Position numbers and translations under genes: made by a program. The notes below the pieces were generated by a model. The model was not told where the DNA came from. It saw only the letters and a program-made list of their open reading frames with translations, and did no database searches. A stretch of 64,000 nt of DNA, from assembly GCA_013141175.1 (NCBI GenBank), contig JABFRN010000001.1:496001-560000 (forward strand), given 5' to 3'. The stretch comes from Lysobacter sp. GTDB taxonomy: Bacteria; Pseudomonadota; Gammaproteobacteria; Xanthomonadales; Xanthomonadaceae. Below, piece after piece: positions 1 through 64,000 of the stretch (positions are counted from its first letter, which is position 1; each line of letters starts with the position of its first letter).

Positions 1-6
1 ACAACT

Positions 7-1404
7 TCAATGCCCGCCATCGAGCGCCTTCAACTCGCTAACAAGCGCACTAGCCATCTCCGCCCCATCCCCATAAAGCATCCGCGTGTTATCCGCATAA
101 AACAGCGCATTCTCGATCCCGGCAAACCCGGTGCCCTTGCCGCGCTTGATCACTATCGTGTTCTTCGAATTCACGACATCCAGAATCGGCATCCCATAAA
201 TCGGTGAGGCCGGGTCGGTCTTGGCAACCGGATTCACCACGTCATTCGCACCGATCACCAGCGACACATCGGTATTGGCGAACTCGGGGTTGATGTCCTC
301 CATATCCACGATCAGGTCATACGGCACGCCAGCCTCGGCCAGCAGCACATTCATATGCCCGGGCATGCGACCGGCAACCGGATGGATCGCGAATTTCACT
401 TTCACGCCGCGTTCGATCAGGCGCTGGCTGAGTTCCCAGATCTTGTGCTGTGCCTGCGCGACCGCGAGGCCGTAGCCGGGGACGATCACCACGCGTTCGG
501 CGAAGGCCATCATCGCGGCGACGTCGCTGGCGTCGATGGGTTTCTGGCTGCCTTCGATGGCCGCTGCTTCACCGGTAGCACCGAAGTTGGAGAACAGCAC
601 CGAGTTGATCGAGCGGTTCATCGCTTTCGCCATCAAACGCGTGAGCAGGATGCCTGCGGCGCCGACCATCATGCCGGCGATGATCAGGGCTTCGTTGCCC
701 AGCACATAGCCTTCGAACGCGACCGCGAGACCGGTGAAGGCGTTGTACAGCGAGATGACCACCGGCATGTCGGCGCCGCCGATGGGCAGGGTCATCAACA
801 CGCCCAGCGCCAGCGCGGCGATGAAGAACGCGACGATGTACGGCACTTCGAGGGTGTACAGCGCCAACGCGCCGAGCACGATGGCGGCGATGCCGACCAG
901 GGCGTTGAAGATCTGCTGGCCGGGGAAGGTGTAGCGCTTGTCCATGCGGCCGTCGAGCTTGGCCCAAGCGATGATGGAACCGGTGAGCGAGACCGCGCCG
1001 ATCAGCGCGCCGATCACCGCGAGCGCCAGCGTCCAGACGTTGGGCGCATGGCCTGCGGCGGAATACTTGAACAGTTCGACCGCACCGATGGCCGCAGCGG
1101 AGCCGCCGCCCATGCCGTTGAACAGCGCGACCATCTGCGGCATGTCGGTCAGCGCGACCTTCTTGCCCCAGGTCCAGTTGACGGCGATGCCGATGGCGAT
1201 GCCGGCGGCCATCAGCGCGATGTTGTGCAGGCCGGGCAGGAAGAAGGTGGCGGTGGTGGCGATGAGCATGCCCACGCCCGCCCACTGGATGCCGCTGCGC
1301 GCGGTCTTGGGCGAGGCCATGCGCTGCAGGCCGAGCAGGAACAGGGTGGCGGCGATGAGATAGCTGGCCTTGACCAGCAGCGTCAGCAGTTCGGGCATGC
1401 TCAT
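7..1404 (-). CDS. pntB: NAD(P) transhydrogenase subunit beta
   Basis: 465-residue inner-membrane subunit of the proton-translocating nicotinamide nucleotide transhydrogenase, which drives hydride transfer from NADH to NADP+ with the proton gradient and so supplies NADPH. About nine hydrophobic segments fill residues 1-260. The C-terminal NADP-binding domain follows, with VPGYGLAVAQAQH near residue 310, AGRMPGHMNVLLAEAGVPYD, a GANDVVNP segment and the terminal KRGKGTGFAGIENALFY motif typical of PntB. The length matches the family (about 460). Its ATG overlaps the stop of the upstream pntAB (ATGA), so the two are translationally coupled. Recognition is certain; nothing looks damaged. Confidence 0.97.
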   Translation of the reverse strand: MSMPELLTLLVKASYLIAATLFLLGLQRMASPKTARSGIQWAGVGMLIATTATFFLPGLHNIALMAAGIAIGIAVNWTWGKKVALTDMPQMVALFNGMGGGSAAAIGAVELFKYSAAGHAPNVWTLALAVIGALIGAVSLTGSIIAWAKLDGRMDKRYTFPGQQIFNALVGIAAIVLGALALYTLEVPYIVAFFIAALALGVLMTLPIGGADMPVVISLYNAFTGLAVAFEGYVLGNEALIIAGMMVGAAGILLTRLMAKAMNRSINSVLFSNFGATGEAAAIEGSQKPIDASDVAAMMAFAERVVIVPGYGLAVAQAQHKIWELSQRLIERGVKVKFAIHPVAGRMPGHMNVLLAEAGVPYDLIVDMEDINPEFANTDVSLVIGANDVVNPVAKTDPASPIYGMPILDVVNSKNTIVIKRGKGTGFAGIENALFYADNTRMLYGDGAEMASALVSELKALDGGH

Positions 1405-1715
1405 GCCTTCTCTCCCTTGCCGCCGGTGGCGGGCTTCTTGGAAGACTTGAACATGTCGAGCATGCGCTCGGTCACTACGTAACCGCCTGCGGCGTTGCCG
1501 GCCCCCAGCAGCACGGCGATGAAGCCGATGGCCTTCTCCAGGGGGGTATCAGCGTGGCCCAGCACCACCATGGCGCCGATCAGGACGATCCCGTGGATGA
1601 AGTTGCTGCCGGACATCAGCGGGGTATGCAGGATCACGGGGACCCGCGAAATGATCACATGCCCGGCGATCGCCGCGAGCATGAAGATGTACAGCGCCAC
1701 GAAACCATCCGCCAT
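1401..1715 (-). CDS. pntAB: NAD(P) transhydrogenase subunit alpha part 2 (membrane part)
   Basis: 104-residue membrane part of the split alpha subunit. It has three hydrophobic helices (YIFMLAAIAGHVIIS, then FIHGIVLIGAMVVLG, then IGFIAVLLGAGNAAGGYVV) and a Lys-rich C-terminal tail. The start MADGFVAL is preceded by GGAGA about 6 nt upstream; longer in-frame starts lack this and lack family similarity. The stop overlaps the pntB start. In the usual order pntAA-pntAB-pntB, the NAD-binding pntAA would lie immediately upstream. Here the next 140 bases are non-coding and then comes a plus-strand gene, so pntAA must be elsewhere in the genome or after pntB, outside the window. Confidence 0.92.
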   Translation of the reverse strand: MADGFVALYIFMLAAIAGHVIISRVPVILHTPLMSGSNFIHGIVLIGAMVVLGHADTPLEKAIGFIAVLLGAGNAAGGYVVTERMLDMFKSSKKPATGGKGEKA

Positions 1716-1860
1716 CGTCGTTCTCCACATAGGGTCTGTCGGCATCATAACCGCGACATGAATGGCGCGGGGGCGTGTCAACCGGCCGGCCGTGGGGGCG
1801 TTCTCTTCCCTGCCCGCAGGCCTGCCGCACCGACATTCCTCCCTTCCAGAAGGACAACCC

Positions 1861-2208
1861 ATGACATTGCCGCTGACCAGATCGCTGATCACCGTTTCCC
1901 TGCTGCTGGCGGCCCTGGCCGCAGGTACGGCCCAGGCCGCCGACCGTGGCGACCGCGTCGAGCGCCGCTTCGACCACCGGGGCGACCATATCGACAACCG
2001 CCTCGACCGCAAGGGCGACCGCATCGACGAGCGCCTGGACCGCCGGGCCGAAGTCGCCGAGAACCATGGCCACGAGCGCCGCGCCGCCCATTTCGACAAC
2101 AAGGGCGACCGCATCGAGAACCGCCTCGACCACAAGGGCGACGTGGCCGACAACCGCCTGGACCGTCGCGGCGAGCGCCTCGACCGGCGCTGGGACCACA
2201 GGCATTGA
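1861..2208 (+). CDS. Secreted charged protein with 11-residue repeats
   Basis: 115-residue protein of unknown function. An N-terminal signal peptide (LITVSLLLAALAAGTAQA, cleavage near residue 26) is followed by about 88 residues made almost entirely of Asp, Arg, Lys, His, Glu, Asn and Gly. These form a roughly 11-residue period of the type DHRGDHIDNRL / DRKGDRIDERL / DNKGDRIENRL / DHKGDVADNRL. AAGGA lies about 8 nt before the ATG at 1861, which favours this start over the longer in-frame ATG at 1762. An 11-residue period with Ile/Leu spaced at positions 7 and 11 suggests an amphipathic helix or hendecad coiled coil in the periplasm (inference). It stands alone, between pnt (divergent) and a sigma-factor operon. 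Confidence 0.8.
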   Translation: MTLPLTRSLITVSLLLAALAAGTAQAADRGDRVERRFDHRGDHIDNRLDRKGDRIDERLDRRAEVAENHGHERRAAHFDNKGDRIENRLDHKGDVADNRLDRRGERLDRRWDHRH

Positions 2209-2271
2209 GTCTCCGCTCCGATGGCAGACGGTCGCGCCGCCGATGACCTTCGTGGCCTTAAGCTTGCACGC

Positions 2272-2859
2272 GTGAGCTCCGATGACACCTCCACGCGTGT
2301 TTCCTCGGCCGCCTCCTCCCCGGGGGCGGCCGAGGACTTTTCCCTTGATGCGTTCCTTGAGGGCATTTCGGCGCGCGCGTTCCGCTTCGCCGAACTCGGG
2401 CTGCGGCATCGCGAGGACGCACTGGATGTGGTGCAGGACGCGATGATCCGGATGATGGGCTATCGCGAGCGGCCGTCGGCGGAGTGGACACCGCTGTTCT
2501 GGAGCATCCTGCGCAGCCGGATCGTGGATCTGCAGCGGCGCAGTCTGTTCCGGATGCGCTGGCTGGTGTCGCCGAGCGCGAAAACGGAGGACGACGATGC
2601 GATCGACTGGATCGATCAGGCGCCCGACGATGCCCCCGATCCATCGCGGACGCACGACAACCGCGAGACCTATCGATCCGTGGCCACCGCGCTGCGCACG
2701 CTGCCCGCGCGCCAGCGCGAGGCCTTCACCCTGCGCGTGCTGGAAGACTGCGATGTCGCCACCACCGCGCGGATCATGGGCTGCAGCGAGGGGTCGGTGA
2801 AAACCCATCTCTCGCGGGCCCGCGACACTTTGCAACGACAGTTGGAGGATTTCCGATGA
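2272..2859 (+). CDS. RNA polymerase sigma factor, ECF-like
   Basis: About 195 residues from a GTG start (an in-frame ATG at 2221 would add 17 residues; neither has a convincing Shine-Dalgarno). Region 2 is seen in RHREDALDVVQDAMIRMMGY and FWSILRSRIVDLQRR. Region 4 is the helix-turn-helix LPARQREAFTLRVLEDCDVATTARIMGCSEGSVKTHLSRARD. An acidic linker (KTEDDDAIDWID) separates them, as in the Xanthomonadaceae sigma factors of this type. It opens a four-gene operon in which each stop overlaps the next start, and the next gene encodes a single-pass membrane protein of the kind that restrains such sigma factors. The signal it answers to cannot be read from sequence. Confidence 0.9.
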   Translation: MSSDDTSTRVSSAASSPGAAEDFSLDAFLEGISARAFRFAELGLRHREDALDVVQDAMIRMMGYRERPSAEWTPLFWSILRSRIVDLQRRSLFRMRWLVSPSAKTEDDDAIDWIDQAPDDAPDPSRTHDNRETYRSVATALRTLPARQREAFTLRVLEDCDVATTARIMGCSEGSVKTHLSRARDTLQRQLEDFR

Positions 2860-3452
2860 CTTCGGACCACCCACGCCAGGATTCGCACACCGCGCTCGAT
2901 GAGGCCGCGCGCCGCGCGCATGCCGCATCGCTCGACCGTCTCTCGCCACGGGTGCAGGCGCAGCTTGCGCAGCGCCACCGCGCAGCGATGAAACAGGCCT
3001 CGGGCCCGGCCCCCGTGCGCGTCTGGCCGATGCTCGCGCTGGGCAGCGCCGCCGCGCTGACGCTCGCGGTCGGGCTGTTCGTGGTGCGCGACAACCGCGA
3101 TGGCGGCGCGCCGAAACCGGCGGGAACGATCGCCGCCGCATCGGACATCGAAGCGGCCTCCGGAACGAACGTGCCTGCGGCCGACACCGGGACGTCATCC
3201 GCGCCGGTCATCGCCAGTGCCGATGCGCCGGATGTCGCCGTCGATGCCGTCGCCGTCGACGACACTCTCATCGACAGCGCATCCACCGACGGCATGCCCA
3301 TCGAGAACGACGCGCTGCCCGAGGAACTGCTCGCTGCGGAATTCGATACCGCAGACGAGACCATGGGCTTCGACGCACTGCAGGAAAGCCCCGATTTCTA
3401 TCTGTGGCTGGGCTCGGAAGAGTCGCAGGCCGATGTCACGGAGTCGCTATGA
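2856..3452 (+). CDS. Putative anti-sigma factor, single-pass membrane protein
   Basis: 198 residues. A charged cytoplasmic N-terminus of about 50 residues (RLSPRVQAQLAQRHRAAM) is followed by one membrane helix (WPMLALGSAAALTLAVGLFVV, about residues 53-73) and an Ala/Asp/Thr-rich acidic segment that ends in FYLWLGSEE. The architecture and its position (ATGA overlap with the sigma-factor stop) fit the short anti-sigma-like proteins paired with this sigma class in Xanthomonadaceae. No zinc-binding HxxxCxxC motif is present, so it is not a classical ZAS anti-sigma factor. The role is inferred from context. Confidence 0.72.
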   Translation: MTSDHPRQDSHTALDEAARRAHAASLDRLSPRVQAQLAQRHRAAMKQASGPAPVRVWPMLALGSAAALTLAVGLFVVRDNRDGGAPKPAGTIAAASDIEAASGTNVPAADTGTSSAPVIASADAPDVAVDAVAVDDTLIDSASTDGMPIENDALPEELLAAEFDTADETMGFDALQESPDFYLWLGSEESQADVTESL

Positions 3453-3946
3453 ACCGCTCGAACCGTCTTTTCATCCTGGTCTGCGCGCTGCTGCTCGCCC
3501 TGTCGGGCATGGCGTTCGCGCAAACGCCCCCGCCGACTGCGCCATCCACCCAGCGCACGGCGCAGGCGCCGGAATGGGAGCGTCTGACCCCGGCTCAGCG
3601 CGATGCGATCATGACCGTGGTGCGCGAACGCTGGGACGCGAACCCCGGACAGCGCACGCGCATGCTGCAGCACGCGGAACGCTGGCAGCGGATGACGCCG
3701 GAGCAGCGGCAGCGCGCGAAGGCGGGCGAGCGCCGCTGGAAACAGATGTCGCCCGAACAGCGCAAACACGCGCGGGCGACATTCGAGCAGCGCCGCGACC
3801 TTCCGCCCGCACAGCGCGCCCCGCTGCGCGAACAGCTCAAGGCGATGCCGAAGGAGCAGCGTCGCGAGTGGATACGCGCGCATCGGCGCAATCAGGACCT
3901 TAACCAGAACCTCGATCAGGACCGTAACCGGGCCCCGACCCGATGA
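3449..3946 (+). CDS. DUF3106-like periplasmic protein
   Basis: 165 residues. A signal peptide (LFILVCALLLALSGMAFA) is followed by a Gln/Arg/Glu-rich helical region with a repeated motif of the form W-x-R-M-[TS]-P-E-Q-R (WERLTPAQRDAI, WQRMTPEQRQRA, WKQMSPEQRKHA, then LPPAQRAPLREQ), as in DUF3106 proteins. The C-terminus ends in a low-complexity NQDLNQNLDQDRNR stretch. Its start overlaps the previous stop and its stop overlaps the next start. Proteins of this kind commonly follow a sigma/anti-sigma pair in Xanthomonadaceae and are thought to be envelope-stress related; the exact function is unknown. Confidence 0.8.
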   Translation: MNRSNRLFILVCALLLALSGMAFAQTPPPTAPSTQRTAQAPEWERLTPAQRDAIMTVVRERWDANPGQRTRMLQHAERWQRMTPEQRQRAKAGERRWKQMSPEQRKHARATFEQRRDLPPAQRAPLREQLKAMPKEQRREWIRAHRRNQDLNQNLDQDRNRAPTR

Positions 3947-4830
3947 CCACGATGCGTCGTCGTCCGTGGCCGGGTTTGGCGTTCGTCCTGTTGCTGGCCC
4001 TGGGCGCGGCGTTCCGTCAACCGGCGCCTGCGGCAGCGCAAGCCACCGCCAGCGCAGCTCCGATGATGCATGAGGTCGCCTACGGACCGGATCCGGCGCA
4101 GCGTTTCGATGTGTATCTGCCGGACACGTCACCACTGAAAGGCGCACCGACCATCTTCTACGTGCACGGCGGCGGCTGGCGGCGCGGCGACAAGGCGATG
4201 CGCGGCCTGATCGAAGCCAAGCAGAAGCGCTGGACCGCAGCGGGTGCGATCGTGATCTCGACCAATTACCGGATGCTGCCGGACACCGATCCGATCGAAC
4301 AGGCGCGCGATATCGCGCGCGCGGTCGCAAAGGCGCAGGACACGGTCGCCGCGCTCGGCGGCGATCCGGACGGTTTCGTGCTGATGGGGCATTCCGCCGG
4401 CGCGCATCTCGTCGGGCTGTTGGCGGCATCGCCGGCGATGGTCCGCCAGGCCGGCGTGAAACCATGGCGTGCCAGCGTGCTGCTGGACGGCGGCGCGATC
4501 GATACCGAGGCGACGATGCGGGGCCGCAATCCACCGCTGTTCGACGACGCCTTCGGCAAGGATCCCGCCTACTGGCGCGCGGCCTCGCCGCTCGCTCAAT
4601 TGAACACGAAGATCGCGCCCGTACTTGCCGTATGCGCCAGCGGGCGTCGCGATTCGTGCCCCGCCAATCGATTGTTCCTCGACAAGGCGGCGCGCTTCGG
4701 CACGCGCACGCAATTGCTGGAGAAACCGATGTCGCACATGGAGATCAACCGCGATCTTGGCGAAGACAACGACTACACCCGCGAGGTCGAAGCCTTCCTG
4801 CGCGGCGTCGGCGTGCCGCTGCAGGGCTGA
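3943..4830 (+). CDS. Secreted alpha/beta-hydrolase (esterase/lipase)
   Basis: 295 residues with a signal peptide (PWPGLAFVLLLALGAAF, then an Ala-rich stretch). The hormone-sensitive-lipase type oxyanion motif HGGGW lies near residue 68, the nucleophile elbow GHSAG near 150, and a candidate catalytic His in KPMSHMEINRDLG near the C-terminus. The fold and motifs make it a BD-FAE/esterase-like carboxylic ester hydrolase; the substrate cannot be told. It is the last gene of the sigma-factor operon (ATGA overlap with the DUF3106-like gene), so it is probably expressed under control of that sigma factor. No terminator is evident before the convergent gene ending at 4864. Confidence 0.88.
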   Translation: MTTMRRRPWPGLAFVLLLALGAAFRQPAPAAAQATASAAPMMHEVAYGPDPAQRFDVYLPDTSPLKGAPTIFYVHGGGWRRGDKAMRGLIEAKQKRWTAAGAIVISTNYRMLPDTDPIEQARDIARAVAKAQDTVAALGGDPDGFVLMGHSAGAHLVGLLAASPAMVRQAGVKPWRASVLLDGGAIDTEATMRGRNPPLFDDAFGKDPAYWRAASPLAQLNTKIAPVLAVCASGRRDSCPANRLFLDKAARFGTRTQLLEKPMSHMEINRDLGEDNDYTREVEAFLRGVGVPLQG

Positions 4831-4863
4831 GGCACGCGCTCAAGGCATCCGCGCTTCACCTCA

Positions 4864-5373
4864 TCAAGGGCAAGCGCGGCCTTCCATCGTCAGCACTGCC
4901 GCGTACTGCGGCAGTGCCGGGATCTTCCCGGCCGCCGCCTGGCGCTTGGCGTCTTCCAGGTAGATCCGCGGCCGGCCTTCACCGTCGAGCTGGGGGGCGT
5001 TGTTGGTGGGCTTGCGCCAGATCCGGATCACTGCCTGCTGCGCCGGGCAACCGGCGTTGGGGATACGGATCAGGTCATTGAGGATCCAGCCCGCCTCGGC
5101 GGACGGGTTCGCCTTGGCCGGGTCGACCAGCCGTGCGCGCGGCTGGCAACGCTTGCCGGTGCGCGCGGCGCCGTAGCGGTACGGCGTGGCGGTGTCGGCC
5201 GCAAAACTGCCCTGCAGATAGGCGCAGACCTCGGGGATGATCCGGATGGTGTGCACCTTGCCGGGCGACTGCGCCGGAAAGGGTTCGCGCTGGATTTCGG
5301 GGGTTTGCGCCGGGGCCGCAGGCGCGACGGACGACAGGAACAGCGACAGGCAGGCGATGGTCGTGAAGCGCAT
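4864..5373 (-). CDS. Conserved hypothetical secreted protein
   Basis: 169 residues. The signal peptide is [21 protein letters not shown], and the mature part is about 148 residues with cysteines in [22 protein letters not shown] and GRACP that could form two disulfides. [15 protein letters not shown] and [28 protein letters not shown] are the most ordered parts. I do not recognise a family beyond similar hypothetical proteins expected in Xanthomonadaceae. The start was chosen at the ATG directly before the signal peptide; an in-frame extension of 80 residues upstream is Pro/Arg-rich and implausible. It is transcribed divergently from hppA. Confidence 0.75.
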
Positions 5374-5720
5374 GGGCGTTCTCTGGGGGCCGGAAAGCGG
5401 CCGGGAAGGCTTGGGCAAACTGCCCGACACCGCGTGAACCCGCGCTGGCTTGGCCGGATCGGCGGGCCGGGCCGGCACGGTGCTGCGACGCACCGCCGCA
5501 TGTCGGCTCGCCGGCGGAAGGGGCGTTGGCCGGTTCCAATGGGGGCGGCCCCTATGCCATAGTCGCCCGGTTAAACGCGGCCGAAGCCTCGCGACGTCGC
5601 CTTTCCACGTCACTGTTTCGCCCTGTTTCGTCCTGTTTCCCGCGACCGGTTCTGTGCAGTCAGCGATACGTCCACATGCGGTTTCTTGGTACTTCTTTTT
5701 ACGACTCTGGGGAGGGTTTC
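5374..5720. other. Divergent intergenic region upstream of hppA
   Basis: 347 bases between the start of a minus-strand secreted protein and hppA; no gene is supported. It holds short imperfect direct repeats of the form TGTTTCGCCC / TGTTTCGTCC / TGTTTCCCGC near 5620-5645, then an AT-richer stretch (TTCTTGGTACTTCTTTTTACG) before the strong hppA ribosome-binding site GGGGAGG. Promoters for both flanking genes should be here, but I cannot assign -35/-10 boxes with confidence. Confidence 0.5.
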
Positions 5721-8240
<2,520 letters not shown>

Positions 8241-8267
8241 AGCGCTGCGGCGGATTCTGGACGACAC

Positions 8268-8293
8268 GCACGGCGGCCTTCGGGTCGCCGTGC
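8268..8293 (+). other. Stable hairpin after hppA
   Basis: Two 11-nt arms (GCACGGCGGCC and GGTCGCCGTGC) pair with one G-T wobble around a TTCG tetraloop, 28 nt after the hppA stop. There is no T-run, so it is more likely an mRNA 3' stability or attenuation element between hppA and ppa than an intrinsic terminator. Confidence 0.5.
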
Positions 8294-8388
8294 GCATGTC
8301 CGGCAGCCGATCGCAGGCGAGCCGCTGCTGCGACGCAACATCCGCCGACGTAGAATGGGTGACTTCCCGCATCGAATGGAGCCCCGCC

Positions 8389-8943
8389 ATGGGCCTGGAC
8401 CTCGTCCCCACCGGCAAGAATCCGCCGGACGAAATCAACGTCATCATCGAAATCCCGAAGGACGCCGAGCCGGTCAAGTACGAGGTCGACAAGGCCTCCG
8501 GCGCGATCTTCGTCGACCGCATCCTGTCCACCCCGATGCGCTACCCCTGCAACTACGGCTACGTGCCGCACACGCTGTGCGGCGATGGCGACCCTGCCGA
8601 CGTGCTGGTGATCCTGCCGCTGCCGCTGGTGCCGGGGTCGGTGATCCGGGTCCGCCCGGTCGGCGTGCTGCGCATGAAGGACGAGGCCGGCAGCGACGAG
8701 AAACTGCTCGCCGTACCCGTGGACAAGGTGTTTTCCGGCTACAGCCACATCGCCGACATCGACCAGGTCAGCCCGCACTGGCTGGATCGCATCGGCCACT
8801 TCTTCGAGCATTACAAGGATCTGGAGAAGGGCAAGTGGGTGAAGCTCGACGGCTGGGGCGCCGCCGAGGAAGCGAAGCGATTGATCATGGAGTCGATCGA
8901 GCGCTACAACGCCACGCCGGAAGCGGAGAAGCCGAAGTTCTGA
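8389..8943 (+). CDS. ppa: Inorganic pyrophosphatase (soluble, family I)
   Basis: 184-residue cytosolic Mg2+-dependent enzyme hydrolysing PPi to two phosphates, pulling biosynthetic reactions forward. The family I signature is complete: EIPKDAEPVKYEVDK, then RYPCNYGYVPHT, then the DGDPADVLV metal-binding motif, and the later VDKVFSGYSHIADI and GHFFEHYKDLEKGKWVKL. The start ATG at 8389 has GGAG about 7 nt upstream; a longer in-frame ATG at 8290 has no family similarity. It lies 148 bases after hppA on the same strand, so the cell keeps both an energy-conserving and a soluble pyrophosphatase here. An intrinsic terminator follows. Confidence 0.97.
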   Translation: MGLDLVPTGKNPPDEINVIIEIPKDAEPVKYEVDKASGAIFVDRILSTPMRYPCNYGYVPHTLCGDGDPADVLVILPLPLVPGSVIRVRPVGVLRMKDEAGSDEKLLAVPVDKVFSGYSHIADIDQVSPHWLDRIGHFFEHYKDLEKGKWVKLDGWGAAEEAKRLIMESIERYNATPEAEKPKF

Positions 8944-8970
8944 GTCGGCGATCCGCATCCGTCGAACGAA

Positions 8971-8997
8971 AAACCCGCGCACTCCGCGGGTTTTTTC
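8971..8997 (+). terminator. Rho-independent terminator after ppa
   Basis: Arms AACCCGCG and CGCGGGTT form an 8-bp stem with a 5-nt loop, followed by TTTTTT. It starts 29 nt after the ppa stop. Confidence 0.88.
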
Positions 8998-9096
8998 GTT
9001 TCGACCGCCTCCCCGCAGGCCCGACGCTTGACAGGGTCGCGCGCGCCGGGCTACTGAAAAGCCTCTCCCTTGCCACGATCAACGCCCGGAGCGCCG

Positions 9097-9972
9097 ATGT
9101 TTCGTCTCGAAGAATTCCAGACCGCCGCCGAACAGACCACGATGGAAGCCACGGTGCGCCGCGCCTGCGATGCCGCCGTGCGCGACCCGCTGTCGCAGTT
9201 CCTGTTCATCGACCGCTATACCCGCTGGAACGGGTATGCCGGGGCGCTGGTGGCCAAACTGTCGGGCAACCTCGGCGAATCGCAGGACCTGTTCCTAGAT
9301 CCCAACGAAGCGGACCGGGCGCAGGCGGTACGCGGCATGGATGTCGCCGGGCACGTGCTGGATGCCACCGTCGACGAACACCTCGACAAGGGCCATCGGG
9401 TGCCGCATCGCACCCTCGCCCAGGCGATGCGCAAGGCCGCCGCGGACTACGCCGGATTGCCGCTGGCGGAACGCAATGCGCTGTCGGCGCCGCCGGCGTG
9501 GCTGCAGGACGTCGTCGCCCGCACCCGCACCTTCGTCTGCTACGGCAGCGTGGCCCACGACGCCGAAGCGCTGGTCCGTTCGATCGGCACCCACATCGCT
9601 TCGGAATCGATGGCCGACCGCGAATACGCGATCATCGACCGCGTGTTCCGCGCCGAGCGCCATCACGAAGGCTTCTATCAGTACCTGCGCGAACGCGACT
9701 ACCGGGTGGAGCTGGGCGGAAAACTCGTGCATGCCTATGCATGGATCACCATCCACGCCACATTCGAATCGCAGGGCGTCGAAGCCGAACATCTGGCCGA
9801 AGCGATGAAGGCGCTGGAACTGGCCGCACGCTATCGCCCGGAATCGCGCGAACGCATTCTCGAACTCGCGCGCGAGGGCTATCGCAGCTTCGCGGAGATC
9901 CAGCGCGATTTCTTCGTGCATGCCGAACGCGAATGCACGGCGATGGCGGAAGGCCGGCAGCAGGCGGCCTGA
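9097..9972 (+). CDS. Hypothetical helical protein, possibly metal-binding
   Basis: 291 residues, almost entirely predicted helix, with no signal peptide. The start ATG has GGAG 5 nt upstream. Clusters of His, Glu and Asp lie in helix-like spacing: DVAGHVLDATVDEHLDKGH, then ESMADREYAIIDR, then RAERHHEGFYQYLRE, then HATFESQGVEAEHLAEAM. These could supply a ferritin-like or heme-oxygenase-like carboxylate/His metal site, but I do not recognise a named family and this is inference from residue spacing only. It is convergent with the Asp/Asn beta-hydroxylase gene (24 bases apart). The two are not co-transcribed, but their pairing near a TonB-dependent receptor may be functional. Confidence 0.65.
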   Translation: MFRLEEFQTAAEQTTMEATVRRACDAAVRDPLSQFLFIDRYTRWNGYAGALVAKLSGNLGESQDLFLDPNEADRAQAVRGMDVAGHVLDATVDEHLDKGHRVPHRTLAQAMRKAAADYAGLPLAERNALSAPPAWLQDVVARTRTFVCYGSVAHDAEALVRSIGTHIASESMADREYAIIDRVFRAERHHEGFYQYLRERDYRVELGGKLVHAYAWITIHATFESQGVEAEHLAEAMKALELAARYRPESRERILELAREGYRSFAEIQRDFFVHAERECTAMAEGRQQAA

Positions 9973-9995
9973 CGCCATTCGAGACGGGAGAGGGC

Positions 9996-10970
9996 TTATG
10001 CGTACTCGCCAGCCGCCCTGCCCGCCGCACGCGCATCCGCAGGCGCCACCGCGACGCGACTGATCATCACCATCATCACCTGGAACCACGGCATTTCGTT
10101 GCGCAGGATCACGCCCTGGCCGGGACCGCGCACCGAGACGGCGAAGGCATCGAAGGCGGCGCGGAATTTCGCGCGGCCTTCGGCCGCATCGCCGTACTGC
10201 GCCCACAGCCCTTTCCACTGCCGGATCAACTGACCCGCACGCTGTTGCAGCAGCGCGAGCTGCGGATGCGGCAAGGCTTCGGCGATCAGGAACGACAGAT
10301 GCTGGCTGAGCTCCCATGGGCTCATCACCGCCGGCACGTTCACCGACTCGCAGGCGAACTCGCGCGGCGCCAAGGCATCCGGCGCGATGCGCTTCGGCAC
10401 CCAGCCGTCGTGCGGGGCATCGTGCGCGCGGCCGTGCGTGACCATGTCCCAGAACGCGCCGCCGCCGACGGTGTCGCAGACCAGATGGATGCGCGACTGC
10501 ACCGCATCGTTGAGCACGCGATGCTGGCGCCAGGTGTCGAAGATCCAGCATTCGCCGGCCGCCATGTGGATGGTGTGGCCGTCGCACTCGAACGCGACCG
10601 TCGGCTGGGTCACCAGCGGCACGTGCACGCGCACGCGTTCGGCCCAGTAGTAGCCCTGATCGGCATGGCGGGCGACTTCGGCCTGCCCGGCCAGGCGCAT
10701 CAGCCGGGTGCGGCCGATGGTGGCGCCGAAGCTGGCCAGCGTCTGCAGCATGTACGGGCAGCGCTGCAGATGCGGCGTGGGACGCATCTGCCCGCTGAAG
10801 GCTTCGTTGTCCGGATCGCCGTTCACCGCCAGCAGCGGCAGCATCGAATTGCCCGCGAAGCCCTGCGGGTGCGGCTTCCACACCGACTCGCCCAGCGCGT
10901 CGATTTCCTGCGCGAGCGCGGCACCGTCGAACAACAGCGGCAACTGGATGAAGGGGACCTGGAGTTTCAA
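9996..10970 (-). CDS. Aspartyl/asparaginyl beta-hydroxylase-domain protein
   Basis: About 324 residues from a TTG start (LKLQVPFIQLP) with an AGGTG element upstream; a GTG three codons earlier is an alternative, and the frame stays open further upstream without family similarity. The Fe(II)/2-oxoglutarate dioxygenase fold of the AspH family is visible in RVRVHVPLVTQPTVAFECDG, then MAAGECWIFDTWRQHRVLND (the two putative iron His in VHVPL and RQHRVLN), then SRIHLVCDT. The remaining 130 residues are a helical C-terminal domain. Family members hydroxylate Asp or Asn side chains in proteins; the target here is unknown. It lies downstream of the TonB-dependent receptor on the same strand, but a terminator separates them. 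Confidence 0.82.
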   Translation of the reverse strand: MKLQVPFIQLPLLFDGAALAQEIDALGESVWKPHPQGFAGNSMLPLLAVNGDPDNEAFSGQMRPTPHLQRCPYMLQTLASFGATIGRTRLMRLAGQAEVARHADQGYYWAERVRVHVPLVTQPTVAFECDGHTIHMAAGECWIFDTWRQHRVLNDAVQSRIHLVCDTVGGGAFWDMVTHGRAHDAPHDGWVPKRIAPDALAPREFACESVNVPAVMSPWELSQHLSFLIAEALPHPQLALLQQRAGQLIRQWKGLWAQYGDAAEGRAKFRAAFDAFAVSVRGPGQGVILRNEMPWFQVMMVMISRVAVAPADARAAGRAAGEYA

Positions 10971-11067
10971 GGCTCGCACCTGCGCGATCGATGGCGATGG
11001 CGGGATTGTAGGCCGTCGCGCCGCTCCGATCTTGAGCGCAGTCAGTCCGGATAAAAACAGTCCGGAC

Positions 11068-11096
11068 AAAAAAGAGGCCCCGGATCGCGGGGCCTC
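11068..11096 (-). terminator. Rho-independent terminator of the TonB-dependent receptor gene
   Basis: Read on the minus strand, GAGGCCCCG pairs with CGGGGCCTC around a 5-nt loop and is followed by six T. It ends transcription about 85-110 bases after the receptor stop. A short GA tract (about 11098-11115) precedes the stem. Confidence 0.88.
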
Positions 11097-11178
11097 GAAG
11101 AGAGAGAGAGAGGGATTCAGCGGGGAGAAGCGCCGGTCCTGCGACTCGGCAACGCGCAGGACCGGTATGACGCCGGGA

Positions 11179-14100
11179 TCAGAACTTCTGGTTGTACTGC
11201 AGATAGAAGAATCCGCCGCCCGGCAGGTCGTAGGCGCCATCGAACGAGTGCGCGAACGAGTTGCGGACGATCGGCGGTTCCTTGCCGAACACGTTGCGCG
11301 CACCCGCCGTGATCTTGCCGTTCCACGGCGTCTTCCAGCCGACCTGCACGTCGTGGTAGGTCGCCGACGGGATCCGGTTCTCGAAACGCAGGAAATTGCC
11401 GTTCGAATCGAAGATGTCGTGGTTGCACTGTTCCTGCGGAGTGATGCCGTACTCGAAGTAGTTGCCGCCCGCACAGGCTTCGTCCATCCCCGAGTAGTAG
11501 CGCACCGCCCAGTTGGCTTCCCAGTCGCCTTTCTGCCACGAAGCGCTGAGATTGGAACGCAGGCGCCAGGCCGGCGCACCGTTGTAGGTGCCGATCACGC
11601 CGAACAGGGTGTTCTGGGTCGAATACGTGTTGTCCCACTGGAAGGCGAACTTGCCCCATGCGGTTTCCGGCAGCGCATAAGTGACCTGGAAGTCGTAACC
11701 CTCCACCTCGCCCTGCGCCAGATTGAACTGACTCTGGCGCAGATCGAGGATATTGCCGGTCGCATCGCGGACGATGAACGAGCAGAACAGATCGCGCTGG
11801 GCCGTGCTGGTCGCGGCACCCGGCGTTCCGGGCGTGCCGTAGCAGGCGGTGAGGATGCTCTGCGAGTTGCGGAACGTGATCACGTCCTCCAGCGAGATGT
11901 TGTACCAGTCGAGGGTCATGTTGAGGCCCGGCGCCCAGCTCGGGCTGTAGACCACGCCGAAACTCTTGGTGGTGCCGAACTCCGGCTTCAGGCCCGGGTT
12001 GCCGCCGGTCAACGAACGGATCTGTGCATTCGGCTGGACCACGCCGACGACCGGGACGCCATCGGCGACGCAACGCGCCGCGTCGGTGGTGGCCAGCCCG
12101 ATGTTGATGGTGTTGCAGGGATCGATCGCGGGCGGGAAGCTTTCGCCGCCGCCGAGGTACAGATCGAGCACGTCCGGGGCGCGGAACGATTCGGAGTAGG
12201 TGCCGCGCAACAGCAGATCGTCGAACACCTGCCACTTCAGGCCGACCTTTTTCGACGTATCGCCGCCGATGTCGGGCTTGACGGTGGTGCCGCCGAAGAA
12301 ACCGGACGACTCGTAGTCGGATTTGCGCGCGGCCAGATTGAGTTCCAACAGTTTGAAGCCCGGGATATCCGCCAGAATCGGCACGTTCAACTCGGCGTAG
12401 ATCTCGTCGACATTCACGTTGCCGCTGGTCGGTTCGGTGAAGTTGTTCGAGGAACCTCCGCCCGCCACCAGCGCGTCCTGCGAACTGTTGTAGGCGGTGC
12501 GGCGGTGTTCGAGACCGACCGCGAAACCCAGCGGGCCCGCCGGCAGTTCGACGATCGAGCCGGAAAGATTCGCGAAGTAATCCTTCGTCGTCATTTCCTC
12601 GGAAGCGTTCAGCGTGTAGCTGATGTAGCGGTTCATCGCGTCGTATTCGGCCTGCGTGATCACGCCCGCCGCCAGGCCCAGGTCCGGACCGCCGAACAGG
12701 TTGTAGGGCACGCAGCCCGCGATGACGCTCGTGCCGTTCATGCATTCCAGCGCGCCGGTCACCGGGTTGCGGCGGGAATCGCCGACCGCATTGCGCAGGT
12801 TGAACAGGTTGATGAAATTTTCGCCGCGGGTATTGGTCCGCGAGTTCAGGAACGAATAGCCCACATCCCAGTACATGTCGCGGCCGGCCAGATCGAACGA
12901 ACCATCCAGCGACAGGGTGACGGCGGTGTTGTCGTTGTCGAAATACGGCTTGCGCGGGCCGACCGCGAGCGCGCGGAAATTGGCGCCGCGCAGGTCCTGG
13001 CCGAACGGGTTGAACACGTTGCCGGCAGTCGGCGCGAACGCCCATTGCGGGCCGTTGGTGCCACGGGTATCCATGGTCAGCGGCACTTCGGCCAATTGCT
13101 GGTTCGAGTCGCGCTTGACGTAGACCGCCTGCGCATTGGCGTTGATGCGGTCGGTCAGGCGAAGACTGCCCTGGCCGTAGATGTTGAAGCGCGAGATCGG
13201 CTGCAGCAGGTAGTTGACCGGTGCGAAGTTGTAGCGGTCGGAGCTGCCCGAACCGTCCAGGGTGTAACTGATGAAGCGGTGGAAATCGGTGGCCTGACGG
13301 CCATCCTCGCCCTGGTTCAAGGTGTACGGCCCCCCTGCCACCGGCGTGCAGGTACGGAAACCGGCCGAGGTCGGGGTGAACGCACCGGCGCAGCGCGTGA
13401 AGTTGCCGCGGGCGTTGCTGCCCGAACCGAAGAGACCGCCGGACGCCAGATCGCCGCCGCCGAACGCCGGCACCGACGAGATGTCGCGATCGCCGGCGAA
13501 CACAGGTTCCTGGGTCTGGTAGGCGAGGCTGATGACCGCGTTCCAGCGGTCGCTGTTCGAGCCGACGGTGAAGTCGTAGGACTGTTGGAAACCATCGCCC
13601 TTGGCGTAGCCGCCCAGGTACACATTGGCTTCCGCGCCGTCGAAATTCTTGCGGGTGATGACGTTGACCACGCCCGCGATCGCGTCGGAGCCGTAGATCG
13701 CCGAGGCGCCGTCCTTGAGCACTTCGATGCGCTCGATGACCGAGATCGGAATCGAGTTGAGGTCGACGAGTGCCGCATTGGTGATGCCCGATGTCACCCA
13801 GCGGCGGCCGTTGACCAGCACCAGGGTACGGGTCGCCCCCAAGCCGCGCAGCGAGACGTTCTGGGTGCCGTCGCTGCCGTTGGTGGTCGTGGTGACGTTG
13901 CGCAATGCGCCGCCGTCGCTGGCGGTGATGCTGAAGAGAATGTCGCCGACCGAGGACAGGCCACTGGCTTCGATCGCCGCGCGGTCGATGGTCAGCACCG
14001 GCGAGGTGCCTTCGAGTTCGGAACTGCGCGGAATGCGCGAACCGGTGACGGTCACGACATCGAGTTCGTCTTCGGACGGCGCATCCTGGGCAAGGCCCAT

Positions 14101-14181
14101 CGTCGGCATCAGCGCGACTGCGACCGCCAGGGGCAATGCAGCGGGTTTCATCGGATTCTTGTTGTTGTGATCGATCATCAT
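11179..14181 (-). CDS. TonB-dependent outer-membrane receptor
   Basis: 1000 residues. The signal peptide is about residues 11-32 ([18 protein letters not shown]), followed by a TonB-box-like DVVTVTGSR. The plug domain shows [53 protein letters not shown] (here split to its two parts) and the start of the barrel. The beta-barrel fills the rest and ends in the outer-membrane C-terminal Phe (LQYNQKF). AGAGG lies 5 nt before the ATG. The size and the Asn/Gly/Ser-rich plug fit the large oar/iron-complex or polymer-uptake receptors abundant in Xanthomonadaceae; the substrate cannot be read. An AraC-type regulator and a CadC-like regulator lie just upstream on the same strand and are plausible controllers. 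Confidence 0.94.
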
Positions 14182-14312
14182 CCTCTCCGTAGTGTTAGAG
14201 CGACGCGAAAAACGGACTGTCGACTGCGATTGGACTGTCTGCTGCAGTCGCGATATCGCGACCCGTCGCCGGACCGCATCGACGCGTCGCGCGATGGCTT
14301 GTTATTGCACCG

Positions 14313-15251
14313 TTAAAGGCTCGACAACATTACGTTTCGCGCGCCGCGCTGGCTTTGCGCGGCGGGGTTCGTGCCTGTGCCGATCTTGGCGTCAATCCGC
14401 ATCGATTCGCGATACGCGGTGGCGGTGGTGCGATAGCGCATGCGGAACGCGCGCGCGAAGCTGCAACTGTTGTCGAAGCCGCAGGCCGCACCGATTTCGC
14501 CGATCGAACAATCGGTGCCCGCGAGCAATTCGCAGGCATGTTCCAGACGCAGTCGCACCGATGCCGCCTGCGGACTTTCCTCGTAGATCTCGTGGAAGGT
14601 CTTCGAGAGATACCAGCTGGAAAAGCTGGTGAGTTCGGCCAGTTCGCTCAGGCGCACGACGCGGTGACGATGGCCTTCGATGAACAGCCGCGCGCGCTGC
14701 AGCCGGCCGAAGACCTGCCGCTTGCGGCGAACCGAACGTCCCGGGCAGCGCGAAATGCCGCCATCCAGATCGTGCTGCAGCGCCGAGAGATGCAGCAGCA
14801 TCGACTGCAGCGCGCGGCCGACGGGGTCGTCGCCGCTGCGGGCGCGCACCGCATCGGCGCCGTTGCGCCAGAGCCGGATCGCGATGCGCAGATCGCGCGC
14901 GGTCATCCGTCCGTGGCCCGGCAGCCATTCGCCGCGTCCGCGCCCGAAGGTTTCGACGGGAATCATCACGCCGAGGGTCGCACCATGGCGCCCGGCCTGC
15001 AGTTCCGGAGCGGAATCGCGATCGAGCGCCAGCCATTCCCCGGCGCCCAGGCTGAACGTGCCTTCGCGCGCGGTGATCCGCGTCCGTCCACGCAGTTGCA
15101 TCCAGATCGAGAAGCCGCCGCTGGCCATGCGCAGGCTGCCGAGGCGTGCCACTGCCAGCCAGCGCGGAGCGACGCCGGCGGCGCTGTATTCGAGATCGAC
15201 CGTGTTGCCGCGGTCCGCCAGGGTCTGCGGATGAGAATGGATGGCGTGCAT
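14313..15251 (-). CDS. AraC-family transcriptional regulator
   Basis: 312 residues. The N-terminal half is a cupin-like effector domain (GGFSIWMQLRGRTRITAREG, then GAGEWLALDRDS). The C-terminal 100 residues carry both AraC helix-turn-helix units: VVRLSELAELTSFSSWYLSKTFHEIYEESPQ, and CSIGEIGAACGFDNSCSFARAFRMRYRTTATAYR (described by their ends and centre). It is upstream of the TonB-dependent receptor on the same strand, with 131 bases between, so control of the receptor is likely but not shown. The effector is unknown. Confidence 0.88.
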   Translation of the reverse strand: MHAIHSHPQTLADRGNTVDLEYSAAGVAPRWLAVARLGSLRMASGGFSIWMQLRGRTRITAREGTFSLGAGEWLALDRDSAPELQAGRHGATLGVMIPVETFGRGRGEWLPGHGRMTARDLRIAIRLWRNGADAVRARSGDDPVGRALQSMLLHLSALQHDLDGGISRCPGRSVRRKRQVFGRLQRARLFIEGHRHRVVRLSELAELTSFSSWYLSKTFHEIYEESPQAASVRLRLEHACELLAGTDCSIGEIGAACGFDNSCSFARAFRMRYRTTATAYRESMRIDAKIGTGTNPAAQSQRGARNVMLSSL

Positions 15252-15405
15252 GTCTGCGCTCCGTGCCGAATGAGGTCCGAGGTGTGACCCAATCGCGGCG
15301 GCAGCGCCGGAAATTACCCTGAGATTTCGCCTAAATCGATGCGAAAGCGTTCCGAAATCGTTCCGAAACCTTGCGAATCAAAGCGTTGCGGACAGGAACG
15401 ACAGC

Positions 15406-17688
15406 TCAGGGCTTGCCCAGGGTGAACGACGACAGCGGCGCCAGGCCGATATCGGTGTCCATTTTCTCGATCACGGAAAGATAGAGCGCCTTCTGGCCCG
15501 GGTGGTAGGTCACGCCTTCGAGATACCAGTCGACGCGACCCAGGCATTGCGGGTCGCGGGCAGCCGCGTCGGCGGCGACCCAGTGCCAAAGCCAGGGACA
15601 GCGTTCGTCCGAATCCATCACCCGCACGCCATCGGGGGTCGCGACGAGGTTGCGATTGCGGCGCTGGATCGTCACCCGATCGATCGTGCGCAGGTCGCCG
15701 AGATCAAGATCGGCGCTGCGGATCTCGGGCCCGGACATGGTGGCGAGCACGACCCGGCGGTGACGCGCGTCGACCACGGCGGTCGCGACATCGCCGACTT
15801 CGGCCATCGCTCGCCAGGGCGCACGGCTGCGATCGTAGAGGGTGACGCCCAGACTGCCTTCACCGTGATCGGCGACCACCAGGAGGCGATCCGGATCCGG
15901 GTGATAGGACACATGCACGGGCAACCGGTCGGGCACCGGCAATCGGACCGCGCGGCCACGGCTCGGGTCGAGTTCGTAAATGCCGACCTCCCCGGCGGCC
16001 GTCTTGCCGATGGCGAGTGCGCGCCGCGAGTCGGCCTGCCACATCACCGGATAGCGCGGGATCGGGATGAAACCATCGAACGACCGCAGGGTATCGGGAC
16101 GGGTCTGGTCCAGCCACCACAACCGTATGTCGCCGGTGCGGTTGGAGTAGAACATCACCTGCCGCCCGTCCGGGGCGACCGATGGCAGGAGATTGGAGCC
16201 GGTACTGTCGAACAGCACCTGCGAAGCGGACATCGCGTCGATGCCGTCGGCCACCGACACCCGCCGCACGCGCGACTGCGTTTCCTCGACCTCGAACGCC
16301 ACCGCTCCGGTGTTCTGCGAGACCGACGGATACATCAGGCTGATGCTGCCGCCGACATGATCGGTGATGCGTCCGCTCTGCAGCGCCAACGTCGACAGCA
16401 CGGTCCTCTCGCTGATGTAGCGCGCGAAGATCAGGCTGCGGCTGTCCGGCGCCCACGCCAACCCGTAGATGTTGGTGCGCAGATCGGTAAGTCGCTGCGC
16501 CTGGCCTCCGTTGGCCGGAATGCGCCACAGGTCGGCGACCGACACATTGCGCTGGAACGCGATCCACCGGCCATCCGGCGACACCTCCGGCGACATGTCC
16601 TCGTCGGCGGGTTTTTTCGTATAGGCGATCCGTTCCCAACGGCCGCGGTCGAGCACCATCCGGTACAGCGCCTTGTCGGCCACCGGCTTGTCTCCACCAG
16701 ACTTGTCTCCTCCAGGCGACGATGCGTCCTTCCCGCGACCCGCGCCGACCAGCGTCTTGCCGTCCGGAAACCAGGCGAGCGCATGCGCTTCGCCACCGAT
16801 GCATTCGCCGACTTCGCGCGCCGCGCCACCGGCGGCGGGAACCAGCATCACCAGACATCGACCGCCGCCGATACGCACGAATGCGATCTGGCGGCCGTCG
16901 GGCGACCACTGCGGGAACTGGTCGAACTGTTCATCGACCGCTTCGGTCAGCGGACGCGGCGACACTGCCGCCGAGGTCTGCAACATCAAATGCGACCTGC
17001 CACCGCCTTCCGTGGAGCGGGTATAGACCACCAACGCACCATCGGGAGACAGGCTGGGTTTCTCCTCCGCCTGCGGCAGCGAAGCGATGCGCAGGAACGA
17101 TGGCGATGCCACCGTATCGGGTACCGAATGCGACGGGGTGGCGTTTTGCGCACCCTGCCGGGGACGTTGATCGACCGGCCGATACCCCAGAAGCGCGACG
17201 ACAGCGATGACCACCAAGCCTGCCGCGCCCGCCAACCAGGGCCAGCGGCGGGCGGGCCGCCGCACATTGTCTGCCGCAGGCACGGCTTCCGCAGACGCTG
17301 CGGGCTGCGCTGCGACCGCATCATCCTCGACCAGCCATTCCACCGGGGCGATCAGCCGATACCCCTGCTTGGCGAGCGTCTCGATGTAACGCGATTGCTC
17401 GCGGTCGTCGCCCAGCGCGCGGCGCAGCTGGGTGATCGCCTGGGTCACCACGTCGTCGCCCGGCAACGTGTCCGGCCACACCCATTCCAGCAGCGCTTCG
17501 CGGCTCACCAGTTTGTTGGCATGCGCCACCAGCGTCAGCAGCACGCCCAACGACTTCAGCGTCACCCGCGTCGCCTCTCCGCCCGCCGTCGGCGCGATCT
17601 CGCGCAGCGGAATATCGACGATCCGATCGCCGATGCGCAGGCGATCCGACGGTCGCGGTTCGAGCAGGTTCTTGTGGGATTTCAGCAT
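15406..17688 (-). CDS. CadC-like membrane transcriptional regulator with periplasmic beta-propeller
   Basis: 760 residues. The N-terminal OmpR/PhoB-type winged helix is about residues 15-115 (LKSLGVLLTLVAHANKLVSR, then DDVVTQAITQLRRALGDD, then YIETLAKQGYRLIAPV). A linker and one membrane helix (WPWLAGAAGLVVIAVVALLGY, about 150-170) precede a TolB/PD40-type beta-propeller with repeats such as SLSPDGALVVYTRS, FPQWSPDGRQIAFVR, EVSPDGRWIAFQR, GLAWAPDSRSLIFAR and SVAPDGRQVMFYSN. This is the ToxR/CadC one-component design: a periplasmic sensor joined to a cytoplasmic DNA-binding head. A short GGDKSGGDKPVADK stretch inside the propeller looks like a small internal duplication. Targets are unknown; the receptor cluster downstream is a candidate. 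Confidence 0.9.
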   Translation of the reverse strand: MLKSHKNLLEPRPSDRLRIGDRIVDIPLREIAPTAGGEATRVTLKSLGVLLTLVAHANKLVSREALLEWVWPDTLPGDDVVTQAITQLRRALGDDREQSRYIETLAKQGYRLIAPVEWLVEDDAVAAQPAASAEAVPAADNVRRPARRWPWLAGAAGLVVIAVVALLGYRPVDQRPRQGAQNATPSHSVPDTVASPSFLRIASLPQAEEKPSLSPDGALVVYTRSTEGGGRSHLMLQTSAAVSPRPLTEAVDEQFDQFPQWSPDGRQIAFVRIGGGRCLVMLVPAAGGAAREVGECIGGEAHALAWFPDGKTLVGAGRGKDASSPGGDKSGGDKPVADKALYRMVLDRGRWERIAYTKKPADEDMSPEVSPDGRWIAFQRNVSVADLWRIPANGGQAQRLTDLRTNIYGLAWAPDSRSLIFARYISERTVLSTLALQSGRITDHVGGSISLMYPSVSQNTGAVAFEVEETQSRVRRVSVADGIDAMSASQVLFDSTGSNLLPSVAPDGRQVMFYSNRTGDIRLWWLDQTRPDTLRSFDGFIPIPRYPVMWQADSRRALAIGKTAAGEVGIYELDPSRGRAVRLPVPDRLPVHVSYHPDPDRLLVVADHGEGSLGVTLYDRSRAPWRAMAEVGDVATAVVDARHRRVVLATMSGPEIRSADLDLGDLRTIDRVTIQRRNRNLVATPDGVRVMDSDERCPWLWHWVAADAAARDPQCLGRVDWYLEGVTYHPGQKALYLSVIEKMDTDIGLAPLSSFTLGKP

Positions 17689-17818
17689 ACGGGTGGGGGG
17701 ACCGCGCTACGCAACGATGGCATCAGCTTAGCAGGCTGCCGAACCGCGACTGCGGCGCGCAGGACAGGCGGCGTCGCGCCAACCGGCAAAGTCGGCAAGG
17801 TGGCGCGTGTCGCGCGCA

Positions 17819-18490
17819 TCAAGCACCCGGCGCGACCCGCTTGCGTCCAAGCATGCCGGCCAGCCGGGACACGATCAGCGCCAGGTACATCACGCCGTTC
17901 CATTGTTCGATGATGGCGATGGTACGGGCATGCGGCGAGAGCGGCATGATGTCGCTCAGGCCCGTCGCCGAAATATTGGTGGCGCTGAGGAACATCAGTT
18001 CCACCCATGTCAGCGTGCCCTTGACACCGCCCGGCGCCAGGAACGCATCCACCTGCAGTTGCTGGCAAAGCATGAACAGCCAGGCATAGGCCTCGGCGAA
18101 CAGCATGAAGGTGGCGCCGGCCGCCCACAGTTCGTCGGGGGTCGCGCGATCGTCGCCCATCATGTAGGTGATCAACGAAGCGGCGGCGTAGAAATAAGCG
18201 GCGGCGTAGCCGAGGGCGCCGATCACCGCGAGCGCAACGCTGCCGGTCGCGTTGTGCGCGGTCCACGCACCGACGCCGACGATGGCCAGCACGCCCGCGA
18301 TCCAGCCCGGGCGCGGCGAGCGATGCACCATCCACACCGCAGCGGCGAGCACGCCGACGCTGAGCGCGGTCGAAGCGACCTGCCCGATGCGGTTGTCGTC
18401 GAGGAACGGATACAGCACCAGCGCCAGCAGTTGCACCATGAACAACGTCCGCGATGGCGAACGTATCCAGGGCCTGATCGACATGTTCAT
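17819..18490 (-). CDS. Ion-channel-like membrane protein with atypical selectivity filter
   Basis: 223 residues from an ATG with GGGAG 6 nt upstream (an in-frame ATG 7 codons earlier is less likely). There are about six hydrophobic segments. The last two flank a pore-loop-like sequence, LMFLSATNISATGLSDIMPLSP-type, where a K+ channel would read T-T-x-G-Y-G-D. Here the filter position is ATGLSD. The fold resembles the Ion_trans_2 (two-TM pore) proteins, but the altered filter makes K+ selectivity uncertain. It is not in an obvious operon; the next gene on the strand is 130 bases away. Confidence 0.72.
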   Translation of the reverse strand: MNMSIRPWIRSPSRTLFMVQLLALVLYPFLDDNRIGQVASTALSVGVLAAAVWMVHRSPRPGWIAGVLAIVGVGAWTAHNATGSVALAVIGALGYAAAYFYAAASLITYMMGDDRATPDELWAAGATFMLFAEAYAWLFMLCQQLQVDAFLAPGGVKGTLTWVELMFLSATNISATGLSDIMPLSPHARTIAIIEQWNGVMYLALIVSRLAGMLGRKRVAPGA

Positions 18491-18538
18491 GCGTTCTCCC
18501 GTTCTTGGCATGCTTTCATCAATGCATTCGTCGCTCTT

Positions 18539-19744
18539 TCATCGCGATGCTTTCCATCGCAGCCCGCGCTCGACATCGAGCACCGCGCGCGACCATGCTG
18601 CCATGAAAGGAATGCCGATGGTGTCGTACTCGTAGCGGTCGTCGTTGAGGATGCCGTCGGCGTTGACCCGGATACTCGCGGCGAGCATGCATTCCACGCC
18701 GGAATCGCGATCGACCACGTAGGCCACTTCGCTCAGCGCGCCATAGGCCATGCCGGACTTGCCGGACACGCTCAAGCCATCGGGATAACGCGCAGTACCA
18801 TCGCCGACGAAGAACCAGCGCGCGTAACCGTCGGGATGCTCCGCTTCCGGATACACCGGCGATATGCTCTCGCGCGGACGCAGGGCGAGCGCACGCAGCA
18901 GTCGCGCGCGTACGCCGCCATCGATCCTCCAGCGCTGTGTCGCCGGCACCGATTCCGGCGACACGAACGCCTGCAGCATGCGCAGGCTGTCGGCCAACGG
19001 CAGGAAATTCGCGTGCGAAAAGTCATGCGGCCCACGGGTCACGCTGCCGTCGCCGTTCTGCCAGCCCTCGCCCGACAGCACGCGGCCGAACGGAAAGCGC
19101 CGCGCGCGCGCAGTCGCGGCAGGAAAACGCCGCAGCGTGCGCCCGTCGGCGGACAGCAGCGCGCCGCCGCCGCTGCGCCGGTTCGCCTCGATATCGGGCG
19201 AGCCCAGGCGCGCGATCAGGCGCACCTGCGGATAACCCAGTTCGACGAGGCGACGATGGATGGATTCGCCGCCGAGCAGTTCGTACCAGCGGTTGTACGG
19301 GCGGTTCTCGCTGACCGCGAACGTGCGGTCGATGCCACACGCGAACGTGTCCGCCAGCGGCTCGTCGCCCCACTCGCCGCTGATCGGCGCGGCATCGAGA
19401 CGCAGCTCGCTGTCCATGTCGCCGCCTGCCGCCTGCACCGCTTCGGCCATCAGCAGCGCCATCGGCAGCTTCACCACGCTGGCGGCAGGAAACCAGCGTC
19501 GCGGCGCGAGGCCGTGATCATGGGGGATGCAACGCCGCGCGCCGTCGGCATCGCGGACGATGCGCGCCCAGCGCAGTTGCACCGCGTGCTGCGGATCGTC
19601 CACAAGTGCGGCGAGCGCGGGCGGCATCCGCGCGAACACGTCCGACCAGGGCGAACCGTCGCGCCCCATCGCACGCAGGCCATGCGGCAGCGCAGCAGCA
19701 CCCAGGCCGAGTGCCGACCACGACAGGAATTCGCGGCGATGCAT
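18539..19744 (-). CDS. Tat-exported serine hydrolase of the class A beta-lactamase fold
   Basis: 401 residues from the ATG at 19744. The N-terminus MHRREFLSWSALGLGAAALP has the twin-arginine RREFL motif, which supports this start and export in folded form by Tat. The beta-lactamase-like nucleophile motif SxxK is ASVVKLPMALLMAEA near residue 90, and a KTG-box-like SGKSGMAYGALSEVAYVVD lies near 340. It is longer than a class A beta-lactamase (about 290), with an insertion between the motifs, so an esterase, peptidase or transpeptidase-like activity is as likely as antibiotic hydrolysis. The ribosome-binding site is weak. A 21-codon open frame with a strong Shine-Dalgarno ends 4 bases before it and may couple its translation. 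Confidence 0.82.
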   Translation of the reverse strand: MHRREFLSWSALGLGAAALPHGLRAMGRDGSPWSDVFARMPPALAALVDDPQHAVQLRWARIVRDADGARRCIPHDHGLAPRRWFPAASVVKLPMALLMAEAVQAAGGDMDSELRLDAAPISGEWGDEPLADTFACGIDRTFAVSENRPYNRWYELLGGESIHRRLVELGYPQVRLIARLGSPDIEANRRSGGGALLSADGRTLRRFPAATARARRFPFGRVLSGEGWQNGDGSVTRGPHDFSHANFLPLADSLRMLQAFVSPESVPATQRWRIDGGVRARLLRALALRPRESISPVYPEAEHPDGYARWFFVGDGTARYPDGLSVSGKSGMAYGALSEVAYVVDRDSGVECMLAASIRVNADGILNDDRYEYDTIGIPFMAAWSRAVLDVERGLRWKASR

Positions 19745-19748
19745 GCGC

Positions 19749-19814
19749 CTAGCCTGCTTCGCCGATTCGATCGCCGCACGGATGCTGCAGTGCCGCATCG
19801 TGATCGCACGCCAT
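19749..19814 (-). CDS. Possible upstream small ORF (21 residues)
   Basis: ATG preceded by GAGGAG about 8 nt upstream, a much better ribosome-binding site than that of the following serine hydrolase. It encodes MACDHDAALQHPCGDRIGEA-G and stops 4 bases before the hydrolase ATG, the layout of translational coupling. There is no recognised family, and it may be chance in GC-rich DNA. Confidence 0.3.
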   Translation of the reverse strand: MACDHDAALQHPCGDRIGEAG

Positions 19815-20097
19815 GCGTCTTTCTCCTCGTCGCTGTATGCGCTTCCAAAATAACCCGGATCATCGGCACCCTGCAGCCGCGCAATCCATGCCTGTCGCAC
19901 CGCAGCAACGGGCTTCGCGCATGCGCGTGAAAACGAATGCACGCCCACCGCAGCCCCGCCCACGCTGGCGTCCGCGATGAATACGATTACAGCAGACTCG
20001 CCCTGCGCCGGTGTGGCTCCTAAGCTCCGAAAGTTTACGCGCCGCCTGCGCCACACGGCGACGGCCGCCCGCGCCACTCCGAGGAATCGAGTCACGC

Positions 20098-22611
20098 ATG
20101 AAAGTCACCGATCTCAACGCCAGCACTGCCACGACCGGCCCGGTACCGACCAGCCTGATCCCGGCTTTCCGCAATGCGCTGGCGATGACCCGCAGCGACA
20201 TCCAGGCGATCCCGGCCGCGCGCGCCGCACTGCGCGCGGCAGCGGACATCTGCCGCGACACGCTGGCCGCACGCTGGGCGGCGACCCAGGCCGAAGACGC
20301 CTGTCGCGGGCCGTCCAGCCGCCGCGTGCACTACCTGTCGATGGAATTCCTGATGGGCCGCGCGCTGCGCAACGCGCTGGCGGCGCTGCAGTTGGAACCC
20401 GAGCTGGCGCGCGAGCTGTCCGCGCGCGGCCTGTCGCTGGCCGATGTGCTGGAAGCCGAACCCGACGCCGCGTTGGGCAACGGCGGCCTCGGCCGGCTCG
20501 CGGCGTGCTTTCTCGATTCCTTCGCCGAAACCGGCCTGCCCTCGTTCGGCTACGGCCTGCGCTACCGCTACGGCATGTTCGCGCAGGCGACGCAGGACGG
20601 CCGCCAGATCGAACGCCCCGACGACTGGCTGCGCCACGGCGCGCTGTGGGACATCGAACGTCCGGAGGTCGAATACATCGTCGGCTTCGGCGGACGGGTC
20701 GAACCCGACGGCATCGGCGGCCGTTGCTGGATGCCGGCCGAGCGCATCGTCGCCCGCGCCTACGACTTCATCGTGCCCGCGCATCACGGCGAGCGCGTCT
20801 CCACCCTGCGCCAGTGGCAGGCCAGCGCCGAAGCGCCGATCGACTTCGCCGCGTTCTGTCGCGGCGACCATGCCGCCGCCGCGCGTCATCAAGTCGCCGC
20901 CGACGCGCTGAACTGGGTGCTGTATCCCGACGACAGCACCGATGCCGGCCGCGAGCTGCGGCTGAAACAGGAAGCGCTGCTGGTCAGCGCCTCGCTGCAG
21001 GACCTGATCGCCCGCCATCTCGCCGAAGGCCGCGCGCTGGACCAGCTCGGACAGGGCAACGCGATCCATCTCAACGACACCCATCCGGCGCTGGCGCCTG
21101 CGGAGCTGATGCGTCTGTTGATCGACGACCACGGCGTGAACTGGAACGACGCCTGGGCCATCACCGGCCGGGCGGTGTCCTACACCAATCACACGCTGAT
21201 GCCCGAAGCGCTGGAAACCTGGCCGGTGCGGATGTTCGAGGCGCTGCTGCCGCGTCACCTCGAAATCATCTACCGCATCAACCACGAATTCCTCGCCGAT
21301 GTGCGCGCACGCCATCCCGGCGACCACGCGCTGGTGCAGAGCGTGTCGCTGATCGACGAAACCCAGGGCCGCAAGGTCAAGATGGCGGCGCTGGCGGTGC
21401 TCGCGTCACATCACGTCAACGGCGTCGCCAAACTGCATTCGGAACTGATGGTAGACACGATCTTCGCCGACTTCGCGAAACTCTTTCCCGAACGCTTCAC
21501 CAACGTCACCAACGGCGTCACCCCGCGCCGCTGGCTGCAGCAGGCGAACCCGGGTCTGTCGTCGCTGCTGGACGACACCATCGGCGCAGGCACGTCCGAT
21601 AAAAGCTGGCGTCGCGATCTCGGTGCGCTGGCGCAACTCCGCGCGCACGCGGACGATCGCGTCACCAGCCAACGCCTCGCCGAAGTGAAGCAGGCGAACA
21701 AACAGCGCCTCGCCGCGCTGATCCGTCACGAGCTGGGCATCGAAGTCGACCCGACCTCGCTGTTCGACGTGCAGATCAAGCGCATCCACGAATACAAGCG
21801 TCAATTGCTGAATCTGCTGCACGTGGTCGCGCGCTATCAGGCGATGCTGGCGCAGCCCGAGGGCCCGGCCGGCAACGGCTGGGTGCCGCGCACGGTCATT
21901 CTCGCCGGCAAGGCGGCATCGGCCTATCACACCGCGAAGCAGGTCATCCGCCTCGCCCACGATATCGGTCGCACCATCAACAGCGATCCGCGTATCGGCG
22001 GCAGACTCAAGCTGGTGTTCCTGCCGAACTACGGGGTGAGCCTCGCCGAAACGATCATCCCCGCCGCCGATCTGTCCGAACAGATTTCCACCGCCGGCAC
22101 CGAAGCCTCGGGCACCGGCAACATGAAGTTCGCGATGAACGGCGCGCTGACCATCGGCACCTGGGACGGCGCGAACATCGAAATGGCGCAGGCGATGGGC
22201 GAGGAGCACATGTTCGTGTTCGGTCTGCGCACCGACGACATCGCGAAGCTGCGCGCCGTGGGCTACGACCCGCGCTGGATCGCCAGCCAGAACCCCGCGC
22301 TGAAGCAGGTGCTGGACGCGATCGGCAACGGCGCCTTCAGTCCCGGCGAGCCGACGCGCTACCGCGCGCTGATCGACGGCCTGCTCGGCGCGGATCCCTA
22401 TCTGCTGGTCGCCGATTTCGCCGACTACATCGCCACCCAGGCGCGCGTCGATGCGCTGTATCGCGATCGCGATGCGTGGAACGCCTGCGCGCTGCGCAAC
22501 ATCGCCGGCATGGGCTTTTTCTCGACCGACCGCACGGTTCGCGAATATACCGACAAGATCTGGGCGGACCATGCGTGCGCCGCGCCGAAACCGCACGATC
22601 CTCGCAACTGA
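20098..22611 (+). CDS. glgP: Glycogen/starch/alpha-glucan phosphorylase
   Basis: 837 residues. It removes glucose from non-reducing ends of glycogen as glucose-1-phosphate. Family signatures: [64 protein letters not shown], and the pyridoxal-phosphate segment [20 protein letters not shown] with its Lys. The length is normal for the E. coli GlgP/MalP type. The ATG at 20098 follows GAGGA at a rather long spacing (12 nt). It is the first of four plus-strand genes (glgP-glgB-glgX-malQ) and glgB starts 2 bases after its stop. Between the divergent hydrolase gene and glgP lie about 280 bases without a clear gene apart from the small ORF noted there. Confidence 0.97.
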
Positions 22612-22613
22612 GC

Positions 22614-24791
22614 ATGTTGAGCCAGGGGGACATCGATGCACTGCTCGCGGCGCGGCACGCCGATCCGTTCGCGGTGCTCGGACTGCATGCCGATGCCGAC
22701 GGCAAACTGTGGGTGCGCGCGCTGCTGCCCGGCGCCGCATCGGTGGAACTGCTCGACGCCGCCAGCGGCAAATCGCTGACCGACCTGTTGCATCACCGCG
22801 ATGGCTTCTTCGAAGCGCGCGTACCGCTGCGGCGCAAGCACTTCGACTATCGCCTCAAGGTACGCTGGCACGATGGCGGCGAAGGGTTGTACGCGGACAC
22901 GTTCGCGTTCGGGCCACAGCTCGATGAAGACACGCTCATCGCTTTTCGCGAAGGCCGCGATCTGCGCCCGCACAAATTCCTCGGCGCGCATCCGTGCACC
23001 GTCGATGGCGTCGACGGCGTGCGCTTCGCGGTGTGGGCACCGAATGCGCGCAGGGTCAGCGTCGTCGGCGGTTTCAACGCCTGGGACGGCCGTCGCCATC
23101 CGATGCGTCTGCGCCACACCGCCGGTGTGTGGGAAATCTTCGTCCCGCACGCCGCCATCGGCGATCTGTACAAATTCGAGCTGGTCGCCGCCGACGGCAC
23201 GCTGCTGCCGACGAAAGCCGACCCGTTCGCGCGCGCCTCCGAACTGCGCCCCGGCACCGCCAGCAAAGTCGCCGCGCCGATGCCGATGCGCGCGCTGCCG
23301 CCGGAACGCGCCGCCGCCAACGAGCGCCATGCGCCGATCAGCATCTACGAAGTGCATCCGGGCTCGTGGCGCCGCAACGACGACAACACCTTCCTCGATT
23401 GGGACGCGCTCGCCGCGCAATTGCCGGCGTACGCCGCCGATCTGGGCTTCACCCACATCGAACTGCTGCCGGTGTCGGAGCATCCGTTCGACGGGTCGTG
23501 GGGTTATCAGACGCTGGGGATGTTCGCGCCGACCGCGCGCTTCGGTGCGCCGGAAGGTTTCGCGCGCTTCGTCGATGCCTGCCATGCGCACGGTGTGGGC
23601 GTGCTGATCGACTGGGTGCCCGCGCATTTTCCGAAGGACGCGCACGGGCTGGCGCAATTCGACGGCACCGCACTGTACGAATACGCCGATCCGCGCGAAG
23701 GCGAACACCGCGACTGGGGCACGCTGATCTACAACTTCGGCCGCACCGAAGTCCGCGCGTTCCTTGCCGGCAGCGCGCTGCACTGGCTGGAGCAGTTCGG
23801 CATCGACGGCCTGCGCGTGGACGCGGTCGCGTCGATGCTGTATCGCGACTACTCGCGCAACGCTGGCGAATGGGTGCCGAACGCGTTCGGCGGACGCGAG
23901 AATCTGGAAGCGATCTCGCTGATGCAGACCATCAACGCGCGCGTCGGCGGCGATGTGCCCGGCGCGATCGTATCGGCCGAAGAATCCACGAGCTTCCCCG
24001 GCGTGTCCGCGCCGACAGATGTCGGCGGCCTGGGCTTCCACTACAAATGGAACATGGGCTGGATGAACGACACGCTGCGCTACATGCACGAAGATCCCGT
24101 GCATCGGCGCTGGCATCACGACACGATGACCTTCAGCCTGGTCTACGCCTTCAGCGAAAACTTCGTGCTGCCGCTGTCGCACGACGAAGTGGTGCACGGC
24201 AAAGGCGCATTGCTTGCGAAGATGCCCGGCGACGACTGGCAGCAGTTCGCGAATCTGCGCGCGTATCTGGGCTTCATGTGGGCGCACCCGGGCAAGAAAC
24301 TGCTGTTCATGGGCCAGGAGTTCGCGCAGCGGGACGAATGGCGCCACGACGAAGCCTTGCCGTGGCATCTGCTCGACCATGCGAGTCATGCGGGCATGCG
24401 CAACCTGGTCCGCGATCTCAACGCGCTGTATCGCGACACGCCCGCGCTGCATCGGCTGGACTGCGACGGCGCCGGCTTCGCGTGGATCAGCGGCGACGAC
24501 CGCGAGCAGTCGGTGTTCGCCTGGATCCGCCGCGACGGCCACGGCGGCACCGCGCTGGTGGTCTGCAATCTCACCCCGGTACCGCGCGAGGGCTACCGGC
24601 TGGGCGTCCCCGACGATGGCGCCGCGCAGTGGCGCGAAGCCATCAACACCGACTCGCGCCACTACGGCGGCGCCGACCTCGGCAACGACATGCATGCGCT
24701 GCACGCGGACGCGGTGCCTGCCCACGGCTGTGTACGTTCGCTGTCGCTGATGCTGCCGCCGCTGGCCACGCTGGTACTGGTGGCGGCATGA
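22614..24791 (+). CDS. glgB: 1,4-alpha-glucan branching enzyme
   Basis: 725 residues, GH13 branching enzyme that makes alpha-1,6 branches in glycogen. An N-terminal carbohydrate-binding module 48 ([20 protein letters not shown]) precedes the catalytic barrel: [58 protein letters not shown] (nucleophile Asp), VSAEEST (acid Glu), [11 protein letters not shown] (His-Asp) and [11 protein letters not shown]. It starts 2 bases after the glgP stop, with AACTGAGC upstream instead of a strong Shine-Dalgarno, so coupling with glgP is likely. Confidence 0.97.
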
Positions 24792-24810
24792 ACGCGATCC
24801 TGAGAAAACC

Positions 24811-24895
24811 GTCGTTCCCGCGCACGCGGGAACCCAGTGGCGTTGATTGCAGGACGTCGAAGACACTGGATCCCCGCGTTCGCGGGGATGACGCG
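24811..24895. repeat. Paired palindromic repeat, copy A
   Basis: Two palindromes in opposite orientation flank a short spacer. The outer limits read CGTCGTTCCCGCG...CCCAGTG and CACTGGATCCCCGCG...GGGATGACG. The same arrangement, with the shared GAAGACACTGGAT centre, recurs at 33804-33895. It is a BIME/REP-like element between glgB and glgX; such elements act in mRNA stability or as DNA-binding sites. Confidence 0.8.
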
Positions 24896-24906
24896 AAGAA
24901 GGCTTC

Positions 24907-25042
24907 CCTTCTCCCCGCACAGCGGGGAGAAGGTGGCGCGCAGCGCCGGATGAGGGGTCGACGCAACTGCAATGTGTCCCGAAGAGCGCCCCTCACCCGG
25001 CCTTCGGCCACCCTCTCCCCGTGCTGCGCACGGGGAGAGGGA
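24907..25042. repeat. Inverted CTCCCCG-type intergenic repeat
   Basis: Left part CTTCTCCCCGCACAGCGGGG-AGAAGG followed by a CGCAGCGCCGGATGAGG tail, then the mirror CCCTCACCCGGCCTTCGGCC and CCCTCTCCCCGTGCTGCGCA-CGGGGAGAGGG. Related copies occur at 48241-48360. It fills the gap before glgX and could form long stem-loops in the glg transcript. Confidence 0.78.
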
Positions 25043-25128
25043 GCCGCTTCAAGTTCGCCGTGCGACACGGAATGTCACACGGATGTCGTTCACAGGAATC
25101 CCTCACGCGGCATGCGCTGCCGCACGCC

Positions 25129-27267
25129 ATGACTGGCACGCTACCCGCACATCTGCTTCCAGGCCGCGCCGCACCATTGGGCGCGCATGTCGTCGATGGC
25201 GGCATCCAGTTCGCGGTGTTCTCCCAGCGCGCCAAACAGATCGAACTGAGCATCTTCGACAGCACCGGCACGCAGGAACTGAAACGCTACGCGCTGCACC
25301 CCACCGAAGACGGCGTGTTTTCCGGCATGTTGCCCGGCGCGCAGCCCGGGCTGGTGTACGGCTACCGCGCGCACGGCAGCTACAAGCCCGAATCCGGCTA
25401 CCGCTTCAATCCGCACAAACTGCTGCTGGACCCGTATGCCCGCGAAATCGTCGGTCGCTTCGAATGGCGCCCCGAACATTTCGCCTACGTGCATGGCCAC
25501 CCCGAAGGCGCGCGCGTACTCGACACCCGCGACAACGCCGCGTTCGCATTGAAATCGCGGGTGATCGCGCCGCTCGCACCCGCGCTGCGCGCGGCGCAAT
25601 GTCCGCGTCGGCCGTTGTCGGACGTGGTGCTGTACGAACTGCACGTCAAAGGCTTCACGATGACGCTGCCGGGCATTCCCGACGCGCTGCGCGGCACCTA
25701 TGCCGGGCTGGCGCATCCGGCCGCGATCGCGCATCTCAAGCGCCTCGGTGTGACCACGCTGTCGCTGCTGCCGGTGCATACCGCGATCGACGAACAGCAT
25801 CTCGCCGATCGCAGCCTCGGCAATTACTGGGGCTACAACACCATCGGTTTCTTCTGCCCGGATGCGCGTCATTCGGCGGCGCGGCGCGGCGGCGACGACC
25901 GCGGCGGCGCGGTGATCGAAGAATTCCGCGCGATGGTCGCAACGCTGCAGGCCGAAGGCTTCGAGGCGGTGCTCGACGTGGTGTTCAACCACAGCGCCGA
26001 AGGCGACGAGTACGGGCCGACGATCAGCTTCAAGGGCCTCGACAATCCCAGCTGGTATCGGCTGATGCCCGACGACCGCAGCCGCTACGAAAACGCCAGC
26101 GGCTGCGGCAACACCCTGCGCCTGATCCACCCGCGCGTGACCCAGTTCGTGCTGGATGCACTGCGCTACTGGGTCGAAGTGATGGGCGTGGACGGTTTCC
26201 GCTTCGATCTCGCGCCCGCGCTCGGGCGTACGCGACAGGGCTTCGATCCATCGGCGCCGTTCTGGGTCGCGCTGCGCCAGGACCCGACGCTGTCGCAGGT
26301 GCATCTGATCGCCGAACCCTGGGATCTCGGCCACGACGGTTATCAGCTCGGGCGGATGCCCGGCCGTTTCCTCGAATGGAACGACCGCTTCCGCGACGCC
26401 GTGCGCAGCTACTGGCTGGGTCAGGATGCGCATCACGGCGCGGCGATCGGACGCAGCGAGTTCGCGCGCCGCTTCACGGCGTCCAGCGATCTGTTCCATC
26501 ACGGCCATCGCCTGCCCGGCGCCAGCGTCAATTTCGTGGCCGCGCACGATGGCCGCACGCTGGCCGATGTGGTGACCTATCGCGAGAAGCACAATCTCGC
26601 GAACGGCGAACACAACCGCGACGGGCATTCGCACGAAGTCTGCGCGAATTTCGGCATCGAAGGCCCCAGCGATCATCCGCTTGTGATCGACACCCGCCGC
26701 CGCGTGCGCCGCGCCCTGCTCGCCACCGCACTGCTCGCACAGGGCACGCCGATGCTCTGCGCGGGCGACGAGTTCGGCAACAGCCAGCGCGGCAACAACA
26801 ACGCCTATTGCCAGGACAATGCCACCGGCTGGCTGGACGGGTGCACGGCCGGCGACGACGACATCGATTTCGTCGCATCGATCCTCGCGCTGCGTCGCGA
26901 CGACCCGCTGCTGCGGCATCCGCGCTGGTTCACCACCACGCCCGACGCGCACGAACCCGTGCTGCACTGGCTGCGACCCGATGGCGAGGCGATGCAGGTC
27001 GACGACTGGCACGACCCGCACGCGCACGCCTTCGCCTGCCAGCTCGCCGACCGCGCGGCGTCGCCGCCGCGCTGGTGCATCGTCTTCAATCCCGGTGCGC
27101 AGCCCGCGCGCTTCCGTCTGCCCAACGGCCCGTGGCGGCTGGCGGTGGACAGCAGCGGCATCGCATCGCATACGCCCTCACACGACACAGACGGCACCAT
27201 CGAAGTGCCGTACCGCACGCTGCTGTTGCTGCGTCGCGACCCGAATTTCCAGGAGACTTTTTCATGA
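25129..27267 (+). CDS. glgX: Glycogen debranching enzyme
   Basis: 712 residues from the ATG at 25129; in-frame starts at 25072 and 25021 are possible but lie in or next to the repeat and have no better ribosome site. GH13 isoamylase-type enzyme hydrolysing alpha-1,6 branches of phosphorylase limit dextrin. Seen: N-terminal module (PLGAHVVDGGIQFAVFSQRA), YELHVKGFTMTLPGIP, NYWGYNTIGFFCPDARHS, VVFNHSAEGDEYGPT, GVDGFRFDLAPALGR (nucleophile Asp), LIAEPWDLGHDGYQLGRMPG (acid Glu), NFVAAHDGRTLADVVTYREK and LCAGDEFGNSQRGNNNAYCQ. Its stop overlaps the malQ start by 4 bases. Confidence 0.94.
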   Translation: MTGTLPAHLLPGRAAPLGAHVVDGGIQFAVFSQRAKQIELSIFDSTGTQELKRYALHPTEDGVFSGMLPGAQPGLVYGYRAHGSYKPESGYRFNPHKLLLDPYAREIVGRFEWRPEHFAYVHGHPEGARVLDTRDNAAFALKSRVIAPLAPALRAAQCPRRPLSDVVLYELHVKGFTMTLPGIPDALRGTYAGLAHPAAIAHLKRLGVTTLSLLPVHTAIDEQHLADRSLGNYWGYNTIGFFCPDARHSAARRGGDDRGGAVIEEFRAMVATLQAEGFEAVLDVVFNHSAEGDEYGPTISFKGLDNPSWYRLMPDDRSRYENASGCGNTLRLIHPRVTQFVLDALRYWVEVMGVDGFRFDLAPALGRTRQGFDPSAPFWVALRQDPTLSQVHLIAEPWDLGHDGYQLGRMPGRFLEWNDRFRDAVRSYWLGQDAHHGAAIGRSEFARRFTASSDLFHHGHRLPGASVNFVAAHDGRTLADVVTYREKHNLANGEHNRDGHSHEVCANFGIEGPSDHPLVIDTRRRVRRALLATALLAQGTPMLCAGDEFGNSQRGNNNAYCQDNATGWLDGCTAGDDDIDFVASILALRRDDPLLRHPRWFTTTPDAHEPVLHWLRPDGEAMQVDDWHDPHAHAFACQLADRAASPPRWCIVFNPGAQPARFRLPNGPWRLAVDSSGIASHTPSHDTDGTIEVPYRTLLLLRRDPNFQETFS

Positions 27268-28784
27268 TCGATCTCGATCAACGCTCGGCGGGCATCCTGC
27301 TGCACGTGACCTCGCTGCCCGGGCCGCACGGCATCGGCGATTTCGGCCCGGATGCCTACCGTTTCGTCGACTGGCTGCAATCGACCGGACAGCACGTGTG
27401 GCAGTGGCTGCCGACCAACCCCATCGGCCCAGGCAATTCGCCCTACCAGAGCGTGTCGGCATTCGCCGGCAGCCCACTGATGGTGGCGCTGGAGCCGCTG
27501 ATCGAAGCCGGCTGGCTGCAAGCACCGACGCTGCCTGAAGGCGGCTTCGACGCGCATCGGGTCGATTTCGGCCGCATCATCGGCTGGCGCCAGGCGCAGT
27601 TGCGCAGCGCTTACGCCGGCTTCGTCGCGAAAAAGGATGCGGGCGAACACGCCGCATTCGTGCAATGGACCGCGCAGCAGACCGACTGGCTGGACGACTA
27701 CACCCTGTTCATGGCGCTGGAAACCGCGCATCAGGGCGCACCGTGGTGGCTGTGGGCCGCGCCACTGCGTACGCGCGATGCCGCCGCACTCACTGCCGCA
27801 CGTAAAGAGCACGCTGACGAAATCGGCTTCTGGTCGTTCGTGCAGTGGTGCTTCGACACCCAGTCGCACGCACTCAAGCAATACGCGAACGGCCGCGGCG
27901 TCGCGATCATGGGCGACCTGCCGATCTTCATCGCCCATCACAGCGCCGACTGCTGGTCGCGCCCCGATCTGTACATGCTCGACGACGCACATCAGCCCAC
28001 CTCGGTCGCCGGCTGCCCGCCGGATGCGATGGCGCCCACCGGACAACGCTGGGGCAATCCGCTGTACCGCTGGGACTTGATGGCGAAAGAAGATTTCGCA
28101 TGGTGGACCGCACGCCTGCGCCGCGCGCTGAGCCAGGCCGACGTCTTCCGCATCGACCATTTCCGCGGCTTCGCAGGTTATTACGAGATCCCCGCAAGCT
28201 GCCCCACCGCCGAAGAAGGCACTTGGATGCCGGGGCCGGGCAAGGCCCTCTTCGACGCGATCGAACGCGTGCTCGGCCCGCTGCCGATCGTCGCCGAAGA
28301 CCTCGGCCTGATCACCGACGACGTCATTGAACTACGCGACGGCTGCGGTTTCCCCGGCATGAAGATCCTGCAGTTCGGCTTCGGCGGCAACGCCAACGAC
28401 CTGTTCCTGCCGCACAACTGGGGCCGCAACTTCGTCGCCTACACCGGCACCCACGACAACCACACCGTCCGCGGCTGGTGGGACACCGCCAGCAAACACG
28501 AACGCGCCTATGCGGGCTGCTACCTGCCCGCGCATCAGCACGACGTGCATTGGGCGATGATCCGCGCGTGCTGCAACTCCGTCGCCAACATGGCGGTGTG
28601 TCAGTTGCAGGATGTGCTGGGGTTGGGGCTCGATCATCGGATGAATACGCCGGGGACCGTGGGCGACCACAATTGGACTTGGCGGTTCGAGTGGGGGATG
28701 GTGGATGCGGAAGCGACTCGGGTGTTGGGGTTGATTACGGCTGCTAGTGGGCGGAGGAGGTTTGGGTTGGGTGGGTTGCCATAG
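27264..28784 (+). CDS. malQ: 4-alpha-glucanotransferase (amylomaltase)
   Basis: 506 residues, GH77. It transfers 1,4-glucan segments between maltodextrins and so recycles the short chains released by GlgP and GlgX. Motifs: RSAGILLHVTSLPGPHGIGD, WQWLPTNPIGPGNSPYQS, MGDLPIFIAHHSAD, VFRIDHFRGFAGYYEIP (nucleophile Asp), IVAEDLG (acid Glu), KILQFGFGG and YTGTHDNHTVRGW. AGGAG precedes the ATG, which overlaps the glgX stop. The last 180 bases turn strongly G/T-rich with codons such as TTG, GGG and AGT, unlike the rest of the gene. This is directly next to the low-GC island, but the reading frame and protein remain plausible. Confidence 0.96.
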   Translation: MIDLDQRSAGILLHVTSLPGPHGIGDFGPDAYRFVDWLQSTGQHVWQWLPTNPIGPGNSPYQSVSAFAGSPLMVALEPLIEAGWLQAPTLPEGGFDAHRVDFGRIIGWRQAQLRSAYAGFVAKKDAGEHAAFVQWTAQQTDWLDDYTLFMALETAHQGAPWWLWAAPLRTRDAAALTAARKEHADEIGFWSFVQWCFDTQSHALKQYANGRGVAIMGDLPIFIAHHSADCWSRPDLYMLDDAHQPTSVAGCPPDAMAPTGQRWGNPLYRWDLMAKEDFAWWTARLRRALSQADVFRIDHFRGFAGYYEIPASCPTAEEGTWMPGPGKALFDAIERVLGPLPIVAEDLGLITDDVIELRDGCGFPGMKILQFGFGGNANDLFLPHNWGRNFVAYTGTHDNHTVRGWWDTASKHERAYAGCYLPAHQHDVHWAMIRACCNSVANMAVCQLQDVLGLGLDHRMNTPGTVGDHNWTWRFEWGMVDAEATRVLGLITAASGRRRFGLGGLP

Positions 28785-28860
28785 AGCGCGTCTTTGTGCA
28801 TGGGTTTTTTCGATTAATTGAATCTATTAATGACACCCACGTGCTCACCAGACCTGAAGC

Positions 28861-28973
28861 GCCTAACAAATTCGTCCAACCAGTCTCGCATCGTGGCAGC
28901 GCCAGAGTGCTTGCGCTACGCTAGTGCGTAGTCTCTGCTACATCGCGGGGCGGCTTTACTGAAGTCGTTAGAA
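28861..28973 (+). repeat. Degenerate integron attC-like site (59-base element)
   Basis: It begins with GCCTAAC, a perfect R'' core (RYYYAAC), then AAATTCGTCCAAC. It ends GCGGCTTTACTGAAGTCGTTAGAA. The 3' end matches the classic attC 3' end GCGGCTTAACTCAAGCGTTAG at most positions, and the 5' end matches CTAACAATTCGTTCAAGC. The distance between cores (113 bp) is inside the attC range. The R' core GTTAGAA departs from GTTRRRY at its last base, so the site looks degenerate. It lies 95 bases before the phosphoesterase-STAND gene in the orientation that would make that gene the next cassette. Confidence 0.6.
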
Positions 28974-28985
28974 ATCATGGAGGTT

Positions 28986-29075
28986 ATGGTGACGAAGCCT
29001 GAAGTGGGCATACAACTGGGTTGGTCTATGGCATCGCTCCTGCTCTTATGGCGTGTCGGCAGGTTAAATGCGTAG
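28986..29075 (+). CDS. Possible leader ORF overlapping the STAND gene
   Basis: 29 codons: MVTKPEVGIQLGWSMASLLLLWRVGRLNA. It has GGAGG just before its ATG, though at very short spacing; an in-frame ATG at 28977 lies upstream. It starts directly after the attC-like site and its stop lies 6 bases inside the next gene, so translation could be coupled. No family is recognised. Confidence 0.3.
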   Translation: MVTKPEVGIQLGWSMASLLLLWRVGRLNA

Positions 29076-32000
29076 CGCGCTCACATGGCTTCATCTGTCA
29101 GACATCCACTTCAATCTCGCGACAGAATGGAGCGCCGAAAATGTCAGGACTTCTTTGATTGATTACCTCGACGCGTTATTCAAAGGCGATGAGTCTCTGT
29201 ATCCGGATCTTGTTTTCTGCACAGGAGATATCGCCTACGGGGAGACTGGTTCGTCACCGCTAAAAGACCAATACGCCAAGGCCAAGATCTTCTTCGATAG
29301 AATCCTTGAGATCTGTGGACGACCGGGAGCTCCGTTACCCCACGATCGCCTGTTCGTTGTCCCCGGCAATCATGACGTGAATCGGCGCAGCATCGATTCA
29401 GATGCTCAGGCAACGCTGACAAGGTGGGCGAGTGACGCGCAAACTCACATCAACGAAATCAATCAACGCTTCAACGACCGCACAACGGAGTTCAAGAACG
29501 CCATCAAGAGACTTGACGAGTACTCGGAATTCGTTAGCGACTACCTGCCGCATCAACATGATGCTGACGGACGGCATCATTATGCGCGAGTCGTGGAGAT
29601 TGACGATCTGAGCGTAGGCATAGTCGGGCTGAATTCCGCGTGGTCTTGCGCAGGCCCGGAGGATGACCGTAACCTGTGGCTGCCAGCAGAGTGGCAATTC
29701 AACGCCGCCGCAAGAACACTCGGCAACAAGGCTCACCTAAAAATTGGCATCGTCCATCACCCAGTCGCATGGCTGAACGCAGCCGACCGTACCACTACTT
29801 CCGCGCGCATTTCCACAGATGTTCACTTCTATCTTCACGGCCACGAGCACCATGCATGGGTTGAACCGACCCAAAGCCATGTCATGATCGCAGCTGGTGC
29901 AGTGGGTACAAATGCTACCGACGAGTTCGGCATTAACATCACGCGGATTGACCTCGAAAAATCCAAAGGAACAGTCCATCTTCACGGCCACAAGGCCGGT
30001 ACGAGCAATTGGATCAGCGCGCCCGTTGGGGGACATGCTCCCAGCGGCCAATGGGATTTCGATCTGCCGGTCGCGCTGCGCCGGGCACCTGCACTGGCAC
30101 CTGCACTGGCACCACTACCGGTAGCAACCAAGCGATCCAGCAAGCTATACGGGCGAGAGACACTAATCAAGAATGCAGTCGCGAAGCTGGACGAAACGCC
30201 TTTTTTATTTGTTTACGGTTTTCGGGGCAACGGCAAGACTGCCCTCATTCAGGAGTTGGGGGCACGATCGCCCCTGGCTCATGGGCAGCATGTGCGCATC
30301 GTGGCCAAGCTAGAGACGACAGCCGATGATCTGTTCCGCGAGCTGGCGGGGCTACTTGGTGAGACGGCAGAGCTGCCGAAAACTCCTGCTGGCAACGCTA
30401 GCGAGATCGCAAAAGACATCGCGCTTAGATATTCGGCTCCCAGCCACGCTTGGATCTGGATCGACCGTGCGCACAACCTGCTTGATGCCCAAGGCTTCCG
30501 TCATCAGAATGTTCGTGACTTGCTAACGGGCTTGCGGACGGCGACATCTTGGCACTGGGTGCTTGAGATGCGAGAAAGACCGCCTCAAGATCTTATCGGC
30601 ATATTTGCATCGGAATGCGAGGTTACAGGGCTCCGTAAGGAGGCGCTGCAAGAGTGTCTGGCTGATGCCGCTCCTGATGGGCGAGAGACCGATTGGCGCT
30701 ATAGCGGCAAGCCGTTGAAGGATATCTTTAGTTGGCTGGGCGGAGGCCATGGCGCGTACGCTCACCCACACGCAATTCAGCTCCTCATAGAAGTAGCGCG
30801 TGGGCGAAACGAAACTCCTTTGGAGGTGCACGAGCGGCATCGTAGCGACTTCGAGCAGCGAGTCGAGGACGTACTGTTGGCCGACCTCTACGATAATGTC
30901 CTAGTGGATCATGAACGTCGCTTGCTGCAGGCTCTGGCCTTGTATCGAGCGGCCATTCCTCACGACCACATGGATGCTTTGGAGGACGCACTTGATGCCA
31001 AAGGAGCACTGGACAGCCTTTACCGACGCTGTCTTCTCACAAGCAGCCCAAGCCACGAGCAGTTTTACCTGCATGGCCTCATAGCGAACTGGATTCGCAT
31101 TCGCAAACTGGGATACACGAACGGCGAAAGTGACGACGCGGGCTTCACAGACAATGACGAGAAAACAAAGCAAGATATCGCCTGCGAACTACACGCGGCG
31201 ATAGCCTCGTGTTGGCTTAACCAGCTCGGTCACTCACGACGTATCACCAACGTCAACATCACTCGCGCACTAGAGGCTTTTCATCACCTTATTGCTGCAG
31301 ATGATCCTGCCCGCGTTCAAAGCATTGCCGTAGAATTGCTGTCTGGCGATCTCGAGTGGGCCAGGAAGCGAATGAAAGCGTTTCAGGAGCGTCTCTTCAC
31401 GTCGAGAGCACCACTTGCTCAGCAGTGTGAGGCATTGGAGTATCGAGCCGTACTGGACCCGGATGACCACTCAGTTCAGCGTTTTCTCGGAGAGTGCTAT
31501 CAAAAGATCGATGGAAGAGCGAGCCGGAGGGCAGTGGCATGTTTCGAGACAGCCTGCAAAATGAGGCGTGACTTCCCGCAGTATTGGGCCAATCTCGGCA
31601 TCTCGGCCATTGCTCGCGGGCCCGACGCGGTTAGCGACTACCTCATGCGACTCGACTCACTGCAAGCCGACTGTCCAGAAGCGATCGATGACTATGTGAG
31701 AGCGATCCAAGCCGACTGCTTGGGGATCGTTGGCGCTCTGAGTAAGGCAGCCGTGCTGCGCATGGCCAGGATAAGTGCGGGCACTGCAAACTCAGCGATT
31801 TATGCCGACGAAGCCAAGGCGCGGCTGGACGCCAAGGACTACGGCGGCGCGCTTGATGTCCTTGATCTTGCGACCAAAAACGCTGCGGCCAGCGAATACA
31901 CTGAGGCCATCCGTGCCAGCGTCCTACAACGAACAGATCCGAGTAAGGCAGCTGTGCTGCGCATGGCCAGGATAAGTGCGGGCACTACAAACTCAGCGTT

Positions 32001-32562
32001 TTATGCCGACGAGGCCAAGGCGCGGCTGGATGCCAAGGACTACGGCGGCGCGCTTGATGTCCTTGACCTTGCGACCAAGAACGCTGCAACCAGCGAATAC
32101 ACTGAGGCCATTCGTGCCAGCGTCCTACAACGAACAGATCCGAGTAAGGCGGCTGCGCTGCGCATGGCCAGGATAAGTGCGGGCACTACACACTCAGCGT
32201 TTTATGCCGACGAAGCCAGGGCGCGGCTGGATGCCAAGGACTACGGCGGCGCGCTTGATGTCCTTGACCTTGCGGCCAAGAACGCTGCGACCAGCGAATA
32301 CACTGAGGCCATCCGTGCCAGCATCCTGCAACGAACAGATCCGAGTAAGGCGGCTGCGCTGCGCATGGCCAGGATAAGTGCAGGCACTACACACTCAGCG
32401 TTTTATGCCGACGAGGCCAGGGCGCGGCTGGACGCCGAAGACTACGACGGCGCGCTTGATGTCCTTGACCTTGCGGCCGAGAACGCTGCGGCCAACGAAT
32501 ACACTGAGGCCATCCGTGCAAGCGTCCCAAATCGAAAACTTAGGAAAGCTGGTGAAAACTAG
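29068..32562 (+). CDS. Calcineurin-like phosphoesterase / STAND NTPase / tandem-repeat protein (candidate defence protein)
   Basis: 1164 residues in three parts. Residues 5-310 are a metallophosphoesterase with the full metal set: LSDIHF (D12, H14), TGDIAYG (D54), PGNHD (101-103), GIVHHP (230-231) and HGHEHH (258-262). A Pro/Ala linker with a PALAPALAP duplication follows. Residues 360-600 form a STAND-type P-loop ATPase: YGRETLI, GFRGNGKT Walker A (384-391), WIWID Walker B (462-466), then VLEMRERPP and a GGGHGAYAHPHAIQLL segment resembling the GxP region. Residues 620-890 are helical and TPR-like; 892-1158 are four 67-residue near-identical repeats. STAND proteins couple recognition by the repeats to effector activation; a nuclease or nucleotide phosphodiesterase effector with a sensor tail is the layout of antiviral STANDs. 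The lower GC and mobile relics suggest transfer. The defence role is inferred. Confidence 0.85.
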   Translation: MRSALTWLHLSDIHFNLATEWSAENVRTSLIDYLDALFKGDESLYPDLVFCTGDIAYGETGSSPLKDQYAKAKIFFDRILEICGRPGAPLPHDRLFVVPGNHDVNRRSIDSDAQATLTRWASDAQTHINEINQRFNDRTTEFKNAIKRLDEYSEFVSDYLPHQHDADGRHHYARVVEIDDLSVGIVGLNSAWSCAGPEDDRNLWLPAEWQFNAAARTLGNKAHLKIGIVHHPVAWLNAADRTTTSARISTDVHFYLHGHEHHAWVEPTQSHVMIAAGAVGTNATDEFGINITRIDLEKSKGTVHLHGHKAGTSNWISAPVGGHAPSGQWDFDLPVALRRAPALAPALAPLPVATKRSSKLYGRETLIKNAVAKLDETPFLFVYGFRGNGKTALIQELGARSPLAHGQHVRIVAKLETTADDLFRELAGLLGETAELPKTPAGNASEIAKDIALRYSAPSHAWIWIDRAHNLLDAQGFRHQNVRDLLTGLRTATSWHWVLEMRERPPQDLIGIFASECEVTGLRKEALQECLADAAPDGRETDWRYSGKPLKDIFSWLGGGHGAYAHPHAIQLLIEVARGRNETPLEVHERHRSDFEQRVEDVLLADLYDNVLVDHERRLLQALALYRAAIPHDHMDALEDALDAKGALDSLYRRCLLTSSPSHEQFYLHGLIANWIRIRKLGYTNGESDDAGFTDNDEKTKQDIACELHAAIASCWLNQLGHSRRITNVNITRALEAFHHLIAADDPARVQSIAVELLSGDLEWARKRMKAFQERLFTSRAPLAQQCEALEYRAVLDPDDHSVQRFLGECYQKIDGRASRRAVACFETACKMRRDFPQYWANLGISAIARGPDAVSDYLMRLDSLQADCPEAIDDYVRAIQADCLGIVGALSKAAVLRMARISAGTANSAIYADEAKARLDAKDYGGALDVLDLATKNAAASEYTEAIRASVLQRTDPSKAAVLRMARISAGTTNSAFYADEAKARLDAKDYGGALDVLDLATKNAATSEYTEAIRASVLQRTDPSKAAALRMARISAGTTHSAFYADEARARLDAKDYGGALDVLDLAAKNAATSEYTEAIRASILQRTDPSKAAALRMARISAGTTHSAFYADEARARLDAEDYDGALDVLDLAAENAAANEYTEAIRASVPNRKLRKAGEN
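31741..32543 (+). repeat. Four in-frame 201-bp tandem repeats
   Basis: Copies begin at 31741, 31942, 32143 and 32344; the fourth diverges in its last 25 bases. Each encodes 67 residues starting SKAA-LRMARISAGT and centred on LDAKDYGGALDVLDLA, a helix-turn-helix TPR-like pair. Copies 1 and 2 differ at three residues, and copies 3 and 4 at about five before the tail. The unit length is a multiple of three, so copy number can change without breaking the frame. Confidence 0.95.
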
Positions 32563-32644
32563 GACCGACGCCTCCCGCTTTTTAGTAGCAGTCCGATCTG
32601 GAGTCCAATTTCCCAATGTAATGACCCAGTGCCTTCTGCACGGG

Positions 32645-32737
32645 TCAGGCCGCTAAGGCACACGCTTCGGCGGGTGTCTTCATGCCCAGCGCCTGGTGTG
32701 GGCGCCGGTGGTTGTAGAACTGGATCAAGTCGCTGAT
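32645..32737 (-). pseudogene. 3' remnant of an IS3-family-type transposase
   Basis: The minus-strand frame encodes only the last 29 or so residues, DLIQFYNHRRPHQALGMKTP then AEACALAA and a stop. This is the conserved C-terminal end of the DDE integrase core (YNxxRPHxxLGxxTPxE). The sequence upstream of this point (toward 32740 and beyond) does not continue the transposase, so the gene is truncated, with a short GATGACTGGG duplication at the break. Confidence 0.8.
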
Positions 32738-33237
32738 TTGGATGACTGGGGATGACTGGGACATCCACAGAAATCCCATGGTTCTCGCATTTTTCGCAAC
32801 ACCCACCAGAAACAATAAAGGCACTGCCACAGCAGTGCCCTTCGCTCAAATCAACAGTCGACCCAATAAATCACATCCAGACAGCTCGTTCTTTTGATCC
32901 GGGAATAATGGCTACCAGCCAATATCTTCACTCACCCCCAGCCAACCTCGCCGCAAACCCGACCCCCTTCAGCCACGCCTGTCCCAAGCGCTTGGCGATC
33001 TCGATCATGTCGTCCACTTCGCCGATCACGTACCAGTAGCCGGAGCCAACCGCCTTGGGAAAACCGGGACACCCACTTCGCGTGTGATGATGGAAGAATC
33101 GGGTTTTCCGGATTTTCGAGGAATGCGGGTGTCCCGAAAAAACACCGAAAAAAAACATCATGCGCGACGGCATGGTGGGGTTCGCTGCGCTCACCGCCGC
33201 CCTACGCAAACGCGCCCTGTTCCGTTAGGGTGGCGTC
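32738..33237. other. Gene-poor scar of the island
   Basis: No intact gene is supported. It contains a duplicated GGATGACTGGG near the transposase break. A perfect 8-bp stem (GGCACTGC...GCAGTGCC, 32820-32839) is followed on the minus strand by TTTATT and could act as a weak terminator. A minus-strand open frame covers 32928-33209, whose last 40 residues (YWYVIGEVDDMIEIAKRLGQ onward) look protein-like but match nothing I recognise. It may be the tail of a lost gene. AT-rich patches (TTTTTTCGGTGTT and similar) differ from the flanking chromosome. Confidence 0.5.
33065..33136. repeat. 10-bp inverted repeat enclosing 52 bases
   Basis: CGGGACACCC at 33065-33074 is mirrored exactly by GGGTGTCCCG at 33127-33136. 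The enclosed part also has a GAATCGGGTTTTCC / GGATTTTCGAGG partial symmetry. It could be the end of a lost mobile element or a REP-like unit. Confidence 0.5.
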
Positions 33238-33738
33238 ATGCACCATGCCGAACACTACCCCGCCATCTTCGCGTTCCTCGCCCGCATCGGCCTGCCCATC
33301 GCGGAGGAGACGCTGCCTGCGGACACCTTCCTGCCCGGCATCGTGCTGCGGGCCGGTGGTCTGGTGGTGGATCCCGGAAAGCTGACATGGCCCGGCGACC
33401 TGCTGCACGAGGCCGGGCATCTTGCGGTGTTGCCCGCTGCGCTGCGCGGTGATGCCCACGACAACCAGCTGAATCACGAAGGTGTCGAGCATGCCGGCGA
33501 GTTGGAGGCGATGGCGTGGGCGTACGCGGCAGCGGCCGAACTGTCACTGCCGACCAGCGTGCTGATCCACGACGGTGGCTACAACGGCAAGGCTCGGGAT
33601 CTGCTGCAGATGTACACCTTCGGTGTGTATCCCGGACTGCGGGGGCTGTGCGCGAGCGGGATGACGGCGGCGCACGGGTTCACGCCCGACAGCGGCCCGG
33701 TGAAGTATCCGCAGATGCTGCGTTGGCTGCGCGATTGA
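33238..33738 (+). CDS. Hypothetical protein with HExxH zinc-protease motif
   Basis: 166 residues. LLHEAGHLAVLP near residue 56 is a clear HExxH motif, and EHAGELEAMAWAYAAAAEL about 30 residues later carries a downstream Glu that could be the third zinc ligand, as in gluzincins. There is no signal peptide, so a cytosolic zincin or a degenerate relative is possible. It sits between the island scar and an intergenic repeat; its GC content matches the chromosome. No partner gene is evident. The true substrate and activity are unknown. Confidence 0.72.
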   Translation: MHHAEHYPAIFAFLARIGLPIAEETLPADTFLPGIVLRAGGLVVDPGKLTWPGDLLHEAGHLAVLPAALRGDAHDNQLNHEGVEHAGELEAMAWAYAAAAELSLPTSVLIHDGGYNGKARDLLQMYTFGVYPGLRGLCASGMTAAHGFTPDSGPVKYPQMLRWLRD

Positions 33739-33803
33739 ATCTGTGATTTCGTGGGGTGGGCTTGGCCTGAGGTATCCCCGCTTTTCCGAGCGTTTCAAAA
33801 AAA

Positions 33804-33895
33804 CGTCGCCATCCCCGCGAAAGCGGGGATCCAGTGACTCTCATGCGTCCGGGCAATACTGAAGACACTGGATTCCCGCTTTCGCGGGAATGACG
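33804..33895. repeat. Paired palindromic repeat, copy B
   Basis: Left palindrome CATCCCCGCGAAAGCGGGGAT-CCAGTG and right palindrome CACTGGATTCCCGCTTTCGC-GGGAATGACG in opposite orientation. It is the same family and same internal GAAGACACTGGAT as 24811-24895. It lies between two convergent genes. Confidence 0.82.
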
Positions 33896-33979
33896 GGTAG
33901 GAGTACGGTTTCTTCGAATCCATCGATCGGGTCAGTTTTCTTGAGGAGAAAGTGGGGATATCTCAGGTCAAGACCCACC

Positions 33980-35512
33980 CTAGGGATTCTTCGGGGCGTC
34001 GGCCTTGAATCTCTCGTCAAACCTCTGTCGCAGCAGGTTCTTCTGCACCTTGCCCATGGTGTTGCGCGGCAGCTCGGCGACGATCTCCAGCGCCTTCGGC
34101 TGTTTGTAGCGCGCGAGCTGTTCGCGCAGGGCAGCATCGATGGCGGCAAGGTCCAACATTGCGTTCGGTTCGGCGACCAGCACCGCGACCACCGCTTCCC
34201 CGAAGTCGGGATGCGGGACGCCGATCACTGCGGATTCCAAGACACCGGGCTGTTCGTCGAGCAGCAGCTCGACTTCCTTCGGATAGACGTTGAAGCCGCC
34301 GGTGATGACCAGATCCTTCTGGCGGCCGACGAGCGTGAGATAGCCGTCGTCGCTGAAGCAGCCGAGGTCGCCGGTGATGAAGAAGCCGTTGCCGCGGAAT
34401 TCCTCCCGGGTTTTCTCCGGCATGCGCCAATAGCCCTTGAACACGTTGGGGCCGCGCACTTCGACCACGCCGGTGTCGCCTGCGGGCAGCGGCACGCCGG
34501 TGTCGGGATCGGCGACGATCACTTCGACGCCCGGCAGCGGCAGGCCGACGGTGCCGGCGCGGCGGTCGCCGTCGTATGGGTTCGAGGTGTTCATGTTGGT
34601 TTCGGTCATGCCGTAGCGTTCGAGGATGCGGTGCCCGGTGCGCGCTTCGAATGCGCCATGCGTTTCGGCGGGCAGCGGCGCGGAGCCCGAGACGAACAGC
34701 CGCATGCGTTCGCACAGCGCATGATCGAACTGTGGCGCATCGAGCAGGCGCGTGTAGAAGGTGGGCACGCCCATCAGCACGGTCGCGCGCGGCAGCAGGC
34801 GCAGGATCGCTTCGAGATCGAAACCCGGCAGGAACAGCATCGATGCGCCGCTGAGCAGGGTCACGTTGGTCGCGACGAACAAGCCGTGGGTGTGGAAGAT
34901 CGGCAGTGCGTGCAGCAGCACGTCGTCTGTGCTGTAGCGCCATTCGCGCGCCAGCGCTTCGGCGTTCGACAGCAGATTGCGGTGGGTCAGCATCGCGCCT
35001 TTCGAGCGTCCGGTGGTACCCGAGGTGTAGAGCAGCGCGGCGAGATCGTCGTCGCCGCAGTCTTCGACGGCGAAGGCCTCCGATTGCGCGTCGCACAGAT
35101 CGCGGAAACCGCCACATCCGTCCGCACCCAGCGTCGACAACTTCGCGCCATGCGCGGCGGCGATCGGCGCAAGCGCGTCGGCCCGCGCGGGATCGACCAG
35201 CAGCAGCGCGGGCTCGGCATCGCCGACGAAATAATCCACTTCCGCAGCGGTGTAGGCGGTATTGAGCGGCAGGAACACCGCGCCGACCGCCGCGGTCGCG
35301 CCATAGGCGGCCAGCGCCTCCGGCGTCTTCGCGATCTGCACCGCAACGCGGTCGCCGGCGCGCACACCCTGCGCGCGCAGCGCACCCGCAGCGCGATGCA
35401 CCATCGCGAGGAATCCGACGCCGGAGATCGCGGTGGCATCGGCTCGCGTGAGGAACGGCAGGGGCTTGTCGGCAAGCGGCGCGAACAGGCGGTCGTAAAG
35501 TGGATTCGGCAC
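33980..35512 (-). CDS. matB: Malonyl-CoA synthetase-like acyl-CoA ligase
   Basis: 510 residues, ANL adenylating enzyme. The motifs are complete: YTSGTTGRSKGAMLTHRN (phosphate loop), LHALPIFHTHGLFVATNV, SGSAPLPAETHGAFEARTGH, ERYGMTETNMNTSNPYDGDR, TGDLGCFSDDGYLTLVGRQK, GGFNVYPKEVE, and the C-terminal Lys in LPRNTMGKVQKNLLR. The HALPIFHTHGLF and TNMNTSNPY segments resemble malonyl-CoA synthetases, which make malonyl-CoA from malonate. A methylmalonyl- or other short dicarboxylate-CoA ligase remains possible. It stands alone on the minus strand. Confidence 0.85.
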   Translation of the reverse strand: MPNPLYDRLFAPLADKPLPFLTRADATAISGVGFLAMVHRAAGALRAQGVRAGDRVAVQIAKTPEALAAYGATAAVGAVFLPLNTAYTAAEVDYFVGDAEPALLLVDPARADALAPIAAAHGAKLSTLGADGCGGFRDLCDAQSEAFAVEDCGDDDLAALLYTSGTTGRSKGAMLTHRNLLSNAEALAREWRYSTDDVLLHALPIFHTHGLFVATNVTLLSGASMLFLPGFDLEAILRLLPRATVLMGVPTFYTRLLDAPQFDHALCERMRLFVSGSAPLPAETHGAFEARTGHRILERYGMTETNMNTSNPYDGDRRAGTVGLPLPGVEVIVADPDTGVPLPAGDTGVVEVRGPNVFKGYWRMPEKTREEFRGNGFFITGDLGCFSDDGYLTLVGRQKDLVITGGFNVYPKEVELLLDEQPGVLESAVIGVPHPDFGEAVVAVLVAEPNAMLDLAAIDAALREQLARYKQPKALEIVAELPRNTMGKVQKNLLRQRFDERFKADAPKNP

Positions 35513-35848
35513 GGGGCTCCCTCGACTCTTCCACGCATGGATACGGTTGCAATGCTAACCGCCCGCCCGCAAGCGCGCGGACGCGATGCGGTGTTTCTCG
35601 TCGCGCCTTCCGGGTATTCGTCGCACTAAGACCAAAGTCGATACCGCACCAAAACGATCCTGCTTGAAAAAGCCGCTGAAGGCTGTTAACCATATGAATG
35701 ACAGCGAGAGACATTCTGGGCGCGGGGCCGGCCCGGAATGTCTACAGGAGGCTCGCGAGCGGCGCTCCGCAGGACAAGGCGGGGGGTGGAAAGGAATCCG
35801 ACGGCCATTGTGGCGGTCGATACGACGGCGCTCGCCGACAGGGGCTTC
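35513..35848. other. Divergent intergenic region with strong hairpin
   Basis: 336 bases between matB and the redox operon, without a supported gene. The notable element is a near-perfect 12-bp inverted repeat, GACATTCTGGGC (35710-35721) and GCCCGGAATGTC (35731-35742), with a 9-nt loop and one G-T pair. It lies about 110 bases before the operon start and could be an operator or 5'-UTR stem. Upstream is an AT-richer patch (TTAACCATATGAATG) suited to a promoter. Confidence 0.45.
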
Positions 35849-37435
35849 ATGGAAGCGATACCGGTTCGACAGGTACAGGACCAGGACGACCTGGTCTGCC
35901 ATTGCGCGGGCGTGACCCGCGCACGCATCAAATCCGCGATCGCCACGGCGCCCGCGTCCACGCTCGAATCGCTGGGCGCCCAGCTCGGCTGCGGCGTGCA
36001 GTGCGGCTGCTGTCGGCCGCTGGTGCAGGAACTGCTCGGCCAATCGCCATGGTACGAAGTGGCGAACGCCATGCGGACCACGCTCACCGACGACGGCCAC
36101 CCGGAACGGCGGATCGTGCAGCTCGATCTGCAGCTGGTCGGCTTTCCGCCGTATCCGCAGGCGCAACCCGCGCAGCACGTGGTGCTGCAGGCGTGGCTGG
36201 ACGAGAGCTGGATCACGCGCACCTATACCGTCGTGCGCCAGTCCGAGGACGGCAACACGGTGAGCATCGCGATGCGCCGGATCGAGGGCGGCGAATTCGG
36301 TCAGCGACTGATCGATGTCGACGACGCGACGTTCGCCGCGATCCCGCTGCGCATCGCGGTGCCGGCCGGCGAGATCGCTCCCGCCGACAGCCGGCCGATG
36401 GTGTGTTTCGTCGCTGGAGTGGGCGTGACCCTGGCGCTGTCGCTGCTGCACGGCCGCCGTCCGGGCCAGCACCTGCACGTGGACTACAGCGCATCCAGAC
36501 GCGGCGACATGGTCTACGCCGATCGCATCGAAGGCTCCGCCAGCAGCGGCCGGGAGGTCAGCTGTCACCTGCGCACCGACGATGTCGATGGTTTCATCGA
36601 CGACGAGGACATCCTCGAAACCGTGAAACAGTTCCCCGGCGCGCGCTACTACGTCTGCGGGCCGCCCGCCTACACGCGCCGATTGGTCGACGGCCTGCAC
36701 AAGGCCGAGGTGGCCGATGCGGATGTGCGCGTGGAGGCCTTCTTCCTCAAGACCAATGCACGGCCGCGACCGGGCATCCGCCGCCTCGCCTACGCCGCTG
36801 GCATCGCCCTCGCCTTCCTGCCGTTGCTGCTGCTCGCGCCGGCTCTGGCGAAGTTCGTGCCCAACGATGCGCACAACCCCGGGCATGTCGATCTGGAATG
36901 CAGCGAATGCCACCGCGAGGCGCCGGGCACGATGCGCCAGCAGTTGCAGGCGAAAGCGAAGCATCTGCTGGGGCTGCGCGCCAGCGATATCGCGTTCGGC
37001 AACCGGCCGGTGAACAACGCGGCCTGCGTCGGCTGTCACGACGATCGCGACGATCGCCACCCCGCCTATCGTTTCCTCGAACCGCGCTTCGCTGCCGCGC
37101 GCGAAACGCTCGCGCCACAATTGTGCGTGAGCTGTCATCGCGAGCACACCGGCACGCGCGTGAGCCAGACCGACACCGGCTTCTGCGCCGCCTGTCACAG
37201 CGATACGAAAGTGAAGGACGATCCGGCGAGCCCGACCCACGCGGTGCTGTTCCGCGACAAACGCTGGGAGACCTGCCTGACCTGCCACGATTTCCACGGC
37301 AACCATCCGCACGATCCACCGCACGACCTGAAGGACGCCATCGCGCCCCAGACGATCGCCGCCTATCTGCGCGCCGCCAAGTCGCCGTACGGCGAGCCGG
37401 TGGTGAAAGCCAAACAGCCCGAGGCCTCGCCATGA
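35849..37435 (+). CDS. Fusion: BFD [2Fe-2S] + ferredoxin-reductase + pentaheme cytochrome c
   Basis: 528 residues from an ATG with AGGGG upstream. Residues 15-60 are a BFD-like [2Fe-2S] domain (CHCAGVT at 17-19, then CGVQCGCC with C52 and C55). Residues 85-300 are a ferredoxin-NAD(P) reductase fold: RTYTVVR for FAD, VAGVGVTLALSLL for the nicotinamide side, YYVCGPPAYTRRL and the terminal VEAFFLK. One membrane helix (about 314-335) leads to a region with five CxxCH heme sites (CSECH 351, CVGCH 393, CVSCH 426, CAACH 446, CLTCH 476). It should carry electrons from NAD(P)H across the membrane to periplasmic hemes. The next two genes overlap it and encode a heme protein and a cytochrome b-like subunit. 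A single polypeptide with all three modules is unusual. Confidence 0.85.
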   Translation: MEAIPVRQVQDQDDLVCHCAGVTRARIKSAIATAPASTLESLGAQLGCGVQCGCCRPLVQELLGQSPWYEVANAMRTTLTDDGHPERRIVQLDLQLVGFPPYPQAQPAQHVVLQAWLDESWITRTYTVVRQSEDGNTVSIAMRRIEGGEFGQRLIDVDDATFAAIPLRIAVPAGEIAPADSRPMVCFVAGVGVTLALSLLHGRRPGQHLHVDYSASRRGDMVYADRIEGSASSGREVSCHLRTDDVDGFIDDEDILETVKQFPGARYYVCGPPAYTRRLVDGLHKAEVADADVRVEAFFLKTNARPRPGIRRLAYAAGIALAFLPLLLLAPALAKFVPNDAHNPGHVDLECSECHREAPGTMRQQLQAKAKHLLGLRASDIAFGNRPVNNAACVGCHDDRDDRHPAYRFLEPRFAAARETLAPQLCVSCHREHTGTRVSQTDTGFCAACHSDTKVKDDPASPTHAVLFRDKRWETCLTCHDFHGNHPHDPPHDLKDAIAPQTIAAYLRAAKSPYGEPVVKAKQPEASP

Positions 37436-38325
37436 CCCTGCCGAAGATCGAAAAATCCGTACTGGTGCTCGCGGCGCTGGCCGTGCTGGGCATCTATCTG
37501 TTCGCGACCGCGCCTTCAGATCTGGAAGGCGATCGCAGCGGGGGCCGCACCGTGCCGGTCGAAACGCTGTTCCGGTTGTTGAATGCCGAGAACGCATCGA
37601 TCCGCAAGCTCTACACCACGGACATCGTCACCCCGGGCCTCAAGAACGGCCTGAAATATCGCGAAGACTGGAAAGACAAGGACGTTCACGCCGGCCCGTT
37701 GCCCGCGCTGGTCCTGCGCGAAACCGCGAACCGGCTGCAACAGCGCGTGCCGGACCTGAGCCTGTTCCTCGGCTCGACGTTCCCGATCGAAGCGTCCAAT
37801 CAATTCAAGGGCGCGCAGCTGGCGTATTTCGACAAGATCGACAAGAACCGGGAACCGCAGTTCTTCCTCGACGACAGCAGCGGGCGCTACACCGCGATGT
37901 TCGCCGACATCGCCGGCGCGCCCGCCTGCGTCAAATGCCACAACGAACACCCGAAAAGCCCGCGCAAGGACTGGAAGCTCGACGATGTGATGGGCGCGAC
38001 GACGTGGTCGTTTCCGCGCAAACAGGTTTCGACCGATGAACTGGTGGAGATTCTCGGCGCCTACCGCACCGCCGCGCTCGACACCTACAGCGCATACCTG
38101 AAGGAAACCGAAAGCTTCGCGGACGGGGAACGTCCGGAATTGGGCGCACGCTGGCCGAAGGACGGGCTGTATCTGCCCGACGACGAAACCTTCCGCAAAA
38201 GCGTGGAAGAACGCAATTCCACCGCGTCGCTGAGCCTGTTGCTGCAGACATCCGCCGCGCCGGAACGGGCCATCGCCGCCAAGGCCGGCGCCAGCAAGCC
38301 GGACAAAGCGGGGACAGCGCCGTGA
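37432..38325 (+). CDS. Tll0287-like (DUF3365) monoheme membrane-anchored protein
   Basis: 297 residues. The N-terminal anchor is about residues 9-26 (SVLVLAALAVLGIYLFA). The Tll0287-like domain runs about 45-195 and ends in the heme motif CVKCHNEHPKSPRKDWKLDD (C166-H170), the family hallmark. Such domains are found in redox-sensing or electron-transfer proteins; here it probably takes part in the electron path with the preceding pentaheme fusion. Its ATG overlaps the previous stop and its stop overlaps the next GTG start, so the three are an operon. Confidence 0.85.
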   Translation: MTLPKIEKSVLVLAALAVLGIYLFATAPSDLEGDRSGGRTVPVETLFRLLNAENASIRKLYTTDIVTPGLKNGLKYREDWKDKDVHAGPLPALVLRETANRLQQRVPDLSLFLGSTFPIEASNQFKGAQLAYFDKIDKNREPQFFLDDSSGRYTAMFADIAGAPACVKCHNEHPKSPRKDWKLDDVMGATTWSFPRKQVSTDELVEILGAYRTAALDTYSAYLKETESFADGERPELGARWPKDGLYLPDDETFRKSVEERNSTASLSLLLQTSAAPERAIAAKAGASKPDKAGTAP

Positions 38326-38846
38326 GCGCCTCCCTGCGTCGACTTCCACCGAAGTCCGCGTACCAGACCGCGTTGACGGTGGCCTCGTGGTCCGCATTGA
38401 TCGGTGTGACGGTGTCCTGCGTGGCATGGCTGCTGACGCCACGCTGGAGTGCGCTGTTCGCGCTGCAACAACTGCAGGCCTACAAACAGATCACCGGCTA
38501 CACCCTCGTCGGCCTGCTCAGCTTCGATCTGTCGCTGGCATTGATCAAACGCCGGCTCGTGCGTGGATCCTCGCTGCGCGCATTGCAGCTCGCGCACCGC
38601 GTGCTGGGTTTGACGATGCTGGCGCTGCTGGTGCTGCACGCGGGTTTCGCGCACGCCGGTTTCCTGCACGCCACGTTCGCGGTGACCATGCTGGTCGTCG
38701 TCGCGGGCGCATTGCTGAATCTGCTGCCGAGCCATCGCCTGGGGTCATGGGGACAGTGGACCACCGCCCTGCATATCGGCGCCGGCTGCCTGCTCGCGGC
38801 GCTGGCCGTAATGCACCTGTACTTCGTCTACAGCTATGCCAGCTGA
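38322..38846 (+). CDS. Small cytochrome b-like membrane protein
   Basis: 174 residues from a GTG start overlapping the previous stop. About five membrane helices: TALTVASWSALIGVTVSCVA, ITGYTLVGLLSFDLSLALI, LQLAHRVLGLTMLALLVLHA, LHATFAVTMLVVVAGALLNL and TTALHIGAGCLLAALAVMHL. His in the third and fifth helices (LAHR, VLHA, ALHIG, VMHLY) are placed like axial ligands of b hemes. It likely anchors the operon in the inner membrane and exchanges electrons with quinone or the pentaheme partner (inference). Confidence 0.75.
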   Translation: MSASLRRLPPKSAYQTALTVASWSALIGVTVSCVAWLLTPRWSALFALQQLQAYKQITGYTLVGLLSFDLSLALIKRRLVRGSSLRALQLAHRVLGLTMLALLVLHAGFAHAGFLHATFAVTMLVVVAGALLNLLPSHRLGSWGQWTTALHIGAGCLLAALAVMHLYFVYSYAS

Positions 38847-39060
38847 AGCGCGACGATAGTCCGGAAATCCACCTGCGATGCACGACGGATGCGCCCGACG
38901 CGCAGTTGCGCTCCGCTCATCATCGGTGCCCGACCGCTCGTCGGGATACCGCCGCCACCGGCATCCTCCCTTGGGCGAAGCCGGTGCATTCTTCCTCTCG
39001 GTCGATACGCCGCCCTTGGCGCATCGATATCTTGGATTCCGACTCTAAGGAGAGAGCACA

Positions 39061-40110
39061 ATGACACACTCGTTACGCACCATTCTGTTCGCGCTGGTCC
39101 TCATGGCCTGCGCATGGCTGCCAGGCACCGCGTCCGCCCAGGGCGTCCTGATGGGCAGCGCCGACCTCGATGGCGACAGCATCGCCGAGCAGGTCTACAA
39201 CAACGGCTCCTACATCACCGTCAAGAACACCAGCGGCAGCAGCTACAACTACCAGGTCAGCGCGGGCTCGTGGGCCCTGCTGTACGGCAACTTCAGCAGC
39301 GTGGCGAATCTGGACGGCGTCGCCGGCGCCGAGATCTCGATCAACCGCGGCAACTCCCTGCTGGTCATCAACCACAATTCGCGCAGCACCTACAGCTATC
39401 CGATGAGCGGCTCCTGGGCCGCATCGCCCGGCGGCATCACCGATCTGGACGGCATCGCCGGGGCAGAGATCGCCATCGTGGCCGCCGACGCGCTGCGCAT
39501 CCTCCACCACAGTTCCCGCAGCATGAGCTCGACGCCCATGTCCGGCACCTACGCGATCGCCGTCTACGGCATCAGGGACCTGGACGGCCAGCCCGGCGCC
39601 GAGATCCCGATCGCCAATGGCTCGGCGCTGCGGATCTACAACGATCGCACGCGCAGCATGCGCAGCACGCCGGTCAGCAGCGGCAGCTGGGCCATCTGCA
39701 ACGACCCGGGCATCCCCAACTGCGTCAGCGACATGAACGGCACCGCGGGCGCCGAACTCGTGCTGATCCTGCCCAACTACATCAGCGTCTACAGCTACGT
39801 CACCGGGTCGATGAGCAACTACGTCATCAACAGCCAGTACGCGATCCTCTCCGACGGCGTGCGCGATTTCGATGGCACCGCCGGCAACGAGATCGCGGTC
39901 GCCCGCAGCGACGGCCACATCAACATCATCCGTCCGCGCAGCGGCAACCTGCAGTTCATCAGCGGCACCGGCACCTTCGGCACCTGGTGGTCGCTGCTGA
40001 ACTACGCCAACCTCGACGGCGTGGCCGGCGACGAGATCCGCGTCCGCAACAACGGCACGGCCCGCAACTACCGCATCTATCCGCGCTCGGGCATCGTCTC
40101 GGCCGAATGA
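39061..40110 (+). CDS. Secreted FG-GAP/VCBS-like repeat protein
   Basis: 349 residues. The signal peptide is LRTILFALVLMACAWLPGTASA. The mature part has about seven repeats of roughly 45 residues, each carrying a D-x-D-G-x-x-G-A-E-I motif (ADLDGDSIAEQ, ANLDGVAGAEI, TDLDGIAGAEI, RDLDGQPGAEI, SDMNGTAGAEL, RDFDGTAGNEI, ANLDGVAGDEI). This is the calcium-loop signature of FG-GAP or VCBS beta-propellers. TAAGGAGAG gives an excellent ribosome site. Seven blades would fit a complete seven-bladed propeller. The role, perhaps adhesion or carbohydrate binding outside the cell, is not known. Confidence 0.82.
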   Translation: MTHSLRTILFALVLMACAWLPGTASAQGVLMGSADLDGDSIAEQVYNNGSYITVKNTSGSSYNYQVSAGSWALLYGNFSSVANLDGVAGAEISINRGNSLLVINHNSRSTYSYPMSGSWAASPGGITDLDGIAGAEIAIVAADALRILHHSSRSMSSTPMSGTYAIAVYGIRDLDGQPGAEIPIANGSALRIYNDRTRSMRSTPVSSGSWAICNDPGIPNCVSDMNGTAGAELVLILPNYISVYSYVTGSMSNYVINSQYAILSDGVRDFDGTAGNEIAVARSDGHINIIRPRSGNLQFISGTGTFGTWWSLLNYANLDGVAGDEIRVRNNGTARNYRIYPRSGIVSAE

Positions 40111-40166
40111 GTGCGGCACCGGCGCGGTCGCGATCCGCAGCCGCGCCGTCCGTGCCAAGATAGGGC

Positions 40167-41393
40167 ATGGACAAATCCTTCGATCTCATCGTCTTCGGCG
40201 CCACCGGCTTCACCGGCCGGCTGGTCGCCGAATATCTCAATGCGACCCATGGTGTCGGCGGCAGCGTGCGCTGGGCGATGGCCGGACGCAGCGCAACCAA
40301 GCTCGCGGAGGTCCGCGATGCGCTGGGGATCGACCCGTCGCTTCCATTGCTGGTCGCTGACGCCAGCGACACCGACGCGCTGGCTGCGCTGGTGAAACAG
40401 ACGCACGTGGTCCTGACCACCGTCGGCCCGTACCAGTTGTACGGCGAGCCCTTGATCCGTGCCTGCGCCACCGCCGGCACCGACTATGTCGATCTCTGCG
40501 GCGAACCCGGCTGGATGGCGCAGATGATCCCGCAACTGCAGGACACCGCCCGCGCCAGCGGCGCACGCATCGTGTTCTCCTGCGGCTTCGATTCGATCCC
40601 CTTCGACCTCGGCGTGGTTTACGCGCAGCACGAAGCGCAGCAACGCCTGGGTGCAGCGCTCGCGCGCGTGCACGGCCGGGTGAAGGTCATGAAAGGCACG
40701 TTCTCCGGCGGCACCATCGCCAGCATGCTCGCGACGATGGAAGCGATCGGCCGCAACCGCGCGCTGGTCAAGACCCTCGGCGACCCGTTCGCGCTCACGC
40801 CCGGTTTCCGCGGCCCGCGCCAGCCCAACGACAACGTCGCCGCGTTCGACGAGCTTGCGAACAGTTGGACCGCGCCGTTCGTGATGGCCACGATCAATAC
40901 CAAGAACGTGCATCGCAGCCATCTGCTGCTGGGGCACCCGTGGGGCCGGGACTTCATCTACAGCGAACGCACCCTGACCGGCGATGGCGCCGGCGGCGAA
41001 AAGCGCGCGAAGAAGATGGCGCGCGCGTCGAAACTGCAGACGATGCTGCTCGCATTCGCGCCGACGCGCGCACTGTTGCGCCGTTTCAAGCTGCCGAAAC
41101 CCGGCGAAGGCCCGAACAAGGAACAGCGCGAGAAAGGTCGCTACGAAGTGCTGTTCTTCGGCGAAACCGCCGATGGCGGAAAACTCACCGTCAGCGTCGC
41201 CGGCGATCGCGACCCGGGCTATGGATCGACCTGCAAGATGATCACCGAGGCCGCGCTGTGCCTGGTGCAGGATGTCGACCACAAGACGACGCCCGGCGGC
41301 GTGTGGACACCGGGCGCGGCGATGGGGATGACGCTGGTGAAGCGGCTGGAGGAGAAGGCGGGGCTCACGTTCAAAGCGGTGGAGCCCACCTGA
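40167..41393 (+). CDS. Saccharopine-dehydrogenase-like oxidoreductase
   Basis: 408 residues. An N-terminal Rossmann motif IVFGATGFTGRLVAEYL, then TVGPYQLYGEPLIRACATAG, YVDLCGEPGWM and FSCGFDSIPFDLGV, are typical of the saccharopine dehydrogenase family proteins related to mycobacterial trans-acting enoyl reductase. Family members reduce lipid intermediates or have unknown roles; true saccharopine dehydrogenase activity is unlikely. It is a single gene, with 57 bases to the preceding propeller protein. Confidence 0.88.
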   Translation: MDKSFDLIVFGATGFTGRLVAEYLNATHGVGGSVRWAMAGRSATKLAEVRDALGIDPSLPLLVADASDTDALAALVKQTHVVLTTVGPYQLYGEPLIRACATAGTDYVDLCGEPGWMAQMIPQLQDTARASGARIVFSCGFDSIPFDLGVVYAQHEAQQRLGAALARVHGRVKVMKGTFSGGTIASMLATMEAIGRNRALVKTLGDPFALTPGFRGPRQPNDNVAAFDELANSWTAPFVMATINTKNVHRSHLLLGHPWGRDFIYSERTLTGDGAGGEKRAKKMARASKLQTMLLAFAPTRALLRRFKLPKPGEGPNKEQREKGRYEVLFFGETADGGKLTVSVAGDRDPGYGSTCKMITEAALCLVQDVDHKTTPGGVWTPGAAMGMTLVKRLEEKAGLTFKAVEPT

Positions 41394-41642
41394 ACTTCGA
41401 ATGCTCGGTGCCGCGCGCGACGAGTCGCGCATCCTGCAACCGCTCGCGACTGCACCGCAGCATCGCTCATATCGCCATGTCCGACGAGCATATGCGCATC
41501 GGAAGACCTTGAAAACGCCCGTGAATGCAGCGCATGCCGGAAATGCGGCAAAACACCGGACATTCCACCGAAAACCATTTTTTCACACGCACCGCGCGCG
41601 CTCTCTCCGATACTGGCGGCATGCAATCGAAGGGAGATGGGC

Positions 41643-43040
41643 ATGCGCATCACCATCATCGGCGCCGGGTTCACCGGCACGACGCTCGCAAGCGAGCTCG
41701 CGACATCGTTCGACACCGATCTCGACGTCCATCTGGTCGGCGTTGCCAGCAACTTCGGATGCGGCGTGGCCTATGGCGATGCGCGTGGCGAGCACCTGCT
41801 GAATGCGCGCGCGGGCCAACTCGGTGCGTTCGCGGACAAGCCCGCGGATTTCGCGCAGTGGCTGAATCTTTCGACGCGCGCGCACGACGCCTTCCTGCCC
41901 CGCGCGGCGTACGGCGAGTATCTGCTGGATCGCCTTCACGACGCCGAGGCGACTTCGACCAACCTGACGACGCTCGAACAGGAAGTGATCGAGATCGACA
42001 GCGTGCCCGGCGGCGGATACCGGATCCATCTCGACGACGGCGCCAGCTTCTTCAGCGATCGCGTCGTGCTGGCGGTGGGTGCGTTGCCGCCTCAACGACT
42101 GGCTGGCGTGGGGCCTCGACTCGCAAGGCATGCGCGCTATGTGGCGTCGCCCTGGCAGGAAGGCGAACTGGACCGCATCGACGCCGACGCGCGCCTGCTC
42201 ATCGTCGGCACCGGCCTGACCATGGTCGATGTGGTGGCGACCCTGCGCCGCCGCGGCCATCGCGGCCGGATCGTCGCGATGTCCCGGCACGGCCTGCTTC
42301 CGCAGCGGCACACCGAAGTGCCCAGCGATCCCGTCGAGCTTCCGCCGGTCCTGCTGCAAGCGCTACGCGCGAACGATCTGCACGCGCTGGTCGCTGCGGT
42401 GCGCTCGGTCGGCCGTCTGGTGGACGACTGGCGCACGCTGATCGACGCGCTTCGACCGCATCTCCAGGCGTTCTGGGGCGGGCTCTCCGCGATGCAGCGG
42501 GCACGCTTCCTGCGCCATGTCCGCGCCTACTGGGAAACCCATCGCCACCGGATGGCGCCGCGCGCAGCCGACGACATCGACGAAGCCCTGAAGAGCGGGC
42601 AACTACGGCTGCTGAAAGGCCGGCTGCTGCGCGCAGGGGTCGCGGGCGATGCCGTATCGGCCCTGATCCGCCCACGCGGTAGTCCTACGGCGGAACCGCA
42701 CCTGTTCGACGGATTGATCCGCGCGACCGGACTGGATACCGATATCTCGCGGACCACGCATCCGTTGATCCAGCACCTGGTGGCGAGTGGGACGATCATC
42801 CCGGATCCATTGGGGCTGGGGATACGGACATCATCGTCCTTCGAAGTCTTGGATTCCGACCACCATCCCGTGCCCGGACTGTACTGCGTGGGCGCGCTGG
42901 CCCGGGGCCATTGCTGGGAACTGACCGCCATCGCAGAACTGCGCAGCGCGGTGTACGCGCTGTCGCGGCAACTGCGCCAGGGCCCGACGGACAACGCCCC
43001 GGCCGCAGATGCGACGCTACGCAGCATGGCGTCCTGCTGA
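41643..43040 (+). CDS. FAD/NAD(P)-binding oxidoreductase
   Basis: 465 residues. ITIIGAGFTGTTLASELA is a classical FAD-binding Rossmann start, followed by GVAYGDARGEHLLNARAGQL, VVLAVGALPP and a second Rossmann motif RLLIVGTGLTMVDVVATLRR for NAD(P). The C-terminal GLYCVGALARGHCWELTAIAELR closes the FAD site. It belongs to the PF13454-type family that includes HpyO-like urate hydroxylases, but the activity here is unassigned. The start at 41643 has AGGGAG 7 nt upstream; the ATG at 41637 has none at proper spacing. The 249 bases upstream hold no gene. Confidence 0.88.
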   Translation: MRITIIGAGFTGTTLASELATSFDTDLDVHLVGVASNFGCGVAYGDARGEHLLNARAGQLGAFADKPADFAQWLNLSTRAHDAFLPRAAYGEYLLDRLHDAEATSTNLTTLEQEVIEIDSVPGGGYRIHLDDGASFFSDRVVLAVGALPPQRLAGVGPRLARHARYVASPWQEGELDRIDADARLLIVGTGLTMVDVVATLRRRGHRGRIVAMSRHGLLPQRHTEVPSDPVELPPVLLQALRANDLHALVAAVRSVGRLVDDWRTLIDALRPHLQAFWGGLSAMQRARFLRHVRAYWETHRHRMAPRAADDIDEALKSGQLRLLKGRLLRAGVAGDAVSALIRPRGSPTAEPHLFDGLIRATGLDTDISRTTHPLIQHLVASGTIIPDPLGLGIRTSSSFEVLDSDHHPVPGLYCVGALARGHCWELTAIAELRSAVYALSRQLRQGPTDNAPAADATLRSMASC

Positions 43041-43070
43041 GCGCCGGAAAGACCTGGGATATGTCGCGGA

Positions 43071-45104
<2,034 letters not shown>

Positions 45105-45218
45105 TCTGCCGTCATTGAACCATTCCACGCCGCCGACCGCCACTGCAGGAACCGCGAACCGCTTCACTTTCACGACGATTCGTCGACAATGGCCGGCCAT
45201 TCCGGGGACACAACGCCG

Positions 45219-47129
45219 ATGCCCACCTCCAGCCGCATCACCTGGCGCGACCGTCTGCGCTACCGCTTCGAGAACACCCTGTCGCGCGGCACCGTCGCCA
45301 TCATCGGCTGGCTGGCCCTGTTGTCCGCCGGCATCGTCGCGTTGGCGACGCTGGCGATCTGGACGTTGCGGGTGCGCACCGCCCCCGACGACGGCACCAG
45401 CAGCCTCGGCGCGCTGGAAGGGGCCTGGCAGAGCATGCTCCACGCACTCGATCCCGGCACCCTGGCCGGCGACCAGGGCTGGCTGCTGCGCGCACTCATG
45501 CTGGTGGTCACCGTCGGCGGCATCTTCATCGTCAGCATGCTGATCGGCACGATCACCTCGGGTCTCGATGCGCGGCTGCAGGACATGCGCAAGGGCCGCT
45601 CGCGGGTGATCGAATCCAACCACACGCTGATCCTCGGCTGGTCCAGCAAGGTGTTCTCGATCATCGGCGAGCTGATGATCGCCAACGAGAACCAGAAGCG
45701 CCCGTGCATCGTCATCCTGGCCGACCGCGACAAGGTCGAGATGGAAGACGACATCCGCGCGAAATTCCCGGACACGAAGAACACCCGGGTGATCTGCCGC
45801 AGTGGCGATCCGCTGGATCTCGACGATCTCGCGGTCGTGGCGCCGCACGAGGCGCGTTCGATCATCGTGCTGGCGCCGGAAACCGAGAATCCGGACATCC
45901 ACGTGATCAAGTCGGTGCTGGCGATCACCAACAATCCGGATCGCCGCGAAGGTGCGTACCACGTCGTCGCCGAAATCCGCGATGCGCACAATCTCGAGGC
46001 CGCACATCTGGTCGGCGGCAAGGAAGCGGTGTTCGTGCAGGGCGCCGATCTGATCGCCCGCGTCACCGCACAGACCTGCCGGCAATCGGGTCTGAGCGTG
46101 GTCTACACCGAACTGCTGGATTTCGACGGCGCGGAAATCTATTTCACGCCAGCGGGCAGTTTGAGTGGGCGCAGCTATCGCGAGGTGCTGTCGAGTTTCG
46201 AGGACTCGGCGGTGATCGGCCTGATGCACGGCGACGGCGAGGTGCAGATCAATCCGGTCATGGAGACGGTCCTGCGCACCGACGACCAGATCATCGCGAT
46301 CAGCGAGGACGACGACACCCTGATTCCATCGAAGACCGCAGCGCCGATGCCCGATGCGTCGTGCATCGTCGACGGCGCGAAAACGGAATCGATGCCCGAG
46401 CGCACGCTGGTGCTGGGCTGGAACGAAAAAACCGAAGCGGTGATCCGCGAACTCGACAACTACGTTGCCGCAGGCTCGAAGATCACCGTGATCCGCGCTT
46501 GGGGCGAAGACGAAGCCAGTCTGGCGGCTGCAGGCGCGCTCAAACGCCAGCGCATGGCATTGGTGACCGGCGACATCGCCAGTCTGGCCACGCTGGAATG
46601 GGCGCGCGTCACCGAATACGACCACATCATCGTGATGAGCGACACCCGTCTGCCGATCCAGGAAGCCGACGCGCAGACCCTGATCTGCCTGCTGCACCTG
46701 CGCAACCTCGCCGAAGCCGCCGGCAAGGATCTGAGCATCGTCAGCGAGATGATGGACCTGCGCAATCGCGCGCTGGCACAGGTGGCGCGCGCCGACGATT
46801 TCATCGTCAGCGACACTCTGGTCAGTTTGATGCTGTCGCAGCTGTCGGAAAACAGGCATCTCGACCGCGTCTTCCGGACGCTGTTCAGCGCCGACGGCTC
46901 GGAGATCTACATCCGCCATGCGCGCGACTACATCGCGGCCGGGTACGAGGTCGATTTCCACACCGTCATCGAAGCCGCCGCGCGGCGCGGCGAAACCGCG
47001 ATCGGCTATCGCATCGTCGCCGATGGCGGCGACCCGGCGCAGGGCTTCGGAGTGAAGGTCAACCCGAACAAATCGGCGCGGATCCGATTCGCGGCCGACG
47101 ATCAGCTGATCGTACTGGCCGAGGATTGA
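45219..47129 (+). CDS. CASTOR/POLLUX-like ion channel with RCK-type NAD-binding domains
   Basis: 636 residues (a start at 45189 would add 10). Two membrane segments near 23-47 and 90-112 (WLLRALMLVVTVGGIFIVSM) flank a pore region, and RSRVIESNHTLILGWSSKVF opens the first Rossmann/RCK domain. ERTLVLGWNEKTEAVIREL opens the second near residue 400. The layout and the LGW-S motif match the CASTOR/POLLUX/SYM8 family of cation channels, whose bacterial members are little studied. It is divergent from thiC, so the two share the region holding the riboswitch. Confidence 0.85.
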   Translation: MPTSSRITWRDRLRYRFENTLSRGTVAIIGWLALLSAGIVALATLAIWTLRVRTAPDDGTSSLGALEGAWQSMLHALDPGTLAGDQGWLLRALMLVVTVGGIFIVSMLIGTITSGLDARLQDMRKGRSRVIESNHTLILGWSSKVFSIIGELMIANENQKRPCIVILADRDKVEMEDDIRAKFPDTKNTRVICRSGDPLDLDDLAVVAPHEARSIIVLAPETENPDIHVIKSVLAITNNPDRREGAYHVVAEIRDAHNLEAAHLVGGKEAVFVQGADLIARVTAQTCRQSGLSVVYTELLDFDGAEIYFTPAGSLSGRSYREVLSSFEDSAVIGLMHGDGEVQINPVMETVLRTDDQIIAISEDDDTLIPSKTAAPMPDASCIVDGAKTESMPERTLVLGWNEKTEAVIRELDNYVAAGSKITVIRAWGEDEASLAAAGALKRQRMALVTGDIASLATLEWARVTEYDHIIVMSDTRLPIQEADAQTLICLLHLRNLAEAAGKDLSIVSEMMDLRNRALAQVARADDFIVSDTLVSLMLSQLSENRHLDRVFRTLFSADGSEIYIRHARDYIAAGYEVDFHTVIEAAARRGETAIGYRIVADGGDPAQGFGVKVNPNKSARIRFAADDQLIVLAED

Positions 47130-47136
47130 GCGTTGC

Positions 47137-47160
47137 CGCGAGCCGGGTCGCCGGCTCGCG
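47137..47160. terminator. Hairpin between convergent genes
   Basis: A perfect 10-bp stem (CGCGAGCCGG / CCGGCTCGCG) with a GTCG loop lies between the channel stop and the korB stop. It has no T-run on either side, so it may be a weak bidirectional terminator or 3' stabilising element. Confidence 0.5.
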
Positions 47161-47164
47161 ATGA

Positions 47165-48220
47165 TCAACGCAGAGCGGCGTTGATCTTGTCGAGAATCGC
47201 CGAACCCGGGCTCAATTCCGCCGCGCCCAGCGTATTCAGAGGCGCGGCGACGGTGTTGAGATGCTGGTGCAGGTCGCCGGCGTCGCCATCGACGTAGAGC
47301 AGGCCGGTCACGACTTCGCCGCGCGCGTGGTGCTGCTGGATGAAGTTCATCGACGCGATGCGGTCGCGCGGATCGTATTCCGCTTCCAGCTTGCGCAGGC
47401 GCAGCACCGAACCGTCGTGCTGTTCGACCGAGATCGTGTCGCCGGGTGCGTAGTCGACGGCGATCTCCGCGCGCGGCAGCATCACATCGAGCTGGTTGAC
47501 CGCATCGTTGTGCTCGCGCACGTAGTCGTAGCTCTTGGTGCTGCCGGCGTGGTTGTTGAAGGCGACGCAGGGGCTGATCACATCGATGAACGCGGTGCCG
47601 CGATGCGACAGTGCGCCCTTGATCAGCGGCACCAACTGCTTCTTGTCGCCCGAAAATCCGCGGCCGACGTAACTCGCACCCAACTGCAGCGCCATCGTGA
47701 CCAGGTCCAGCGGGCTGTCGGTGTTGGCGACGCCCTTCTTCGACACCGACCCCTGATCCGCCGTCGCCGAGAACTGGCCCTTGGTCAAACCGTAGACGCC
47801 ATTGTTCTCGACGATGTAGACCATGTTCACGCCGCGCCGGATCGCATGCACGAACTGGCCGATGCCGATCGACGCGGAATCGCCGTCGCCGGACACGCCC
47901 AGATAGATCAGGTCGCGATTGGCGAGGTTGGCGCCGGTCAGCACCGAGGGCATGCGGCCGTGCACGGTATTGAACCCGTGCGACTGGCCGAGGAAATAAT
48001 CCGGCGTCTTGCTGCTGCAGCCGATGCCCGAGAGCTTGGCGACGCGATGCGGTTCGATATCCAGTTCCCAGCAGGCCTGGATGATCGCCGCCGAGATCGA
48101 ATCGTGCCCGCAGCCCGCGCACAGCGTGCTGATCTTGCCCTCGTAATCGCGACGGGTGAAGCCGATCGCGTTGCAGCCGAGCGAGGGATGGTGCAGTTTC
48201 GGTTTGGTGAGGTAGGTCAT
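47165..48220 (-). CDS. korB: 2-oxoacid:ferredoxin oxidoreductase, beta subunit
   Basis: 351 residues. The thiamine-diphosphate-binding subunit: STLCAGCGHDSISAAIIQA, KLSGIGCSSKTPDYFLGQSH, GVSGDGDSASIGIGQFVHAI (GDG motif) and ENNGVYGLTKGQFSAT. With KorA it oxidatively decarboxylates a 2-oxoacid (2-oxoglutarate or pyruvate) to the acyl-CoA, passing electrons to ferredoxin. It is separated from korA by an intergenic repeat of about 120 bases. Confidence 0.93.
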   Translation of the reverse strand: MTYLTKPKLHHPSLGCNAIGFTRRDYEGKISTLCAGCGHDSISAAIIQACWELDIEPHRVAKLSGIGCSSKTPDYFLGQSHGFNTVHGRMPSVLTGANLANRDLIYLGVSGDGDSASIGIGQFVHAIRRGVNMVYIVENNGVYGLTKGQFSATADQGSVSKKGVANTDSPLDLVTMALQLGASYVGRGFSGDKKQLVPLIKGALSHRGTAFIDVISPCVAFNNHAGSTKSYDYVREHNDAVNQLDVMLPRAEIAVDYAPGDTISVEQHDGSVLRLRKLEAEYDPRDRIASMNFIQQHHARGEVVTGLLYVDGDAGDLHQHLNTVAAPLNTLGAAELSPGSAILDKINAALR

Positions 48221-48240
48221 CTGAATCTCTCTGTCGTTGG

Positions 48241-48360
48241 CCCCTCTCCCACCGGGAGAGGGGTTGGGGAGAGGGTTCGGTGATGCGGCGAACTGTCAAC
48301 GCTGCGCAAGATCCGTACCCTCATCCGCCCTTCGGGCACCTTCTCCCGACGGGAGAAGGA
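48241..48360. repeat. Inverted CTCCC-type intergenic repeat within the kor operon
   Basis: CCCCTCTCCCACCGGGAGAG-GGG at the left and CCCTCATCCGCCCTTCGGGC-ACC plus CTTCTCCCGACGGGAGAAGG at the right. It is the same family as 24907-25042. It lies between korA and korB and could alter their relative mRNA levels. Confidence 0.8.
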
Positions 48361-48364
48361 AACG

Positions 48365-50221
48365 CTAAGCCACCTTCTCGCGTTGTTCGACGGGACGGAC
48401 ACAGCCCGCGATGGCATCGGCGATGAAGCGCGCGGTGATCGGCGTGCCGTCGTAGTGCAGCACCGCGATCAATCGCGCCGGATCGATCCCGAACTCGTTG
48501 ACCAGCAGGCTGCGCAATTGACCATCGCGGTTCTGTTCGATCACGAACACGGATTCGTGCGCATCGATGAATTCGCGCACCGATTCCGGGAACGGGAACG
48601 CGCGCACCCGCAGCGTATCCAGCGGGATGTCCTGATCGTGCAGGCGCTCGATGGCTTCCTGCATCGCCGGGCTGGTCGAACCGAAATAGATCGCACCGAA
48701 CTTCGATGGCAGCTCGGTTCGCGACACGACCGGTTGCGGAACGAGATTCTTCGCGGTGTCGAATTTGCGCAGCAATCGCTGCATGTTGTAGACGTAGTCC
48801 GGGCCGCGCTCGGAATACTGCGCCTGCGGGTTGCGCGAGGTGCCCCGGGTGAAATACGCGCCCTTGTCCGGATGCGTGCCCGGGTAGGTGCGATACGGAA
48901 TGCCGTCGCCGTCGATGTCCTTGTAACGGGCGAATTCCTTGCCCGCTTCCAGCTCATCGCTGGTCAACACCTTGCCGCGATCGTAGCCGCGCTTGTCGTC
49001 CCATGCGAACGGCTCGCACAGCCGCTGGTTCATGCCGATATCGAGATCGGTCATCACGAAGATCGGGGTCTGCAGGCGGTCGGCCAGATCGAGCGCCGCT
49101 GCGGAAAACTCGAAACATTCGCGCGGATCTTCCGGGAACAGCAGCACGTGCTTGGTATCGCCGTGCGATGCGTACGCGGCGGCGAGAATGTCGGACTGCT
49201 GCGTGCGCGTGGGCATGCCGGTCGATGGCCCGCCGCGCTGCACGTCGATGATGGTCACCGGAATCTCGGCGAAATACGCCAGGCCGATGAACTCGTTCAT
49301 CAGCGACACGCCGGGGCCCGATGTGGCGGTGAAGGCGCGCGCGCCGTTCCAGCCCGCGCCCACCACCATGCCGACCGAGGCGATCTCGTCTTCGGCCTGG
49401 ATCATCGCGTATCGCGCCTGCCCGTCGCTGTCGGTGCGGTATTTCTGGCAGTACTTCTGGAACGCTTCGGCGACCGACGACGATGGCGTGATCGGATACC
49501 ACGCGCACACCGTCGCGCCGCCGTAGACGCAGCCGAGTGCGGCGGCGGCATTGCCTTCGACGAAGATCCGGTTACCCACGGCATCGGCCTTGCGCACGCG
49601 CAGGCCGATCGGGCACGGCAGGTGTTTGAGCGCCCAGTCGCGGCCGAGATGCAGCGCCTCGATGTTCGGCTTGAGCAGCTTTTCCTTGCCCTTGTACTGT
49701 TCGGCGATCAGGGTCTCGATCGCGGGCACGTCCATATCCAGCAATGCGCTCAAGGCGCCGACGTACATGATGTTCTTGAACAGCTGGCGCTGGCGCGGAT
49801 CGCTGTAGGTGGTGTTGCAGATTTCGGTCAGCGGCACGCCGAGCACCTGGATATCGTCGCGGAACTTCGACTTCGGCATCGGCTTGCTGTTGTCGTAGAC
49901 GAGATAACCGCCGGGCTCGATTTCCCTGATGTCGTCGTCCCAGGTCTGCGGATTCATCGCCACCATCAGATCGACGCCACCGCGACGGCCCAGCCAACCG
50001 CGCTCGGTCACGCGCACTTCGTACCAGGTCGGCAGCCCCTGGATGTTCGAAGGAAAGATGTTGCGCGGGCTGACCGGCACGCCCATGCGCAGGATCGCCT
50101 TGGCGAAGAGTTCGTTGGCCGATGCCGAGCCGGAACCGTTGACGTTGGCGAATTTGACGACGAAATCGTTGATCGCCTGCAGCTGCGTCTGCTGCGGCTG
50201 CGTCGTGTGTGCGGGCGTCAT
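48365..50221 (-). CDS. korA: 2-oxoacid:ferredoxin oxidoreductase, fused gamma-alpha subunit
   Basis: 618 residues. The gamma domain is N-terminal (NVNGSGSASANELFAKAILR, GRRGGVDLMVAMNPQTWDDD, PGGYLVYDNS). The alpha domain has GNAAAALGCVYGGATVCAWY, PITPSSSVAEAF, TATSGPGVSLMNEFIGLAYF, DVQRGGPSTGMPTRTQQSDI and VTDLD-type segments (MTDLDIGMNQ). The ATG overlaps the stop of the preceding GltD-like gene (ATGA), so the oxidoreductase and its likely electron partner are translated together. Confidence 0.93.
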   Translation of the reverse strand: MTPAHTTQPQQTQLQAINDFVVKFANVNGSGSASANELFAKAILRMGVPVSPRNIFPSNIQGLPTWYEVRVTERGWLGRRGGVDLMVAMNPQTWDDDIREIEPGGYLVYDNSKPMPKSKFRDDIQVLGVPLTEICNTTYSDPRQRQLFKNIMYVGALSALLDMDVPAIETLIAEQYKGKEKLLKPNIEALHLGRDWALKHLPCPIGLRVRKADAVGNRIFVEGNAAAALGCVYGGATVCAWYPITPSSSVAEAFQKYCQKYRTDSDGQARYAMIQAEDEIASVGMVVGAGWNGARAFTATSGPGVSLMNEFIGLAYFAEIPVTIIDVQRGGPSTGMPTRTQQSDILAAAYASHGDTKHVLLFPEDPRECFEFSAAALDLADRLQTPIFVMTDLDIGMNQRLCEPFAWDDKRGYDRGKVLTSDELEAGKEFARYKDIDGDGIPYRTYPGTHPDKGAYFTRGTSRNPQAQYSERGPDYVYNMQRLLRKFDTAKNLVPQPVVSRTELPSKFGAIYFGSTSPAMQEAIERLHDQDIPLDTLRVRAFPFPESVREFIDAHESVFVIEQNRDGQLRSLLVNEFGIDPARLIAVLHYDGTPITARFIADAIAGCVRPVEQREKVA

Positions 50222-52110
50222 GCGGCCTCCTTCTTGGGCACGCTGCGGCAACCCGGCCCGGCCTGGGTTTCCTGCAGCAGGAATTTCTGCATGTCCCAGG
50301 CGCCGGTCGGGCAACGTTCGGCGCACAGCCCGCAGTGCAGGCAGACGTCTTCGTCCTTCACCATCACCCGCATCGTCTTGAGCGGATCGGACACGTACAG
50401 GTCCTGCGACAGGTTCACGGCCGGCGCGGTCAGCCGCTTGCGCAGGTCCTCTTCCTCGCCGTTGGCGGTGAAGGTGATGCAATCGGTCGGGCAGATATCG
50501 ACGCAGGCATCGCATTCGATGCATTTGTCCTTGACGAACACGGTCTGCACATCGCAGTTGAGGCAACGCTGGGCCTCTTTCCATGCGGTCGCGGGGTCGA
50601 ATCCCACCTCGACCTCCACCGACATGCTGTCCAGCTTCTTCGCCGCCTCCGACCATGGCACCGCGTAACGTTCGTCGGGCGAGACGCCGTTGTCGTAGCT
50701 CCACTCGTGGATGCCCATCTTCTGCGACATCAAGGTCACGCCCGGAGCGGGACGCTCGCTGGTGTCTTCGCCGCTCAGGCATTTGTCGATGCTGATCGCT
50801 GCGGCGTGGCCGTGCGCAACCGCCCAGATGATGTTCTTGGGTCCGAACGCGGCATCGCCGCCGAACAGGACGTTCGGCAGGGTGGACTGATGGGTGATCG
50901 TGTCGACCACCGGCATGCCCCATTCGTCGAAGGCGATGCCGACATCGCGTTCGATCCACGGAAACGCATTCTCCTGTCCCACCGCGATCAACACTTCGTC
51001 GCAGGGGAAGAATTCATCGGGCTCGCCGGTCGGCACCAGCTTGCGCCGGCCCTTGTCGTCGTACTGGGCGCGCACCTTCTCGAAGGTCATGCCGGTGAGT
51101 CGCCCGCTGGCGTGCTCGAAGCGCTTGGGCACGCGGAAATCGAGGATCGGAATACCTTCGTGCATCGCATCCTCTTTTTCCCACGGGCTGGCCTTCATCT
51201 CGTCGAAGCCCGAACGCACGATCACCTTCACGTCCGCGCCGCCGAGCCGGCGCGCGGAGCGGCAGCAGTCCATCGCGGTGTTGCCGCCGCCGAGCACGAG
51301 GACGCGCTTGCCGACCTTGGTGATGTGGCCGAAATACACGCTGGACAGCCAGTCCAGACCGACATGGATCTGCGCGGCGCCTTCGCTGCGCCCGGGCAGG
51401 TCCAGGTCGCGCCCGCGCGGCGCACCGCTGCCGACGAAGACCGCGTCGTAACCCTGCGACAGCAGGTCGCGCATCGATTCGATCCGGCGATTGCCGATGA
51501 ATTCGACGCCGAGATCGAGGATGTACCCGGTTTCCTCGTCGATGACCTGTTCCGGCAGGCGGAAGCGCGGCACCTGGGTGCGCATGAAGCCGCCCGGCTT
51601 GGGGTCGGCCTCGAAGACGGTGACGTGGTAACCGAGTGGCGCCAGATCGCGGGCGACGGTCAGCGACGATGGTCCGGCGCCGACGCAGGCGATGCGCTTG
51701 CCGTTCTTCTGCGCGGCCGGCGACGGCATACGGCCGTGGACATCGCCCTTGAAATCGGCGGCGACGCGCTTCAGCCGGCAGATCGCGACCGGCTCCGGTG
51801 CCTCGCCGTTGTTTTCCTCCACCCGCCCGCGCCGGCAGGCCGGCTCGCAGGGACGGTCGCAGGTGCGGCCCAGGATCCCGGGAAACACGTTGCTGCGCCA
51901 ATTCACCATGTAGGCATCGGCGTAGCGCCCTGCGGCGATCATTCGGATGTACTCGGGAACCGGAGTGTGTGCGGGACAGGCCCACTGGCAGTCGACGACC
52001 TTGTGGAAGGTGTCTGGATTGCGAATATCGGTCGACTTCACCGCGGTCCCCGCTGGCTGACTGACCGAAGGCGTCGGTCTTCGCTTGCATGCGGAGTCTA
52101 GACCCGACAT
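50218..52110 (-). CDS. GltD-like FAD/NAD(P) oxidoreductase with two ferredoxin clusters
   Basis: 630 residues. The N-terminal iron-sulfur segment has CQWACPAHTPVPEYIRMIAA and GRTCDRPCEPACRRG, as in the glutamate synthase small subunit. The FAD site is IACVGAGPSSLTVARDLAPL and the NAD(P) site VLVLGGGNTAMDCCRSARRL. The C-terminus adds two [4Fe-4S] motifs, CIECDACVDICP and CLHCGLCAERCP. Glutamate synthase itself is absent, and the next genes are korA and korB. It is therefore most likely the electron-transfer partner that links the ferredoxin-type oxidoreductase to NAD(P), a role inferred from context. Confidence 0.9.
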   Translation of the reverse strand: MSGLDSACKRRPTPSVSQPAGTAVKSTDIRNPDTFHKVVDCQWACPAHTPVPEYIRMIAAGRYADAYMVNWRSNVFPGILGRTCDRPCEPACRRGRVEENNGEAPEPVAICRLKRVAADFKGDVHGRMPSPAAQKNGKRIACVGAGPSSLTVARDLAPLGYHVTVFEADPKPGGFMRTQVPRFRLPEQVIDEETGYILDLGVEFIGNRRIESMRDLLSQGYDAVFVGSGAPRGRDLDLPGRSEGAAQIHVGLDWLSSVYFGHITKVGKRVLVLGGGNTAMDCCRSARRLGGADVKVIVRSGFDEMKASPWEKEDAMHEGIPILDFRVPKRFEHASGRLTGMTFEKVRAQYDDKGRRKLVPTGEPDEFFPCDEVLIAVGQENAFPWIERDVGIAFDEWGMPVVDTITHQSTLPNVLFGGDAAFGPKNIIWAVAHGHAAAISIDKCLSGEDTSERPAPGVTLMSQKMGIHEWSYDNGVSPDERYAVPWSEAAKKLDSMSVEVEVGFDPATAWKEAQRCLNCDVQTVFVKDKCIECDACVDICPTDCITFTANGEEEDLRKRLTAPAVNLSQDLYVSDPLKTMRVMVKDEDVCLHCGLCAERCPTGAWDMQKFLLQETQAGPGCRSVPKKEAA

Positions 52111-52465
52111 CGGCCCGCCGTCACTGGGGAGTCGACGACGTCATATCGATACTGGAACTGCGCTCACGCCGCGCGTTGCAGGGGTTACATACGATTTCAG
52201 TCGCGTTGGCCGCGATCGGCCACGGGCGTCTACGACTAACGTATGAGGCGCTGACACGACCCGCTATCGCATTGATCCGAATGAGATTCATTGGCGCGAT
52301 AGTGTCTGTCCCGGCGCTCGTCTCCATTCGTCGGCACGCCGGGGCTTGACATGGCGCCAAGCGGCGTGGTTCTCTTCGGTCATGACGCAGCGCAGCATCC
52401 ATCGCCCGCACCACATCACCGCACGCCGTGCGGTACGGGGCATTGCGATCGCGCAGAGCAAGCGT
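52111..52465. other. Divergent region upstream of the ilv operon
   Basis: 355 bases with no gene I can support. TTGACA occurs at 52346-52351 and could be a -35 box, but no good -10 follows at 17 bases, so the promoter is not assigned. It feeds the leader peptide that starts at 52466. Confidence 0.4.
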
Positions 52466-52552
52466 ATGGATACCGTCCTTCTGAACTTCGCGCTCGTCGC
52501 GGTCGTTCTTGTCGTCGTCGTACTTATTACCCCCTTCACAGGTGCGGGATAG
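52466..52552 (+). CDS. ilvL: Branched-chain amino acid leader peptide
   Basis: 28 codons: MDTVLLNFALVAVVLVVVVL then ITPFTGAG. Eight Val, five Leu and one Ile make half of the residues, with a run of four consecutive Val codons. It lies 116 bases before ilvD and is followed at once by a palindrome and a terminator, the standard layout of ribosome-mediated attenuation. Shortage of charged Val/Leu/Ile tRNA should stall the ribosome here and favour read-through. Confidence 0.85.
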   Translation: MDTVLLNFALVAVVLVVVVLITPFTGAG

Positions 52553-52572
52553 GGTTGAGCGACTGACAACCC

Positions 52573-52616
52573 GGGTTTCTAGAAACCCCCGCCCCTGAAG
52601 AAGGTGCGGGGGTTTT
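52573..52616 (+). terminator. ilv attenuator with antiterminator palindrome
   Basis: The terminator stem pairs AAACCCCCGC (52583-52592) with GCGGGGGTTT (52606-52615), then TTTTCGCTTTTT. It overlaps a perfect palindrome GGGTTTCTAGAAACCC (52573-52588), which uses the terminator's left arm and so can act as the alternative fold. Confidence 0.85.
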
Positions 52617-52667
52617 CGCTTTTTGAGCTTCCGTTTTTTTCAACGCAATCCAAGGAATTCGAAACAG

Positions 52668-54401
52668 ATGCACAGCGACGCGATCAAGACAGGCCCCGCA
52701 CGCGCCCCGGCGCGCGCCATGCTGCGCGCCACCGGACTGGACGATGCCGCCATCGCCAAGCCGCTCGTAGCGGTGATCCACACCTGGTCGGACGTGTCGC
52801 CCTGCAACATCACCCTGCGCGATCTGGCCCAGGACGCGCGTCGCGGCATCCTCGCCAATGGCGGCACGCCGATCGAATTCAATACGATCGCCGTGACCGA
52901 CGGCATCGCGATGGGCAGCGACGGCATGCGCGCTTCGCTGGCGTCGCGCGAGACCATCGCCGATTCGATCGAACTCGCGGTCACCGGTCATTGCCTCGAC
53001 GCGATGGTGCTGCTGGTCGGCTGCGACAAGACCATCCCGGCCGCAGCGATGGCGGCGGCGCGGCTGGATATCCCCACCGTGATCCTCTACGGCGGCACGA
53101 TCATGCCGGGCCGCTGCAAGTCGAAGGACGGCAGCGAACGCGCGCTGACCGTGCAGGATGTGTTCGAGGCGGTGGGCGCGCATTCCGCTGGCCGGATCGA
53201 CGACGCCGAACTGGGCGAGATCGAGCGCAAGGCCTGCCCCGGTGCCGGCGCCTGCGGCGGCCAGTTCACCGCGAACACGATGGCGATGGTGCTGACCTTC
53301 CTCGGCCTGTCGCCGTTGGGCGAGAACGACATCCCGGCGACGCATCCGGACAAAGCCAACGCCGCCGAACGCTGCGGCGCACTGGTGATGCAACTGCTGC
53401 GCGACGGCGGCCCGACGCCGCGCCAACTGCTGAGCCTGACCGCACTGCGCAATGCCGCGCGCGCGGTGTCGGCGACGGCGGGATCGACCAACGCCGCGCT
53501 GCATCTGCTGGCGATCGCGCACGAGGCCGGAGTGCGGTTCGATCTGGAGGAATTCGAAGCGGCGAGCGCCAATACCCCGGTGATCGCCGACCTGAAACCG
53601 GGTGGCCGCTACACGGCGGCGGAAATGTTCCAACAAGGCGGCACCGCACTGGTGGCGCAGGCACTGCAAACGGCCGGTCTGATCGAGGATATCCCTACGG
53701 TCGCCGGCCAAAGTTTTTTTGCGCTGGCGAACGCCGCGACCACCTCCCCCACGCAGGATGTCGTGCGCCCGGTCAGCGATCCGATCAAGCCGCGCGGCGG
53801 CTATTCGATCCTCTACGGCGATCTCGCGCCGGAAGGCTGCATCGTCAAACTCGCCGGCCACGGCCGCGAGAAGCACACCGGCCCGGCACGCGTGTTCGAC
53901 AGCGAGGAAGCCGCGTTCGCCGCTGTGCAGGCGCGCAGGATCCAGGCCGGCGACGTGGTCGTGATCCGCTTCGAAGGCCCTGCGGGCGGCCCGGGCATGC
54001 GCGAAATGCTCGCGGTCACCGCCGCGCTGGTCGGACAGGGGTTGAGCAATGACGTCGCCCTGCTCACCGACGGCCGCTTCAGCGGCGCGACCCACGGTTT
54101 CATGGTCGGCCACGTGTCCCCGGAAGCCGCGCACGGCGGTCCGATCGCGAAGCTGCGCGAAGGCGACATCGTGACCATCGACGCGACCACGCGCCGGCTC
54201 GATGTCGCCGCCGACCTGTCGTCGCGCAACGTCGCGCGGATCGCGCCGCGCGTGCGCCACGGCGTGCTCGCGAAGTACGCGCGCGATGTGCGTTCGGCAT
54301 CGCAGGGCGCGGTGACTTCGCCCGGGCTGCTGGACGACACGCGCCGCATCGATGCCGCGCTGACGACCGATGCGAACAGCGAAAAGACGGTGCCTGCCTG
54401 A
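52668..54401 (+). CDS. ilvD: Dihydroxy-acid dehydratase
   Basis: 577 residues. It dehydrates 2,3-dihydroxy acids to the 2-oxo acids of Val and Ile. Seen: [53 protein letters not shown] (cluster ligands), [17 protein letters not shown], and [20 protein letters not shown], all diagnostic of the IlvD/Edd family. AAGGA precedes the ATG at 52668 at a longish spacing; the in-frame ATG at 52623 is too early and overlaps the attenuator region. It is the first structural gene of the operon, under attenuation control. Confidence 0.97.
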
Positions 54402-54415
54402 CGAACAAGAAAACC

Positions 54416-54496
54416 GTCATCCCGAGCGAAGCGAGGGACCTGCTTTCAACCACCTCGAAAAATCAGCAACAGGTCCCTCGCTTCGCTCGGGATGAC
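54416..54496. repeat. 27-bp perfect inverted repeat between ilvD and ilvC
   Basis: Arms at 54416-54442 and 54470-54496 are exact reverse complements over 27 bases (start GTCATCCCGAGCGAAGCGAG, remaining bases GGACCTG), with a 27-nt spacer. The result is a very stable stem-loop inside the operon transcript. It is not followed by a T-run, so it is not a simple terminator. It resembles insertion of a dispersed repeat family. Confidence 0.9.
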
Positions 54497-54535
54497 AAGA
54501 ACAAAATTTCTCTCCAACACTACGGAATCCAAATC

Positions 54536-55573
54536 ATGAACACCTCCACAAAACCACAGATCGCAGTCATCGGTTACGGCAGCCAGGGCCGCGCGCATGC
54601 GCTCAACCTCCGCGATTCCGGTTTCGATGTCGTCGTCGGTCTGCGCCCGGGCGGCCCGACCGAAGTCAAGGCGCTCGCCGACGGATTCATGGTGAAAACG
54701 CCTGCGGAAGCGGCGGCCAATGCCGATCTGGTCGCGGTGCTCACGCCCGACATGGTGCAGAAGAAGCTCTACAACGACGTGCTGGCCGCGAACATGAAAC
54801 AGGGCGCCTGCCTGATGTTCGCGCATGGTCTGAACGTGCATTTCGGGATGATCTCGCCGCGCGCCGATCTGGACGTGGCGCTGGTCGCGCCGAAGGGCCC
54901 GGGCGCGCTGGTCCGCCGCGAATACGAAATCGGTCGCGGTGTGCCCTGCATCTACGCTGTGCACCAGAACCCCAGCGGTCGCGCCGAAGAGCTCGCGAAG
55001 CTCTATGCCGCCGGCCTCGGCGGCGCCCGCGCCAATCTGATCAAGACCACGTTCAAGGAAGAGACCGAAACCGATCTGTTCGGCGAACAGGCGGTGCTCT
55101 GCGGCGGCGCCAGCGCGCTGGTGCAGGCCGGTTTCGAGGTGTTGGTGGAAGCCGGCTATCAGCCCGAGATCGCGTACTACGAAGTGCTGCACGAACTGAA
55201 GCTGATCGTCGATCTGTTCTACGAAGGCGGCATCACCCGGATGCTCGAATTCGTGTCCGAGACCGCGCAGTACGGCGATTTCGTCAGCGGCCCGCGGATC
55301 ATCAACGCCGAGACCAAGGCGCGGATGAAGGACATCCTGAGCGAGATCCAGGACGGCACCTTCATCCAGCACTGGGTGGCCGAATACGACGCCGGCCTGC
55401 CGAACTACAAGAAATTCCAGCAGGCCGATCTCGACCACCCGATCGAGAAAGTCGGCAAGGAACTGCGCGCGAAGATGCTGTGGCTGCAGCAGAACGCACC
55501 GCAGGCCGCCGCAACGCCGGACGCAGCGCAAGCCGCGAAGCCGTCCACTCATCCGATGACAGAGACCGCCTGA
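54536..55573 (+). CDS. ilvC: Ketol-acid reductoisomerase (class I)
   Basis: 345 residues. It isomerises and reduces acetolactate or acetohydroxybutyrate with [25 protein letters not shown] opens the Rossmann fold. The loop [13 protein letters not shown] is where cofactor preference is set; [20 protein letters not shown] and [20 protein letters not shown] hold the metal-binding Asp and Glu. The last 30 residues (an Ala/Gln-rich tail) are more variable. The ilvB start follows its stop without a gap. Confidence 0.97.
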
Positions 55574-57370
55574 ATGAACGGTGCCCGCTGGCTGGTGCAA
55601 GCACTGCTCGCGGAAGGCGTGGACACGCTGTTCGGGTATCCCGGTGGCGCGATCATGCCCTTCTACGATGCACTGCACGGATCGCAGCTCAAACACGTGC
55701 TGGTGCGGCACGAACAGGGCGCTGCGTTCGCGGCGAACGGCTATGCGCGCGCCAGCGGTCGGGTCGGCGTCTGCGTCGCGACCTCCGGTCCGGGCGCCTC
55801 GAACCTGGTCACCGGCATCGCCGATGCGATGCTGGACTCGGTGCCGATGGTCTGCATCACCGGGCAGGTGGGCACGCCGCTGATGGGCACCGATGCATTC
55901 CAGGAACTGGACGTGTTCGGCATGACCATGCCGATCGTCAAGCACAACTTCCTGCCGCGCAGCGTGGACGATCTGCCGAACGTCGTGCGTGAAGCCTTCC
56001 GGCTGGCGCGCGAAGGCCGCCCGGGTCCGGTGCTGATCGATCTGCCGAAAGACGTGCAGAACGCCGATGCCTCGCATCTGCCGGCGCACGTGCCGGCGAC
56101 GCTCGATCCGGTGCCGGGCGCGAGCGACGCAGCGCTGCATGCGGCGCTGGCGCAGCTGGCGCTGGCGCAGAAGCCGGTGATCTACGCGGGCGGCGGCATC
56201 GCCCTGGGCCATGCGGTCGACGCGTTCCGCGCGTTCGTCGATGCCACCCAGATCCCGACCGTGCTGACGCTCAAAGCTCTCGGCGCATTGCCGCATGCGC
56301 ATCCGCTGAACATGGGCATGCTCGGCATGCACGGCAACCGCGCCGCTAATCTGGCTGTGCACGAAAGCGATCTGCTGTTCGTGGTCGGTGCGCGCTTCGA
56401 CGACCGCGCCACCGGCAAACTCGCCGAATTCGCGCCGAGCGCGCGCGTGGTGCATCTGGATGTCGACGCCTGCGAGATCGGCAAGCTGCGGATGGCCGAT
56501 GCGCCGGTGCAGGGCGATCTCACGATCAGTCTGGAACGGATGCTGCCGGCGTCCGCCGCGCATCTGCACGGCCGGCACGGGGTGGCACGCCACGCGTGGC
56601 GCGATGCCTGCCTGCACGCCAAGCAGCAGTGCGCACCGCGCTACGACGCGCCCGGCGACCTGGTCTACGCACCGGCGCTGCTGCGGCGGCTGTCGGAACT
56701 GGCGCCCGAAGCCATCATCAGTTGCGACGTGGGCCAGCATCAGATGTGGGTCGCGCAGCACTGGCGTTTCGATCACCCGCGCAACCACCTCACCAGCGGT
56801 GCGCTCGGCGCGATGGGTTTCGGCCTGCCGGCGGCGATCGGCGCGCAGATGGTCAAACCCGAAGCGCAGGTGATCTGCGTCAGCGGCGATGGCTCGTTCC
56901 TGATGAACGTGCAGGAGCTGGCGACCGTGGCGCGCTACCGGTTGCCGGTGAAGATCGTGCTGCTCGACAACCAGGCGCTGGGCATGGTGCGGCAGTGGCA
57001 GGAGCTGTTCTTCGAGCGCCGCTATTCCGAAATCGACCTCAGCGACAACCCGGACTTCTGCGCGCTGGCGCTGGCCTTCGGCCTGCAGACGATGAAGGTC
57101 GATCGCGCCGCCGATGTCGAAGCCGCACTGCAGGCGCTGCTCGCCGCGCCCGGCCCGATGCTGCTGCACGTGGCCATCGACCAGACCGCGAACGTCTGGC
57201 CGCTGGTGCCGCCGAACCGCAACAACACCGAAATGCTCGATGCCGATGAAGCCTTCGTGCTGGTGCAGATCGCCGAACCCTTGATCACTTCACCTTCTCC
57301 TTCTCCTTCTCCCTCCCCGTCCACGAATACCGCAGGAGCCCTTCCCCAATGCGCTACCGACTCGATCTGA
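55574..57370 (+). CDS. ilvB: Acetolactate synthase large subunit
   Basis: 598 residues. ThDP enzyme forming acetolactate (Val/Leu) or acetohydroxybutyrate (Ile). Seen: TLFGYPGGAIMPFYDAL, VRHEQGAAFAANGYARASGR with the catalytic Glu, SGPGASNLVTGIADAMLDSV, and the ThDP/Mg motif GDGSFLMNVQELATVAR. The core resembles IlvG/IlvB (about 550-575 residues). The excess is a C-terminal tail, LITSPSPSPSPSPSTNTAG then ALPQCATDSI, encoded by a CTTCTC-type hexamer repeat. The tail overlaps the ilvM start by 22 bases. The small subunit is encoded next. Confidence 0.96.
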   Translation: MNGARWLVQALLAEGVDTLFGYPGGAIMPFYDALHGSQLKHVLVRHEQGAAFAANGYARASGRVGVCVATSGPGASNLVTGIADAMLDSVPMVCITGQVGTPLMGTDAFQELDVFGMTMPIVKHNFLPRSVDDLPNVVREAFRLAREGRPGPVLIDLPKDVQNADASHLPAHVPATLDPVPGASDAALHAALAQLALAQKPVIYAGGGIALGHAVDAFRAFVDATQIPTVLTLKALGALPHAHPLNMGMLGMHGNRAANLAVHESDLLFVVGARFDDRATGKLAEFAPSARVVHLDVDACEIGKLRMADAPVQGDLTISLERMLPASAAHLHGRHGVARHAWRDACLHAKQQCAPRYDAPGDLVYAPALLRRLSELAPEAIISCDVGQHQMWVAQHWRFDHPRNHLTSGALGAMGFGLPAAIGAQMVKPEAQVICVSGDGSFLMNVQELATVARYRLPVKIVLLDNQALGMVRQWQELFFERRYSEIDLSDNPDFCALALAFGLQTMKVDRAADVEAALQALLAAPGPMLLHVAIDQTANVWPLVPPNRNNTEMLDADEAFVLVQIAEPLITSPSPSPSPSPSTNTAGALPQCATDSI

Positions 57371-57585
57371 CCCTGCGCCAAGCCGAAGGTGCCTTGTCCC
57401 GTGTGCTCGGCACCGCCGAACGTCGCGGTTTCCGTCCGCTCGCGGTCGAAGGCGAAGCGCGCGCCGACGGCGACCGCTGGCATCTGCAGATGACCGTGGA
57501 AGGCGACCGCTCCGCCGAAGGTCTGCATCAACAGCTGTCGAAACTCTACGACTGCCTCGACGTGCAGGTGCAGCCATGTCTTTGA
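57349..57585 (+). CDS. ilvM: Acetolactate synthase small subunit, IlvM-like
   Basis: 78 residues, a single ACT-like domain: MRYRLDLTLRQAEGALSRVL, then RRGFRPLAVEGEARADGDRW and a C-terminal half with QLSKLYDCLDVQVQ. The short length matches IlvM (about 85) rather than IlvN/IlvH with two domains. It activates the large subunit and can mediate Val feedback. AGGAG lies about 9 nt before the ATG; the gene overlaps both neighbours. Confidence 0.9.
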   Translation: MRYRLDLTLRQAEGALSRVLGTAERRGFRPLAVEGEARADGDRWHLQMTVEGDRSAEGLHQQLSKLYDCLDVQVQPCL

Positions 57586-58550
57586 GCGCCTCCGCCACCC
57601 TGGAACGCCCCGCGCCGCAGGCCGAAGCCGCGCGCGCCGCCGCGCCCGCGAACGACGCGCCGCAGGTGCTGTGGTTCGACGGCGAATTGACCGAAGCCAA
57701 CCGGTTGCAGGCCGCGCTGAATACCCACGCGCTGCATTACGGCAGCGGTGTGTTCGAGGGCATCCGCGCCTACGCCACCAGGCACGGCACGGCGGTGTTC
57801 CGGCTGCCCGAACATCTCGAGCGCATGCGCAAGGGCGCCGAACTGCTGGGCATGAGTTTCGACGTGGCCCAGGCCACCGAAGCCGTCCTCGCGACGCTGC
57901 GCGCCAACCGTCAGGGCGACGCCTACATCCGCCCGCTGGCGTGGTACGGCGAAGGCAACTTCGGCCTGGATGTCGGCGGCCATCCGCAGCACCTGATGGT
58001 CGCCACCTCGTCCACCAACGTGCATCTGGGCGGCAACCGCACCCGCGTGTCGGTGTCGAAGTGGCGTCGCAACCCGGCCAGCTCGCTGCCGGCACTGAAA
58101 CTCTGCGGCGCCTACGTGAATTCGATCCTCGCCAAGCGCGAAGTGAAGGCGCGCGGTTTCGACGAGGCGATGTTCGCGGACGACGACGGTTTCGCGGTCG
58201 AGTGTACCGGCGCCAATCTGTTCATCGTCCGCGATGGCCGGGTCACTGCGGTCGAGCATCGCGACGCGCTGCCCGGCATCACCCGCGACACCCTGATCCG
58301 CCTGATCGGCGCGGAGTCGCGTCCGGTGAGCATGGAAGAACTGCTCGACGCCGACGAAGTGTTCGCCTGCGGCACTGCGGCCGAAGTCACGCCGATCGGC
58401 GAGATCGATGCCGGCGAAAACCATGCCGGTGAGCGCGGCAGCCGCGTCTACGATGCCGAGAGCCCGCTGGCGCGCGAGATCGCGGCGGTGTACGCGCGCA
58501 CGGTCCGCGGCGAAAGCACGTGGTCCTCCGGCTGGTTGACGGAGGTCTGA
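57576..58550 (+). CDS. ilvE: Branched-chain amino acid aminotransferase
   Basis: 324 residues, fold type IV PLP enzyme catalysing the last step to Val, Ile and Leu. Seen: ALHYGSGVFEGIRAYATRHG, RLPEHLERMRKGAELLGM, AYIRPLAWYGEGNFGLDVGG, and the stretch ASSLPALKLCGAYVNSILAK carrying the candidate PLP Lys. Then EAMFADDDGFAVECTGANLF, ACGTAAEVTPI and the C-terminal close. An Ala-rich N-terminal extension of about 25 residues precedes the core. It overlaps ilvM by 10 bases; four bases separate it from the dehydratase gene. Confidence 0.96.
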   Translation: MSLSASATLERPAPQAEAARAAAPANDAPQVLWFDGELTEANRLQAALNTHALHYGSGVFEGIRAYATRHGTAVFRLPEHLERMRKGAELLGMSFDVAQATEAVLATLRANRQGDAYIRPLAWYGEGNFGLDVGGHPQHLMVATSSTNVHLGGNRTRVSVSKWRRNPASSLPALKLCGAYVNSILAKREVKARGFDEAMFADDDGFAVECTGANLFIVRDGRVTAVEHRDALPGITRDTLIRLIGAESRPVSMEELLDADEVFACGTAAEVTPIGEIDAGENHAGERGSRVYDAESPLAREIAAVYARTVRGESTWSSGWLTEV

Positions 58551-58554
58551 GCCG

Positions 58555-59760
58555 ATGGAAAGCGATGTCGGTGAAGTCCGCAACGTGGCCACGGTCGGCG
58601 CAGGAGACATCCTCGCCGCCCAGGCGCGGCTGCGGCGCTATCTGCCGCCGACACCGCTGCACAACGCCGAACGGTTCGGCTGCTGGCTGAAACTCGAAAA
58701 CCTGCAGCGCACCGGTTCCTACAAGGTGCGCGGCGCGCTGAACGCGCTGCTGGCCGCGCGCGAACGCGGCGATCACCGCCCGGTCATCGCCGCCTCCGCA
58801 GGCAACCACGCGCAGGGGCTGGCGTGGGCCGCGTACCGGCTGAACGTGCCGGCGATCGCGGTAATGCCGCACACCGCGCCGGAGAACAAGATCGCCGGTG
58901 TCGCGCACTGGGGCGCCACCGTGCGCCTGCACGGCGACACCTTCGACGAAGCGCGTACGTTCGCGATGCAGCTCGCGGAACGCAACGGCTACCGGTTCCT
59001 GTCCGCGTTCGACGATCCCGACGTGATCGCCGGCCAGGGCACGGTCGGCATGGAGATCGCATCGCTCGCGCCCGACGTGGTGCTGGTACCGATCGGCGGC
59101 GGTGGCCTTGCCGCGGGCGTCGCGCTGGCGCTGCATGCGCAGGGTGTGCGCATCGTCGGCGCGCAGGTCGAACATGTCGACGCGATGAGTCGCGCGCTGC
59201 GCGGCGAGCCCGAGGGCGCATTGCCCGCCGCCACGCTCGCCGATGGCGTGCGCGTGCGCCACCCGGGCCTGTTGACCCGCGAAATTTTGTCGCGCCTGCT
59301 CGACGATATCGTGATCGTGCGCGAGGCCGAACTGCGCGAAACCCTGGTCCGGCTGGCGCTGGAAGAACACGTGATCGCCGAAGGCGCGGGCGCGCTGGCG
59401 CTGGCCGCCGGCCGACGCGTCGCCGGCAAACGCAAATGCGCGATCGTGTCCGGCGGCAACATCGATGCCGCCGTTCTCGCCGGCCTGCTCGCCGACGTGC
59501 GCCCGCGCGCACCGCGCAAACCGCGCCGCAGGATCCACGACGATGCTCCTGTGAAACCCAATGGCGCTGTAAAAGCCGACAGCGCTGCAAAAGCCGTACC
59601 ACGCGTCAGCCGGGCGACGGCACACTCTCCTGCCATTGCCCGGCTGGCGCCACCTGTCTGCGCAGTTCCCGAAGTTTCCGTGTCCGGGATGACCACCCCC
59701 GAGTTTTTCGATCACGTGGCCTCGGATCACGAGTTCACCGTACTGGAGGCCATCGCCTGA
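58555..59760 (+). CDS. ilvA: Threonine dehydratase lacking the ACT regulatory domain
   Basis: 401 residues. It makes 2-oxobutyrate from Thr, the entry to Ile synthesis. PLP Lys is in [35 protein letters not shown] and [20 protein letters not shown] are the cofactor and phosphate loops. The catalytic core ends near residue 315. The rest is an Arg/Pro/Ala low-complexity linker ([20 protein letters not shown]) and a short structured tail ([20 protein letters not shown]). Standard IlvA has one or two ACT-like domains of about 180 residues for Ile inhibition. This form resembles the short TdcB type with an added tail, so regulation may differ. Its stop overlaps leuA by one base. Confidence 0.9.
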
Positions 59761-61370
59761 TGGATACCGACGTTTGCCGCGAAACGCCCGCGCGTATCGC
59801 GATCTTCGACACCACCTTGCGCGACGGCGAGCAATCGCCCGGCTGCAGCATGACCTCGAAACAGAAGCTCCGTTTCGCGCATGCGCTCACCGAACTCGGC
59901 GTCGACATCATCGAAACCGGTTTCCCGGCCAGCTCCGAAAGCGAACTCGCCGCCTGCGCCGGGATCGTGCGCGAGGTGCGCGGCGCGACGCTCGCCACCC
60001 TCGCCCGCTGCCACGTCGGCGATATCGAAGCCTGCGCGCGCGCGCTCGAAGGCGCGGAGCGTCCGCGCATCCATGTCTTCATCTCCACCAGCCCGCTGCA
60101 TCGCGACCACAAGCTCGGCCTGAGCAAGGCCGAAGTGCTGGAACGCGCGGTGATGGGCGTGACTCTGGCGCGACGCCATGTCGAGGACGTCGAATTCTCG
60201 GCCGAGGATGCGCTGCGCACCGAACCGGAATTCCTCGCCGAAATCTGCTCGGCGGCGCTGGCCGCAGGTGCGCGCACGCTGAATATTCCCGACACCGTGG
60301 GCTACACCACGCCGGGCGAGATCCGCGCGTTGTTCGAGTATCTGCGCGCGAACGTGAAGAACGCCGACCGCGCGATCTTCAGCGCGCACTGCCACGACGA
60401 TCTGGGTCTGGCGGTGGCGAACAGCCTGGCCGCGATCGAAGGCGGCGCGCGGCAGGTCGAGTGCACGATCAACGGCGTCGGCGAACGCGCCGGCAACTGC
60501 GCGCTGGAAGAACTGGTGATGGCGCTGGACGTGCGCCGCGCCTATTTCGAAGCCGCCACCGGCATCCACACCGAGCGGCTGGTGCCCACCTCGCGCCTGC
60601 TCACCCGCATCACCGGCATGAACGTGCAGCGCAACAAGGCGATCGTCGGCGCGAACGCATTCGCGCACGAATCCGGCATCCACCAGCACGGCATGCTCAA
60701 GCATCGCGGCACCTACGAAATCCTGTTGCCAGAATCGGTCGGCTGGGCGAAATCGCAGATGATCATGGGCCGCCACAGCGGTCGCGCGGCGCTGGCCGAC
60801 CGTCTGCGCGAACTCGGCTTCGCGCTGGACGAAACGCAGCTCAACCAGGTGTTCGGCCGCTTCAAGACATTGACCGAGAAGAAGCGCGAAGTCTTCGATG
60901 CCGACCTGGAAGCGCTGGCGCTGGGCATCGATGGCCGTGCGATCGGCGGTTGGCGCCTGAGCCGCCTGCACGTCAGCACCGGCATCGGCGACGGCATCCT
61001 GCCCACCGCGAGCGTCGAACTGTGCTCGCCCGAGGGCGAGCGCGTGACCGAAGCGGCGACCGGCGATGGTCCGGTGCATGCGCTGTTCGCGGCGCTGGCG
61101 CGGGGCACGCGGACGCATCTGGACATCGAAAGCTATCAGGTCTCCAGCGTCACCACCGGCGAGGATGCGCAGGGCCAGGCCAGTCTCACCGCACGCATCC
61201 GCAGCGACGGCGGCGTGGCCGAAGAAATCACCGGCTCGGCCACCAGCACCGACATTCTCGAAGCCAGCGCGCTCGCCTGGCTCGACATCGTCAACCGCGT
61301 GCAGCGCCGCCGCGCGCCCGAAGCGACCGTGAGCGAAGCGCCCGCCGAACCGCTGATCACTGCTGCCTGA
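59760..61370 (+). CDS. leuA: 2-isopropylmalate synthase
   Basis: 536 residues from an ATG overlapping the previous stop (TGATG). First step of Leu synthesis: condensation of acetyl-CoA with 2-oxoisovalerate. [20 protein letters not shown] opens the TIM barrel; [20 protein letters not shown] holds the metal His. [20 protein letters not shown] follows, and the C-terminal LeuA dimer/regulatory domain starts near residue 395 and binds Leu for feedback inhibition. The terminal residues PLITAA come from the start of a 14-bp tandem repeat that supplies the stop codon. Confidence 0.96.
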
Positions 61371-61423
61371 TCACTGCTGCCTGATCACGGCCGCATGATC
61401 ACCGCCGCATGATCGCATCGCAC
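61354..61423 (+). repeat. 14-bp tandem repeat across the leuA stop
   Basis: Units TGATCACTGCTGCC (61354), TGATCACTGCTGCC (61368), TGATCACGGCCGCA (61382), TGATCACCGCCGCA (61396) and a partial TGATCGCATCGCA (61410). The second unit supplies the leuA stop. As 14 is not a multiple of three, a copy-number change would alter the frame or move the stop. Confidence 0.9.
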
Positions 61424-61457
61424 GATTTCCCCGAATTCACTTGCAGACCCTCGACCC

Positions 61458-62891
61458 ATGACTCCAGATACACAAACCGCCGCACCCAGAACCCTGTTCG
61501 AGAAACTGTGGAACGCGCACGTTGTCGTGCCCGAAACCGCCGACGCGCCCGCCGTGCTCTACATCGACCTGCATCTCATCCATGAAGTGACCTCCCCGCA
61601 GGCCTTCGCCGAACTCGACGCGCGCGGCCTGCCGGTGCGCCGGCCGGAGCGCACCAAGGGCACGCTAGATCACTCCACGCCGACCACGCCGCCGAATGCC
61701 GCCGGCGAACTCGAATACTTCACCGCCGACGGCGAAAAGCAGGTGCGCACGCTGCGCGAGAACAGCGCGCGCTTCGGCGTGGAATTGTTCGATTTCGGCA
61801 GCGACCATCGCGGCATCGTGCATGTGATCGGTCCGGAACTCGGGCTGACCCGGCCGGGCATGACCATCGTCTGCGGCGACAGCCACACCGCGACCCACGG
61901 CGCGTTCGGCGCATTGGCGTTCGGGATCGGCACCAGCGAGGTCGGCCACGTGCTGGCCACGCAGTGCCTGTTGCAACGCAAACCGAAAACCCTGGCGATC
62001 GAAGTCGAAGGCGCGCTCGGCATCGGCGTGACCGCCAAGGACCTGATCCTGCACGTGATCGGCGCGATCGGCGTCGACGGCGGCACCGGCCATGTCATCG
62101 AATATCGCGGCAGCGCGATCCGCGCGCTGTCGATGGAAGAACGCATGACCGTCTGCAACATGTCGATCGAAGCCGGCGCGCGCGCCGGGTTGATCGCGCC
62201 GGACGAGGTGACGTTCGCGTATCTGGCGAACACGCCTCGCGCGCCGCAAGGAAATGATTTCGAGCAGGCGGTCGCGCACTGGCGCACGCTGCGCAGCGAC
62301 GATGGCGCGCGCTTCGACCGGGTGGTGAAGTTCGATGCGCGTTCGATCACACCGACCGTCACCTGGGGCACGCATCCGGGCCAGGTCGCCGCCATCGACG
62401 CCAAGCTGCCGGTCGCGAACGACGCCGACACCCAGCGCGCGCTCGATTACATGAAATTCCCCGGCGGCCAATCGCTGGCCGGACAACCGGTGGACGTGGT
62501 GTTCGTCGGCAGTTGCACCAACGGTCGCCTGAGCGATCTGCGCCAGGTCGCGGACATCCTCCGCGATCACAAGGTGCATTCGCGCGTGCGCATGCTGGTG
62601 GTGCCGGGTTCGGTGCAGGTGCAGCGCGCGGCGGAGGCCGAAGGCATCGACCGCATCGTCCGCGCCGCCGGCGCCGAATGGCGCGAACCCGGCTGTTCGA
62701 TGTGCATCGCGATGAACGGCGACCTGGTCGCGCCCGGCCAGCTGGCGGTGTCCACCAGCAACCGCAATTTCGAGGGCCGCCAGGGCCGCGAAGCGCGCAC
62801 CGTGCTGGCGTCGCCGTATACCGCCGCCGCCTGCGCCGTCGCCGGACATGTCGTCGATCCGCGCAATTACCTGCAGGAGGACGCGGCATGA
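61458..62891 (+). CDS. leuC: 3-isopropylmalate dehydratase large subunit
   Basis: 477 residues, aconitase family [4Fe-4S] enzyme interconverting 2- and 3-isopropylmalate. Seen: [47 protein letters not shown], the cluster Cys segments [13 protein letters not shown] and [11 protein letters not shown], and the terminal [20 protein letters not shown]. It starts 87 bases after leuA, a gap that contains the tandem repeat. Its stop overlaps the leuD start (ATGA). Confidence 0.97.
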
Positions 62892-63475
62892 GCGCACAGC
62901 CCTTGACCCACGTCCGCGCACGCACCGCATGCCTGCCCGACAGCAATATCGATACCGACCGGATCATTCCGGCGCGCTTCCTCACCACCACCTCGCGCGA
63001 AGGTCTCGGCAGATTCGCGTTCAACGATTGGCGCTATCGCGAAGACGGCAGCCTCGATCCGGCGTTCGCGCTGAACGCAGCCGAAGCGCAGGGCGCACGG
63101 ATCCTGGTCGCCGGCCGCAATTTCGGCTGCGGTTCGTCGCGCGAACATGCACCGTGGGCGCTGCTGGACTTCGGCCTGCGCGCGGTGATCAGCGCCGAGA
63201 TCGCCGACATCTTCCGCAGCAACGCGCTGAAGAACGGCCTGCTGCCGATCGTGCTCGATGCGGCGGTGGTCGACGAGCTGCTGGCCAATCCAGGCATCAC
63301 CCTCGACATCGATGTCGCATCCAACACGGTGACGCTGCCCGACGGCCGCAGCTTCGCGTTCCCGATCGACGGCTTCGCGCGCACCTGCCTGCTCGAAGGC
63401 GTCGACCAGCTCGGCTATCTGCTCAAACACACTTCTTCCATCCAGGCTTTCGAGGACTCGCACCATGCGCGCTGA
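62888..63475 (+). CDS. leuD: 3-isopropylmalate dehydratase small subunit
   Basis: 195 residues, the swivelling domain that completes the LeuCD active site. Seen: [18 protein letters not shown], then [20 protein letters not shown], and [18 protein letters not shown]. The stop lies 8 bases inside leuB, so the two are translationally coupled. Confidence 0.97.
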
Positions 63476-64000
63476 CATCGTCGTACTGCCGGGCGACGGC
63501 ATCGGCCCCGAGGTGACCGCCGCTGCGGTCGCCGTGCTGGAGGCCGCAGGCCGCCGCTATGGCCACGGCTTCCAATTCCAGACGCGCCTGATCGGCGGTG
63601 CCGCGATCGACGCCGAAGGCACCGCGCTGTCCGACGCGACGCTGGACGCCTGCCGCAAGGCCGACGCGATCCTGCTCGGTGCGGTCGGCGGCCCGAAGTG
63701 GTCCGACGGCGATATCCGTCCGGAACAGGGCCTGCTGAAATTGCGCAAGGCACTCGGGCTGTACGCGAACCTGCGTCCGGTGAAGACACATCCGGTCGCG
63801 CTGACCGCATCGCCGATCAAATCGCATCTGCTCACCGGTGTGGACATGATCGTGGTGCGCGAACTCACCGGCGGCGTGTACTTCGGCCAGCGCACGCGCA
63901 CCGAAACCGCCGCGACCGACCTGTGCGAGTACACCGTCGCCGAAGTGGAGCGCGTGGTCCGCCGCGCCTGCACGCTGGCGCGCGCTCGGCGCAAGTACGT
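63465..64000 (+). CDS. leuB: 3-isopropylmalate dehydrogenase (partial, cut by window end)
   Basis: The first 178 codons are present and open to the window edge. [20 protein letters not shown] is the family N-terminus, and later KADAILLGAVGGPKWSDGDI and DMIVVRELTGGVYFGQRTRT match LeuB. It oxidises 3-isopropylmalate with NAD+. About half the gene lies outside the window. It is the tenth gene of the ilv-leu operon. Confidence 0.95.
   Translation, partial: MRADIVVLPGDGIGPEVTAAAVAVLEAAGRRYGHGFQFQTRLIGGAAIDAEGTALSDATLDACRKADAILLGAVGGPKWSDGDIRPEQGLLKLRKALGLYANLRPVKTHPVALTASPIKSHLLTGVDMIVVRELTGGVYFGQRTRTETAATDLCEYTVAEVERVVRRACTLARARRKY

Follow-up and report, generated by a model that had tools for sequence, protein, structure and literature searches.

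A candidate single-protein antiphage receptor of Lysobacter sp. that joins a DS-8-homologous metallophosphoesterase to an nSTAND6 NTPase and near-identical tandem repeats

DS-8 is a single-protein antiphage system that couples a metallophosphatase to a NACHT NTPase and was validated by plaquing and active-site mutants, with mutation of either the metallophosphatase or the NTPase abolishing protection (PMC13092281, Science 2026). Its authors propose a cyclic-nucleotide substrate on the basis of homology to SMPDL3A. The same type is represented in PADLOC as PDC-S60. Counter-invader systems had been predicted to include STAND NTPases that carry a calcineurin-type effector (PMC8195603), and in other conflict systems a calcineurin-superfamily phosphoesterase was predicted to serve commonly as the effector (PMC7159879). 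The original prediction for the locus described here called it a candidate undescribed system, a claim that has to be withdrawn given that DS-8 has been validated, PADLOC includes PDC-S60 and the MPE-STAND combination had been predicted. Judged by its profile matches, the protein belongs to this known kind and appears to be a distinct variant of it, not DS-8 itself. Our literature search, whose scope excluded most subscription papers and bioRxiv preprints, returned no relevant paper on nSTAND6 immune proteins and, beyond the DS-8 paper, none joining metallophosphatase, NACHT and anti-phage.

The window analyzed here is a 64-kb stretch of the genome of Lysobacter sp., hereafter the host (Table 1). 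One of its genes had been read as a protein made of a calcineurin-like metallophosphoesterase (MPE) with all five metal motifs, a P-loop NTPase of the STAND type and a C-terminal repeat array, and this reading was borne out by an intact 1164-residue ORF, Pfam matches and four repeats. The MPE matched Metallophos at E 2e-7 (32.1 bits against a cut-off of 21.5), and its metal motifs (D12/H14, G53-D54, G100-N101-H102-D103, H230-H231 and G258-H259-x-H261) were invariant in 12 of 12 MPE domains (alignment A4). The model of this domain (pLDDT 85.6, pTM 0.90) and its fold matches agreed, SMPDL3A and Rv0805 scoring about 3 Z above Mre11/SbcD-like folds over the same domain. The NTPase matched nSTAND6 at E 5.1e-59 (199 bits against a cut-off of 27.7), which places the P-loop in the STAND class and not in a non-STAND family. 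The helical region that follows gave a TPR_11 match of 17.3 bits, under the Pfam cut-off, as well as profile matches to TPR proteins in the PDB, and the expected C-terminal array proved to be four near-identical 67-residue units. The full-length model was poor (mean pLDDT 44.9), with usable parts in the NTPase core and the repeats only, and structure comparison with it spans approximately residues 812 to 1164. As predicted, the domain order by Pfam and model has the MPE at the N-terminus, where an effector would lie, ahead of a STAND switch and the C-terminal repeats.

Table 1. Features of the locus (window coordinates)
Feature	Position	Strand	Basis or remark
Insert relative to congener G002	28829..33171	.	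Site flanked by malQ and the ORF at 33238, variable among congeners
Decayed attC of the host's own integron type	28861..28971	+	Profile of 23 host attCs, E 2.7e-12
MPE-nSTAND6-repeat protein, 1164 aa	29068..32562	+	ATG start, without internal stop
Calcineurin-like metallophosphoesterase (MPE) domain	29089..29853	+	Residues 8-262 by Pfam; modelled to ~340
STAND NTPase core nSTAND6	30145..30582	+	Residues 360-505, PF25201
Helical region between NTPase and repeats	30928..31731	+	Residues 621-888, weak TPR similarity
Four tandem 201-nt / 67-aa units	31741..32544	+	Modelled TPR-like solenoid, four helices per unit
C-terminal remnant of transposase	32645..32737 (approx.)	-	Translation ...FYNHRRPHQALGMKTPAEACALAA*

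Like DS-8 (NF053861; DefensePredictor), the window protein is a single protein with a homologous N-terminal MPE of about 300 residues, a STAND-type NTPase and a helical C-terminus. Its match to the NF053861 DS8_antiphage profile was nevertheless restricted to the MPE (residues 9 to 303, profile positions 1 to 276 of 994, E 5.6e-32) and, at 110.4 bits, lay below the full-length cut-off of 790 bits; its NTPase is nSTAND6 compared to nSTAND4 in the DS-8 member L085, and its 67-residue repeats fall outside the match. The MPE also aligned with that of a DS-8 member. With PDC-S60, the window protein matched positions 4 to 288 of 1027 only, while two proteins on viral contigs (L122 and L123) matched nearly all of that profile. 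A homologous MPE also occurs in DS-9 (NF053862; 47.1 bits in the window protein), a two-gene system with a HAD phosphatase for which no STAND is reported in the accessible text of PMC13092281, and in the CBASS-type MPE-SAVED effector (PADLOC PDLC00736; 90 bits), which has a SAVED sensor in place of STAND; the window protein had no SAVED match in Pfam at E up to 1. At the same threshold its three PADLOC matches included no Avs model, as far as PADLOC covers that type. A protein of congener G003 (L048) has an MPE, a P-loop NTPase and TPR in the same order, but its MPE is only ~27-30% identical and its NTPase is not nSTAND6, giving AAA_16 and NB-ARC matches under their cut-offs.

Three relatives have the full layout: L005 in a Desulfobulbus MAG (55% identity to the window protein, four repeats), L083 in genome G679 (35%, two repeats) and L120 on an IMG/VR contig (37%, two repeats). 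Their N-termini align with that of the window protein, and their nSTAND6 matches reached 184.6, 150.6 and 114.4 bits, respectively. Walker A (G384, G387, G389, K390) was identical in all four full-length members. The predicted WIWID motif holds for the window protein (D466) and fails as a family mark because the Walker B residue is Asp in only two of the four members (the window protein and L005), being His in L083 and Gln in L120. Homologues were expected near defense or mobile genes. Downstream of L005 we found a Lamassu-type system (LmuA at 435.6 bits, LmuC at 175.7 and LmuB at 594.1) and a tyrosine integrase, and L120/L143 adjoins phage genes for tail assembly (phrog_32) and primase (phrog_1139, phrog_2249). 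Near L083 only a BrnT-family gene was recognized, with no other defense gene among neighbors that were otherwise read by eye.

Presence among close relatives was patchy, as expected. The full-length protein was found in none of 10 congeners, contrary to what a core gene would show, and 3 of the 10 have a different MPE protein that is 29-30% identical over the MPE. An order-level search (alignment A2) gave some match in 18 of 348 genomes and a full-length match in one, the host itself. Of 369 genomes in the class, two (the host and G679) gave strong nSTAND6 matches, each preceded by an MPE, and a third, G636, gave a weaker one (43 bits). Across the phylum, nSTAND6 exceeded the cut-off in 14 of 398 genomes and was strong in the host only, the best other match reaching 36.9 bits; such weak matches were excluded from membership. 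In viral contigs, full-length relatives were found in 0 of 5 pattern stretches with the window protein as query and in 0 of 84 stretches with alignment A1, and alignment A5 returned 12 loci from 97 stretches, with a full-length match only on the L120 contig (the locus L143). There was no match among 50,697 phage records, and 24 of 72,556 plasmid records matched in the MPE part only, none spanning 80% of the query. One of 24 pattern stretches from genome contigs gave a full-length relative; because this search required exact words of eight residues, it missed distant members, among them L083, which came by another route. By profile, MPE-nSTAND6 proteins appear to be a separate family, rarer than the DS-8/PDC-S60 kind, sharing its effector and not its NTPase or repeats.

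The effector itself occurs in a wide range of proteins. Homologous MPEs are fused to nSTAND6 in L120, to nSTAND4 in L122, L130 and the DS-8 member L085 (with an nSTAND4 match under the cut-off, 24.3 of 27, in L123), to nSTAND5 in L124, to NACHT and FGE-sulfatase in L121, to SAVED in L127 and to SIR2 in L084. No partner domain was recognized beside the MPE in L128, L129 and L131 by the domain scan, which took in 10 of 22 viral-contig MPE loci. L127 matches the PADLOC 'Effector; Endonuclease' model end to end (1005 bits), and in L054 a DS-8-type chassis (568 bits, profile positions 289 to 994) bears a TIR domain (TIR_2). Given its occurrence with nSTAND4, nSTAND5, NACHT, SAVED and SIR2, the MPE looks like a plug-in effector, and both this variety and the replacement of the MPE by TIR in L054 suggest, from architecture, that it occupies the effector position. 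The four nSTAND6-linked MPEs grouped as one clade (support 97) in a 17-domain MPE tree, and a recent borrowing by the window protein alone was therefore rejected; most deeper branches had support of 18 to 62 and are silent on the order of exchange. DS-8 left open how the phosphoesterase acts and how far the module has spread, and the module is now placed on several STAND chassis, SAVED and SIR2. This variety of partners would mark the MPE as a general plug-in immune effector, and the natural fusions could be useful for finding its substrate.

The repeat array starts at residue 892, and its units are 87-95% identical in DNA. Protein identity between units was 78-96% within the window protein and 75-99% within L005, compared to 45-49% between matching units of the two proteins, which is below that of their MPEs (61%) and NTPases (58%). 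A tree of repeat units separated those of the window protein from all others (support 98) and likewise those of L005 (support 90). Given the unit identities within versus between proteins and these splits, the two four-unit arrays look to have been homogenized independently. The two units of L083 and of L120 are alike at 36% and 40%, respectively. The homogenized repeats recall the concerted evolution of fungal NLRs with highly conserved internal repeats, which also combine an effector, a NOD and repeats (PMC4986451); units 1 to 3 lie above the mark of 85% over 100 residues used in that study (88-96% in the window protein, 90-99% in L005). The resemblance is an analogy only, as positive selection is reported for the fungal proteins and dN was lower than dS in all 12 repeat-unit pairs here, so that positive selection on the repeats was not seen. 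We put forward, as a speculative extension, that MPE-nSTAND6 proteins may form an antiphage family of their own, in which the sensor evolves through repeated copying of a single 67-residue unit. Such a family would be a bacterial counterpart of the repeat-shuffling fungal NLRs, borne by prophages and islands and, in the host, inserted with integron help at a hotspot of the genus. Unequal crossing-over or conversion would then homogenize the array in each lineage. The near-identical tandem repeats offer a testable model for how an immune receptor of bacteria might acquire a new target.

We consider the window protein to be probably an antiphage receptor of the STAND type that works as a single protein, with a phosphoesterase as its effector. 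Its computed support consists of the domain make-up, an intact metal site and P-loop, a patchy and mobile distribution, a DS-8-homologous effector and homogenized repeats. A defense role is likely from homology and context; for the window protein itself we infer this role, as we do oligomerization, ligand, substrate and outcome. The C-terminal TPR-like solenoid would sense a phage-derived or infection-induced molecule, whose binding would switch the nSTAND6 NTPase toward oligomerization; the N-terminal metallophosphoesterases would then become active and hydrolyze a phosphodiester, most likely in a nucleotide or cyclic nucleotide, and this hydrolysis would stop phage replication or the cell. 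The same receptor could instead carry a nuclease of the Mre11/SbcD-like sort and, on activation of the STAND, cut nucleic acid of the phage or the host; we regard this as a lesser but real possibility, given the higher Z-scores of SMPDL3A and Rv0805 and the cyclic-nucleotide substrate favored, on homology, by the DS-8 authors. It is rather unlikely that the phosphoesterase is a regulator and not a weapon, for example by removing a signal nucleotide to hold the system off. The fusion to a second enzyme, SIR2, in L084 means that the MPE is not always the sole catalytic domain and fits such a role, but the MPE is N-terminal on several STAND proteins with no other recognized enzyme, and loss of the metallophosphatase abolished DS-8 defense, with no derepression reported in the accessible text of PMC13092281. 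Hardly probable at all is a STAND protein that regulates something other than defense, such as the adjacent glycogen/maltose genes. MalT does have a STAND and TPR-like repeats, and malQ is the upstream neighbor of the window gene; however, Pfam found no DNA-binding domain in the window protein, its homologues lie in quite different surroundings, and five congeners keep malQ without the window gene, on which ground both a core gene and a local regulator were rejected.

How the gene reached its site raises a further alternative, namely that the host integrase brought it in as a genuine integron cassette. The gene lies, as predicted, between an attC-like site upstream and a transposase relic downstream, and it is lower in GC than its neighbors (GC 0.567; GC3 0.598 versus 0.824 in malQ and 0.840 in the AMP ligase). 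No partner gene was identified in the insert, which consists of the ORF and the relic, in keeping with the predicted single-gene system. In the host, a gene matching TIGR02249 at 485 bits (cut-off 265) encodes an integron integrase and adjoins a cassette array of 40 attC matches in 20.2 kb, one of them cut by the stretch end; the sole integron site found in the window lies 96 bases before the start codon. This attC is decayed, as it scores 44.5 bits compared to 79-117 for full-length array copies, and its bottom strand folded no better than shuffles (z +0.54); across the window and 11 other loci, the profile otherwise matched only this site read in reverse (E 0.045) and five places with E no better than 3.4. 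Its orientation suits a cassette with the gene upstream, so that it is on the wrong side for the window gene as its cassette, and the profile of 23 host attCs found none 3' of the gene. Integron cassettes are usually far shorter than this gene, and the site also holds the transposase relic, which we take to be IS3-like and which has no second copy in the host genome. We therefore consider a cassette origin rather unlikely and take the attC for a trace that an old integron event left at the site. In Xanthomonas, attC clusters located away from the integrase have been reported (PMC12444791).

The site is variable across the genus. malQ was matched in 6 of 11 genus genomes, the host included, and the small, conserved ORF at 33238 forms the downstream border of the insert; the interval between them is ~4.3 kb in the host, 5.8 kb in G002, 4.2 kb in G007, 5.5 kb in G005, 0.75 kb in G003 and 0.45 kb in G004, so that three of the five scorable congeners have unrelated inserts and two almost nothing. 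The four long inserts have GC of 0.563, 0.512, 0.457 and 0.466, compared to ~0.65-0.68 for most of the window, and the only DNA that any of them share is a 115-base stretch, 77% identical, in G002 and G007. Given the variable intervals and the low-GC, nearly unshared inserts, this site collects foreign genes, and its variability together with the host-integron link points to where further single-gene defense cargo may be sought. By profile, most of the cargo does not appear to be known defense genes: of 11 congener insert genes scanned with Pfam, 7 were also scanned with PADLOC, and six of these proteins gave five blanks and one match to a desaturase-type model. The seventh, a FAD-type oxidoreductase in the G005 insert, matches the N-terminal part of a PADLOC LmuA model at 128 bits.

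Joining of the calcineurin-like metallophosphoesterase (MPE) to other sensor or enzyme domains was seen in a SAVED fusion and a SIR2-like fusion, and in the congener G003 an MPE heads a TPR protein with weak AAA_16/NB-ARC similarity (see the table); MPE relatives are also present in congeners G005 and G009. Two putative DNA cytosine methyltransferase genes, judged by eye, lie close to the MPE-SAVED gene, and an SMC/RecF-type ATPase gene lies upstream of the MPE-SIR2-like gene. Two proteins (L054 of G081 and L055 of G675) have an NTPase and C-terminus of the type found in DS-8, a validated single-protein antiphage system, behind a different N-terminus. The N-terminal domain is TIR in L054 according to Pfam; by eye, the N-terminus of L055 resembles it.

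Features of the compared loci, the host integron and the window
Feature	Location	Strand	Source	Remarks
MPE-SAVED fusion	L127:1-1689		IMG/VR contig	CBASS-type effector per PADLOC
MPE-SIR2-like domain fusion	L084:13861-15780		G636	
MPE - AAA_16/NB-ARC (weak) - TPR protein	L048:5725-9441	-	congener G003	1238 aa
Integron integrase gene	C1:4142948-4143889		host (G000)	
Integron cassette array (L118, L119)	4143900-4155120 plus 1-9000		host (G000)	attC matches
malQ-site insert	L044:10694-12676	-	congener G007	cytidylyltransferase-like protein, adjoining NUDIX protein
malQ-site insert	L045:7943-12548	-	congener G005	FAD-type oxidoreductase, two adjoining proteins
REP-like inverted repeat	window 33807-33895		host (G000)	arms 33 nt, spacing 23 nt, 88% complementary

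At the malQ site, the pair of proteins carried by G007 possibly functions in nucleotide or NAD metabolism. The oxidoreductase of the G005 insert matches the N-terminal part of a PADLOC LmuA model, and its neighbors of 222 and 777 aa had no match in Pfam or PADLOC. Along 20.2 kb of the host chromosomal integron array (L118 and L119) there are 40 attC matches; the array crosses the point where the contig record begins and extends beyond the stretch covered.
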